In this document: positions 1 through 64,000 of the stretch, in pieces | Layout: every line of letters begins with the position of its first letter | Numbering within the stretch: the first letter of the stretch is position 1 | Origin: Neocallimastix lanati (nom. inval.) | Taxonomy: Eukaryota; Neocallimastigomycota; Neocallimastigomycetes; Neocallimastigales; Neocallimastigaceae | Reading direction: 5' to 3' | DNA: 64,000 nt | Assembly (NCBI GenBank): GCA_016946835.1 | Contig: JACVTC010000009.1 | Span: 51,001-115,000 of the forward strand | The notes under the pieces: generated by a model | Database searches by the model: none | Told to the model about the DNA's origin: nothing | The model's input: the letters and a program-made list of their open reading frames with translations, nothing else | Translations under genes and position numbers: made by a program

Positions 1-936
1 AATGAATTAGATGAGTTTGAAGATGGTGAATCAATGGGAATATTAGCTCTTGTTGATAATAAGGAAGCTAGGTGTATTTTAAAAGGATACGGTGAAAATA
101 ATTTGGTAAATCGTAGTTTTCTGGAAAAATATATTCTTAATCATTGTATTGATGACTCAAGTATTACTGGAATAACTAAACTTACAATTTTAAATTTAAC
201 TATTGGTGGTGTTCAAAAAAATGTAATATTCAGAGTAGTTGAGAAAGAAAATCCATTTTATGATATTAGTTTGAATTTTAAAACACAAAGAGAATTAGGA
301 ATTATTATTGACCCAAGCGACAATTTAATTCTTTTGAAACAAGGAACTTCTGAATTTAGAGTGGTAGCTGAACTTGAAAAATTATCTGTTTTAAATAAAA
401 GAATCAATAAAAATAAAGAAAATAATAATAATAATAATAATATTTATAATAATAATAATAATAATAATAATAGTAATAAAATTAATGATACTAAAAATGA
501 CGCGGTTGATGACATAATAAACGCGAAACAAAACAAATTAAACGCGTTAAAATTGGATAATTTCAGAGAAAATAATAAATTAGTAAATAATAGTAATAGC
601 AAATGCAAAACAAACAATAATATTATAATTACTAAAGAAGAAAATAAAAATAATATTAAAGGTAGTGCAAATATTAAGAAAAATCAAAATAATAATATTG
701 AGATTAATAGTATTGTAATAATAAATAATAAGGAAAATATTAATTCAAATGGTAAAAATAAAAATATTATTAATAATTCTGAAAATATAAGAAACAAAAT
801 AAATAGTCATACAATTGTAAAAGAAGAAATAAATATCAATGAATCTGTTAAAGTTGATAGCATTATCAATAGAATTAATAAATCTATAACTTCTGGTTTG
901 GTTACGGAAATAAATATTATTGATAGTAACAATTAA
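1..936 (+). CDS. Ty3-like protease-region polyprotein fragment, Asn-rich (partial at left edge)
   Basis: The frame is open from base 1; the first ATG is at 34, so this is the right part of a longer protein. Residues about 1-120 (from that ATG) resemble the retropepsin region of Ty3-type polyproteins: a short strand, a helix with NLVNRSFLEKY, then later strands. The usual D-S/T-G active-site triad is not seen (LKGYGENNLV at that place), so the domain is probably inactive. The rest is a low-complexity Asn/Lys/Ile tail with the motif KEEININES. The same motif occurs in the decayed minus-strand element near 11.9-12.15 kb, which ties the two to one family. A matching LTR follows at 1384. What is seen: open frame, Asn runs, motif sharing. 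Inferred: retropepsin identity. Confidence 0.55.
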   Translation, partial: NELDEFEDGESMGILALVDNKEARCILKGYGENNLVNRSFLEKYILNHCIDDSSITGITKLTILNLTIGGVQKNVIFRVVEKENPFYDISLNFKTQRELGIIIDPSDNLILLKQGTSEFRVVAELEKLSVLNKRINKNKENNNNNNNIYNNNNNNNNSNKINDTKNDAVDDIINAKQNKLNALKLDNFRENNKLVNNSNSKCKTNNNIIITKEENKNNIKGSANIKKNQNNNIEINSIVIINNKENINSNGKNKNIINNSENIRNKINSHTIVKEEININESVKVDSIINRINKSITSGLVTEINIIDSNN

Positions 937-1295
937 AAGTAGATAATATTCAAATTATTTCAAATGCTAATAAAAATGAACAATTTATAAAAAAAAATTA
1001 TTCAGTTAATAATATTACTAATATAAAAGAAAGAAAAATTAATAATAATAATTCTCCGGTTGATTTTAGTAATATTGTAAATGTTGGTTGTGATAAAAAA
1101 ATAAAAATTAATAAAATTAAAAAAATAATTAAAATTCCATATATTTATATTCAAAATAATGATAAATATAAAATAAATATTTATAAAATTATGATCCCCA
1201 AACCTGAAATCGCGTTAAAGGAGATTATTAATTATAGCAACAATCGCGTAGATACCAAACGGACAAATAGGAATTATAAATATAAAAGAAAATAA
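936..1295 (+). pseudogene. Continuation of the Ty3-like ORF in the -1 frame
   Basis: Immediately at the TAA that ends the upstream frame, the -1 frame is open for about 119 codons and ends at TAA 1293-1295. It has the same Lys/Asn/Ile composition and no ATG near its start. It is most simply the C-terminal part of the same polyprotein displaced by a one-base change. A programmed frameshift is possible but no heptamer stands out. The tail is Lys/Arg-rich (TKRTNRNYKYKRK). Confidence 0.35.
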
Positions 1296-1383
1296 AATTT
1301 TAAAATTATTATTTATTTTAATTAAACCTTATATTTTCTTTTATAAAAAAAATATATAGTTTAATTTTTAGCAAGGGCATTTT

Positions 1384-1763
1384 TGATATAAAACAAATAT
1401 GTGTAGTATATTTGTATATTTAATAATAATTATTAAATATTAAATTTATATCTTTTTGATAATAATTATTTTATTTTATTTTATTTCAATATGTATTATT
1501 ATAATTATAATAATTATAATACTTTATTTCATATAAAATTTATATAGTTCTATATATTAGAATATATAATTAATATATTACCTATTTCTTAGAAATTAAA
1601 TTATTTATAATAGAAATAGCGAACTCTCTTGTAAATTTTTAGAAATTAGAATTATTATTTTTAATTGTACGAATATTATAATTTTATTAATAAAATTTAC
1701 TAAACTACCATTATTTAAAACCCACTGCTTATAAATTATTGCACATAAAAGTCCCACATATCA
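1384..1763 (+). repeat. LTR, 380-bp Ty3-like family A
   Basis: The repeat begins TGATATAAAACAAATATG and ends CACATATCA, with inverted TGATAT/ATATCA ends. A close copy of the same length lies at 55908-56287, and a related 390-bp copy lies in reverse at 14161-14550. It follows a G-containing tract (AGCAAGGGC) that could be the polypurine tract, so it is probably the 3' LTR of the element whose coding part begins the window. Confidence 0.8.
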
Positions 1764-1772
1764 ACCTTAATG

Positions 1773-2279
1773 TGATATTCTTTATGTTGTAGCTGGTTTA
1801 ATAAGTGTATTTGAGTTATTAATAATTTTTATTAATATTTATTTTATAATTACATTATTATTTCTACTAAAGAAAAACAAAAACAAGAATAATAATTAAT
1901 ATTAATTATACTGTAAAGTATTAATAATATATAATTATTATAATTAAATATATATATATAAATATAATATATATATAAATAAATAATAATATTTTAATAT
2001 GAATAATATATAAATAATATAAACTATTATATTAATTATATATACTTTAATAATTATAAACTTTAATAATTTAAAATAAGAAGTATAATTTAATATTTAA
2101 GAAATATATATAAGGAATATAAATAATATATACAAAACACAAATAATATAAAATATAAATAATAATATAAAATATATAATAATATAAATTATTATAAATA
2201 ATAAGATATAAATTTAATATCTGAATATACAAATATTCAAATATACAAATATGTTGCTACACATATTTGTTTTATATCA
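1773..2279 (-). repeat. Probable diverged LTR in reverse orientation
   Basis: The right end on the plus strand (CACATATTTGTTTTATATCA) is the reverse complement of the start of LTR family A. A TGATAT start at 1773 would give a 507-bp repeat with TGATAT/ATATCA ends. The interior is simple AT sequence that cannot be aligned by eye, so the left boundary is uncertain. Confidence 0.4.
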
Positions 2280-2290
2280 ACCGCATCCGA

Positions 2291-3870
2291 TGAATGTGGT
2301 GCATTTCAACATAATTTATGTATAATCATAATAAATATTTGTACAATGCGTATAAATTACGTAATACGCCACATCTTTCAACGTATATTTTTATTTATTG
2401 TATTTTAGCATTAAAAAAATAAAATAAAAACTAAAAAAATAATGAATAAAAGAATAAATAAGCTTTCTGTTAAGAATTTTATTTTATTTTTATTTATTTT
2501 CAATTATTTAATTAATTTTCATATTATTATTATATTTTATTATTAAATTAATTAAATAATAAAATAATATTTATTTTAATATTAAATATTTATTATTTAA
2601 ATATTGATATTGATATTAATAAAATATATTGATATTGATATTAATATAATTTATACTATATATATTCTAGTTAATTATTATTTATAAATTTAGAGCTTGT
2701 TTAATTATAATAAACATTTATACTATAAATCAATGATATCATTTTTATCACATTTTTATCAATTAATTCGGATTCATTTTTTTTGTATTTTTAATTAAAT
2801 CATTGTTGATTTCATCAGTTTTTGTTAATATTCTTTTTTTTTTCCAAACTATTATTATTATATTTACTTGCATTCTTTTTTAATTCTTCAAATAACAATT
2901 CATAGGTTGCTTGTTCTTCATTATTTAATATAGATAGTGATGTAATGTAAAAACTATTTATTTCTGGAGCAAATATTCTTGTTATAAACACTTGATAACC
3001 AAGTATTGGTGCAATATAAAATGTACCATCAGCAAACATATTTTCGTTGTATTTAATAAACAATTCTGTTTGGAATGGTGATTGAAAAATTATAATATTA
3101 TAATTTTTGAATAACTCATAAATAGTTGTTTTTTTATATATCTTGATATTTGGGATTTAATTGAATTATATTCAGGGCATATCAATCCAATTTCTTCAGA
3201 TTTTTCATTATATATATGTTTTGGATTTATATTAAATGAGATTGAGGTTTTTCTAATTTCATTTTTCATTTTATGTTTTACTATTGATACAGATGCATCA
3301 TATTCTTTTCCTGGATGAGTATGTTTGTTTTCATATTTTATTTTATTATTATCATTTAGAATAATGTATGATTAACATTTTTTAACGGTTTTTTATTCAA
3401 TACATTTGAATACTTTTGTATGATTCGTTATATACCATAAATTAAATTTATATTTTTTATTTACAACGATTTGGTTTTTTTCTTTATTAGTTTCACCTAT
3501 TTCTAATTGATAATCCATTTATTATAAATATTTTAAATTAAAAGTTTTATTTTTTAATTTTTTTGTTTTAATCTATTTTTTTTATCATATATTTTATTCT
3601 TTTTTTTTATTTTTTATTTTACTTTATTATTTATTTTTTTTATTTTACTTTATTATTTATTTTTTTTATTTTACTTTATTATTTATTTTTTTTATTTTTA
3701 TTTTACTTTATTATTTTTTTTTTACTATAAAAGTTAATAAAATTAAATTATAAAAAAAAAAAATAAAAAAAAAATTTAACCCTATCCCTATTCATTTATT
3801 TTTATAAGCCACATTGTAATACATGAATAAATGATTATACATAAATTATGTCGAAATGCAATACTCCCTC
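2291..3870 (-). mobile_element. MULE-type DNA transposon with terminal inverted repeats
   Basis: Inverted repeats of about 30 bp face each other: GCATTTCAACATAATTTATG at 2301 and its reverse complement at 3831-3859, with one mismatch (CAACAT versus CGACAT). Between them lies a broken minus-strand transposase. The outer limits are approximate because similarity fades into flanking sequence. Between the right coding end and the right TIR is a block of tandem TTTTATTTTACTTTATTATT units (about 3600-3720). Confidence 0.65.
2815..3518 (-). pseudogene. MULE transposase remnant with FLYWCH-like N-terminus
   Basis: The minus strand starts at an ATG at 3518 (MDYQLEIGETNKEKNQ). A short W/Y/C/H-type zinc-finger-like stretch follows (LWYITNHTKVFKC and ENKHTHPGK). 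Then comes a region homologous to the plus-strand relic at 4.5-5.7 kb, and the MULE motif FADGTF at about 3010-3050. Stops and frame changes interrupt it, for example around 3060-3130, so only the last 82 codons form a clean frame. FADGTF followed by QVF is the first catalytic-Asp region of MULE transposases (family knowledge). The downstream D and E blocks are missing from this copy. Confidence 0.6.
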
Positions 3871-3894
3871 ATCCAATTATTTGGTGCCATGCCG

Positions 3895-4087
3895 AGGATT
3901 CGAAGAAAAATAAGAGGAATTCGGAAAATAAAAAAAAAAAAGAGCAATAAATAAAGCTAATGAAATCAGTGTCTTAATTGAACGCCACAAAAATATTGAA
4001 GCCAAGTTAATTGATGCTAAATGTGATAGAAATAATATTATTAATTTGTGGTTTGATTGTATAACTGATTTAAATAATATAATATAA
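3895..4087 (+). pseudogene. C-terminal fragment of a MULE transposase
   Basis: Directly after the TIR element, the plus strand encodes a fragment with EISVLIERHKNIEAKL and NNIINLWFDCI, with one stop. It matches the C-terminus of the relic at 5.6-5.76 kb (EINILVEYYKNMEAEL, NDIIENWFNCL). It is therefore the end of another copy, perhaps the target into which the 2.3-3.87-kb element inserted. Confidence 0.55.
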
Positions 4088-4499
4088 ATATTACTTTATA
4101 ATAAATAATTAAGAAATGAGGAATGACCAAACGAAATAATCAAAATTTTGTCATTTAAAAATTTAATTTATAAAACTTATTAAATTTATATAGTTTAAAT
4201 AAATATTCAAATATAATGTATAATTAATAATTTTATCATTATAGTTATTATTTTTTATAATAACATTTAAATAAAAGAATTATTATTAATAGCATTTATA
4301 TTTTTAATAACATTTATATTTTTATATAATTTTTTTAATAACATTTAAATAAAAGAATTAAAATCATAAAATCTAACCATTATATGATTTATTTAATTAT
4401 ACACTTAATAATTAATTTAAAAATTGAAATAACAAAATAATACAATACAATAAAATAATATTATTTATATAAAAATATTTTCATATATTGAAAATTTTG

Positions 4500-5761
4500 A
4501 TGGATGGAAATCCAAAAATTGATAAGTGAATCAAATCGAGGAAAAGGGCAAATAATTATAGACAGAAAGTTTAAATATAATTTTTCAAAATTAAAAAGAC
4601 AATACAAAATTATGATTCTTCACATAATCATCCTGGTAATGAAATTAATGCATCCAAATCATTAATAAAACATAAAATTAAAGATGAAATAAAAAGTTTG
4701 ATTCCTTCTGATATAAAATCGAAACGTATATTTGATAAAATTTCTCAAGAAATATATATGCCCTGAATATAAAACAATTAAAACCCAAATAACAAGATAT
4801 AAAAAACAAGCAATTATTTCCTAATGTAAAAACATTTGATGAAGTTCCTAATGAATCTGAATATTATAAAACAATAAGAGGTGAATACTTTATGATATTC
4901 AAAAATTCTAATAATAATTTTTCAATCACCATTCCAAGCAAAATTATGGAGAATAAACATATATTTGCTGATGGTACATTTTTAATAGCTCCAACTAATA
5001 GTTATCAAGTATTCATTACCAGAACTTATGTTACAGAATTATTGTTTTTTTCACTACTTGTCAATATTAAAAAACAAAAAACAAACAATTTATGAAATAT
5101 TATTTAATGAAATAAAAAAATATAATTAAATATAATGCAAATATTGATTTCTCAGAAAATATTTTTCATTGTGATTTTGAAAAAGGAATATCTAATGCAG
5201 TGGAAAATATTTTTCCCAATATATATAAATATTAAATATTGTATTTGGCATTATAAAAGATTATTAATGACAAAAAAAAATTATGTTACAAGGAAGTGAA
5301 AGATCATAATATTTTAAATACTTAAAGCCATTTCTAATTTATGTTTTAATATTCAATACATATCTGATATTTTTAATAAAATTAAATTACATGTAAAAGA
5401 TATGAATCTACCCAATTTTTGAATTTTTTAGATTATTTTGAGAAAACATTTCTAAATTTTCATAATATAAAATATTGGAATTATTACAATATAGACCACA
5501 TAACAAATAATGCTTCAAAATCTTATAACAGTTATTTAAAAAATTTATGTTATAATACAATTTGAAGAATTCATATCTTACTATGATTACCAAATGAGAA
5601 TTAGAGGAATTTGGAGAAAAAAGAGAAAAATATTAGAAAAGGTTGATGAAATTAATATTTTAGTTGAATATTATAAAAATATGGAAGCCGAATTAAAAAA
5701 TATTGGATGTAGTAAAAATGATATCATCGAAAATTGGTTTAATTGTTTAGTTATTAAATAA
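4500..5761 (+). pseudogene. Decayed MULE transposase gene
   Basis: The domains occur in order but in different frames. There is a zinc-finger-like end with SSHNHPGNE near 4610-4640; a helical stretch (ASKSLIKHKIKDEIKSL); the catalytic strand IFADGTF at 4960-4980; FHCDFEKGISNAV near 5165-5205; and a C-terminal block with KYWNYYNIDHITNN and ASKSYNSYLKNL near 5475-5545. A Lys-rich coil and FNCLVIK before the stop at 5761 close it. The order matches MULE-type transposases. Frameshifts and stops separate the blocks, so no functional protein is expected. It is a sister of the minus-strand copy at 2815-3518. Confidence 0.65.
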
Positions 5762-6600
5762 TCATTAATTTTAATAAAACCAGATAAAAATAATTATTAA
5801 AATTCTTCCAAAATCATAATTACAATTAATTAATAATTAAAAAAATCTTTTTTATTTAATAAGAAATTCAATTTGAAAATTATTTAATATTTATTGATAG
5901 GGTTAGCTTAAAAATTTTTAAAAATTTTTTTATAAATTTATTTTATATATTTTTTACTATTTATTAAATATTACTAAATAAAAATATATTAAAAGTATCT
6001 TTATTGTTATATATTAGTATTATAAAATATTAAAAATTGAATGTATTGCATTTCGCCTTATTTTTATTTTATATAGTAGTGAATTAATAAATAAATAAAT
6101 AAATAATATTTATAAAATTAACCGATTATTAAATGATTATATTTTTTAAAAATATATTTATTGTATATTTCATATTTTTAATAAATATTTCAAATATACA
6201 TTTTAAATATTTATGATGTTACGTATTATGATCAAAATATAATACTTTTAAAAGGAAATAATTAATATTTTAAATTATTTCTATCAGGAACTCTAAAAAA
6301 ACTTTACTATTTGTAAAAATAGTAAAGTTCTTTTTGTTAGTTTATTAGATTTGTATAAATATAATATATATATCTAAAATAATTTAATTAGTATTTAATA
6401 GAAATTTATATTTAAAAATGTTATTGTTAATATTAGTATTAAAAAAAGTTTTAATTTAATATTTATAACTAAATTTTCAAATAATCTTTCCATATCAAGT
6501 TAAATATAATGCTCCTGAGTAAAAAAGATTTTTTGTATAATATAAATTTTAATTAAAATATTAGATAAAAAAAATTAAAAAGGAAATAAGAATTTTAAAA
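5762..6600. other. Non-coding AT-rich spacer with transposon-end-like sequence
   Basis: No gene is seen. A GCATTTCG motif at about 6048 resembles the MULE terminal repeat but is not matched by a partner. A perfect hairpin lies at 6299-6330 and is listed separately. Confidence 0.5.
6299..6330. repeat. Perfect 14-bp hairpin
   Basis: ACTTTACTATTT and AAATAGTAAAGT flank a GTAA loop, with an outer AA/TT pair. It lies in non-coding DNA between MULE and Ty3 debris. It could be a transposon end or a chance survivor of an inverted insertion. Confidence 0.6.
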
Positions 6601-6649
6601 TGAATATTTAAAAAATATTTTTCGTTTTCAACATCATTTATTGTCTCAA

Positions 6650-8119
6650 TTAGATTATCTTCATCATTATCAATATTATTCTCTATAGAATTATTCCCTC
6701 CATCATTATTTTCTTCGTTATTATTAATGTATCTATTATTATATTATCTTTTTTTCTAATTCTTGATAATGTATCAGCAATAATATTACCCTTACCAGGT
6801 TGATATACAATATTAACTTGAAGTTGATTAAAAAGATTACACCAACGAGCATGTTTACTAGTAGCAGGTTCTAACTTTTTAATAAAAGAAACTAAAGGTA
6901 AGTGGTCAATATATAAAATTATCTGAAATGGATTACTAAGTATATATGGTCTAAATTGATTAATGCAATAGTATGCAGCGGTACCCTCTTATTCTGTAAT
7001 GGTATAATTTCTTTCTGATTTAATTAGAGAGTTGCTAACAAAATAAACTGGATGTTCTATATTATCATCATATAATTGTAGTAAGATACCACCAATACCA
7101 TTAAAACTAGCTTCAGAACGTATGGCAAATATTTTATCAAATCTTGGGTAACAAAGAATAGGTGCATTAACTAACTCGTTTATCAATTTATTGAAACTTT
7201 TAGTATGTTCCAATGTCCAGACATATTCTACATTTTTCCTTAATAATTTACATAATGGAGCTGATATTAACGCATAATTATCAATAAAATTTCTATAGTA
7301 ACCGAGCATACCTAGAAAAGAACTCAACTTCGTAATATTATTTGGTATATTCATCTTACTAATGGCTTCCACTTTCTTCTTAATAGGTAATAAACCTTTA
7401 TTTGTTACTTTATGTCCCAAAGCCTCTACTTCATACCTATAAAAATGACATTTTTCAATATTTAATTTATGTTTTCTTAAAATATTAAATATTTCTTTTA
7501 AATTTAATAAATGTTGTTCTACATTAGGTGAATTAACAATAATATCATTAAAATAATATTTGTACATAATTATTAATTAAATCGAAAAATATTCGATTCA
7601 TTTCCCTCTGAAAAGTGGCCGGTGCATTCGTTAACCCAAACGGCATTACTTTAAAGTAATAGTTACCATATTTTGTATTAAAGGAGGTAACTTCTTGATC
7701 ATCAACAAAACATAGGAATTTGATGACATCCACTAAATAAATCAATAGTTGAGAAAATAGTAGTATCCTTTAGAACGTCTAATATTTCTTGAATTTTTGG
7801 TAGTGAATACTTATCTTTTATTGTAATATTATTAATTAACCTATAATCTACACATAGTCTCCAGCGTCCATTTTTCTTTGGTACCAATACAACAGGAGAT
7901 GACCATGGAGAGTGGGAAGGAGAAATTAATCCTTTATCAATTAATTTTTTTAATTCTTAATGCTGTTAATTGGTTATGAGGTAACCTATATGCTCTTTGT
8001 TTAATAGGTTTTGCTCCATCTACCGATTCGATATGATGTGGTAATAATTTGGATGGTTCCAAATCATCTGAAGATATTGCAATGACATCATTAAATGTTA
8101 ATAACAAATTTTTTAATTC
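6650..8119 (-). pseudogene. Ty3-like pol remnant: reverse transcriptase and RNase H, no integrase
   Basis: Read on the minus strand, an RT palm/fingers region starts near 8119 after a stop that directly continues the protease frame. The blocks are [42 protein letters not shown] and [19 protein letters not shown]. The catalytic YxDD box reads YFNDIIV, so one Asp is lost. The connection follows (ALGHKV, SSFLGMLGYYRNFI), then RNase H with RSEASFNGIGG where family members have TDAS, and YIDHLPLVSFIKKLEPA. Frameshifts fall near 7560, 7710 and 7960. The RNase H end (IIADTLSRI) is reached near 6770-6800 and no integrase follows. The element is dead and 3'-truncated. Confidence 0.85.
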
Positions 8120-8803
8120 TTATTTTATTATGTCTTCCTGAACATCCATATCTTCTATAACTGATTCTATAATAGTTCTTTTATCATCTTTTATGGTTGT
8201 AAAAATAGTATTAGCATATATTGAAAAATTGTCATCATATAAATAACATAATAAGGCTTGTGAATGAAACATGGATATATTCTCTATCGGAACTAAGGGA
8301 ACCAATTTATTTTCTTTATTTTTAAATGATAAGTATTTGTCCATAGTATCTACAATATTTCTATGATCATGCTGAGTTTTCAAACCAATAATAATATTAT
8401 AAAAGGAGCCTTCTTTTTCAGATATTCCAAAATTACTTGAAATCTTTAAATTTCCTATATTAACATCTAATTGAACTATTTCATATACACGTTCCTCAGC
8501 ATCAGACATAGTTTGATGAACTTTACTTGCAACTGAACCAACTATTTTATAATTTTTAATAGAATTATTTAAAAAGTTACGAGTGACTAAATTCGCATTA
8601 CTACATCCATCAATAAGAACAGCTGCAGTAGCTCCATTAACAAAACCTTTAACTACAGCAATATCATGTTCTTGCACATTTTTACTATTATAATCATGAG
8701 AAGGGTTATTCACAATTTCTAAATCTGTTAAAGTATTATGAGAATCTGCTAGTCCTACTATAATTTCATCATCACCTTTAGATTTCCTAAAACTTTTAGT
8801 CAC
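8120..8803 (-). CDS. Ty3-like retropepsin domain with D-G-C motif
   Basis: This 227-codon frame carries a retropepsin-like domain: GFVNGATAAVLIDGCSNANL at the active-site strand, then VTRNFL, and a C-terminal IIIGLKTQHDH flap/second-strand region. The expected D-[ST]-G is D-G-C here. The frame runs into the RT region through a single TAA at its end, with the same phase on both sides (DIIK, stop, ELKNLLLTFNDVIAI). Protease and RT were therefore once one pol frame, and that stop is a probable point mutation. The upstream part of the frame is cut by the solo LTR at 8828-9532. It is a decayed-element segment, not a host gene. Confidence 0.7.
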   Translation of the reverse strand: MTKSFRKSKGDDEIIVGLADSHNTLTDLEIVNNPSHDYNSKNVQEHDIAVVKGFVNGATAAVLIDGCSNANLVTRNFLNNSIKNYKIVGSVASKVHQTMSDAEERVYEIVQLDVNIGNLKISSNFGISEKEGSFYNIIIGLKTQHDHRNIVDTMDKYLSFKNKENKLVPLVPIENISMFHSQALLCYLYDDNFSIYANTIFTTIKDDKRTIIESVIEDMDVQEDIIK

Positions 8804-8827
8804 ATCCGAATGTAAGGAACTACTTAT

Positions 8828-9532
8828 TGTAAAGAGTTTAGAAGAAACAGATTACAAATAACAAAATACACAGAATAGTTTAAAACACGTAATAAAAAAA
8901 TTCTTTTTTAATAAATAACCTTTTATTAATTTTAAAAATAAATCTCTTATTGTTATTAACTATTTGATAGTCAATAACTAATACATCGATTTAAATAATG
9001 AATTTTACATGTATTTATATTTTTTCATGATTACATTTTAATATATCAAACCTATTTAATATACATATATTACTATTTATTTATAAACAAAATATTTATC
9101 AATAATTTTATTAAATAATAATTAACTAAAACTAAACAATAATTAATTCAATAAACTTTCAACTTATTTACAATAATAATTGAATTCAATAAGAACTCAT
9201 TTATTATTTAAATATTATAAATACTAATGTTTATATATTTGCAATTCAAAACTATTTTTGTAAACTATTTAAACTAATTTTAACTATTTAAAACTATTCC
9301 GAAATTAATTTTAAAGTATTTTAAACTAACTAAACTAAATTAACTAACTTAAATAAATTATTTAAATTAAATTTATTATCCAAAATTATTTAAATAATAA
9401 TTTATCCTTTATGAAAAGTTTACATAAATTTATAATTAATTTTCATATACGTAAATCATATATTTATGTAATTTTATTACATTAATTAATTATGTAATAA
9501 TTAATTATTAAAGATTTTATTAAATCTTTACA
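8828..9532 (-). repeat. Solo LTR (705 bp) with 5-bp target duplication
   Basis: The ends are TGTAAAG and CTTTACA, a 7-bp inverted match. The flanks CTTAT (8823-8827) and CTTAT (9533-9537) form a perfect 5-bp target-site duplication. Coding sequence of the host Ty3 pol resumes on both sides (AQLLNI on one side, SLHSDVTKSFRKS on the other). The orientation is inferred from similarity of its minus-strand start to the LTR-like insert at 32164. Confidence 0.85.
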
Positions 9533-9537
9533 CTTAT

Positions 9538-10964
9538 ATTAAGTAATTGAGCTAACGTAATATGAGCTGGAGTATTCTTCAATTCCTCTAATATGTTGTA
9601 TGACTATACTCCATACATTAATTGAATTATTTGATTAACTCTATGTGGTTTATTGTCTGTTTTAATTTTATTAGTTTTATTTTTTTCATTAAAATTTAAA
9701 TAGTTTTTATTATCTTGATTTATTTTCCTTACTGAAAATCATTTTCATTATCATTGTTAATAATTATATTATTTTTAATTGGAATATCATTATGAATATT
9801 GCTATTGTATTACTTCTTGAATGTGTTTTAGAACTTGGTTTGGCAAAATTTTGTAATGGTTTATTAGTTTCCTTTGGATTAGATCTATTAATTTTTATAT
9901 TATTATTATTATTATTCGAATTATTATCAATATTATTGTTTAAGTTGTTCAATTCATTATTATTATTTGTATTTTTAATAATTTTATTATTAGCAGTTCT
10001 TTAGAATCTGGTAATAATGTAGAATATTTTTCATCCCTACTACGTTTTGCAGCTGCAATTATATCTTGGAATCTATCATTCCAACTATTAACTGCAAATA
10101 TACTAGGGTTGGTATTTTGATTAAAGGAAGCTAGCATTCTTCCCTTATCTAGTTTTTTTGTGAATATAAGGAATTAATGTAATTTTCATAATTTGGATCA
10201 TTTTAGAACCTAGTAAAAGCAACGCAATCTTTCAAAACATGATCTGGTTGATGACAAAAATAACAAGTTTTAATTTTTAGATTTTTCATCCTGTTAAATT
10301 ATCCATAATGTCAGGGTTATTATTATTGTTAATTGAGTTATAGTTTATATTACTATTATTGTATTATTATAATAATTATTACTATTATTACTGTTAAAAT
10401 TTGCGTTTCTAAAATTTTATTTAATATGTTTTCATACTTCTCGGCTAAGTTACAGTCAGTTTCGAGGCCAGAAGCTTCAGCCATAGCGACTCTTTCATAA
10501 ATCTTACTACTAGGTCTCAAGGCACTTTCATATATCAATTACTGAAATAGTGGATTGATCTATAGAATCTAATTGATCATATAGCTCTAAGAATCTTGTA
10601 TTAAAGTCATAGATACTTTCATTTGGGTTGATCATAATTTTCTTTATTTGTCGTAATTTGTCTTCTTTCATATTTTCTCTCCAATATTTCTTTTTAATCA
10701 GGGTTACACATTCATCTAGTGTTAGAATACGACCCAACTTAATTCACTCTGAGTGAAGGACCCTAATAATATCATCCTCACAAGCTGCAATGATATAACT
10801 AAATTTACCTTCATCACTAAATATATGCTCTCTTCTAAACCAGTCAGTAATACGGAACTTCCAGATCTCCGCATCTTTATGAACACCTCCAATCCTTGGT
10901 AGAATTTTAGTATCAACATCATCATTATCCACTAGATCTATTGAAGGAGTAGATGAACCTGACA
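9538..10964 (-). pseudogene. Ty3-like gag remnant with zinc knuckle
   Basis: The start ATG is at about 10964 (MSGSSTPSIDLVDNDD). The capsid-like region has EIWKFRITDWFRRE and FSYIIAACEDDI. A shifted frame continues with TLDECVTLIKKKYWRE, ESIYDFNTRFLELYDQL and AEKYENIL. A CCHC knuckle, CYFCHQPDHVLKDC, lies near 10215-10270. An Asn-rich spacer leads to YNILEELKNTPAHITLAQLL near 9550-9600, where the solo LTR interrupts. At least three frame changes are seen. It is paralogous to the gag at 12.7-13.74 kb, and both share LPRIGG and DAEIWKFR. Confidence 0.8.
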
Positions 10965-11594
10965 TCTTCACAAAATTCAGGATAATAAATATTATATTTA
11001 TATATAATAAATTTAACAATATAGTTTTATTAACTAATAAAAACGAGTTTTAATATTTTATAATAATTAAATATATAATTTAGTTACTATTAAATATATT
11101 TTTTTTGACTACTTATTATTATTTATTACTATTATTTATTACTACTATTACTATTTTAAATTTTTTTATTATTATTAAGCTACTAATCAATACTATTTAT
11201 TACTACTTTATTATTAATTTTTTTTTTATTATATAATAAACTAATAGCTAATAATTAAAGGCTTATTCGTTTTTATACTGGTTTAAACTCCCAGTTATCT
11301 TTAATTACAAATAAAATATTACAATTAATTAGCTAACTTATCACTATTAACTAAATCTAAATAGTAATTAAAGACTTATTCGCTTTTAACCTGGTCCAAA
11401 TTCCCAGCTACCTTAAATTTATAAGAATAAAAAAAATATATATATATTTTTTGACGCGAAATTAATAATTTTCAACTAATATTATATTTAAACTTAAAAA
11501 ATTAACACACAAAAATAATTATAATAAAAATATATCTCTAAATAAAAATAATACAACTATATTAGTACACATCCTCGATATCTTAACCAATTTT
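10965..11594 (-). other. Leader of the minus-strand Ty3-like element, with PBS candidate
   Basis: Next to the LTR end, the plus strand reads CATCCTCGATATCTTAACCA at 11570-11589, the form expected for the 3' end of a tRNA with its CCA. On the element strand this is a TGG-starting primer-binding site five bases from the LTR. The rest of the leader is AT-rich, with two near-repeats of GACTTATTCGCTTTTA and AGGCTTATTCGTTTTTA followed by CTGGT, about 110 bases apart (11260 and 11370). Confidence 0.5.
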
Positions 11595-11821
11595 TGATAT
11601 ACAGGACTTTTATGTGCTATATTTTAATTATAATAATACAGTTATATTTTTATTTAATTTATTATTACTTTTCCTAAATAATTAAAACCCTCCCTTTTCT
11701 AAAATAATTTTATTAGAAATTGTTTATCATTAGGAATTTACATTTTAAAATTATAAATTTGATAATATAAAAAACATTTTGAACATATAATATAAATTAT
11801 ATATATAAGAATATAATATCA
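11595..11821 (-). repeat. Probable short or truncated LTR of the gag/pol remnant at 6.6-11 kb
   Basis: On the plus strand it begins TGATATACAGGACTTTTATG, matching the end of family A LTRs (GGACTTTTATG versus the same at 14168). It could end at ATAATATCA (11821). The right limit is uncertain because family A similarity fades. Confidence 0.45.
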
Positions 11822-12745
11822 ATATATAAATAATAAATGTATATTATATGTAAGAATATAAAATAAATATAAAATAATACATAATAATATAATAAAATAT
11901 TATATAATATAAAATAAGATTATTTAAGTTCTATTAAAGTATTTATTTTTAAACTTTTATTATCATTGACATTTGATTCCTTAATCAAACTAAAAGTTAT
12001 CGAATTATTAGTTTTATTGTTAATGCCATCAACTTTAATAGATTCATTAATATTTATTTCTTCTTTTACAATTTTATGATTATTTTCTTTTCTATTTATA
12101 TTTTCAGAGTCCTCAAGAATATTTTTATTATTGTAATTAATATTTTCCATATTACTAGTAGCATTAATATTTATTTTTACAATACTATTAATTTCTATAT
12201 TATTATTTTGATTTCTTTTAATATTTGCATTACCTGTGAAATTATTTTTATTTTCTTCTTTAATAATTAAAATTCTATTGTTTGTTTCATATTTTCCATT
12301 ATTAATATTTCCTTTTTTATTATTTTTTTCTCAGAAATTATCTATTTTTAACAATTTTAATTTGTTTTGTTCCACGTTTATTACATCATCCATTTTATCA
12401 TTTTATTATTAATATTATTATTATAGATGTTACTATTATTAATTTTATTATTATAGATGTAATTATTATTATCATTATTATAATTATTAGCTAAGTTCAG
12501 TATATTATTATTTAAAATCTTATTATTTAAATTATTCTTAATTATACTCTCATTAATTTTATTAATTTTATGGATATTATTTTTAATTTTGCTGCTGCCT
12601 TTTCCTTTATAATTACTATCTTTGTTACTATTGTTAATTGTTGAATTATTATTTAATTTTTGTTTTAAAATTTTCTGATTTATTAAATTGTACAATATAT
12701 TATTATCATTAATATTATCATAATTTCTATTATTAATATTTTATT
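11822..12745 (-). pseudogene. Asn-rich tail of a decayed Ty3-like polyprotein
   Basis: Two minus frames (12695-12381 and 12270-11920) are rich in Asn, Lys and Ile. The second carries VKEEININES, nearly identical to the tail of the protein at the left end of the window (positions 815-845). They are successive pieces of one N-rich region downstream of the gag at 12.75-13.74 kb. The protease and RT of this copy are missing, so it is internally deleted. Confidence 0.6.
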
Positions 12746-13739
12746 TAAGTATTGTTGTTATTAATATCTATATTATTATTATTATTTTTGAAATTTCTTT
12801 TATCTTTAATTAGTGATTCATATCTATCATCTTTTCTTCGTCTAGTTGTAGTGAAATAGTTTTTGGGAGAATTGATGTAGTTAGAAAAATTATGATCTTA
12901 TTTTATTCTGGCCAAATCAGCACAATCCTTAGTAAGATGACCAGGCTTATCACAAAAGAAACAAGTTTTAATTTGTAAATGTCTCATTCTATTTACATTA
13001 TTATAATTATTTGGGATATTATAATTAACTTTATGAATAGCATTAGAAGGCATATTTATAGAAGTACTCCTCAAATTCTTGAAATTCATTCCATTTTTAT
13101 TCCATGAATTATTAGTATTATTAATAAAAGTAACAATTGGTTGCTTAATAGATAAATAATTATTATAAACTTCTTCCATTTCTCCAGTGAGATTCCTGTA
13201 ATATATTTTCATATTTTTCTGCCTTTCTACAATCATCTTCTAAAGAATCATATTTCTCCATAGAAATCCTTATATAAATTTGTGTTCTTTGTAGAAGAGC
13301 ATTCACATAATCTATAACTGAAATAGAAGTTTTATCTTCCGTTTTCAATTAGTCGTAAAGTTCCAAATACTTTGTATTAAAATCAAATATTGTTTCATTT
13401 GTTTCAATGATTATTCTTTATAATTGTCTTAACTTATCTATTTTTTTTTCTCTCCAATACTTCTTTTTGATAAGGGAAACTCATTTATCTAAGGTAAGAA
13501 CTCTAATAAGTCTAACCTATTCTTCTCTTAGTAACGAAATAATATCATCTTTAGAAGCGGTTATAATATAACTAAACTTATTTTCTTTTGAAAGAACACC
13601 TTCTATCCAAAACTAATCATTCATTCTAAATTTCCAGATTTCAGCATCTCTTTGTAAACCACCAATTCTAGGTAGGGTTCTAGTATCAACGTTACCCTTA
13701 CCCGAACTTATACTTCTGAGGGAACCGGTACCTGGCATT
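12746..13739 (-). pseudogene. Ty3-like gag remnant with CCHC knuckle
   Basis: The start is at 13739 (MPGTGSLRSI). It shares LPRIGGLQRDAEIWKFR with the gag at 10.96 kb. Further blocks are NKFSYIITASKDDI, SLIKKKYWREK, ETIFDFNTKYLELYD, KAEKYENIL, and a clean zinc knuckle CFFCDKPGHLTKDC near 12920-12965. Several in-frame stops (for example near 13615 and 13510) and a frame change near 13200 disable it. The zinc knuckle is the expected nucleic-acid binding motif of gag nucleocapsid (family knowledge). Confidence 0.8.
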
Positions 13740-14137
13740 TTATTTCCAATTAATTAATTATATAAGAAAACAGTTATCCAGTTATTCCAGTTATTAATAT
13801 TTAATATATTTATTTATTATATATATTTATATATATATGTATTATTTTTTTTATTATTATTATTTAAAACAATTATAAAATTTTCATAATATTTATTTAT
13901 TTTAAAACAATTTATATAAACTATACTAAAATGAATGAAATAATATATATTGCAAAACTTTCTCTTCACCAAAAATAATTATAAATAGCCAATAAAAAAA
14001 ATTAAAATTTTATATCCTAAACAGTATATATTAATTAATCCTAACTAAAGAAAATTTATATAAATATATACGGATTTATAATTAATAAACAAAATTACTA
14101 AATACTACTACTTATAAATTACTTTTTACACAGCACA

Positions 14138-14155
14138 TCCCCTATATCTCCACCA
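14138..14155 (-). promoter_or_regulatory. Primer-binding site, tRNA 3'-end type
   Basis: The plus strand reads TCCCCTATATCTCCACCA, ending in CCA as a mature tRNA 3' end would. The complementary minus-strand site (TGGTGGAGATATAGGGGA) starts five bases after the LTR end at 14161. A related site, TTCCCCCGATATCTCCACCA, lies at 15902-15921. The tRNA species is not identified. Confidence 0.6.
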
Positions 14156-14160
14156 ATTTT

Positions 14161-14550
14161 TGATATGAGGGACTTTTATGTATAATAATTTATAAGCAGT
14201 AGGTTTTTAAAATAATGGTTGTTTAGTAAAATTTATCAATAAAACTATAATATTCGTATTACAATTAAAATAATAATTCTAATTCCTAAAATTTACAAGA
14301 GAATCCTCTATTTCTAATATAAATAATTTAATCTATTTATAAGAAATAGCTAATATATTAATTATATATTCTAATATATAGAACTATATTAATTTTATAT
14401 GAATTAAAGTATTATAATTATTATAATTATAATAATATATATATAAATAAAATAAAATAAAATAATTTATATCAAAAAGATTTAAATATAATATTTAATA
14501 ATTATTATTAAATATACAAATATGTTACTACACATATTTGTTTTATATCA
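14161..14550 (-). repeat. LTR family A, 5' LTR of the minus-strand element
   Basis: The plus strand begins TGATATGAGGGACTTTTATG and ends GTTTTATATCA. It matches the reverse complement of the LTRs at 1384-1763 and 55908-56287 over most of its length. The gag remnant and PBS lie at the expected side. Confidence 0.85.
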
Positions 14551-17500
14551 CTAAAATTATGTAAAAACATAAAATTATTCAAAGTTTATTTCAAAAGTTT
14601 AGAAAACATTATACAGAAACTTATAATTCTGTATTTTATATCAAATATTTGTTGAAATAGTTTTTATTATACTTAGTATAAAAAAATATGATTTAATAAT
14701 GATTAAAATTATATTTAATTTTTAATGAGAATATTTAGTAATAATTTTTATTATATTTGATATTAATAAAAGATTTTAATAAGAATATTTAATAATAATT
14801 TTTATTATATTTGATATTGATAAAAGAAATTTATAAGAATATTTAATAATAATTTTTATTATTATATTTGATATTAATAAAAGATTTTAATAATAAGATT
14901 TAATAATAATTTTTATTGTAATATTAATAAGAGTATTTAATAGGAAATACAAGGTATTTAGTGACACCCCGTATCATAAATGATACGTGATATTTATTAA
15001 ACATCAATATCAATATTTTATTTTATATGGACCATAACAGTAGGGAGTAATTGACAAAATAATATATTTTAATATTATATAGAATAATATACACAATAAT
15101 AATATTCACTCTTTAATATTTAGTTAATTTACTTTATTCATCAATAAAAATACATTATTTATTATTCATCAATAAAAATACATTAATTATTATTCATCAA
15201 TATTAAATAATTATTAACTAGTTAAAATATAATTAATTACTAAAATCTTTCATATTATTAATGTAAACTAAATATAAAACTAAACTGTACTAATAAACAT
15301 GTTTATGGGCTGAATTATTAATAAACTAAATTAATATTAATAAAAGAACCATTCCTTAAACTATTATTATTTTACTAACTATATATTTACTAAATTATTA
15401 TTAACCAATAAGATTTCACTAAATAATTTCTAACCTAATATTCACTAAATTATGGTATTTATGGTGGTATCGTATCATAAATGTTATGGTTCGGGTTTAT
15501 TAGAAATATTTTAATTTAATTATTTATTTTTTTTTTATTATTATTTTTTTTTATTTAAAATATAATTAAAGTTATAACAAAAAAAAATAAAATTTTCTCA
15601 AGTTATTTTAAAAATTTTCTCAAGTTATTTTAAAAATTATTTTTTTTATATATTTTTTTTTTATTTTTATTATTAATATTAAGTTATTATTTAACAAAAA
15701 TTTTGGATATCTGATAGTATACACTGTCTGACATGCAGCTTGCCTCTTCACGGCGTCATTCCACGCGGGTACTGTATTCAATATAAAATACAGCACTCCA
15801 GAGCCTACTAGTCTAATTATTATGTAGGTTAAACTTAGCCCGGAAATCTATATCCAAGGCTTTGTTAAATAATTTAATTATCAAATGATATTAATTTTAT
15901 TTTTCTAATATTCCCCCGATATCTCCACCATAATTTATGTTATGGTTCGGGTTTATTAGAAATATTTTTAATTATTTATTTTTTTTTCTGTCTGTCTACA
16001 TTTTAATTATTGAAAAACTTATACTTTTTGAAAAAAAATAAATATGTAAAGCCTTTCTACATTTTATCATCATATTTAAAAAAAATAATTTACTATTACT
16101 AATTACTTCAAATTTTATATTAAATTAAATTAACTAATTCATAATTATTTTATTTTAATAAATTTTGTTTATAATTTTATATTATTTTTCATAAACTAAA
16201 ACTAAATTATTTAATATATACGAAAAGAAACAAACAAAATTTAAAAAGATTTTACAGAAAAATAAAGTTATTTTAATCAAGAATATTAATATAATATTCT
16301 TATATTTTATATAAAATAAATTTAAAAACTATAATATATTTAATATTTATTGTTAATCAATTAAGATTTGATTTTGTTTGTGGGGAATAAAAATATTTAC
16401 AAATTAAATTATCAATTTAAAAATAAAATAAAATACTTGAAAGAATACAATTTTAATATTGATACAATATAATAATAATATAATAATATATTTAAAAATA
16501 AAAATAAAATGTTAATATTGATAATAAACACTTTAATAAAATAATAAAATTTAAGGTTATATTATAGATATTGATAATAATAATAAAAATATAGAATTAT
16601 TGATAATATTTTAGTAACTTTTTAATAAAAATATAGAAAAAAATTATATTTATAAAATATTTTAGTATAGAAAATATAGTAAAGTAATATTAAGTAAAGA
16701 ACAATATAATAGATTCTAAAGTAAGTTGAAATTCTAATTAATAATCCATTATATATTCGTTCTTTACTATAAATTCTGTAACAGATACAAGGTAACATTA
16801 AGCCTATCCAATTTTAACGAACTGGGTGCTATAATCACTAGGTTGTTATAGGAATCAATAATAAATAACTGAAAATTAAAAATAAATTGACACAATATTT
16901 GATTATAAATCTTATTTATTTATGGTTAATATTTTATTTATTATTGATTAAATGTTAATTTCGACTCAAAGAGTTAAAATAAAATAAAATACATGAGTTT
17001 TATATTCAAAAATCTATTCTAAATATTACATGATTGGTTATATAATTTAAAATAAAATATATATTTAATTATTATTAAAATATAATTTATCTAACTATTA
17101 ATTGGTTTATCCATTTACTTATTATTAATAATTTAATTAATTAATTAATTAATATCCATTCACTTAATTAAGATTTATTTAGCATTCATTTAATTAATTA
17201 AAATATAAATTTATCTAAATATTAATTATTAATTATTTATTCATTTAATTATTTTATTATTATAAATATTATTTCAAAAGATAAAAAGTAAGATTCAAAA
17301 CAGTGACAACTACTATGATAGTACAAGCATGTACCACTGAACCACTTTAGCAGCCATAATGATTTTTGATACGTGACCACTATAAATATGATATTTAGGT
17401 AGATTCTTTAGGTTAAAGAAATACTTAAATATTATTGGTCAGTAATAATTTTATAATAATAATTTTAAACGGAGAATTCTTTTATTTATAAGTTTATACT

Positions 17501-18018
17501 TATGATAAATTAATTCACATAAATAGCTATTTTTATATTTTATGTTAGTATAGCTAAAAAAAGATATAATATATATTTGAGATAATTAATTACAATATTT
17601 ATATAAGAGAGTAATAATAATAATTAATGTAATAATTAATAATAAATAATAAATAAAGAGAACATTAAAAAGATATATTTATTACTTTATTTTGTATTAT
17701 TGTATGTGTTATTTCTATTTAATATTAGAATATATTATTTTGTCATAATTCCTTATTGTCATTGCCCATAAATAAATATTAATTTAGATACATAAATAAA
17801 ATATCGTATCATTTTTGATAAGAATGTACTAAATAAGGCATTTTTAATTAAAATCATAATTTATTTCTAATACATTATATATACATTATTATTTTTATAC
17901 TATAATAAATTTTTAAAATTCAAAGATCATAAATTAAATCAAAAATTATATTAAACTTTATATATTTTTATATTAAATATTATATTAATAGTAATATAAA
18001 TTTAAAACTTATATTAAC
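14551..18018. other. 3.5 kb of non-coding LTR debris
   Basis: No gene is seen. The phrase TGTTATGGTTCGGGTTTATT occurs at 15482 and again at 15933, each followed by the same AT-rich run, so they are two copies of one LTR start. A PBS-like site (CCCGATATCTCCACCA) lies just left of the second. A GC-richer stretch at 15715-15870 is probably an element leader. CGTATCATAAATG recurs at about 14970 and 15467. A tRNA-like box-A sequence is at 17302-17357. Confidence 0.5.
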
Positions 18019-18226
18019 TGATAACTTTGGTTATTTTGGATTTAGTTTTTATATCAATTTTATTTATTATATTTAGATAGATGAGAGCATTTAAGGCACA
18101 GAGTGCTTTAAAGAACTAATGTACAATAAAATTTCTTTACACCATATTTATAGACATAAAAATGTGGCTTAGACCACATGACACATAATATAAATATATA
18201 TAACTAATAATTCACATAAGTTAACA
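18019..18226 (-). repeat. 3' LTR of the gene-carrying element
   Basis: It is 208 bp long and runs TGTTAACTTATGTG to CCAAAGTTATCA on the minus strand. It differs from the other copy at one C/T site and one A gap. Confidence 0.9.
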
Positions 18227-18236
18227 TTCCCCCTCA
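18227..18236 (-). promoter_or_regulatory. Polypurine tract
   Basis: The minus strand reads TGAGGGGGAA directly before the 3' LTR. It is the plus-strand DNA priming site expected at this place. The copia element at 36.67 kb has the closely similar TAGGGGGAA at the same position. Confidence 0.85.
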
Positions 18237-20670
18237 AACCTAATTGTTTCAAAGAATATAATTTGAGTTTGCAAGAGTACGTGTGAATTATGTTAATTTT
18301 CTAATATTAAATTTTTCTAATGTTTTTCCTAATATCTATAAACTATAAATTTTAACTGTTCTAAATTAATTCTTAGTTTTACATGAATTTAAAATATTTT
18401 CTCAATTTTACATGAAATAAAATTATTTTTTAATTTTACATGAAATATAGTAATTTTACAATTTTTACATAATTAAAATAATTTTCTAATGTAATATTAA
18501 TTATCTAATTGTTAAAATAATTTTCTTAAATATAATTTAATTTAATGATTTCCCCCTAAACAAAGTATTTAGTATTATTACACCTTTAATAATTATTAGA
18601 TGAATCTATGTCATCTTTAATATAAAATAATTATATGGTTTAAATTTACCATTTATATATGATGGAAACCTTTCTCTTGAAGGGTGATATTATACCATCT
18701 AAAATATGTGAATACCTCTGTTATATTGGATTTTACATCACTATTAATTATAATCCGCTTTGTAGATTAGCGCTAACTTTTATATATATTTCGCTTTGTA
18801 GTTTTAGCGATAACTATTAAATATTGCTTTATAGATTAGCATTAACTATTAAAATATCTTCGTTTTGTAGATAAACGTTAACTATTATGTAAATTAGGTG
18901 TTTTTTGAGTAAATTTTTGTTTTGGGTATTAAAATTGAATTAATTTAATATTTAATTATGTTATTTTACATTTAAAATCATAATATTGAATTATTAAATT
19001 ATTTTATATTTCATTAAAAATTTTCAAAGTTTCATTTTTACGTTTTTGTTCTTACTAGATTTTCTTTCATTTCAAGTTAATTAATGTTCAAAGTAATTAA
19101 TTTAGTTAAATTTCAATTTTAAATTAACATTTGTTTTCCTCTCTTTATACTATGTCCCCCCTAAAATCCAAATGTTATAAAATATTTCAATATTTGGGTT
19201 TTCTTTCCAATAGGTATTAATAATTCCTATTTTAAACCTATGTTCTATTACAATACTACTGTATAATTATCCAATATTATTATCCAATTCCCCCCTCAAA
19301 TCTAAATGTTTAAAGAATTTAATATTTGGATTTGAAAGTAATGTTTAAACTGAATGTAATTTGTGAAGATTCAAAACTATTTGAGTGATAAATTGAAGTA
19401 TTGTTATGATTAAATGTATCATAATCTTAGATCTATGTAAATTTGGATATCTTACTAATAGATCGGCTAATATACATTAATAATATAAGTAAGTTAATAT
19501 GAGGAGTCTATCATCCACTTGTATAAGTCGGAGTTATAACATTTCGTAATAGAATGTTGAGTAAAATATATAAATGATGAATCAATGTCATCATTATAAC
19601 AATGGATCCTTTTCTATGAAAGTGTTATACCATTGTGGATGGAATCCTTACAAGTATATGAAGGTATTACACCATCTCTTAAATCAGTAGTATCTATGGT
19701 AAAAACTCATTTCACGCTAAGTTATACCATGATATAAATATTATTGAATATATCCATTTAACGCTAGGTATTCAATTATTAAAATAATATTGTAGAATAT
19801 GCTCATTTCACGCTAAGCATTTCTATCATAATTATGACTTCCTCTTTCGAATATCAGCTTTGGAGTTAAGCAGTAACTAATATTAAATATATTCGAATAA
19901 ATAGTAATATGTATAAATACACTTTTGAGTGAAAAATATGGGTTTAAATTGTATACTTCATGTAGATGCTTTGTGGTTGAGTAATAACCATTATTCAGGA
20001 ATGTTTTGATTATATGTATATGTGTGAAAAAATTAATTATGGAGTAATAAGTAAGGGGTAGGATAATTGAAAATAATTGATTGAATTATTTATTGAGTAA
20101 ATTGTTGTAATTAGAGGGTTTTATATTTTCTCAAATGTGAAGTTAATTTAAAATTATATAATGAATGTTGAATGTTCAGAGCATCTAAAATAATAAATTT
20201 TCTATCTTCTTCTCTTTTATATTATTGATAAACTATATATTTATTTCTATTAATTGTGAAAATATAAGATTATTATAAAGTTTTACGCCACGAATAAAAG
20301 TTAATGTATAGAATTAATCTTTTATTTAAATCTTTAAATAATTGTAAATCTCATAATTGTTTAGATTTAAATTATGTTTATTTTAAATATAAATAATTTC
20401 TTATAAAATGTTTGAATGTAAATAGTTGATATAGTGAATAATTTTCTATCTAAATAAATGTTTTTCTCATATATTAAGCATTTAATGCTTATTTTTCATA
20501 AATTGATATATTTTACTGAATATATATATGTACAAGTTAATTGATTAATAAATTCTTGCTATTGTAATATAATGTTTGTTGATTGAATTGAATGATTAAA
20601 GTATTGTAAATTGTTGTTGATTGACTATAAGTATTGTTAAAAATTAAGTGTTGATGATTGATAATTGTTG
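18237..20670 (-). repeat. Repetitive hairpin-bearing 3' region of the gene-carrying element
   Basis: No reading frame is recognised. Three kinds of repeated module are seen. (1) CCCCC runs followed by inverted repeats, at 19155-19202 and 19290-19334, echo the PPT region at 18227; a further run without an obvious hairpin is at 18552. (2) Four 17-18-nt hairpins lie at 18756-18877. (3) CATTTCACGCTAAG-like units lie at 19708, 19755 and 19804. Two further look-alike stretches with TATACCAT lie near 18690 and 19635. This may be a long 3' untranslated region of the peptidase transcript, a cis-acting packaging region, or remains of the parental element. Confidence 0.6.
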
Positions 20671-23446
20671 TTAATGACAACAGTGGCAACAAAATATATA
20701 AGTAATTGCGCTCCATATGGCGCCTAAACCAACTAATAACCAAAATTTTTTATCGTTATTTAGTTCTTCATCATCATTTTCTTCATCGTAATTATAATGT
20801 TGATCATCATTAAATCTTGTATCTGAGGGGTCATCAGTATCAATTTCATATGAATATATAGTAGTAGTAATTTTTATAGTGGTAGTTGAAGTATTTTTTG
20901 CAGTTGAGGATATTTTAGTTGTAGTTGTTTGTTCTTGATTGGGTTCATCATCCCATAAATATTCTGTGGTTTCATCGTAATTAAAATAATCATCGTCTAA
21001 GTAATCTGTAGGGTAATCGTAATATAAATCATCATTGTTTGGTTCATTATTATTATCAGAATCTGAGTTATTAAAATTATAGCATAATTCTTTTCCATTG
21101 TCTGAATATACAATATTTGAGATTGATGCTGAATCAGTATTTTTATAACCGTAATATGAATAACTTGAACATACGGAATATCCTTTACAAATATGATTCT
21201 TAAAATCATCAATAAAGCAATTACCAGATTTAGATAAACCGTACGTTAACAATATATTAAACAAATAATTCATAACCTCTATATGTATATTCATTTCTAT
21301 ATAATCTACTTTGCAAGAATTGATAGTATTATTAATTACATTTACTGCAAATGTTTTTACCTCATCGATATCCGAGTTAGGTGGCAATATAGTAAAAAAA
21401 TTCTTAACATAATCAATTTCATATCTTGGAACAAACATTTTACTATCTCTTATAATTTTTAAACACCAATAAGCGAAATCTTGACTATTATTACATAATG
21501 AGTTAAAGGAATCTTCTTTAAAGTATCCAAAATATTTGTAGTTTTTTTCAAGTGTTTTAGCAAGTGCATCAGGTGATTTATAAGTATAACCTGTTAAATC
21601 TAATGTAACCCAGTCCCATTCATTTGTATTATTTGGTTTAACAAGACCTCCATTTTTATCCTTTTCTAACTCGTGACTGGATGATGTCCATTTATTTCCT
21701 TTGAATTCAAATATTGTACCGAACTTGTTTGATCCTAAGTAAAATCCAACTTGTCTGATACTCATTTTATCTTCTAAATCTTTAATGTCTTCAGAGTATT
21801 GTAGATGTTCAAATATATTATTTATATATTTAGTTCTTTCCTCAATATTTTGTATATAATGCTTTATATAATCATCCAAATAACCCAAAAAATGCCACCA
21901 TAAAGAATTGATTATATAAGTATAAGATGTAAGTCTTTTGACACCAATTGCAAAAAGATATTCATTGAGGACACATAATTTAACGTCATTATTTCCTGGG
22001 CATTCGTCAGAATACTGCGTAAAGGAATGAAAAGAAGAACTTGTTGGACAGTCTTTTATATTATTACATTTACCTTCACTTGGAAGTTCTTTACCATTTT
22101 TAAGAGTAGTAACAGTTTTAATACAACATTGGATATCAGATAAGCCTGTGCAAGATCCTGGGTAATAATTAGCATTTCCTTTTTGTCCATTCAGCATTTT
22201 GCAATTGTTCTTATTTACGCAAATGCCAAATTCGTTTACAGATTTGACATAACATTTTTCATTTAAATTTCCTTTATTGTTGTAAGCAAGCCAAGTATCA
22301 ATAGACCAATTAGAAACGGGTTCTTGAAAATTATTAACCTTATCCTTACCAGGGTAATCGTCCTGATCAGATACTATGATTGGAAAAGCAGCATACCTTT
22401 TAATTGCTTCCTTAAAAGATAGTCCTTTATACTGTGGATCCCAATCACAATCAGCCTTTATCTTCATATAATCAATAGATTCACCAATAGTATGTCTCTC
22501 AATAAGGTGGTCGAAAAAAAAATTTTTCGAATTCATATTCACCATCAAAAGTGACAGATTGACTGTAACCGTAAACAACTTCAACACCAGCTTCACGTAA
22601 CGGTTTTACTAAACCTTCAGTGGCCATACTGAGACAAGAAGCCATCCAGACTAAATTGTGATTAGCCTTTTTTTTCATATGATTAGCAATAACAGTACCA
22701 TCAACTATATACATGGAACCACTTTTATAAAAATGGTAATATTTACCGTACTTACCATAATCAGCCTTCTTATCTTTTTCGGTAATACCTATATCAGTAG
22801 ATAAGGCAATGTAAGAAGTAGCTCGAGAAGTATGATCTTTTTTATCATCTTTATTTTCAAAATTGGTGCTACCGTGAGTATCGAAAATAACAATAGTATC
22901 ACTTTCTAAAGCAGTGGCGATAGCATCAATAGTAGCTTCATTCTTAGTGTATGTTTTACTTTTACCACCAAAAGCTTCTGCGATACGAGTACCTTCGGTA
23001 GAATATGTCTTCATAAAATTGAAATCAATATCATAGAATGGTTGAAAAACAGAAACTGTGACTCTAGAGGAAACGTTTGAAGAATCATTTGAAGATTGAA
23101 TATTAACATTATTTGTTAAATCAGACTTTTTATTATATTTATCACTATTTTGAATGACACGAATCCTTGGAGAATAACAATTCGGTGTACCATCATTGTT
23201 CTCCCAAGAGAGAAAATTTCCATTACTAGTAAGAGTGTTGTTTTTGTAATCCTCACTTCCTGTTATTATTTCAATTAAGGAATTAATTAATGTAGCATAA
23301 GACTGTTCATCATTTTTGTTTTTTAATTCATTGGTTTCATATTCTATAATGGTCTTCCAGATATCGGATGCAGTAGTTAAAGGTAATATGATGATAATGA
23401 ATAGAATCGTAAAAAATGATTTTAATAATGAGTATGAATTTTCCAT
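20671..23446 (-). pseudogene. Secreted, membrane-anchored clan-CD cysteine peptidase-like multidomain protein (one-base frameshift)
   Basis: It starts at 23446 with a signal peptide (about 27 residues, hydrophobic FFTILFIIIILPL). Residues 180-310 form a caspase/gingipain-like fold: a strand ending in DTHGST (His191) and a second ending in WMASCLSM (Cys271), the His/Cys dyad layout of clan CD, then REAGVEVVYGYSQSV. At the A9 run 22514-22522 the frame changes by one base. The second frame continues from FFFDHLIERH for about 615 residues. It contains two small Cys modules (GICVNKNNC to QCC; GKCNNIKDC to KLC); a papain-like/LRAT-like domain with RQVGFYLGS and NNSQDFAYWC; an Asp/Thr-rich stalk; and a C-terminal hydrophobic helix ending CCHCCH. 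It has no introns and lies inside LTRs. It is not assignable to a named gene. The frameshift may be a sequencing error or a real lesion. Confidence 0.75.
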
Positions 23447-23980
23447 AATATTTAATATATAAAAGATTTTAATAAAGTATTATCTATCTTGAAATTATTA
23501 TTTTCTTAAACAGCATGAAATAATTATTTTACTTATTTCAGTTTAATATTCTTTTTAAACTATTATTTAAATTTAAGTTATTTATTTATTTTGAATAATA
23601 AAATTCAAATTTTATTAAATAAATTTTAAATTTAAATTATTTGTTTGTTTACATTTAAAATTTTAAAATCTTAAATTTTAAATTTAAATTCAGATTTTGA
23701 AATTATATATTTAAACTGTTTATTAAAGTTTAAAATTAATTATATCTCATTTCAAAATAGAGTTATTTTCTTCTTTAACTGTGGTAGTTCATAGTTCGCA
23801 AATTTCGGAATTTCAAGATTTCAAGATTTAGATTTCCATACTTTCAAATTTTCTAAAGGTTAGATTTCGAATGGCTTTTCTCAACTCTTCGGTATTCATA
23901 TCTCTTTTCAATATTTCATGGGGAGTCCTTTACGATCATCTTAGAGATTATTAAGAGCAGCTGATAGTTTATTGAGAGTA
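23447..23980 (-). other. Leader of the gene-carrying element
   Basis: About 530 bases lie between the PBS and the peptidase ATG. No gag frame is seen. The part next to the PBS has balanced composition, for example AGATGATCGTAAAGGACTCC read on the minus strand (about 23925-23944). The part next to the gene is AT-rich with TTTAAATTT repeats. Confidence 0.5.
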
Positions 23981-23996
23981 CATGAGACTCTTAATC
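23981..23996 (-). promoter_or_regulatory. Primer-binding site complementary to tRNA-Lys(CUU) anticodon arm
   Basis: The plus strand reads CATGAGACTCTTAATC, directly adjoining the 5' LTR. This is the conserved anticodon-arm sequence of eukaryotic tRNA-Lys(CUU) (CTCTTAA loop). The minus-strand site GATTAAGAGTCTCATG would pair with it, i.e. a half-tRNA primer as known for some copia-type elements. The same 15-16 bases follow three copia LTRs in this window. Confidence 0.8.
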
Positions 23997-24205
23997 TGAT
24001 AACTTTGGTTATTTTGGATTTAGTTTTTATATCAACTTTATTTATTATATTTAGATAGATGAGAGCATTTAAGGCACAGAGTGCTTTAAAGAACTAATGT
24101 ACAATAAAATTTCTTTACACCATATTTATAGACATAAAAATGTGGCTTAGACCACATGACACAATAATATAAATATATATAACTAATAATTCACATAAGT
24201 TAACA
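23997..24205 (-). repeat. 5' LTR of the gene-carrying element
   Basis: It is 209 bp long, with the same ends as the copy at 18019-18226. It is flanked on the right by the TTAAC target duplication and on the left by the PBS. Confidence 0.9.
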
Positions 24206-24210
24206 TTAAC

Positions 24211-26762
24211 AATATTAATAATAAATCTTATTTTTTTTTTTATTTTTATATTAATAATGAAAATTTGTATTAATAATATTTTTATATATTGATAATTAAA
24301 ATTTATATATTATATTTTTAATTTTTATATCGAAATTTTTATTTTGTATTGAAAAATATTAAATTTTATTAAAAACCTTTATATTAGAACAGTATTTTTT
24401 TTTTATTTTTATTTGAATATTTTAACAAATTGTAATAATAATTATAGTCAATTAAATAAATTATTATTAGTAATATTTTAGATAAATTTTTCTAAAAAAA
24501 AATATATTTTATTAATATTATAAATGTATTTTATCTAAATTATTATAATTAAAATTTTACATAATTGATTATAAAAATCAATTTAAATTTAATAAATTTT
24601 ATAAAATGTAATAATATAAAACTTAGTGGCAAGAACGACTTTTATACCTTATGAAAAAGTATAAATAGTTGTAAATTTTGCTACTAATTTTTAAAAAAAT
24701 CATCAATTAATGAATTAACAAAAATTAAATAAATAAAATAAATTAATTAATAAAATAAATAATAAATAAATAAATAAAATTTGTGTATTCATTATTATTT
24801 TCTATTTAATTTCTCTAAACCTTAACATTCTTGTATGTAAGAATCTATAATTATTTTTAACAAAATAATTATATTTTCTTAGTTTAGTTATAGTAATATA
24901 ACTTTATTTAAATCATATTACTTTTGTACACTCAATTATAATTAATAATTTATTTAATATTATATTAAATATTTATTTAATTTAGTATTAGAAAATTATT
25001 TAGATAAATAGTTTTAATACATTTAAATAAAAATAATAATTTATTTAATCATTCATTTAGATATTAAATTTATTAGTTTAGTAATTTAGTTAAATTAAAC
25101 TATATAATTAAAAAGTTACTCTATATTGTATAATGTATTCTGTATTTTATAATGTATTTTGTATTTTATAATGTATCTTATATTTTGTATAATACATAAT
25201 TTAATATTATTTATATATTGTTTTCCTTATATGTAAATTCATATTTATATGATCGAAATATCTTATATTCTTATTCTTTTATTTTCAATCATTAGATTAG
25301 ATTAACCAATCGGTTAATTAAGGTTTTTCCAATTACTTTATGGAAGTAATTGGTTTTACTTAATTAATGCGATGATCGATATGAATAGAATATCGATCAA
25401 AAGCTTATCTAGGTTTTTCTATCTAATCTTTTCCTAGATAAGAGATTTGTTAAGATTGGAAAGCACTTTTTTAATTATCCTTATTTTTCAAAAAAGTATA
25501 AATAAGACTCTTGAGTTCTCTTTGAGAAATCAAGAGTTATTATTATAACAAATATAATAAATAATAATAATAATAACAATAATAATAAAATAAATACTTT
25601 TAATTATTTTTATATTAATAAAAAATAAATTTTTTAAAAGAATTTCTTAAAACATAAACCAACTCTCTTTTGAAATTTAGTGTTTTGTTTATTATATTTG
25701 CTATAATAAACTCCAAGCAATTAGATTTGAATCATAGGTAAGTATGATTCTTTTCTAATCTTTAATATTAACAGTTAGAGCTAATATTAATGATTAATAA
25801 TTTAATTACATTTTATAATTAAATTATTACATTGTAAGAAATAATAATTATTTATTAATAAATAAATATTTCTTAGTCTTTTGTTAATATAATAACTGAA
25901 TTTCAATTCAATTTCAATTTCAATAATTCAGTTTTTTGAATTTCAATATTAATAAATAATAATATAATAATTATTATTAAATTATTATATTATTAATTTA
26001 AAGAAATAAATGAAAATAAAAATAATAATTTAATTAATTATAAACAATTTTAATTAAAACTAAAATAAATTAATAATTAATATTCTTATAAAATTATAAA
26101 TAAACAAAATAATAAACAATTTTAATAAATTGTAAATAATAAATAAACAAATTTATAAACATTTCAAAATTAAAATTAAATAGTTGAATAATCTTTAAAT
26201 TACTTTTATTTAAAATAATTAATATTTAATTTATTTTATAACTCGACTTTTATAAACAAATTATAATTAAAACTTGTTTATTTTAATACTTTATTTGTAA
26301 ATATTTATAACAATTATTTATTTTATTGTTTATAAAAATTAATAGTTTAAAATTATTGAAAAATATAAAAAAATGTAAATATTTCATATAAATTATTCTT
26401 TATTATTAATAATTTTAATAAATTATTTTATATAGTCTATAGTTGTTAATAATCAAATTTTTATTATTAAAATTTAAATAAATTATTATAAATAATAAAT
26501 ATTTTATTTTATTATTTTATTAATTTTAATAATTATTTTTCTTTTATTAATTTAAATAAAAATTAATAATTAAATAAATAAATATTAATATTAAAATAAA
26601 ACAATTTTTTTTAATAAAACAATTTGTGTTTCTAATAAACCATATTTATATTAAATTTCTTAAATTCTTTTTATTTTTCTTAGTATTTATACTCTTACTC
26701 TTATTCATTTCTGCAAAATTTAATTTTTGTAGATTAAGAATATCCGGTATAAATCACTGATT
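24211..26762. other. Gene-free AT-rich spacer with a hairpin cluster
   Basis: No gene is seen. Most is simple AT sequence. Five stem-loops occur within 25301-25537 and are listed separately. Confidence 0.5.
25301..25537. repeat. Array of five consecutive stem-loops
   Basis: ATTAACC/GGTTAAT lies at 25301-25318. CCAATTACTT/AAGTAATTGG is at 25329-25353. GATCGATAT/ATATCGATC is at 25374-25398. CTTATCTAGG/CCTAGATAAG is at 25404-25442. ACTCTTGA/TCAAGAGT is at 25507-25537, with an inner TTCTC/GAGAA pair. All stems are perfect and the stem sequences are unrelated to each other. Confidence 0.7.
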
Positions 26763-27593
26763 TGCTACGATACAAATAATTTATAAAAAATAAATAAAAA
26801 ATTAAATAAACTATTAAGATTAATTAATAAATAAAAAGAATAAAATATTAAAGTATTAAAACATATAATAATGAAATTAAATAATGTATAAATAACTAAA
26901 TTATTTAAAATAATGTATTAATTGTATTTATTTAATATTGTAATAGTAAACAATTAGATATTTTATTATAAATATTTAAAATTATATTTATTATTATTTT
27001 ATATTTTTATTATAAAATTTTTATTATTCTTTATTATATTTTTATTATTGTTTTATATTAAATATTATATTAAAATTATATTTTATTATATTTTATTATT
27101 ATAAAATTATTATATTTTTTGTTACTATATTTTTATTATATTTTATATTTTTATTTTTACTCCAATCAAATAAATGCTTTAAAGATATAAAAAGAACTAA
27201 GTAAAATAATACTTTAGTTCTTCCTCTTCTTTCAACTTTATTTTTATATTTTTCTTTTAATTTTTCGAGAATGAATAATTAAATATTTTTAATTAGTATA
27301 ATTAAATAATTAAATAAATAAGTAAGTAAAATTAAATTATTCTCTTAATAAATTGTTTAGTTTTGTTTTTTTTGTGTTTTGTTACGATTAAGGATAAAAA
27401 TAATTTTGGTTTGTTTTAAATATTTAGTTTGTTAGGTAAATTAGTTATATTATAGATATAAAATTTTATTAAAATATTTATTTTGTTATTTATATTAGAA
27501 TACTTAAAATAATATTTATTTTTGTTAGAGAAAAATTAAATTTTAATTATTAGAATATTATATTTTTTTTATATAATCTTCAATTCTGTACCA
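26763..27593 (+). repeat. 5' LTR of the plus-strand Ty3 element
   Basis: It begins TGCTACGATACAAAT. From there to about 27440 it is repeated in the split 3' LTR (34149-34332 plus 36861-37349). The right end is placed at GTACCA, seven bases before a tRNA-complementary site; this end is an estimate. Confidence 0.7.
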
Positions 27594-27600
27594 TAAATCT

Positions 27601-27623
27601 TGGCGAGCTATGCAGGACTTGAA
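27601..27623 (+). promoter_or_regulatory. Primer-binding site, tRNA 3'-end type
   Basis: TGGCGAGCTATGCAGGACTT followed by GAA is the complement of a typical tRNA 3' end: a TTCAAGT T-loop, a CCTGC stem, a seven-base acceptor strand, a G discriminator, then CCA. The tRNA is not identified; a G discriminator would suit tRNA-Ser among others. Confidence 0.65.
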
Positions 27624-28596
27624 GATAAAAAAATAATATGAAAATAATAATTAAAAATATTAGATAAATAATAAAGTTGTAGAAAAAAAATTAGCCAATA
27701 GAATAGTTAGAAAATTGACAAAAAAAAATATTTTGGATTATAAATTAAAGTTGGAAATTTTATTAATAAAATTATTGGTAATATAATTAAAGTAATAATT
27801 TTTGTAAATTTTGATATTGGAAGGTTTAAATTTTTATAATTAAATTTAAAATAAATAGTATTTGGTAAATCTTATTTTATTAAGATTATTAAATACTAAT
27901 AAAAAGAATATTTATTATTTTCATTCAAAAGAAAAATTAAAACCAAAAATTATAAAGACTTATATACAGTGTAAAAACCGGTTGAAAATTAATTAGTAAA
28001 GAATTAGGGTGATTCCAATTTTTACTAATTAAGGTTTTTAATCGATCTCGTGAGTGCGTGAATACGTCCCAAAGTAATAATTTATAATCCCCCAGACACC
28101 TCTCCGTAGTTCGATAACTATTCGAGTGTTGGCAGGGTTTTTGAACAAGATCGAGCATTGGAACAATAATAAACTTATATCACCGAAGGTATAAGGTCCA
28201 TTTTACAAATCTTTATAAGAATATAAAAATAAAGTTTTATTATCAATACCTCGAAATAATTAATCAATTCAATAAAAAAAATAAAATTTTTTCATTCACA
28301 CAATTTAATTAATTTAATTTCAATTTATTCAATTTCACTTCAGTATCAGTTTAATTTAAAAATAATTATCACTCTAAATTTAAATTTTTAAACAAGAAAT
28401 TTTCACCTTTATATTATTTATTCATAAAAAAAAATTATCAATACTTTAATTATTCATCCATTAAAAAATTAATTCAAAAGTTCAAACAAAATAATAAAAA
28501 ATATTTGTAAGAAATAAAAAATAATCTTATAATTAACAAAACAGTAAAACTTATTCATTTATCAATCCATCCATCAATATATTCAATCGTATTAAA
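27624..28596 (+). other. Leader of the plus-strand Ty3 element
   Basis: This is non-coding sequence between the PBS and gag. The segment 27985-28200 is clearly GC-richer than its surroundings, with CCCCCAGACACCTCTCCG and TTCGATAACTATTCGAG. It may be a structured leader or an old insertion. Confidence 0.45.
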
Positions 28597-29553
28597 ATGA
28601 AAATATTAGAACTAGAGAGTTTGCTTTCCCCGTCTTAATGAGTACGATTGAGATATTGATTCTTGGTGTGATGAATTCACAAGAATCATGTCTTTAGCCA
28701 ATATCACCAATCCAATGAGTATACACTCCTGGGCAATGGAGTGTGTTGAAGAAAAATTAAGGGGAATAATACAAGATTTATATACAATTGAAGATGGTGT
28801 TCACAATTATCCAACAATTCTGGAAATTAAGGACACAATTGAGTAGGCTTTGGAAATAACACCACAAGAAAAATGCAAACGACTTCAACAGTTAAGAATC
28901 CAGAAAAGAGAAAGCATAAGAAATTTTAATTGGAGATATAAAAAAATGTATAATAATCTCCCAAAGTTTTATCAAACATTTATTACAGTAGAAGATTATG
29001 AGGAATCAATTATTTATAGACCCTACGCAAGATCACAAGTAATTACACAAAGATGTTTGGATTTAGAAGATTCATTTGAAGAATTGCCGAAAGAGCTGAA
29101 GAAAGAAGAAATAACAATAATGAAGTTATAATGACAACATTATATAATACTCATCCATTTTATTACAACAATAATAATTACACAGTTAATCCTTACAGAC
29201 AAACCAAAACAATAAATTATAATTCCACTTTTAACGGAAGACAAACTTACATCAAGAAAAATAATTTTAATCAAAGATATAACAAAGGAAATTATGACTT
29301 TCAAAATAATTATAATAGAATTCACTTTAATAATGATAAAGTCAATAATTATACAAACTATAGTCCTATTACAAGAAAAGAATCAAACTTTTCTAATAAT
29401 AATAATATTAATGAAACAAAATCAACTTATAATAATCAAAAAACTTGCTATAGATGTGGTCAAAAGGGTCATTATTACAATCATTGTCCTTACTCTTTCA
29501 AACAACTTTCAGAAATGGAAGAAAAGAATAGTAATGAATCTTTAAACTTTTAA
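28597..29553 (+). pseudogene. Ty3-type gag with CCHC knuckle (broken)
   Basis: The capsid-like blocks are SWCDEFTRIMSLANI, SIHSWAMECVEEKLRGI and TPQEKCKRLQQLRIQKRES. An in-frame TAG at 28843-28845 replaces a sense codon between IKDTIE and ALEI. A frame change near 29131 leads into an Asn/Tyr-rich spacer and the knuckle CYRCGQKGHYYNHC (residues about 106-119 of the second frame). The start region near 28597 is also shifted. Gag builds the particle and the knuckle binds RNA (family knowledge). The protein is not producible as it stands. Confidence 0.8.
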
Positions 29554-30900
29554 ATGGAAGAAGGAAAACTTCCAACAATCAAACCAAAAATGAAGTTGTT
29601 GCTGTTGCTGTAAGAAATAATAAGAAAACAAATAAAGAAAAGCCTTATAGTAAATCTAAAACAAAAACAAATAAAACTATTAATACCAAGAATTTTCATA
29701 ATATTGAAGTTGAAAAATGGAATTAGAAAATGATGAATTACAAACAAATGAAAACAATAATACGAATGCTAGTTTTGATATCGATAAAAGCAATAGCAAT
29801 AAAACTCAAACTGCGAACGATATTTCAATTTTTCCTATTACAACACGTTCGACTGAAACTGAAAGACTTAATGAAATTGACGTTTCAGTTTTTGCACAAC
29901 TATCTATCAACAAAGCGAAACAAAATGTTAAAAAACAAAAAGAAAAAGAAATCATTGAAGAATCAGAAAATATTATTCAAGAAACTAATTTTAATAAACA
30001 AAATAAATTACCAAGTACACAATTAGAAGAAAGAAAAACTAAAAATAACAATACTGACAAAATAGAAAAAACATTATGATAATGGATGGACAACCAAAAT
30101 ATGATATAACAAATGATCTCAATAATAAATTTGCAAATATTACATTTTCACAATTATTAGATATTAGTCCAAAATTACGAGCGGAATTTATAAAAGTATT
30201 GAGTCTAAAAAGCGCTGTAATAAATAAGGAAACTCCAGAAGAAATCATCTTATCAGTAATGGTTAGAGATGATGTAGCAACAACAGAATGTCAAATTAAT
30301 AATAAAAGAATCGCTTTTTAGATACAGGTGATAGTATAAATATAGTTACCAAACAATTTTTAAACAAGCTAGGAAAAATTAAACCAGTGGGATAAGTAAA
30401 AAATAATATTTTTCAAGTCTTAACAAAAGAAAATGTATATACATAGATATATTTATTAAATGTTAATATTGGAAAGTTAAATTTACACGATATTTTTAGA
30501 GTTATTGATAGTAAACATAATTTATTTGATATTTTAATTGGTTATGGAACACTTAAAGACAATAATTTATTTATAAACCCAATAAATAATTCTCTATGCC
30601 TTATGAAAGAAAATAATTCATGGAAATGTTTAACAAAACTTGGAAAGGAAAATAATGAAGATGTTATTAACGATGATGAAGAAGATGAATCAATAAATAC
30701 AGATGATAAATCTAATTCTGATATTAATAACAATTCTTATTTATACTGCTTTATTAATGAAAATAAAAATGAAAATAATAATAAATTGTTAGAAAACCAT
30801 AATGAAGAATTAAATACTATAAATAATAATAATAGAAAATTAATAATAAAATTGATGAAGATGAAAATAAAAAGGCGAAATTACTACAAAACATTATAAT
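29554..30900 (+). pseudogene. Ty3 protease region with a frameshifted but intact DTG motif
   Basis: An N-rich linker (29717-30079) precedes FANITFSQLLDISPKLR, the same pre-protease motif as ITLAQLL in the 9.5-kb copy. The retropepsin triad occurs as FLDTGDSINIVTKQFL near 30315-30360. It is one base out of frame with the upstream codons, at a T5 run (30316-30320). The later protease strands are present but full of stops. A Glu/Asn-rich linker at 30603-30899 leads toward RT. Confidence 0.7.
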
Positions 30901-32163
30901 TGAAATTCCCAATAAAAATAAAAATAAAGTTAGAAAATTATTAAAAGAATTTTCCACTATTTTTGCAACAAAAATTGAAGAACTTCAACCGACAAAATTA
31001 TTCCCACACAGAATTCATCTAGAAGATAATGTCAAACCAATAAAACAACGATGTTATAGGTTTTCTAGGGCTCAAGATAAAGCACTTAAGGTTGAATTAG
31101 AAAAACTTATAAATAACAAGTTAATTGAACCTTCAAATTCTCCCTGGTCCTCTCCAGTTATATTAGTACTAAAAAAGAATAAGAAATGATGATTGTGTGT
31201 GGACTTTAGGAAATTAAATACCATCACAATAAAAGATGCCTATGCATTACCTTTAATCGATGAAATATTATTTTCAATTGGAACTGAGGTTAAAGTGTTC
31301 ACTACAATCGATTTATTTTCTGGTTTTCATCAGATTCCAATGTATAAAGACGATATACCTAAAACAAGTTTCACCACTATGTATGGCAATTACCAGTTTC
31401 GAGTAATTCCTTTTGGATTATGTAATGCTCGCGGAACCTTCCAAAGAGAAATGAATAAGATATTTCTACCACTTATTGGAATTTGTATGTTTGTCTATGT
31501 TGATGATTTAGTTATATTCTCTCCTTCTATTGAACAACATATAGTGGATCTTAATAAAGTATTCAACATCATTAAAGAAAATAATTTAAAAATTAATTTA
31601 GAAAAATGCAACTTCTTCAAAGAAAAAGTCAATTAATTAGGTCATACTTTATCAATTAATGGAATTTCCTCTATACAAGAAAAAATTCAAGTTATTTTAG
31701 AATGGATTCCACCAAGAAATATCACTCAATAACAGTCCTTTCTTAGTGCAGTCGGCTATTATCGAAAGTTTATATTCAACTTTGCTAATATTGCTAAACT
31801 ATTGTTCAAATTATCTAAGAAAGGTGTTAAATTTATATGGGATAAAGAACAGGATGATAGTTTCAATGAATTAAAAATTAAGTTAGCTTCTGCTCCAATT
31901 TTAACTATGCCTAATTTTGACAAACAATTTATTATCCGTACTGACGCTTCTTATGATGGTATTGGAGGTGTTTTCCTTCAAAAAGATGAAAACAACATTG
32001 AAAAACCTACTCATTTTGTAAGTCGCTCTTTAAAGCCGGCGGAGAAGAATTATGCAATAACAGATCTTGAGGGTACAGCTGCGACTTACTGTGTTACAAA
32101 ATTCAAGTCTTATATTGCTGGAAATAAGTATGAAACACTTCTTTACACAGACCACAAACCATT
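30901..32163 (+). pseudogene. Ty3 reverse transcriptase and N-terminal RNase H
   Basis: RT blocks in order: EKLINNKLIEPSNSPWSSPV, then two consecutive TGA codons where family members have W-R, LCVDFRKLN, FTTIDLFSGFHQIPM, VIPFGLCNARGTFQREMN and the intact catalytic box VYVDDLVIFS. The connection has LGHTLSINGISS (after a stop) and FLSAVGYYRKFI. RNase H begins with RTDASYDGIGGVF, ALT-type FVSRSLKPAEKNYAITDLEG and LLYTDHKPF, where an LTR-like insert cuts it. The polymerase motifs are well kept, so decay is moderate. Confidence 0.85.
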
Positions 32164-33060
32164 TGTAAAGATATCTTTATATCTTTAATAAATTTATGTA
32201 ATACATTATTACATTAATTTATGTATGAAATTTTTGCCACGATATCTTGAATAAAATTATGTAATTTACATTAATTTATGAATTAAAACATATTTCAATA
32301 AATTTATGTAAACGAAAAATCATACATCAAATTTACGTACATGAATTAAATACTTTAAACAATTACTTCTCCTTAAATTAATAATTGAAATTTAAAATTA
32401 TAAATTAGAACTTAAATTATTTAAATTTATATTTATTAAATATGAAATTAAATAATTTAATCACAAAAAATTCGCCAAATCTGTTATTGTTAAATTTTTA
32501 TTTATTTAAATAGTATAGATTAATATTATTAATAGTTTTTAGTTTAATTTTAAATTAGTTAAAATATTTAAATAGTTATAACAAAAAATAGGTATAATAA
32601 GAAATAGTTAATTAAAAAATTATACTATAATTAGTTTAGTTTAAATATTTTATTTTTTTTATAAAAATAATTATTATTAATATTTAAATTGAATATATGT
32701 AAATTAAATTAATTTAATATATTAGAATATAATTAAGAAAAAATATAAATATTGTAAATTTTCTTTAATTGAAAGAATGTAATTGTTATTTTTTATGATT
32801 TTATAGTTCAAAACATAATAAGAACTATTTAATAAAAGATTTTTCATAAAACAATTATTTTAATAAAAGAATTTATTTTATAATATAGTATTTTGTATTA
32901 TTATAATCTGTTTTGACATAAAACTCTTTATACCATTAGTAGGATTATTCAAAAACAAATGAAATAGGTGAAAATAATTATAATAATTTACTTTCTTGTT
33001 ATAAAAACAAATTCATAGTAATTAATAATGAGAATATTTTAAAGATGATGATAAACTGAG
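32164..33060 (+). repeat. LTR-like insertion in RNase H, related to the 8828-9532 solo LTR
   Basis: It begins TGTAAAGAT, as does the minus strand of the 705-bp solo LTR, and shares AAATTTATGTAAAC-type phrases with it. The RNase H end and the linker to integrase are missing on the far side, so the insertion came with or was followed by a deletion. The right boundary is uncertain. Confidence 0.55.
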
Positions 33061-34137
33061 AAAAGTTATTAAGAATCAAGACTAAAAAGTTGATTTAATA
33101 TTAAAAGCACATAAAATTGGTCATGAAGGTGTATTTAAAACCTATAATAGACTTAAACGTGACTATTATTGGACCAATATGATTCTTGATGTTAAGTATA
33201 TTGTAAAAACCTGTGAAAGATGCCAATTATTTAGACCCCAGTCGTTTAACTATCAAACAGAAGACATTGCTACTAAACCAGGATTACCGTTTTCAAGAGT
33301 TGGTTTAGATATTATAGGCCCACTCCCAACAACAAAAAAAGGAAATAAATATATATTAATCTTAGTTGATTATTTAACAAAATGGGTAGAAGCAAAACCA
33401 AAACAAAATATTGAATCCGATGATGTAATTGAATTTTTATCTGATATTTTTGCTCGATTTGGTATACCTGAAGTAAGCGTAACTGATAATGGTCCACAAT
33501 TCTGTTCTGATAAAACAAAAGCATTTCTTGATTTATATGGCGTATTCGTTCAATTTGTTGCTACATATCATCCTGAGTCAAATGGTGAAGTTGAAAACCG
33601 TAATAAAGAAATTGGAAAATACTTAAGATTATTATGCAACAAAAACACACTTCTATATGGGATGAAATATTACCAAGTGCGTTATGGGCTTTAAGTACTT
33701 GTAATAATGAAAAGACAAAATTTTCAAATTTTGAATTGTTGTATGGTCGTTGTGATCTTCAACCATTTGAATTAATGTTGAACTTAGACAAAAAGGAAAA
33801 TTATGAAAGCGAAGATGAATTTTTAAATAGAAGGTTTACTACTCATTATAAATGGATAAAAGAAGCCATAAACAATATTCAAACTGCAAATAAAATATGG
33901 GAAGATAGAAGAAAACAAGTTAAAAGACTTAAAGCAGAATATAAACCTGGTGACTTAGTATTAGTTAAATATATAAATAGAAGAAAACTTGATCCTTATT
34001 TCTTAGGACCAATGAAAATAGTTAAAAAACAATTTAACACAGTAACGCTTTGTGATTCAGTTACTAATGAAATAGCCGAAAGAAATGTTCATTTAAAGAA
34101 TATCATTCCGTATAGATTATGTGAAATTGAAACTTAA
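33061..34137 (+). pseudogene. Ty3 integrase (frameshifted)
   Basis: The zinc-binding H/H/C/C segment is AHKIGHEG to CERCQLF. The catalytic core has GLDIIGPLP (Asp), VTDNGPQF (Asp) and HPESNGEVENRNKE (Glu), so all three D,D(35)E residues are intact. A frame change near 33630-33680 separates them from TSIWDEILPSALWALST. The C-terminal SH3-like domain has YKPGDLVLVKYINRRKLDPYFLGPMKIVKK. The stop is at 34135-34137, eleven bases before the 3' LTR. No chromodomain is seen. Confidence 0.85.
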
Positions 34138-34675
34138 GGGTGGCATCATGTTACAATACAAATAATAAATAAAAATAAATAAAAAATTAAATAAACTATT
34201 AAGATTAATTAATAAATAAAAAAGAATAAAATATTAAAGTATTAAAACATATAATAATGAAATTAAATAATGTATAAATAACTAAATTATTTAAAATAAT
34301 GTATTAATTGTATTTATTTAATATTGTAATAGTGTTAAAATATAGTAAATAAAATTATACATTATGCTTTATTATAAAATAAAATTAATATAAAATACAT
34401 GTAATAATTATTATTCAGAAAATGATTCTTCTTTATTAATAAAATATTATTAAATAAGTAAAATATATAATATAAAATAATTAATCTGAGCTTCACTCAT
34501 TGACTGATTAAGAGTCTCATGAAAGAGACCATAAATATATTTATATAATATTATATATTTCTTTAAAAAAATTACTATATTCAAATTTAAATTTATTTTG
34601 TAAAATAAATAAATATATAATTAATTTATTAAATAATTAAATATAAAAGTAAATAAATAAAATTTTATTAAAAAT

Positions 34676-35422
34676 TTGATGTTTAAAATCATGGGAAGAA
34701 AAAGAACTCAAGAAACAGAAATCTCCGAAGTTAATTCCACTTCCTCTTCATCAACCCCTAGTATTAATAAAAATGAAAACATTAATAAAGATGAGGATAA
34801 TGTTCCTCAAAATGAAATTTTATTTCAAAATTATGTCTATAAAGATTTATTAATTAAATCCGTATTTAATTACAAAGATTTTAAATTAAATACCTCAAAT
34901 TTTGAAGATTGGTTTATTGAATTAAAACGTCATCTAATTGCACAAGATTACGATGAATATATTGAAAAAGAATTTGTGTATGATGTCATGACTAGAAAGC
35001 AAATAAAATATGATAACGCAGATCAATCAATAATATCTAGTAACTTAGACTTAGAAACAAAGGCTTATCTAAAAGGTTGTAGGACTGCATATCAAATGAT
35101 TGATAGACTTAAAAAACAATTCTACAAATCAGGAGAATCCTTATTAAATTTATTAATGCAAAAAATCAAAATTTTAGAAATTAATAATAACAATTATATT
35201 CTATATCTCAATGAACTAAAAAATCTATTTGAACAATATGATATGGAATGTGTCAAACTAAATAAAAACAAACTAACTGAAGAAAGTAAAATCATTTATG
35301 CTTGCGCTAAATTTTATAAATTAACTTCGAACTTATATAATATTCCAATTAAAACTTTTAAATCTGATAATGGAACTGAATACATAAATAAAAATGTTAC
35401 TTCGTTTTTAAATAATCACTGA
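34676..35422 (+). CDS. Copia gag fused in frame to an integrase fragment
   Basis: The start is MMFKIMGRKR at 34676; the second Met (MGRKR, 34691) is equally likely. Residues about 50-215 are a Ty1/copia gag: FEDWFIELKRHLIAQDYDEY, AYLKGCRTAYQMIDRLKKQF, LNELKNLFEQYDM. After about residue 222 the protein runs directly into the integrase core at KTFKSDNGTEY (second catalytic Asp), with no zinc knuckle, protease or first catalytic Asp. An in-frame deletion therefore joined gag to integrase. A TGA follows at 35420-35422. Confidence 0.8.
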   Translation: MMFKIMGRKRTQETEISEVNSTSSSSTPSINKNENINKDEDNVPQNEILFQNYVYKDLLIKSVFNYKDFKLNTSNFEDWFIELKRHLIAQDYDEYIEKEFVYDVMTRKQIKYDNADQSIISSNLDLETKAYLKGCRTAYQMIDRLKKQFYKSGESLLNLLMQKIKILEINNNNYILYLNELKNLFEQYDMECVKLNKNKLTEESKIIYACAKFYKLTSNLYNIPIKTFKSDNGTEYINKNVTSFLNNH

Positions 35423-35977
35423 ATTAAATTTATTCACCCTATTCCTGGATATCCTCAACAAAATGGTCGTACTGAACGGTTAAATCAAACAATAAATAAT
35501 TGTGCTAAAGCACTTTTAAATTCTGCTAAATTACCTCTTTATTTTTGGGATTCTGCCGTTCAATGTGCTGTCTTCTTTTATAATTCAAATCCTCATTCTA
35601 GTATTAATTTTAAAATTCCTAATGAACTATTCTTTAATAAACCTGTTGATATTTCTCATTTTAAAGTATTCGGTTGTAAAGAATTTTTCTTTAATAACCA
35701 TAAAACAAATAAATTTGAAAATAATTCGAAACAAGGTATCTTTCTTGGTTATCCTGAAAATTCTTCTGGGTACCGAATTTTAGATATTTCTACAAACTCT
35801 ATCATTACTGCTAGAGATGTTTATTTCATGGAAGATATTCCTGGTACTATTGACACTTCCTTTTTCTCATCGAAAACTATTGATTCTTTATTCATTTACT
35901 CAAATTTATCGATTGAGGGGGAAAGTGCAAATATACAATCGACAACTTCTAATATCAATAATAATAATAATAATAAT
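35423..35977 (+). pseudogene. Copia integrase remainder
   Basis: It continues in the same frame after the TGA: YPQQNGRTERLNQTINN with the catalytic Glu, LYFWDSAVQCAVFFYN, NELFFNKPVDISHFKVFGC and GIFLGYPENSSGYRIL, typical of copia integrase and the GKGY-type region before RT. It ends in an Asn run where a second LTR begins; reverse transcriptase and RNase H are absent. Confidence 0.8.
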
Positions 35978-36188
35978 TGTTAGAATATGTGAAATGTATG
36001 AAATATAAGCTTCAAATGTATTGAAACATATTGCAATATGAATAATGTATAAGCCACAATGTATTAATATAAAAGCATTTAATTTAGAATAATTAAGTGC
36101 TAGTAACTCTTTATCATATAATATATTAATAAAATTGACATAATTATAAACCATAAATTCAAAACTCTTAACAGATTAAGAGTCTCAT
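35978..36188 (+). repeat. Second copia LTR and PBS inside the first element
   Basis: LTR 35978-36173 (TGTTAGAATATG to CTTAACA) is followed by GATTAAGAGTCTCAT at 36174-36188. The same LTR family, with the same downstream phrase GCCGGAAACA and ATTATGTCAAAAAAA, is at 41459-42025. No matching 3' LTR of this type is seen before the outer 3' LTR. Confidence 0.75.
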
Positions 36189-37349
36189 CTGACTCTTAAA
36201 AAGATTCATAGCAAAAGAATCTTTTGCCGGAAACAATATTATGTCAAAAAAAAAAAATATATATATATATAATTGAATTTTAAATTATGATAAAGGTTGC
36301 TCATTATGTCAATTTTTAAGATGACTAATAAAACTGATAACTGATCAAAATGATCAAGACAGAAAAATTGAAGAAACGTGTAAAATATAAAACTGTTGAT
36401 AAAAGAAGTTATTTCAGGATAAGTAAAACTCAAAATAAAAAATATAAAAATATTTATTTAAAAAGAAAAAACACGTATAAACGTATATAAAAGAAAATTA
36501 TATATCTTCATACTAGAGACTCTTAATTGAAATTATAATTTGATATTTTAACAAATAAGCTTTTGGATATAATTTTTGATAATTAAAATATAATATAAAA
36601 ATAAAAAAAAAAAATAAAATAAAAATATAAATAAAAATTAATAAAATAAAATAGTTCTAATAAAGACATAATGTAGGGGGAATGTTAAAATATAGTAAAT
36701 AAAATTATACATTATGCTTTATTATAAAATAAAATTAATATAAAATACATGTAATAATTATTATTCAGAAAATGATTCTTCTTTATTAATAAAATATTAT
36801 TAAATAAATAAAATATATAATATAAAATAATTAATCTGAGCTTCACTCATTGACAAATAGTAAACAATTAAATATTTTATTATAAATAATTAAAATTTTA
36901 TTTATTATTATTTTATATTTTTATTATAAAATTTTTATTATACTTTATTATATTTTTATTATTATTTTATATTAAATATTATATTAAAATTATATTTTAT
37001 TATATTTTATTATTATAAAATTATTATATTTTTTGTTATTATATTTTTATTATATTTTATATTTTTATTTTTACTCAATCCTATAAATGTTTTAAAGATA
37101 TAAAAAGAACTAAGTAAAATAATGCTTTAGTTCCTCCTCTTCTTTCAACTTTATTTTTATATTTTTCTTTTAATTTTTCGAGAATGAATTATTAAATATT
37201 TTTAATTAGTATAATTAAATAATTAAATAAATAAGTAAAATTAAATTATTATCTTAATAAATTGTTAAGTTTTGTTTTTTTTTTTTGTGTTTTAAGGATA
37301 AAATAATTTTGGTTTGTTTTAAATATTTAGTTTGTTAGGTAAATTAGTT

Positions 37350-37808
37350 ATTTAATTTTATTTTATTTTATTTTATTTTATTTTATATTCTCTTTTAATT
37401 ATACATTAAAAAAAATTTTTATTTTTATTTTTTGGTAACAATATTATCTTAAGATATAGAAAGAATAGTGACAATATAAATATTTATATATTTTTTTCTT
37501 TTATTCTTTTTAAATATATATATATATATATCTTTTAATTGAAATAATAATAACAATGAAAAAAAAAATATTATAAATTATCTTTAATAATATTTTTAAT
37601 ACTATTTTATTCCTATTTCAATGTCAAGTTTAACTAAATTTGATTTACATATATATAATTAATATAATGTCTTTTTCATTTATGAATTTTTACGTTAAAT
37701 GATTATTAATTATAAAAAGAAAAAAAAAATTTTTTTTCCGGTTTAATTATGTATTTTTTTTTATTTAAATATTTATTTATTTTCTTTTTTATTCTTTTTC
37801 TTTCCTTC
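37350..37808. other. AT-rich spacer downstream of the Rab7 gene
   Basis: It starts with a (TTTTA)n microsatellite (37355-37385). No gene is seen. It includes the 3' flank of the minus-strand GTPase gene. Confidence 0.5.
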
Positions 37809-39852
<2,044 letters not shown>

Positions 39853-40336
39853 TTTATATGTATATATTGAATTATATCTTAAGTAATATTATTGGATTGA
39901 TTGTAGATAGAAAACTATCAATATATTATTATATATTATTAATAATTTATAATTTTATATTTTAAATTTAAATATAATAAAATAAATAATATATAAAAAT
40001 AAATATATAAATATTAAAATTTAATTATATTAACATTTATTTTTTTGATTGTTTGATAGTTTATATCATTTAATTTATTTGATTTTAGAAATAGAATGGT
40101 TTCATTTTTAAATTTCCAAATGATGTAATTATAAAGTAATATCATTATTTTTTTTTTTTTAGTTATATAAAATGATTTATTGAAAAATATATGAATTTTA
40201 TAAATATGAATTTATTACAAAAGATAACGTTATATAGCAAGGATTGATTTTGATAAATATATAAAATGTAAATAATAATAAATAATAAATAATAAATAAT
40301 AAGAAATTATATTTTAATAATAAATATATTATAAAA

Positions 40337-40384
<48 letters not shown>

Positions 40385-41458
40385 TTATGTTTTATATATA
40401 TATATATATATATTAAATATAAAATAAATATAGAAATTTGTATATAAAAACTTCTATGTTAAATTTTTAAATTTCTATTAAATTGTTCATTAAAATGCTT
40501 ATTTATATTAAAAAAATATCAATAAATTTTTTTGAAGTGTTTAATAAAATATTATAATTTCTCCAAAAAATATTTACTGAAATATTCATTTAGCTTAATA
40601 TTTATAATCTCTTAATATTCTATTAATCTATATAAATATTTATTCTTAATTTTATAATTTCCTTCGAGGTTTTTCTTTTTATTTGTATTTTATTTTTTAT
40701 ATTAAATAATAAAATATATATTATTATATAAAATTAAATAACTGATTATTTAAGTTTCCTTCCCAATTAAAATTGAAAAAATAAATTCCTATTTTTTTTT
40801 TTTTATAAAATCAATTATCAATATTTTTTTGATTCATTAATAAAACAATCATTCGATTAATATAATTTTATATAAATATTTTTATTATTGTTTATTTAAA
40901 TTAATAATTTCATCGTTTTAAAATAAAAAGAAAAAATGATTATGTCAATTTAGTTATTTGAATATATAATTTTATCTTTATTTTGATTTAAGTTAGTCAG
41001 AATATTACTTTAATAATTGAATTCTTGAATTTTTTGATTAAAAATTAATAATAATAAGAAATCTTTTTTTTTTTTTTTATTCCGTTTGAATAAACTTTAA
41101 TATTTATGATTATTATTACTGTGTAGTATTTCTACAAATAAAAAAATATTCATATATTTAAAGTAAATTATATAATAAATATAACAATTGTTACTTGAAA
41201 TGTACTTTTTTTTCCTTATTATTCCTTCTTTTTTTTTTATTTTATATTATTTCCTTTTTTATTATTTAAATTATTTTTTTTTTCCAATTTTTATTTTTAT
41301 CTTTATTTTTTTTTAAAATTATTTTAATTATTATAATCTATTTATATATAATAAATAATCAATAAATAAATAGTAAATAATCAATAAATAAATAGTAAAT
41401 AATAGGAATAATAAAATTAACTAATAATATAAATAATAATAAATAATAATATATAAAT
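39853..41458. other. Intergenic, upstream of the Rab7-type gene
   Basis: No gene is seen. It holds an (AAT)n run at 40338-40382, a (TA)n run near 40398, and poly-T tracts. The promoter presumably lies in the part next to 39852, but no specific element is recognised. Confidence 0.5.
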
Positions 41459-41985
41459 TGTTAGAAAAATGTGAATATGATGTTATAACATATGAATATA
41501 TGATTAATGTAATAAAATATAATGTAATATAAGCCACAATGTGATAATATTTAATTATTTAGGGGGTGTGTCATTTCGAAAATTTTTATTACATAAATTT
41601 GTATTTTGTTGTAGTGCATTTCGGAAAACAGGGCGTATTATAATGTAATAAATAAATAAATGAATAAATAAATTATAAATGAATAAATAAATTTTTAAAT
41701 AATAATAAAAATTAAACATACGTTTATTACGTGTTTGAAAATTTTTGAGAATTGTAATTTTATTTATTTAATTAATTAATTATTATTCATTAAATTTTTA
41801 ATAAAATTAAGTGGCTTAAAATTAAAATTATTTAAGCCATACAACAAAATACAAATTTATGTAATAAAAATTTTCGAAATGCACACTCCCCATTATTTAA
41901 TTTAGAAAATAAAATTAAAATATATTAATAAAATTGACATAATTATAAACCATAAATTCCTGACTCTCAAAAAGATTCTTAGCAA
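41459..41985 (+). repeat. Copia LTR carrying a MITE
   Basis: It begins TGTTAGAAAAATGTG, related to the LTR at 35978, and continues after the MITE with AAAATTGACATAATTATAAACC as there. The PBS itself is deleted in this copy, but the downstream GCCGGAAACATTATTATGTC is present. A second partial LTR end (GCTCTTTATCATAAAATA) is at 42030-42085. Confidence 0.7.
41562..41891. mobile_element. MITE with about 50-bp terminal inverted repeats
   Basis: The ends GGGGGTGTGTCATTTCG and CGAAATGCACACTCCCC are inverted, and the match continues inward through TTTTTATTACATAAATTTGT. The target duplication ATTATTTA is at 41554-41561 and 41892-41899. The GCATTTCG core is also in the TIRs of the MULE element at 2.3-3.86 kb, so this is probably a MULE-derived non-autonomous element. 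The 330-bp size leaves no coding capacity. Confidence 0.85.
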
Positions 41986-42059
41986 AAGAACCTTTAGCCG
42001 GAAACATTATTATGTCAAAAAAAAAAAAAATTGCTAAATAGCTCTTTATCATAAAATAT

Positions 42060-42280
42060 ATTAATAAAGTTGATATAAACCATAATAAATAATAAATAAT
42101 AAATAAATAAATAATATATTAATAAATAAATAAATAAATAAATAAATAATAAAATAATTATATAATAACTAATAAATAAATAAATAAAAAAATAAATAAA
42201 TAAATAAATAAATAATAAATAATAATAAATAATTAAATACAAATAATAAATAATTAAATAGATAAATAATAAATAATAAA
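42060..42280. repeat. (AAAT)n-type microsatellite
   Basis: It is a run of AAAT and AAATAAT units of about 220 bases. The hydrophobic reverse-strand reading of it is not a gene. Confidence 0.8.
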
Positions 42281-42289
42281 TCATTAAGT

Positions 42290-42650
42290 CCAAGATTGGT
42301 ATCCACTAAAAAATATGATGGTATAAAACAAGACTCAAGACTCGTTGTAAAAGGGTATAGAATATATAATATAGAATGTGTAGAATACGATTTAACTTTT
42401 TCTTCAACACTACCAATGAAAAGTTTAAGAATAACAATAGCTATTGCCTCTTTATCCAACTGGAGTATCCAGCAATTAAATTTAAAAGATATATATCACA
42501 ATGCCGAATTTCACAATGATATTAATATGAATTTTACCCGAATGTCATGATGAATTGAAACAAAGGTTATTGTAAATTAAATAAGCCCTTATTCGATTTG
42601 AAGCAGGCTGGTCTCAAATGGAATCAAATTTTTAATTATAAAAGTGCTAT
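42290..42650 (+). pseudogene. Copia reverse transcriptase fragment
   Basis: The blocks are DSRLVVKGYRIYNIECVEYD, TFSSTLPMKSLRITIAIAS, WSIQQLNLKDIYHNAEF and, after stops, LFDLKQAGLKWNQ. They are the first copia RT motifs, with Asn in LNLK where family members have the catalytic Asp. The rest of pol is absent. The fragment follows the LTR at 41459 in the same orientation but lacks everything between. Confidence 0.8.
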
Positions 42651-43039
42651 ATCCATTAAGAAGTGAACAATATTTATATTTATTCGTAAAGTGGGACAAT
42701 AAAAGTAAGGTAATATTATATTATTTTATATCAAATGAAATATAAAATTTTCATTATTGTCAACAAGATGATTATATATCTATATTTGTATTATTATTAT
42801 TATTATAATTTTTTATTTAAATATAAATTTATTTATTATTTTATTTTTAAATGATAGTATATAAATTTTTTTTTTTTGGATTTTATATAATTAGTAATAA
42901 GTATATTAAAAAAAAATAATAATAATAAGTAAAATAGAATAGAATAGAATACTAAAGTTTTATAATAATTATAATACAATATTAAAATTTATAAATAAAT
43001 TAATAAATAAATATATAAATAATATTATAAATTATTTAA

Positions 43040-43077
<38 letters not shown>

Positions 43078-43357
43078 TTAATGCTATAAAATATATATTT
43101 TTAAAAGGAAAAAAGTATTATTAGTAAATAAATTTAACATTATTAAAAGATAAAATAAAAAATAAATTATTAATATTTAAAATAAAATATATATATATAT
43201 AAAATAACAAAAACATATATTACTAATTTAAAAAAAAAATTATATAAATAGAAAAATAATTATAAAAAAATTTTTTTACTACTCTAGAATTTAAATTATT
43301 ATTTAACATGAAAATATAGTATAATTTAAATAAAATTAATAAATAAATTTGTTGGAA

Positions 43358-43389
<32 letters not shown>

Positions 43390-43608
43390 AAAAGGATAGA
43401 AAATTAAATATATATATATTTAAATCATTAATGATATATATAATTATAAAAAAAAAAAATAGTATTAATATAAATAGTAAAATTAAAACATATATATATA
43501 TATAAAGGTTAAATAATATAAAAATAAGATTAAATTATACAAAAATTTAATTATTAATATCGATAAACTATTAAATTTCAATATCTCCTTTCTGAATTTA
43601 TTTTAATA
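42651..43608. other. Gene-free AT-rich spacer
   Basis: It holds an (ATT)n run at 43047-43078 and (AT)n/(CT)n runs near 43362-43390. It includes the 3' flank of the minus-strand SH3 gene. Nothing else is recognised. Confidence 0.5.
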
Positions 43609-44968
43609 TCAATTTATTGTTTCATTATTCTTATTATCGGTGGAATCATTGTTATTTGAATTATCTTCATCAATTGATTTTGATTTGACAGAGACGTAGC
43701 TCTTCGGGAACCATCCTCCCTGTCCATTCAATTTACCATAGTAATATTTATCATCCTTTTCTAAAAAGATCTCGAGAACATCATTCTCCTTGAATTTTAA
43801 CGCTTGTTTCGATTTACTATTGGTGGAACCACTAAAGGACTGTAGAGCTACTCCAATGAACTTAGGAGCACCTATATTTTTAGGTTCATCATTTGGAACC
43901 GAGGAAGATTCTCCTTCAAATAATTTTTCAATAGATTCTTTATGATGATTAAAAATTCATAGTAAATATATATAATAAATAATAAAATTTATAAATAATT
44001 ATATAATAGATATATAATAAATAGATAATGAAAATTAATAAAATTCAATAAAATTAAAAAAAAATAATAAAAAAATAAAAAAAATAAAAATATAAAAAAA
44101 TAAAAAAAATAAAAAAATTTATATTAAAATAAAGGTTTTGTGTATTTTATCAATTTATTATTTTAATAGAATTAATACTATTATAAATTATTAAGTATTA
44201 ATTTTATTAATTTTTTTTAATGTTCTTACCATAAATTCTTTTCTTTTTATTTTTACTGGTAAGAAAACCTTTTAACGTATGCATATTACTATTATTCACA
44301 ATATCCGCTTGAGCACAGGCAGTATTATTATCAATAGAAGGCTTCTTAATATGATAGGATGTATATCCAATATTTTTGATATTTGACATTCCGGACAAAT
44401 ATTTTTCTCTTTTTTTTATTTTATTCTGTGGATCATCTTCAAGAATCATCATTCCGTTAATTTTTACATTACTACCAACAGCACTCACACTCACACTACC
44501 AAGACGACCTCCACCACTTCTATGTTGGTTTTGTTCATCCAGAAGCAGAGAATTAAATATTTCAGTAATGAGTTCTTTATTAATATTAGGTAGAGAAGGT
44601 GTATTTTTTAGATTTCTTTTTTCAACGGTTTGGGCTCGATCATCCTTCTTCTCCAAAATTTCATTTAATTTAGAACATGAATGAGCTTTGATACTGAAAT
44701 CGATAGGTTTTCTTTCCCCAGAAATTAAATCAATAATGGAATCTTTTTTATTATTATTGTTTCGGTGTGTATATGTGTATATGTACATTTGTTTAAATTT
44801 ATATATATAACAATAAAATATAAATATTTAATAATTACAAAGAGAAAAAAAGTTATTATTAATATTATTATTATTATTATTATTATTATAATTATTATTA
44901 TTATAATTATTATTATTATTATAATTATTATTATTATTATTATTATAATTATTATTATTATTATTATA

Positions 44969-45031
<63 letters not shown>

Positions 45032-45094
45032 ATTATTATTATTATTATAATTATTATTATAATTATTATTATTATAATTATTATTATTATTATA

Positions 45095-45181
<87 letters not shown>

Positions 45182-45622
45182 TAGTATAATTAAAAAAAAA
45201 ATAAATCTTGATAAGAATCTACTAAAAATAGTGAAAGAAGGAATTTCCTTCAGGAATCCTCTCCTTAAGGAATCCTTTTGGAATTTTCCTCCCTTTATCA
45301 TTCTTATTTTTTCCTTTTCTTTATCCTTTCAAATCTTTTTTTATCTTTTCCTTTAACTTTAATTTTTTTTTTTATTTACCATCTAATTTTTTGGTTTCTA
45401 TATTCATTTTTATATCAAAAAGTTGTCCCTCTTGATCTTGAGTATTCATCTTTTCCACTTCTGTTTCAATATCAGCTTCTTCTTTGGTTTCTGCTTTTTC
45501 AGCCTCAGTTTCTAGTTCTTCTTTTTTTATTATAATTTTAGTATCTGCTACTACTTCTTCTTGTTCTTCCATCGATTTTTCTTGTCCTTGATCTAAATAT
45601 AAATATATATATAATAAATAAA

Positions 45623-45657
<35 letters not shown>

Positions 45658-48583
45658 AATAGATTAATATATCATATCCTTTTTTTTTTAATTTTTCTAT
45701 TTTTATTCTATAATAATAGAAAAAAATTATTTTTCTAATTTTTATTCTTCTTTTATTTATTATTTTTTTTTTAATTTTTGTCTTCTTTTCTTCTATATTA
45801 CCTTCATCATTCTTACTCTCATCAAGAGTTTTTTCTGTAGTAGAATAGAGATCGTTTTCTCTGTAGGGTCCTAAGGCTGTATCACTAGCACATTGAACAT
45901 TCTCAAAGAATTGTAATAGTTGAGCTATCTTATATGATCTCTTATTACGTATAGGTACCATCGTCATGGCTGTAGTATTATAGAGATTACTGTGACTACT
46001 ACTGAAATCTGTGAACATTAAAGATGGTCGCTTCACCATTGAAAGTGAATCGGAAGTGGGTTGATGTTCAAATGGTAAAGACCTAGAATGTTTCATAAAA
46101 TATTCACCACTACCATTATCATATATATAACTACTTATAAAACCTTTACTAATTTTTCTTCCACTACGATTACTATTACTGTTATTATTATTTTTACCAT
46201 TACCATTAGTATTGGTAAGATTAGGATTACTTAAACGTTCAAAGTTAAGACGACAAAGTGCAAAATTGGAATTTACTGTTGTATTTTTAGTAGTAGTAGT
46301 GGTAGTAGTAGTAGTAGTACCACTATTACTATTACTATTAGTAGCTTGATGATTTTGAGAACGTGTATTTTGGAAATCAAGAAAAGTTTCCTTTAAATCT
46401 CGTCCATTATTTTTCATCTGTTTCACCATTGAAGGTTTAATTCCTCCTTCCATATCAATAGTATTAGCCTTAGAATTGCCAGTGAGTTCACTAGGATTAA
46501 TTCGATCATAAAGACTTTCGAAACTACCTATTTGATTATTATCATTGCCACTTCTATTATCATTATTATTACTATTTGTATTATTATTAGAATTGTTATT
46601 GTTGTTGTTGTTGTTAACAAAAGTATTATTTTTATTATTTTTATTTTTATTATAATAGTTATTATTATTATAATTAGGACTATTATTTGTATTATTTATT
46701 TTTTTATAGTAATTAGGAGCTGTTCCTTTAGATGGTGAAGGATATCCGCCATCATTTTGCATATGAACTTTACGTATCCATTCTTTACGTGTATTTTGAG
46801 TAGTGGTATAATCAATTTCTGAAAAGAATCTATTGTTATTGTTTCTATTGTTACCATTATTACCATTTTGATTTTGATAAGAAGAATATGAATAAGGAGA
46901 AGCAGGATAAGCAGAATACATAGAATAAGGTAAACCTGAATTCGGTGTTGAAGAAGGTAGAGGTGAAGTGAAAAATTCCCTTTCTAAAAATTGATCTCCA
47001 TCTTTATTCATAATTAATTTTTTCGAAGTATTAATGGTAAGCCCATTAGCATTAGCATTGGAATTAAATTTGTAATTGAGATTACCACCATTATTACCAT
47101 AACTTCCTTTACGACCACCACGATAACCACCATTACCACCGCCACCACTATAATAACCATCACCATTGTCAAACTCTTGATTACCTCTTTTATTATTGGA
47201 AGAGCCACTACTTCTACGACGACCATAACCTCCAAAATTATTTCCTGCAGAGGTAGGGGAAGAATTGAAAGTAGGTGAGCCAGAGGTACCAGTAAAACCA
47301 GTGGTAAAAGACTTACTTTTATTTTTAAAGGTATATCGTCGTTGGAAAGCCTGATTTGAACCAGAATTTCGTTGAGCAGATGGAGGAGGTTGTTTTTGAT
47401 TCTGATCTTGATTTTGATTTTGGGTTTGGATTTGTTCGTCAGTTTGAATTTTAATTAGAGGTGATGAAGTCTTACTTTTACCATAACCTGATAAAGGTGT
47501 TCTTGGGGATTTCAGAGGTGATGATTTAAATGAAGAGATGGAGGTATTCACTTTAGGTTTATTATTACCATAATTATTGTTGTTATTGCTATAATTATTG
47601 TAATTCTTGTTGTTATAATAGTTATAGTTATTATTACTGTTACTGTTATTGTAGTTATTGTAATCATTTTTATCATTACGATTATCATTGTCATTACTGG
47701 TACTATTTCCATTGTCATTGTCATTGCCATTACCATTACTGTTATTATTGTTAATGAAGGAATTAGGACCAGGATTGTAAGGTTTTGAGAAAGGATAACC
47801 AGTCCATTTCGATTTAGATTTATAAGCTGGACTTCGTTGAGGAAAACCATTATTATCAATATTATTACCATTTGTTATTGATAGAGATTCATATTGATAT
47901 TTAGCCTTACTAACGATGGAATTAGATTGATTTGAGGAAAGTTTATCTGATGACGGATTCATCTCCATCCTGGTATCCTTAATATTAATATTAGAAGGAG
48001 GAGGAGTGATAGTATTATTGGATGGACTTTTTTTATTTTTTAAAACCATAGCATGAAGTGAAGTATTTCTTTTATCTTCTCTGTTGTTAGCACCATCACC
48101 ATCATCACCATTATTTTTAAAGCGATTCTCATTCGGTGGATTAAAATAATAGGGAGAAGGAGGATTTATGGTATTATAATTACTAATATTACTGGAATTC
48201 TTAGAGAAACTATTATTTTGAGATCTTCGTGGATGATGGAGGTTAGGATTGGAATTATTAAGAGAATCCAGGGAGGATCCATCACTTCGACTTTTGGAAT
48301 GGGCATGAGAATGTTGTTTAAAACTATTGTTTTTTTTTCGACCTTTAGGAGAGGAAGGTTTAGAAGTAGTATTTATAGAACCATTGGAACCCTTTTTTAA
48401 TTCATTATTATTATTGTAAGGGCTGAGATTAAGGTTAGAATTTGGATTAGAATTAAGGGTGAGCGATGCCTCATTTTTTCCCCCTTCAAAATTGTTAAAA
48501 CTGGAGACATTACTTATTTTTCGACCACTACTATTTTGAATAAAGTCATTTTCCTTGACCATATTATTGTCTAAAGAACTCAT
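43609..48583 (-). CDS. Large low-complexity protein with C-terminal SH3 domain, four exons
   Basis: Exons on the minus strand are 45802-48583, 45380-45592, 44230-44742 and 43609-43937. The donors are GTAATA, GTAAAT and GTAAGA with AG acceptors; phases agree at each junction, giving about 1,278 residues. The first about 900 residues are Asn/Ser-rich, with SPRTPLSGYGKS, a Gly/Arg patch (GGYRGGRKGSYG), and several serine-proline sites. A Glu-rich segment (EELETEAEKAETKEEADIE) may form a coil. The last 110 residues hold an SH3 domain: ALKFKENDVLEIFLEKDDKY then YYGKLNGQGGWFPKSYV. SH3 domains bind proline-rich peptides (family knowledge), so an adaptor or cytoskeletal scaffold is likely. The specific function is unknown. 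The start ATG at 48583 is the first in the frame. Confidence 0.8.
44853..45180. repeat. (ATT)n trinucleotide array inside intron 3 of the SH3 gene
   Basis: About 325 bases of ATT with scattered ATA variants form half of the 637-bp intron (44743-45379). Frames across it read poly-Ile or poly-Asn but are not coding, because matching splice sites lie on both sides. Confidence 0.85.
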
Positions 48584-50421
48584 TTCATTTATATTACGTC
48601 TTAAATTATCGTTTTTTCCTTTTTTTTTATTTTTGTTTGCTTTATTTTTTGTTTCGTTTTTAGTTGTTTTGTTTAGTTTTTTTTTTATTTTTTTATAAAT
48701 ATATATATATTATATCTATATCAATCTACCTCTCTATTTGTATAATTAATATTAGCTTAAATTTATATATATAATGTAGACCTATTACAGAATGATTGAA
48801 ATTTTTATCCATTTATTTATGAAAATCATTAGTTTTTTTTTTTTTTTTTTTTATGATTTGTTCGTTTGTTTGTTTTTTAAAAAAAAATAGCATCCCATAA
48901 ATAAGCAAAAAGAAAAATAAAATGATAAATTGCATATAAACACATATATGGTATTATTTTTTAAAAAAAAATATTTTTTTTAAAAAATGAAAGATATAAT
49001 AAAGATATATAAAATAGTATAAAATATGAATATACAATAGATTGTTGGAAACATTTAAAAACAAGTTGAAAAACCAGATAATTCATTATAAATTATAAAT
49101 TTAAATATATGTATATATATATTTATATTTGGTAAAAAAAAAATAATTATATTACCAATAAATTAATAAATTAATTTTTTAATAAATAATTATTATAATA
49201 ATAATAATAATAATAACAAAATAATGATCAAATAATATTTTCATCAATAAAAATAGCAAAAAGTATAGTATTAAAAATAAAAAGTAAATATTTATAACTG
49301 AATAAAATAATAAATTACCTAATATATTAAAATTTTTTTCTTTGCATAGTCTAATTTATAATGAGTTTATAAATATTGATAGATGATGTAAATTAATGTC
49401 TATTCTCAAGAATAATAATCTTAATGGCTATTAATTAGGCATATATTTGTCAATATATGAAACTATATATTATATATTTTATTTATGATATTAATATATA
49501 TATTTTTTTTCTTTTTTTATCTCTTATTATTAATTTTCCAAATAGTTTTATTAATGATTAAATATATGATAAAATTTTCTTTTCTATTCTTTCTTTAATT
49601 TTTCTGTATTTTTTCTTTTTTTTTTACTTTATTATTATTTCTCAATGAAAAAGTATTAGTATCATTCCAAAAATGTCTTCTCCAAATACAAAAAAATAAA
49701 ATCAAATTAAACTTTTTATCAAAATAGTATAGAGTATATAATGTATATTCAAGAAGATCCAATTTTCATAAACTCTATTATTCTTCCTATTTCCAAATTT
49801 TATATTTCGTATATAATTTATTTCCTTTTTTTTTTTTTTTTTTTTTTTTTTTTGTTGTTTTTTATCTTTTTCTTTAATATTTTATTCTTCAAATTTTTTT
49901 TTTATCAAAAATTAAAAAAAAGAGTATTCCAAATTTCCAAATAAAATAAAAAATTTCAAAAATACAATCATTAAAATAAAAAAAAAAAAAAAATTAATTA
50001 TAATAATAATAATAAATTTTTTATTTTATTTTATTTTTTTTTTTTTTCTTTTAAAAATAGTTCTAATGAAAATATCAGATATCAAATATAAATACAACTT
50101 AAAATAGATATAAATATTGAAATAATAATGATGTTACTTTCAATTTTCAACACTTTTATTATTTTCAATTTTTATTTTATATTTATATATATATATATAT
50201 TATTCTCTTCTTTTCTATACACCTATTTTTTTTTTCTTTTTATAGTAATTCTCTTTTCTTCTTTATACCCTTTTTTTAGATTTCTTTATGTTTTTGTTCT
50301 TTTGTTTTTATATGATATTGTTATTATATACTAGGATTGTTATTATTATATTGTCATATACATAGGTTAATTACAAAACTACAAAAATTTATCTTTTATG
50401 TTTTTATTTTTTATTTTTATC

Positions 50422-50460
<39 letters not shown>

Positions 50461-51110
50461 TTCTTTTCCAATATCCTTTTCTTACTTCTCTTTATCAATT
50501 TTTCTTTATTAATAATTATATTTAATTATTATTAATAGAATTTTCTCCCAATTTTTTTTTCTCTTCTATCTACAGTTATCCTCTATAGTATAGCAAAAAA
50601 AAAAAATGAATGATTGTATTAAAAATAATAATAATAATAAATAATAAATAAATAAATAAATAAATAAAGATGTTTTCTTTTATTTTTTATTTAATTATTT
50701 TTACTTTTTTATTTTATTCTTTAGTATAATTGATATTTAGTTTTATAAGAATTTTTAGAAAAAAAATTTTTTTTTAAATAAGTGAAAAAGAAAAAGAAAA
50801 AATAATAATAAAAAAAATATTGTTATATATGTATTATATAATTATCAATAATTAATCTTTTTTTTTTTTTTTTTTTATTTTTTTTTATTTTTTTAATTAT
50901 TATTATTTACCTTTTATTATTATATATTTTAATAAATAGATTAATTTTGGAGATTAATAATTAATGAATAGGTATCACTTTTCCATTATTTAATTATTAT
51001 TAATTATAAATAGAATATTGGTAGATTTATATATATATATATTAAATATTAAATATTAAATATTATTAATTACTATAATTAATAGATAATCTATAAAATA
51101 AAGTTTCTAC

Positions 51111-51196
<86 letters not shown>

Positions 51197-52075
51197 TATA
51201 ATATAAAAAAAAAATCTCAATGATTTAATTACATATATAAAATACAATTTATATTTTATTCTAATTATATATGTATAAGACTAAAAAAAAAAATTCATTT
51301 GTCTTTTTTTTTTTAATACTTCTCCATTAATAATAATCATATAAATATATATAGATATTTTTTAATTAATTAAAAAAGATCATTTAGAAAAAAAATAATA
51401 AAAGATTTATAATAGAGTTAATGATATATATAAACTAAAATTAATATTAAATTTTAATAATTATATTATTATAAATAAAAATAAATATATATATAATTAT
51501 TTAATATAAAATATATATATATATAAAGTAAAAAATCTATCAGTACCTAGTAAAAAAAAAATTGAAAATTAATATGAATTGATCATTTATATATATATAG
51601 AAATTGGGATTAATCTTATTATATAATCTCTTTCCCTATAATTATTTAAAAACTTTCATATATATATATATATATAATAAATTACAAGAAGTTTTTTTTT
51701 TTTTTTTTTACAAATTGATATAAAAATAAATGATTAAATAAACTTTTTTTTTTTTCATTATTATTATTATTATTCCTTTATTCCTTTATTTATTTATTTA
51801 TTTATTCTTTTATTTTCTTATTTTTTTTTTATTTACTTTTTATTTATTTAATTAAAACTTGTATTAATATGAAATTCGATTTATATTTAGTTTTTTTTTT
51901 TTTTTTTGAACTAAACCAATAAATAAAATAAAATAAAAAAAATAAAATAAAATAAAAAATAATAAAAATTGAAATAATAATTATTAATTAATTATTATTA
52001 TTATTATTATTGTTTTGTTTTGAGAAGTTGTATAAATTGTAAATTTTTGTCTTTGCTCTTATTTAATAATTTTCT

Positions 52076-52124
<49 letters not shown>

Positions 52125-52312
52125 TATTTGTTTGTATATTTATAGAAAAAAAAAAAAAATAAAAAAAGAAAAGAAAAATATAAATTAAATAGTTTTACAT
52201 TAAAACATTTACATTCTTGTTTTTTTTTTTATTATTATTATCAAAGATTAATACATGTTTGAATATGTATGAATGTACGTATGTAAATATATACATTTTT
52301 TGATAATGATAT
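48584..52312. other. Long intergenic region upstream of the SH3 gene
   Basis: No gene is supported in 3.7 kb; the frames present are Phe/Ile-rich readings of poly-T. It contains T-runs of 20 or more and a 49-base A-run at 51113-51161 followed by (AAT)n. The SH3 gene promoter and the SKP1 3' end must lie here, but no specific signals can be named. Confidence 0.5.
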
Positions 52313-53468
52313 CTAGCATTCAGAAGCCCATTCGTTTTCTCTCTTTATCTGTTCTTCTTCTTCTGGAGTGAAATCATTTTCAATATTAAAAATGGCTCTA
52401 ATTTCTTCTGGCTTCTTACCTCTAATCATATTGGCAATGTGTTTACAAGTTAAATTTAAGAGTGGTTTAATATCCATATAGTTAGCTGCAAGAGTAATAT
52501 CAAATAAAACTTCATTTGATTCAATACTCTTTATATATATATTTTTATATTTTCAGTTATTATTTTTGTTTTATTCAATTTAATTTTTGAATAATTAATT
52601 TGAAAATAATTTATATATTATATTTAAATTTTTTATTTAAAAAAAAAAAAATATTATATAAATTATTTTATTATATGAATTTGGGGTAGTAATTTGAATT
52701 ATTAATTTTTAATTATAATTAATAAATATTAAGTTATTATAATTAAAGGTTCAAAACAATTAATATTATAAATAAATAATGATAGCAATATTGATATTAT
52801 TATTATTATTTTATTATACACATATATATATATATATTTGTTTAATTATAATAATTAATTATTAAAAAAAAAAAAAAAATAGACTTACTTCTAAAAATTT
52901 CATGTCCCAGTTACCAATACCAGTATTACTTCTTGAGATATCAGCCATCTCTTCATCTTCTTCTACTGGATCATTACGGTGGTATTCACAGTATTCAATA
53001 ACCTTTAATGAAAAGATATAAATCAATAAATTTATTATTTTCAATGTAAATTAAAACAATAAGAATACAAATAAAATGAAATGTAAAAATAATTATATAA
53101 GTAAAAGTACAATCGATAATGAATTTTGAATGTAGAGATTAATTTCCAATTTAATATATTTTAATTATAATTTAAGTAATAATTTAGTTATTTTTGAATA
53201 TTTTAATTATAATAATAATAATAATAATCTTTTAATATAATTAATTTATATATATTTATTTTAATATTATCAAGAATATAATAAAAAAGTTTATGATTTT
53301 TTTTTTTCTTACTTTCTTTAAAATATCTCCGGTAACATTTGGAAGTGGAATGGCGCTATCATTTTCACCAACATCTTCTAACATATTATGAAGAAGAATA
53401 GACTTTTCGGCAATTTCTTTGTCTATGGTAAAAATTTGGTTATCAGAGCTAGATAAAGTAATAGACAT
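52313..53468 (-). CDS. SKP1: SKP1, SCF ubiquitin ligase adaptor, three exons
   Basis: Exons on the minus strand are 53313-53468, 52889-53002 and 52313-52528, with GTAAGA and GTAAGT donors. They encode 161 residues, close to the usual about 160. The N-terminal BTB/POZ-like fold has [38 protein letters not shown] and EYHRNDP. The C-terminal F-box-binding helices have [36 protein letters not shown] and [20 protein letters not shown]1 links cullin-1 to F-box proteins (family knowledge). The acidic loop is short. The C-terminus reads NEWASEC instead of the common WCEEK-type ending; the key Trp is kept. An intact housekeeping gene. Confidence 0.95.
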
Positions 53469-54659
53469 TTTTTTATAAAAAAAAATATATATATATATTT
53501 ACTTGGTTTTGAAAAAGAAAAAATAATAATAAAGGTTATATATATATAATATAATATAATAATATAATAATAGATAATAAATATATATTTAAATAAGAAT
53601 ATTATTATTAGTATCACTGTAATCATTTTAATAAATTTATTTTATTTATCCATTAAATAAATCTTTTTATATTTTGTAAAGAAAAAAAATAATGAACTAA
53701 TTCAATTTGTTCATTTATAATCTTTAATAAATTTAAATAATTTATTCTTTTTTATTTTTTTGTTTATTTATTTCTAAAAAAATATATTGTATTGAAAGTT
53801 TTATTTATAAATAATATCATAGGTCATACAACGTTAAATGTATAATGGTCTGATTAATTCATTTTTATATATATTGTTTATTTGATAAAAAATCAAATTT
53901 CCAAATCAACAGATTTATTATTACTTTATTAATAAAATAAATTAATTAAATTAAATTTAAATTGAAAGATTTATATATTCAAATCATTCAATAAATAAAA
54001 AAAAAATAAATAAATAAAAATAAAGTAAAAAAGATTGTCTTCCATCTATTATTATGATTATTATTATTTTTTTTTTTTTATTTTTCTTTATTTCGATATT
54101 AAATAAAAAGAAAAAAAAAAATAAATTAAATGAAATAAATATAAATATATGCAATATAGGTCAATAAAAATATTGTTTTGTATTGGATTTAAAAATAGGT
54201 AATATTTTCAAAAGGAATAATTGACTATTATTAAAATGGTATGGTTCATTTATTTTATTGTTTTGTTTTTTTTTTTAAAAAAAAAATAAAAAATAAATAA
54301 ATCATTTTATTTTTTTTTTTTTTTTTGAAGTATATTTTAAAACAAGGATTTTATTTATATTTATATATAATAAATAACATTTCTCTTAACTACAAACTAT
54401 TTATTATTTCTAATTATGAATTATTTACTTCTGAGATATTATTTAATTAATCTGGGGATAAATTGAAATATTTATAATCTCCTCTTTTATTATTAAATTG
54501 ATAAATATTAAGTCAATTGATAAGTGTTTTATATTTAATCTTATTATTTTACTTACAATATTTATAATTTTATACAATTAAAACAATAAACAGTTTTAAA
54601 ACTTTATTTTTCAATAAATTAAAAGATTTTAAAATTAAGTTCTATTTTTCTTATAAAAG

Positions 54660-54713
<54 letters not shown>

Positions 54714-55536
54714 TTTATAAATATATAAATATAATAATTAAATATTCAAACTTAATTTTGTATATTTATAATAAATTATATATATATATTTATATAAATA
54801 AATTTTAATAAAAAAAATTTTTTTCTTTTCTATATATAAAATATATTATAAAAATATAAAAATTCTATTTACTATTAAATATTTGAATAAATTTTAAAAA
54901 CTATTATAAATTCAAATTTATATTAAATTTTTATTTATCTTTTTTAATAATAATTATTAAAATTATTCTTAAATTCAATACTTGATTATATCTATTAAAA
55001 AAAGTTATTATATTAATAAAAGATTTTTTTATTAAGATATCCGATGTTATATATTCTAGTCAATAATATATAAACAATATTTAAATAATATTTCAAAAAT
55101 ATATATATATATATGTTAAGAATAAATAAATAAATTTGGATTGAAATTATTATAGAATAGCTTTTTTTATAATTAAATATAATAAAAGCTTAATCTTTAA
55201 ACTTTTTTTTTTTCTATTTTCAAAAATAAATTATAATAAAAGTTAAAAAAAAAAAAAGTTTATATTAGGAACATCTATTTAATAAAATTATTTAGCAAAC
55301 ATTACTCCTTATTTTTACTTTTTTATTTAATATATATATTATATATATTTTTGTAATAACGAATATTTCTCTTGTAATTAATTATATATTTTATTTTATT
55401 GTATTATTTTTTTTTTTATTAAAAAAAAGTATAGAAATACTTTTCCCTATTTTAAATGTATATATATATTTTTTAAGTAGGAAAAATTTTATATAAGAAA
55501 ATATTATTTCAATTTATTGTTTATACATATTGTAAT
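53469..55536. other. Gene-free region upstream of SKP1
   Basis: It is AT-rich with a 38-base A-run at 54660-54697 followed by (AT)n. No coding sequence or recognisable element is seen. Confidence 0.5.
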
Positions 55537-55725
55537 TGTTAAAATATAATAAATAAAATTAAGCACGTTATACTTTATTATAAATAAAATTAATATAAAA
55601 TATATGTAATAATTATTATTTAGAAAAACGATTCTTTTTTATTAAATAAAAATATTATTATTAAATAAAATGTATATTATAAAATATTAAATCTGAGCGT
55701 CATATTATCAGATTAAGAGTCTCAT
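55537..55725 (+). repeat. Copia LTR and PBS of a decayed element
   Basis: LTR 55537-55710 (TGTTAAAATATAATAAAT to TTATCA) is a diverged sister of the 173-bp LTR at 34333. GATTAAGAGTCTCAT follows at 55711-55725, the same tRNA-Lys(CUU)-type priming site. Confidence 0.8.
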
Positions 55726-55748
55726 TGAAGAAATCATGAATATTATAA

Positions 55749-56555
55749 TTTAAGTTCCGGAGTAATAAAGACTAGATACTGTCCTAAAAGTGGGCCTGAG
55801 AGGGTTGCGCTAGTAACAGTCATTAATATACTTACGAGGGAATTTCTAGCATAAGGGTTCATATGCACGTAGCTAAACTACGAATAATCAATCTGCTAGT
55901 TAATTACTGATATAAAACAAATATGTGTAGTATTTGTATATTTAATAATAATTATTAAATATTAAATTTATATCTTTTTGATAATAATTATTTTATTTTA
56001 TTTTATTTCAATATGTATTATTATAATTATAATAATTATAATACTTTATTTCATATAAAATTTATATATTTCTATATATTAGAATATATAATTAATATAT
56101 TACCTATTTCTTATAAATAGATTAAGTTATTTATATTTGAAATAGGGAACTCGCTTGTAAATTTTTAGGAATTAGAATTATTATTTTAATTGTACGAATT
56201 TATAATTTTATTAATAAAACTTACTAAACTACCATTATTTAAAACCCACTGCTTATAAATTATTGCACATAAAAGTCCCGCATATCAATACTATTACCAA
56301 ATGGTCTAGCACGTGATTCGTTGGGTTAGGTTACTTTAGTCTCCCTTCTAGGGAATAAGGTATCGAAAAAGCATTCCGAGAAAAATCGTGCTAGAAAATC
56401 TTAGCAATAATGTGTATGGTTAGAGCGCCAATGCTGAATAAAACAGTAAGACTGTCCAGTAGGAACTATATCCACAAAATGTTGTAACTACCTTAATATT
56501 TCCATGTCTAGAGGGGGGCATAGGGCAGTACACACCGGAAATAAAAAAAAAAAAA
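55749..56555 (+). mobile_element. Poly(A)-tailed structured non-coding retroposon, split by a solo LTR
   Basis: A GC-elevated sequence of about 430 bases (55749-55907 and 56288-56555) ends in an A-rich tail (ATAAAAAAAAAAAAAA). It is flanked by a 13-bp direct repeat ATGAATATTATAA (55736-55748 and 56556-56568). Copia sequence continues on both sides. No reading frame fits. Complementary TCTAGCACG (56305-56313) and CGTGCTAGA (56387-56395) enclose smaller hairpins such as TCCCTTCTAGGGA. These are the hallmarks of a LINE-mobilised SINE or retroposed RNA. I do not recognise the source RNA. Confidence 0.7.
55908..56287 (+). repeat. Solo LTR of family A
   Basis: It is 380 bp long, TGATATAAAAC to GCATATCA, very similar to 1384-1763. 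It lies inside the poly(A) retroposon. A clean target duplication is not visible next to the ends. Confidence 0.85.
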
Positions 56556-56568
56556 AATGAATATTATA

Positions 56569-57116
56569 AACAAATATTGCATATTTACTATATTCAAAAA
56601 TTTAAATTAAATTTATTTTACAATAATTAAATAAATAAATAAATATAAAAATAAATTAATAAAAATTAATTAAAAACTACATGTTTAAAATCATGAAAAG
56701 ATAAAAAAAAACTTAAGAAAAAGAAATTGCCGAAGTAAGTTTAAGTTCTTCATCCCCTCTTACTATGAGTAAAAAATGATGAAATAAATAAAGATGATGA
56801 CAATGTTCGTCAAATGGGAATTTAATTACCAAACTATGACAATAAAAAATTTTTTTAATTAAATCTGCATTTAATTACTAAGATTTTAAATTAAATGCAT
56901 TAAATTTAAAAGACTGGTTTATCGAGTTAAACTGTCTTTTAATCGTACAAGATTGCTATATATATATATATAAAGAATTCATCTATGATGATATGACTAG
57001 AAAACAAATAAAATATGATAATGCAGTTATAGACAATATTTTATGGAAGTTTGGATTACGAAACTAAAAAAAAAAAGCTTAAAAAGCTGTGGAACTGCTT
57101 ATCAAATTATAGATAT
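56569..57116 (+). pseudogene. Decayed copia gag
   Basis: Fragments in order: FKIMKR, EIAEVSLSSSSPLT, IKSAFNY, DFKLNALNLKDWFIELN, LLIVQDC, FIYDDMTRKQIKYDNA and SCGTAYQII. They match the gag at 34.7-35.1 kb almost block for block, with many stops and shifts. The region ends where the chromovirus LTR begins. Confidence 0.8.
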
Positions 57117-57688
57117 TATAATGGGAGATTATTTTAAATTGAATTAAACGTATTTACAAGATAGGTTCCTAACACGAAGTAATTTAAAATATGTTTTATA
57201 ATGAATGAGCTTTATTAATTTATTAAAAAATAAATATTAATTATTATTTATTAATCAGTTAATATAATATTCTAAATTATTTATAAGTAATTAATAAAAG
57301 TGCGAATTTAAAAATATTTTATTGAGAAATTTTACACCTTTTTATTGTTTTTTACGGAAGAATAATTATTAGCATTTATCTGTAATTATTGTTAATTATT
57401 AGTAATTGAAGAAAGTTCAAGAAAATAAGTCTTTCTTTCTTGAAAATGAATCTTAGATAAAAAAAAAATGATAAAAATTATTAATTAAATAGATCTTTCT
57501 AGTTTTATCGATCTGATTTATTTGATCGATAAAATACTAGTAATTTCTTTTAATATTCTAAATATAGTAAATAAAAAATTAATAAATTTTGGAAAGAGTG
57601 TAAATCCAGCCCTGGGAGTTCAGTCATGGTCATGGCAGATTACCATTGAACCATGGTTACTAATTTACTAGTGACAAGTTTCGTTACA
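57117..57688 (-). repeat. 3' LTR of the minus-strand chromovirus
   Basis: On the minus strand it runs TGTAACGAAACTTG to CTCCCATTATA. The right-hand copy keeps CCCATTACA, giving TGTAA/TTACA inverted ends. The copy at 63072 matches from its left edge for over 480 bases. An AAGAGGAGGGCAA polypurine tract precedes the LTR at 57689-57703. Confidence 0.8.
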
Positions 57689-58009
57689 TTGCCCTCCTCT
57701 TGGATTCGGATACCGGAGGAGTCTTAATACTAGACTAAACTATACCAAGAAAGAAAAATTCTATTTAACTGAGTAAATATAAATTATTTTTTACTAATTA
57801 TTTGATGTAAAAATTTCAATACATGAAATAATAAAAATACATTGATATTTATAAAGTAGCATGAATATTAATAAAAATACATGAATATTAATAATAAAGA
57901 AAAATAAAGTTTATTGATATTGATAAAAATAAATTTAATATTAATATAAAAATTTAAGAAATAATCGTAAGTAACAATATAAAGATTCATTTTCAAAATA
58001 TATGTTTTC

Positions 58010-58590
58010 TTAGTTTGAATTTATTGAATTTTTCATGTAATACTGAACAATTAAGATATGTTTCTAGTTCCCAAGATGCTTCAGATAACGGATATCTTTT
58101 CCACTTAATAAGATATTGAATTTTCCTATAATGTTTTCTTTAGTTGAGAGTTTCTTCAACCTCATATTCTTCTTTGTCATTGACTTTAATAGGAAGTGAT
58201 GGTTCTTTGGAAATTATCTTTATAATATGGCTCGAGCTCAGATAGGTGAATGATTGGGTGAATTCTTATGTTTTTTTTTTTGAAAAATCAAATTTGTAAA
58301 TTTCTGGGGAAATTTTTTTTTTCAAGAATTTTATAAGATCCTAATTTTCTTGATTTGTGAACAGTTAACCCATACTTTGTCGTTGACTTTGAAATGTGGG
58401 AACTTTAATTCTGTGTTTATTTGTGAATTTTTCTTGTTTTCTAATTGCTTGTCATAGTTGTAAATATAATTTACATAGAAAGGTGAATTCTTCAGCGATT
58501 CTTGAATTGAATTGTAAAAAACAGAATAGATAATTATGTCAACATGACCCTTTAAAATTTGAATAGCATCAGAGAAATAGTTCAACAACA
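58010..58590 (-). pseudogene. Chromovirus integrase C-terminus and chromodomain
   Basis: Frame 58588-58331 covers the integrase end with FPHFKVNDKVWVNCSQIKKI, the SH3-like segment. Further on (58175-58015) is a chromodomain: EYEVEETLN, a stop, then RKHYRKIQYLIKWKRYP, LSEASWELETYL and VLHEKFNKF. The aromatic-cage positions Y and W are kept. Chromodomains of this group steer integration to marked chromatin (family knowledge). One TAA in the chromodomain and frame changes upstream disable it. Confidence 0.8.
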
Positions 58591-59200
58591 GCGTTCCCCC
58601 TCTCCGTTAAACCGTTGGTTTGGTGGAGAAAGGGAGAAAAAATTTTTATTGAAATTTTAAGAGTTTTTTCAAATAGAAATTCCAGAATTTTTTTGAAATG
58701 AATTGTGTACCTCTATCGAGAATTTCATTTGTTAATCCCATGAAATCTGAAAATGTGAGTCATAAATGCTTTAACAGTATCTTATGAAGAGGGAACATTA
58801 GAAAAAAAAAAGGGATGGATGGAATGACTCATTTTGGAAAATCTATCAAGTTCAACAAAAATACAAGTATAACCATTAGAAGAAGAAAGATCAATGATAA
58901 AATCCATAGATAGCGAAGTTCAAGGTTGTTCAGGAATTTCAAGCGAGTTTTAAAATCCATAAGGTTTGTGTCTCGAGTCTTTTTGAACGACAACGGATTT
59001 CACAAGATCTTAAATAATCTATGATAATGCTTTGTATAGATGACCACCAAAAGTCGCGATTAATATAAAGAGAAAGCTTTCTTTAAAACCAAAATGATTA
59101 GATGAGGGGGGGGAATCATGGCAGATGTTTAAGGCTGAGGATCGACAATTATAGGGAACATATATTTTTCCTTTAAATAGTAGGAAGCTTTAACTTAAGG
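58591..59200 (-). pseudogene. Chromovirus integrase core
   Basis: Pieces in several frames: TVKAFMTHIFRFHG, then EILDRGTQFISKKF (second catalytic Asp), then PFLHQTNGLTER where family members have PQTDGQTER. The HHCC zinc region and the first Asp cannot be placed confidently. Confidence 0.65.
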
Positions 59201-60660
59201 AAAAATCATTTGATTTTGAGGAAATTTTATCTAGAATTAAGTTTGAAACAGAACTCTCAATAGTATTTATCTTTCATGTATTCGTGAAGTATTTGATCAT
59301 TTAGTGATGCTAAAGAAGAGATAGCTTAAAAGTTTTCTAGTTTTAAGGACATTGAAGGAAATATCAAGAGGATAATTCTTCTTCATTTGAAGCACATTCT
59401 GGTCGACGAGAAAATGCGTCAGGTTTACCATTGGCAGATCCGGTACGGTATGTAATTTTTAAAATTGAATTCTGATAGAAAGAGAGGCCAACGAACAAGT
59501 CTTTGTAAAGTGACATTTTCTCAGGTTTTTTTTTTTTTTTGATACAAGAGATTACGATTGTCAGAGAAAATGATAAATGGGATTGAAATTCTTTTCAAAG
59601 GATGTTTCCATTGTTTGTTTTAAGGCTTTAATCAATTGCTTAAAAGCTCTTTTATCGTAAAATTGGGTATTTTTTTCTCAGCAGCAGCAGAGAGTGTGAT
59701 TTTGAAAAGAATGCAATAATGTGAATTTATTATCTTTTTGTGTTTTTTTTTTTTTTTGTGAAAGAATAGGGCCAAAAGCGATGTTACTGCTATCAGTTTT
59801 CAATAAGGAAGAGAAGGTCATGATTTATATATGCAAGTACTGGACCAGAAGAAGAAAATTTAGATTTTATTTCGTCGAATGCTTTTTTGAGTATGTAATG
59901 GCCAAACGAACTTTTCATTTTTTTTTTTTTAGAAGAAAATGAAGAGGATGAAAAGGATGAGTCAATGCGGCTAATCCAGGAATAAAATATCGATAGTAGT
60001 TAGCAAGTTCTAAAAAATGATTGGAGTTATTTCTCATTAGCAGGAGTAGGCCATTCAAGAATAAAGGAAACCTTTTTTTATTTTTTGGATCCATAAGAAT
60101 ACCATCCGAAGAAATTCTATGTCCAAGGAAGTCTAAATAAGGGACACAAAATTCACATTTTTCAAAGTTTGATATATAAGACCGGCCTTTTTGAATAGTG
60201 AGAAATCTTCAGTAAGATGTTTAAGATGAGTTTCTAGATCAGGAGAAAATATTTCGTCAATATAACAAAAGGCAAATTTATCAAGTATATCTTCAAGAAA
60301 GTCGTTAATGAAGTGTTGAAATACGACAGGAGCATCTTTTTTTATAACCAAAAGGCATGACTAAGTATTCAAAAAGGACCATATTTGCAAGTAAAGGTCG
60401 TTTTATAGTCATCTCCTTCTTTCATTCTAACTAGATTATAGACGGATCGAAGATTGAGTTTCGAAAATACTTTTTCCTATATAGTAAAGTATTCGAGCAT
60501 ATCATTTATTAAGGGCAAAGGGTAAGAGTTCACAGATTGTAATGTCATTCAAATGATGATAGTCTACAGCCATTCATAGTTCACCACGCTTTTTTTAATA
60601 CTAAGAAAGCAGGAGCGCCAACAAGAAATTTAGACTTTCTGGAGAATCCTTTTAACTAAT
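59201..60660 (-). pseudogene. Chromovirus reverse transcriptase and RNase H
   Basis: RT motifs on the minus strand are ILVKRI near 60650, FEYLVMPFG near 60350-60380, and frame 60351-60133 with VVFQHFINDFLEDILDKFAF and CYIDEIFSPDLETHLKHL. The YxDD box is YIDE, so the second Asp is lost. The connection YYRYFIPGLAALTHP lies at 59945-60000. RNase H-like pieces continue to about 59400. Many frameshifts are present. Confidence 0.75.
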
Positions 60661-62260
60661 ATTTCATTAATATATACTTTGAGTGAGATGGATTCTTTTT
60701 CGATAAAGGGGGGTAGATAGGTCCATAATATAAAACGGAGTTTGGAATAAGCTTCATTTCATGATCATAGAGCCTATGAGGAGGATATTCATTTACGAAG
60801 ATTTCACAAAAAAAAAAAGTCTTTGAATGGAAGTAATTTCTTTGGGAAAGATGAATTGATTTTATAATTAGTATTTTCTTCATCTTTTTTTTTTTTTTTT
60901 TTTTTGTTATTAATTTTAGGATTGTTTAACGGAACGTAAGTAGTAAAAGTGCTGGGTAGAGCAAGACAATTTGAAATTCAATGTTTCTGAAATTAAAAGA
61001 GAGTTCCTTTGGAGAAAAGTTTATGGTTAAGTTGTGGATGGATAGTCAGTGTATGTCCCAAAATAGCACAGTATGAGGGAAGATCGAGTACATAGAATAT
61101 TGTTTTTACAGACATGATTCTTATATTTTTTTTTAAAAGATATTGGAACAGTTTCACTGATATTTGATTGATTGCTCATTGCCTCCAATTCCGGATACGT
61201 TAGGAAGGTTACATTCAGTAGAGTAAGGAATAGTGTTTTTCTTTTACAAAGAGCACATCCATTAAATTGAGATGAGAGTCACAGCCCAGAAGAATTTTTA
61301 GTTTTCGTAAAAATATTAGAGACATTAAGAGTGAACTCAAAGATTGGAAGTTTTACATCCGGTTGATTGGAGATTCTTCTTCTTGGAATAGTTTTTGGTT
61401 GGAGATTAGTGATCTAGGAACTTCTTGAGGAAGCTTTATTTTTTTTTGTTTCTAAGAAAGCATTTATCAAAGAAATGGTCGACAGATCCACAATAGGCAC
61501 AAAGATATTCATTTCTTCTTCTTTCTTATTCTTCATTAGATAAAAGACTTTGAGTATTAAATTTGAAAGGCTTTTTTTTTTCCATTATTTTGTCTTCTAT
61601 TGTTATTGTTTCGACTATTATTATTTCTATTATTATTGTTTCTATTATTATTATTATTATTACAGCTATTTGACCTATTTGATTTGTTTTGTGGATTAGG
61701 GAATTGTCTATGAACAGATGATGCAACTATCTAATCAAGAAGCAATAGTTGATAATGTGAAAAGAGATCTAGGACCTGGAAACATTTCACCTATTTTAGT
61801 AGCAATTTGATCATTTAATCCATTGAGAAAAGCATTCCATTTTGTCTTCTTCATTTCCATAAAGACCGGTCAGAATATCCATTGAATTCAAGAATATTGT
61901 TTGTTATTTCACCAATACTTTTTTATTTTTTTGTTTTACTATTTTTCAATTTCTGGTTGTTAAGGAAGGTGGAATCGTAGCTCCCAAATATTGCTTTAAA
62001 TCTTGGGGGTGAATTGTCGAATAATTATTTATTTAAGCATGGAGCATTATTTTTCAATTAGAGTCGCAAATCCAGTTCATTGCAGAGCCGTAAAGTCTAG
62101 ATATAGTACATACGACTTTAATTGGATCATTGGTGAATCTTTCAGGGATCAAGCATGAATGTTAAATTCATATTGGCTAAGAATCCTTTAAAGTATCGAC
62201 GATCTCCACGAATCCATGTTTATTGGTAATAATGGCATTTAAAAAGGTATCTTCTTCCAT
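60661..62260 (-). pseudogene. Chromovirus gag and protease region
   Basis: It begins at 62260 (MEEDTFLNAIITNKHGFVE). Downstream are FTNDPIKVVCTISRLYGSAM, the capsid-like segment, and a CCHC knuckle CAYCGSVDHFFDKC near 61460-61505. An Asn/Ile-rich linker lies between. The protease part (60900-61400) is too damaged to identify the active-site triad. Confidence 0.65.
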
Positions 62261-63071
62261 TTTCTTGTTTTGCTAAGATAAATTTATATAATTACTTAGG
62301 GAGTTAAGAACTTTTGTTTAAGGTAAATACAATTTAAATTATTTAATCAATTACTAATGTATGCATATATTCAATTTCAGTATTGACTTATCTAAAAGAT
62401 ATTATATTCGTTCAATTAGATTATTTTTAAATTTTATTTAAAATGATGTATATGTTCACTTAATTTTACTATAATATTTATCTAATGAATAGTAGATTTG
62501 TTCAATTAAATTTACTATAAATTTATCTAATGAATAGTGTATGTGTTCATTTAAATTTATTATATAATATATCTAAGATATAATATATTCATTCACTTAT
62601 ATATTTTGGAGGATTTATCTAAAATAATACTTTTAGTTCACTTATAATATATTATATGAATATATTTAAATAATATTTATTTATTCATTTATTAATAATG
62701 GGTTGTTGCCGTTTTTTTATTGAGAATATTATAGGGTATCCAAAAGATATAGGTAAAATTTCAAAGAGGGAATCCAACGGTAGATAGAGGTTTAATTTAA
62801 AGAAATATTTAGTATATAACCAACGAAAGAATTAAAGATAAAAATTGGGCAAAATTTTTGAATTAAAAAAAGGACCACAAAAGGTAAAGAAATTAGAATA
62901 AGGGAGAGATCCGAAAGACAGCAAATCCAAAAATAGTTTTAGAAGAAGTAGTCCTAAATTAGATAATTATATAGAGATTATATAATAAGAATCGGTAGCA
63001 CAAAGAATTAAAGTGGTGGATTCCAAAAAGTGGGATCGTATTTTTTCTTTTACTTACAAAGGCACTTTTAT

Positions 63072-63610
63072 TGTAATGGGAGGATGGTTTTAAATTGAAT
63101 TAAACGTATTTACATGATAGGTTCGTAACACGAAGTAATTTAAAATATATTTTATAATGAATGAGCTTTATTAATTTATTAAAAAAATAAATGTAAATTA
63201 TTATTTATTAATCTGTTAATATAATAATCTAAATTACTTATAACTAATTAATAAAAGTGCGAATTTAAAAATATTTTATTGAGAAATTTTACACCTTTTT
63301 ATTGTTTTTTACGGAAGAATAATTATATAATTATCCGTAATTATTATTAATTATTAGTAATTGAAGAAAGTTCAAGAAAATAAGTTTTTCTTTCTGGAAA
63401 ATGAAAAGATAAAAAAAATGATAAAAATTATTAATAAAATAGATCTTTCTAGTTTTATCGATCTGATTTATTTGATCGATAAAACACTAGTAATTTCTTT
63501 TAATATTCTAAATATAGTAAATAAAAAATTAATATATTTTGAAAAGAATGTAAGTCCAATCCTGGGAGTTCAGCCTGATGGTCATGGTTGCCATGTTTCA
63601 ATACATTCTA
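63072..63610 (-). repeat. 5' LTR of the minus-strand chromovirus (one end missing)
   Basis: It matches 57117-57650 from TGTAATGGG through CTGGGAGTTCAG and GGTCATGG. The TGTAACG start of the LTR is not present, so the right end is truncated or replaced. A 104-codon frame crossing it (63361-63675) is not a gene. Confidence 0.7.
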
Positions 63611-64000
63611 TTTTTTTTTGGATGAGATCAGTTTCGAATATGAAAGGAAGAGCTCGAGATCTCGATTTCGATTGAGCAAGAATTGGAGCACAAATGAAAA
63701 AAAAATTTTTTTTAGAATTTGATTAGTTTCAAAGGATTTTTTTTTTTTTTTTTTGAGTTTCAGATGACCAACTGGAACCTTATATATATAATATAATATT
63801 TTTCCTAAAAAGAGAGGTTAGAGGATGAGCCAGTTTGGCAGAACCAGGAAATAAAACGTAGTGGGAATATAGACATTACCTAAAGAACATTTAAGAGTGA
63901 TTCCATAGACTATAGGTTGTTACAAGAAATAAGATGAGTATAGGAATTATCTTGTTTCAAGAACCGCTTGATATGAGACATAATATCCCAAGATTATAAA
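63611..64000 (-). pseudogene. Fragment of a second chromovirus pol (right edge)
   Basis: Minus-strand translation gives SAKLAHPLTSLFRKN near 63790-63850, matching the RT/RNase H connection motif ALTHP of the neighbouring element (59945-60000). The nucleotide phrase around GGATGAGCCAGTTTGGCAGA resembles GGATGAGTCAATGCGGCTAA there. It runs off the window. Confidence 0.5.

Follow-up and report, generated by a model that had tools for sequence, protein, structure and literature searches.

The window is a stretch of 64,000 nucleotides of Neocallimastix lanati (C752:51001-115000 of a 199-Mb genome in 762 contigs), and its GC content is 10-30% in 2-kb steps. It was found that an LTR element lies on its minus strand (24205 to 18019), flanked on either side by a TTAAC duplication. 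The features of the element are listed in Table 1. Its LTRs align with 207 matches, one mismatch, and one gap column (99.5% identity), and the direct repeats at the LTR positions (168 nt at 99% and 44 nt at 100%) are far beyond chance. The target-site duplication (TSD) is a perfect, 5-bp one. The primer-binding site (PBS) behind the 5′ LTR, GATTAAGAGTCTCA, is complementary over 14 nt to a tRNA-Lys(CUU) gene that ARAGORN recognised in the same genome. Since the complementary part is nt 27-40 of the tRNA, the primer would be a tRNA cleaved behind its anticodon loop, which is the case for Drosophila copia.

Table 1. Features of the window element (window positions)
Feature	Position	Strand	Remarks
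5′ LTR	23997..24205	-	209 bp, TG...CA ends
3′ LTR	18019..18226	-	208 bp
Target-site duplication, 5′ side	24206..24210	.	TTAAC on +
Target-site duplication, 3′ side	18014..18018	.	TTAAC on +
Primer-binding site (PBS)	23983..23996	-	complementary to nt 27-40 of tRNA-Lys(CUU)
Non-coding leader	23498..23996	-	common to other copies; common part stops at AAATAA
First cargo frame	22499..23446	-	315 aa; signal-peptide-like start and peptidase-like domain
Second cargo frame	about 20671..22605	-	about 640 aa; overlaps first frame, other frame
Cys-rich region	21970..22269	-	matches part of P0028 at 66% identity (100 aa)
PPPDE/LRAT-like domain	21373..21963	-	50% identity to P0024
Tail	20674..21033	-	acidic and Thr-rich part, hydrophobic segment, CCHCCH; common to other copies
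3′ non-coding module	18236..20670	-	common to other copies (genome comparison)
Polypurine tract (PPT)	18227..18235	-	sense GAGGGGGAA; precedes 3′ LTR

The paired LTRs with TG...CA ends, the 5-bp TSD, the PBS, and the PPT are those of an LTR retrotransposon, and the element is without the gag and pol coding sequence of an autonomous one: no such frame or Pfam match was found in its interior. Four ORFs reach 60 aa in 17000-25500: the two main ORFs, plus a 68-aa and a 71-aa ORF that read the same strand in different frames. The two main ORFs have no Pfam match at E≤1. These results confirm a young LTR element without gag/pol on the minus strand. A sequence-only reading of this DNA had described the LTRs of 209 and 208 bp (one mismatch and one gap), the TTAAC duplication, the PBS, the PPT, and the absence of gag/pol, and all of this was borne out, with the TSD, PBS, and PPT at the exact borders. 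Three PPT-like purine runs (sense) exist in the 3′ module, at 18227, 19157, and 19291; the inner ones are also present in other copies, and central PPTs are possible.

The cargo of the window element is one intronless sense region of 2.8 kb, which a single interruption, at a homopolymer around 22.5 kb, splits into two overlapping frames. Of the single intronless sense gene of about 2.8 kb proposed earlier, the orientation and the lack of introns stand, and the single frame does not. The first frame has 22 relatives at E≤0.01. His191, Gly192, and Cys271 are conserved without exception in 20 aligned sequences; a further relative, P0022, with F at the Cys271 position, was left out of this alignment. 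The His-Gly then Cys dyad of clan CD cysteine peptidases is present in the frame. The predicted structure of the domain (pLDDT 76.6) has a likeness to CHAT and caspase-like folds that is moderate at best, and the assignment to clan CD-like peptidases is a fair lead, not proof.

Where do the relatives of this domain occur? Among one genome per prokaryote species, a pattern matched 191 stretches, 154 of which encode relatives. The 79 named loci kept are all Clostridia-type (Oscillospiraceae, Ruminococcaceae, Clostridiales, Christensenella, Lachnospiraceae, and Bacillota), and many are from rumen or other gut sites. The best identity to the first frame is 46% over residues 26-311, or 53% for one shorter stretch. 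The GC content of the eight loci checked is 55-65%, as compared with 31% for their counterpart in the window element. A tree of 97 sequences, rooted at the midpoint, places the first frame inside the set on a long terminal branch, adjoining the metagenome protein P0018 (support 0.875; 0.557 for the next clade). The peptidase-like domain therefore looks to be of bacterial type, judging from sequence comparison. In the whole-genome search the domain had one match, which is itself, and the suggested amplification of a peptidase gene in this genome was not observed.

At its start, the second frame carries on the bacterial-type homology, as judged by eye in comparison with P0012 and P0014, and the only named relative of this frame is from Anaeromyces robustus. 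P0024 scores 17.9 of 29.2 bits, below the cut-off, against the PPPDE (Peptidase_C97) Pfam profile, and neither the window frame nor the L065 frame has a match to it. P0024 has His and Cys at what I presume to be the catalytic places, where the window domain has Gln and Ser; by these presumed positions the PPPDE catalytic residues are absent from the window domain. I infer that the window cargo is chimeric, with a peptidase-like domain of bacterial type joined to a fungal secreted PPPDE-like protein.

The window LTR has at least 40 matches in the genome (40 scored of 55 candidates), and eight close copies of the element were found besides the one in the window. The copies are named here after their contigs. 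LTR pairs were compared in 10 elements, eight of this subfamily including the window element and two of a second subfamily, and are 96.9-100% identical. The pairs are 100% identical in C747, 99.1% in C757, 98.6% in C490, 97.8% in C87, 97.3% in C66, and 96.9% in C752b as well as in C115a, which has a shortened 5′ LTR. C115b, the ninth close copy counting the window element, showed the 5′ LTR only. The TSDs are perfect for the window element, C490, C757, C747, and C66, but those of C490, C747, and C66 sit in simple repeats and carry little weight; those of C87 and C752b match in four of five bases. The LTRs at C115:133276 and C132:71496 are common only from about position 80-85 onward and differ upstream, as might result from an exchange of the U3 part.

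What the copies have in common is the leader (79-98% identity) and a 3′ module made up of the membrane-tail coding part and 2.4 kb of non-coding sequence. The 3′ module, as a query of 2443 bases, has at least 94 matches, with the best 40 of 623 candidates scored. Its identity is 97% in C490, 96% in C115, 96% in C757 (two pieces), 94-95% in C747 and C66 (two pieces), and 96% in C87, with one piece at 86%. Leader homology to the window ends at position 708 in six of nine comparisons (C490, C757, C115a, C115b, C66, and C747), at 360 in C87, and at 636 in C752b, and it is interrupted in C610. In six sequences compared at this point, the exit from the shared leader comes right after AAATAA. Homology resumes on the 3′ side at 21079 (C490 and C757), 21018 (both C115 copies), 20871 (C66, C747, and C87), or 20822 (C752b). 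Thus, the ends are constant, LTR-PBS-leader on one side and membrane-tail coding part, 3′ non-coding sequence, and PPT-LTR on the other, and the middle is variable.

The middle of C490, C757, C115a, and C115b has a PPPDE-like stretch without the front part and a second, unassigned domain. C66, C747, and C87 have leucine-rich repeats (LRRs), and both frames tested (C66 and C87) match an LRR Pfam profile above the cut-off. Among the nine close copies, of which all but C752b could be given a cargo type, only the window element has the peptidase-like and PPPDE-like cargo. Young insertions at different places carry different protein genes between the same ends. As in gene-transducing (Bs1-like) elements, coding cargo lies between shared ends in copies with their own TSDs. 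The earlier proposal of a captured gene being spread is borne out for coding cargo between LTRs elsewhere, in copies with their own TSDs, but not for the peptidase gene, which is single-copy. Copies with these LTRs and without the gene, named in advance as contrary evidence, do exist and speak in part against the earlier reading, but they have other genes in the slot. A diverged relative on C68 (L019 511-825 and L040 3476-3730) seems to hold a further cargo frame with a DYPTDY-type tail start and no Pfam match above the cut-off.

A second LTR subfamily (TGTTAGAATATG...) has part of the 3′ module in common with the window subfamily. The element at C752:1737789-1742280 has the TSD ACTAT and LTRs that are 99.1% identical; its cargo is an uninterrupted PPPDE-like frame, 357 aa stop-to-stop, without the window-type tail. 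The LTR pair of the other second-subfamily element is 98.6% identical. C49 and C323 have another cargo, which is 243 aa long and has an anchor tail of 70 aa that is read in a different frame.

Is there a donor gene for any of these cargos? The second frame has 29 matches in the genome (41 candidates), and all matches to its PPPDE-like part lie in the elements described above. The Cys-rich part has a 33% match at C65. The second domain of the C490/C757/C115a/C115b cargo has eight matches in five places, the four copies and C40 (48%), and tail matches occur also at C721, C760, and C40. Apart from these weak matches at C65, C721, C760, and C40, the genome search identified no cargo donor outside LTR elements, and it identified no intron-containing donor for three cargo domains. 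The search reads exon by exon, so it could overlook a donor that is diverged or split into small pieces. The proposed capture of a spliced host mRNA is thus unproven, in view of this result and of the bacterial look of the peptidase-like domain.

Most of the amplified cargo frames are broken. The broken LRR cargo of C66 matches that of C747 at 99.8% over 1317 bp, and both have a stop that is absent from C87. A stop is found at the same codon in C490 (TAG), C115a (TAG), and C115b (TAA). Since copies with broken cargo moved recently (the LTRs of C747 are identical), intact cargo is dispensable in cis. The codon ratios of cargo between copies are 0 to 2 where defined, with 0-2 synonymous changes per pair, and constraint is not apparent from these few changes. 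Those of the tail are 0.22 to 2.46; the ratios of the window element against C490 and C757 (0.23 and 0.22, on three and five synonymous changes) lean towards constraint. These data permit no firm statement about selection on the cargo or the tail. The idea of a vehicle amplifying enzymes is doubtful, given the broken frames and the codon counts.

Copia reverse transcriptase is found in at least 150 places in the genome (150 scored of 2891 candidates). On C599, a copia reverse transcriptase piece (RVT_2, above the cut-off) runs directly into the 3′ module. On C112, a copia RNase H-like piece, recognised by eye and without Pfam support, lies before a related LTR. A copia-type remnant at window 34292-36854 has the same tRNA-Lys PBS as the window element. 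From the abundance of copia reverse transcriptase, the C599 junction, and the remnant, it is likely that the window family is moved by copia proteins in trans, as the sequence-only reading had supposed; an intact copia element with window-type LTRs, the expected partner, was not found among the matches listed. The remnant has two 213-nt LTR-like repeats (91%) and an SH3_retrovirus match above the cut-off (integrase-end homology), no reverse transcriptase is seen in its frames, and a single second-subfamily LTR with PBS lies inside it, at about 35978-36178. A second LTR-type element at window 26833-34333 is bounded by identical 115-nt repeats and has an RVT_1 frame (E 7.4e-30) as well as stops in its frames. 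Near the related LTR on C112 (L062, C112:284400-290400), there are frames that, by eye, seem to encode a chitin-binding and a subtilisin-like protein.

These elements probably form a non-autonomous LTR family with two constant ends and a cargo slot that is refilled by template switching, copia proteins acting in trans. The RNA would be primed by the tRNA-Lys(CUU) cleaved behind its anticodon loop, and proteins from copia elements would package it and copy it in trans. A change of cargo may come about through two template switches during reverse transcription, one in the leader near AAATAA and the other within or close to the part that codes for the tail. The cargo would then be a passenger whose intactness is unnecessary for movement. 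Several points weigh against this explanation. Three of nine leader comparisons end elsewhere than at 708, and DNA-level recombination between copies could swap the middle too. Five of the TSDs sit in simple repeats (C490, C747, and C66) or match in four of five bases (C87 and C752b), the matches listed hold no intact copia partner, the Pfam search is blank for the C112 piece, and the two low tail ratios lean towards constraint. A broader reading takes the family as a retroelement platform of anaerobic fungi, in which a constant leader and, in this subfamily, a constant membrane anchor repeatedly take up new secreted domains, some of bacterial type, via template switching during reverse transcription; I consider it rather doubtful.

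A one-off capture, in which the spliced host mRNA of a secreted peptidase entered one LTR element and was moved in trans like Bs1, is unlikely. The gene is intronless, its peptidase part is single-copy, and the second frame has relatives among fungal secreted proteins, but other copies with the shared ends have other genes in the same slot, the genome search identified no donor, and the relatives of the first domain are bacterial. It is quite improbable that the cargo is a long-standing gene of the family itself, env-like or for an accessory membrane protein, and that the middles are its diverged or recombined versions. In its favour are the occurrence of the anchor tail in older, diverged loci, the different tail in the second subfamily, and the PPPDE-like domains in both subfamilies. 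Against it, the middles (LRR, PPPDE-like, and peptidase-like) are unrelated in sequence, and cargo decay does not stop movement. The genome is repeat-rich, and the LTRs of two separate insertions might by chance flank an unrelated gene. This is hardly credible in the face of the exact-border TSD, the PBS, the PPT, the LTRs with one mismatch and one gap, and the recurrence of this layout elsewhere in the genome.

Plants are the best-known setting for gene capture by LTR elements, and many of the examples there are isolated ones. Elements of the TRIM and LARD types have LTRs, a PBS, and a PPT without gag/pol, need proteins in trans, and have mostly non-coding interiors. The window family resembles them in having LTRs, PBS, and PPT without gag/pol, but differs in that its slot is occupied by a protein gene. 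According to PMC13317346, gene pieces are captured by LTR elements, with maize Bs1 as one of the earliest examples, and template switching has been described as a way in which this happens. Like Bs1 and other gene-transducing plant LTR elements, the window family has coding sequence not its own and is possibly moved in trans. Unlike Bs1, it has several copies with different cargos and constant ends, a bacterial-type domain, and no host donor identified. LTR elements of bdelloid rotifers carry extra ORFs besides their own genes (PMC5408684), whereas the window element is without gag/pol. Fungal Helitrons have captured genes and cross-kingdom domains, as stated in PMC4289320; the window element is likewise a fungal mobile element with captured gene parts, but it is an LTR element, and Helitrons are DNA elements with another mechanism. 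Acquired bacterial genes are already known in anaerobic fungi, as PMC6712302 reports. In the portions of the literature returned by the search, there was no report of such LTR elements in anaerobic fungi.

What stands out here is that, in one genome, several protein genes occupy one slot between constant retroelement ends. The copies are young enough to date and compare, and a bacterial-type domain with no other copy seen in the genome sits inside a retroelement. It can thus be tested directly whether genes that gut fungi acquired horizontally are shuffled by retroelements. If so, there may be an RNA-based route that shuffles and tries out acquired and home-made domains in a fungal genome.

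I also found that the tRNA-Lys(CUU) sequence has 85 matches in total at ≤2 mismatches, PBS sites counted in. It recurs at intervals of a few kb, in either orientation, on short contigs (C188, C251, C252, C266, C304, C353, and others), and on C188 a tRNA-Ile gene adjoins the tRNA-Lys(CUU) sequence.
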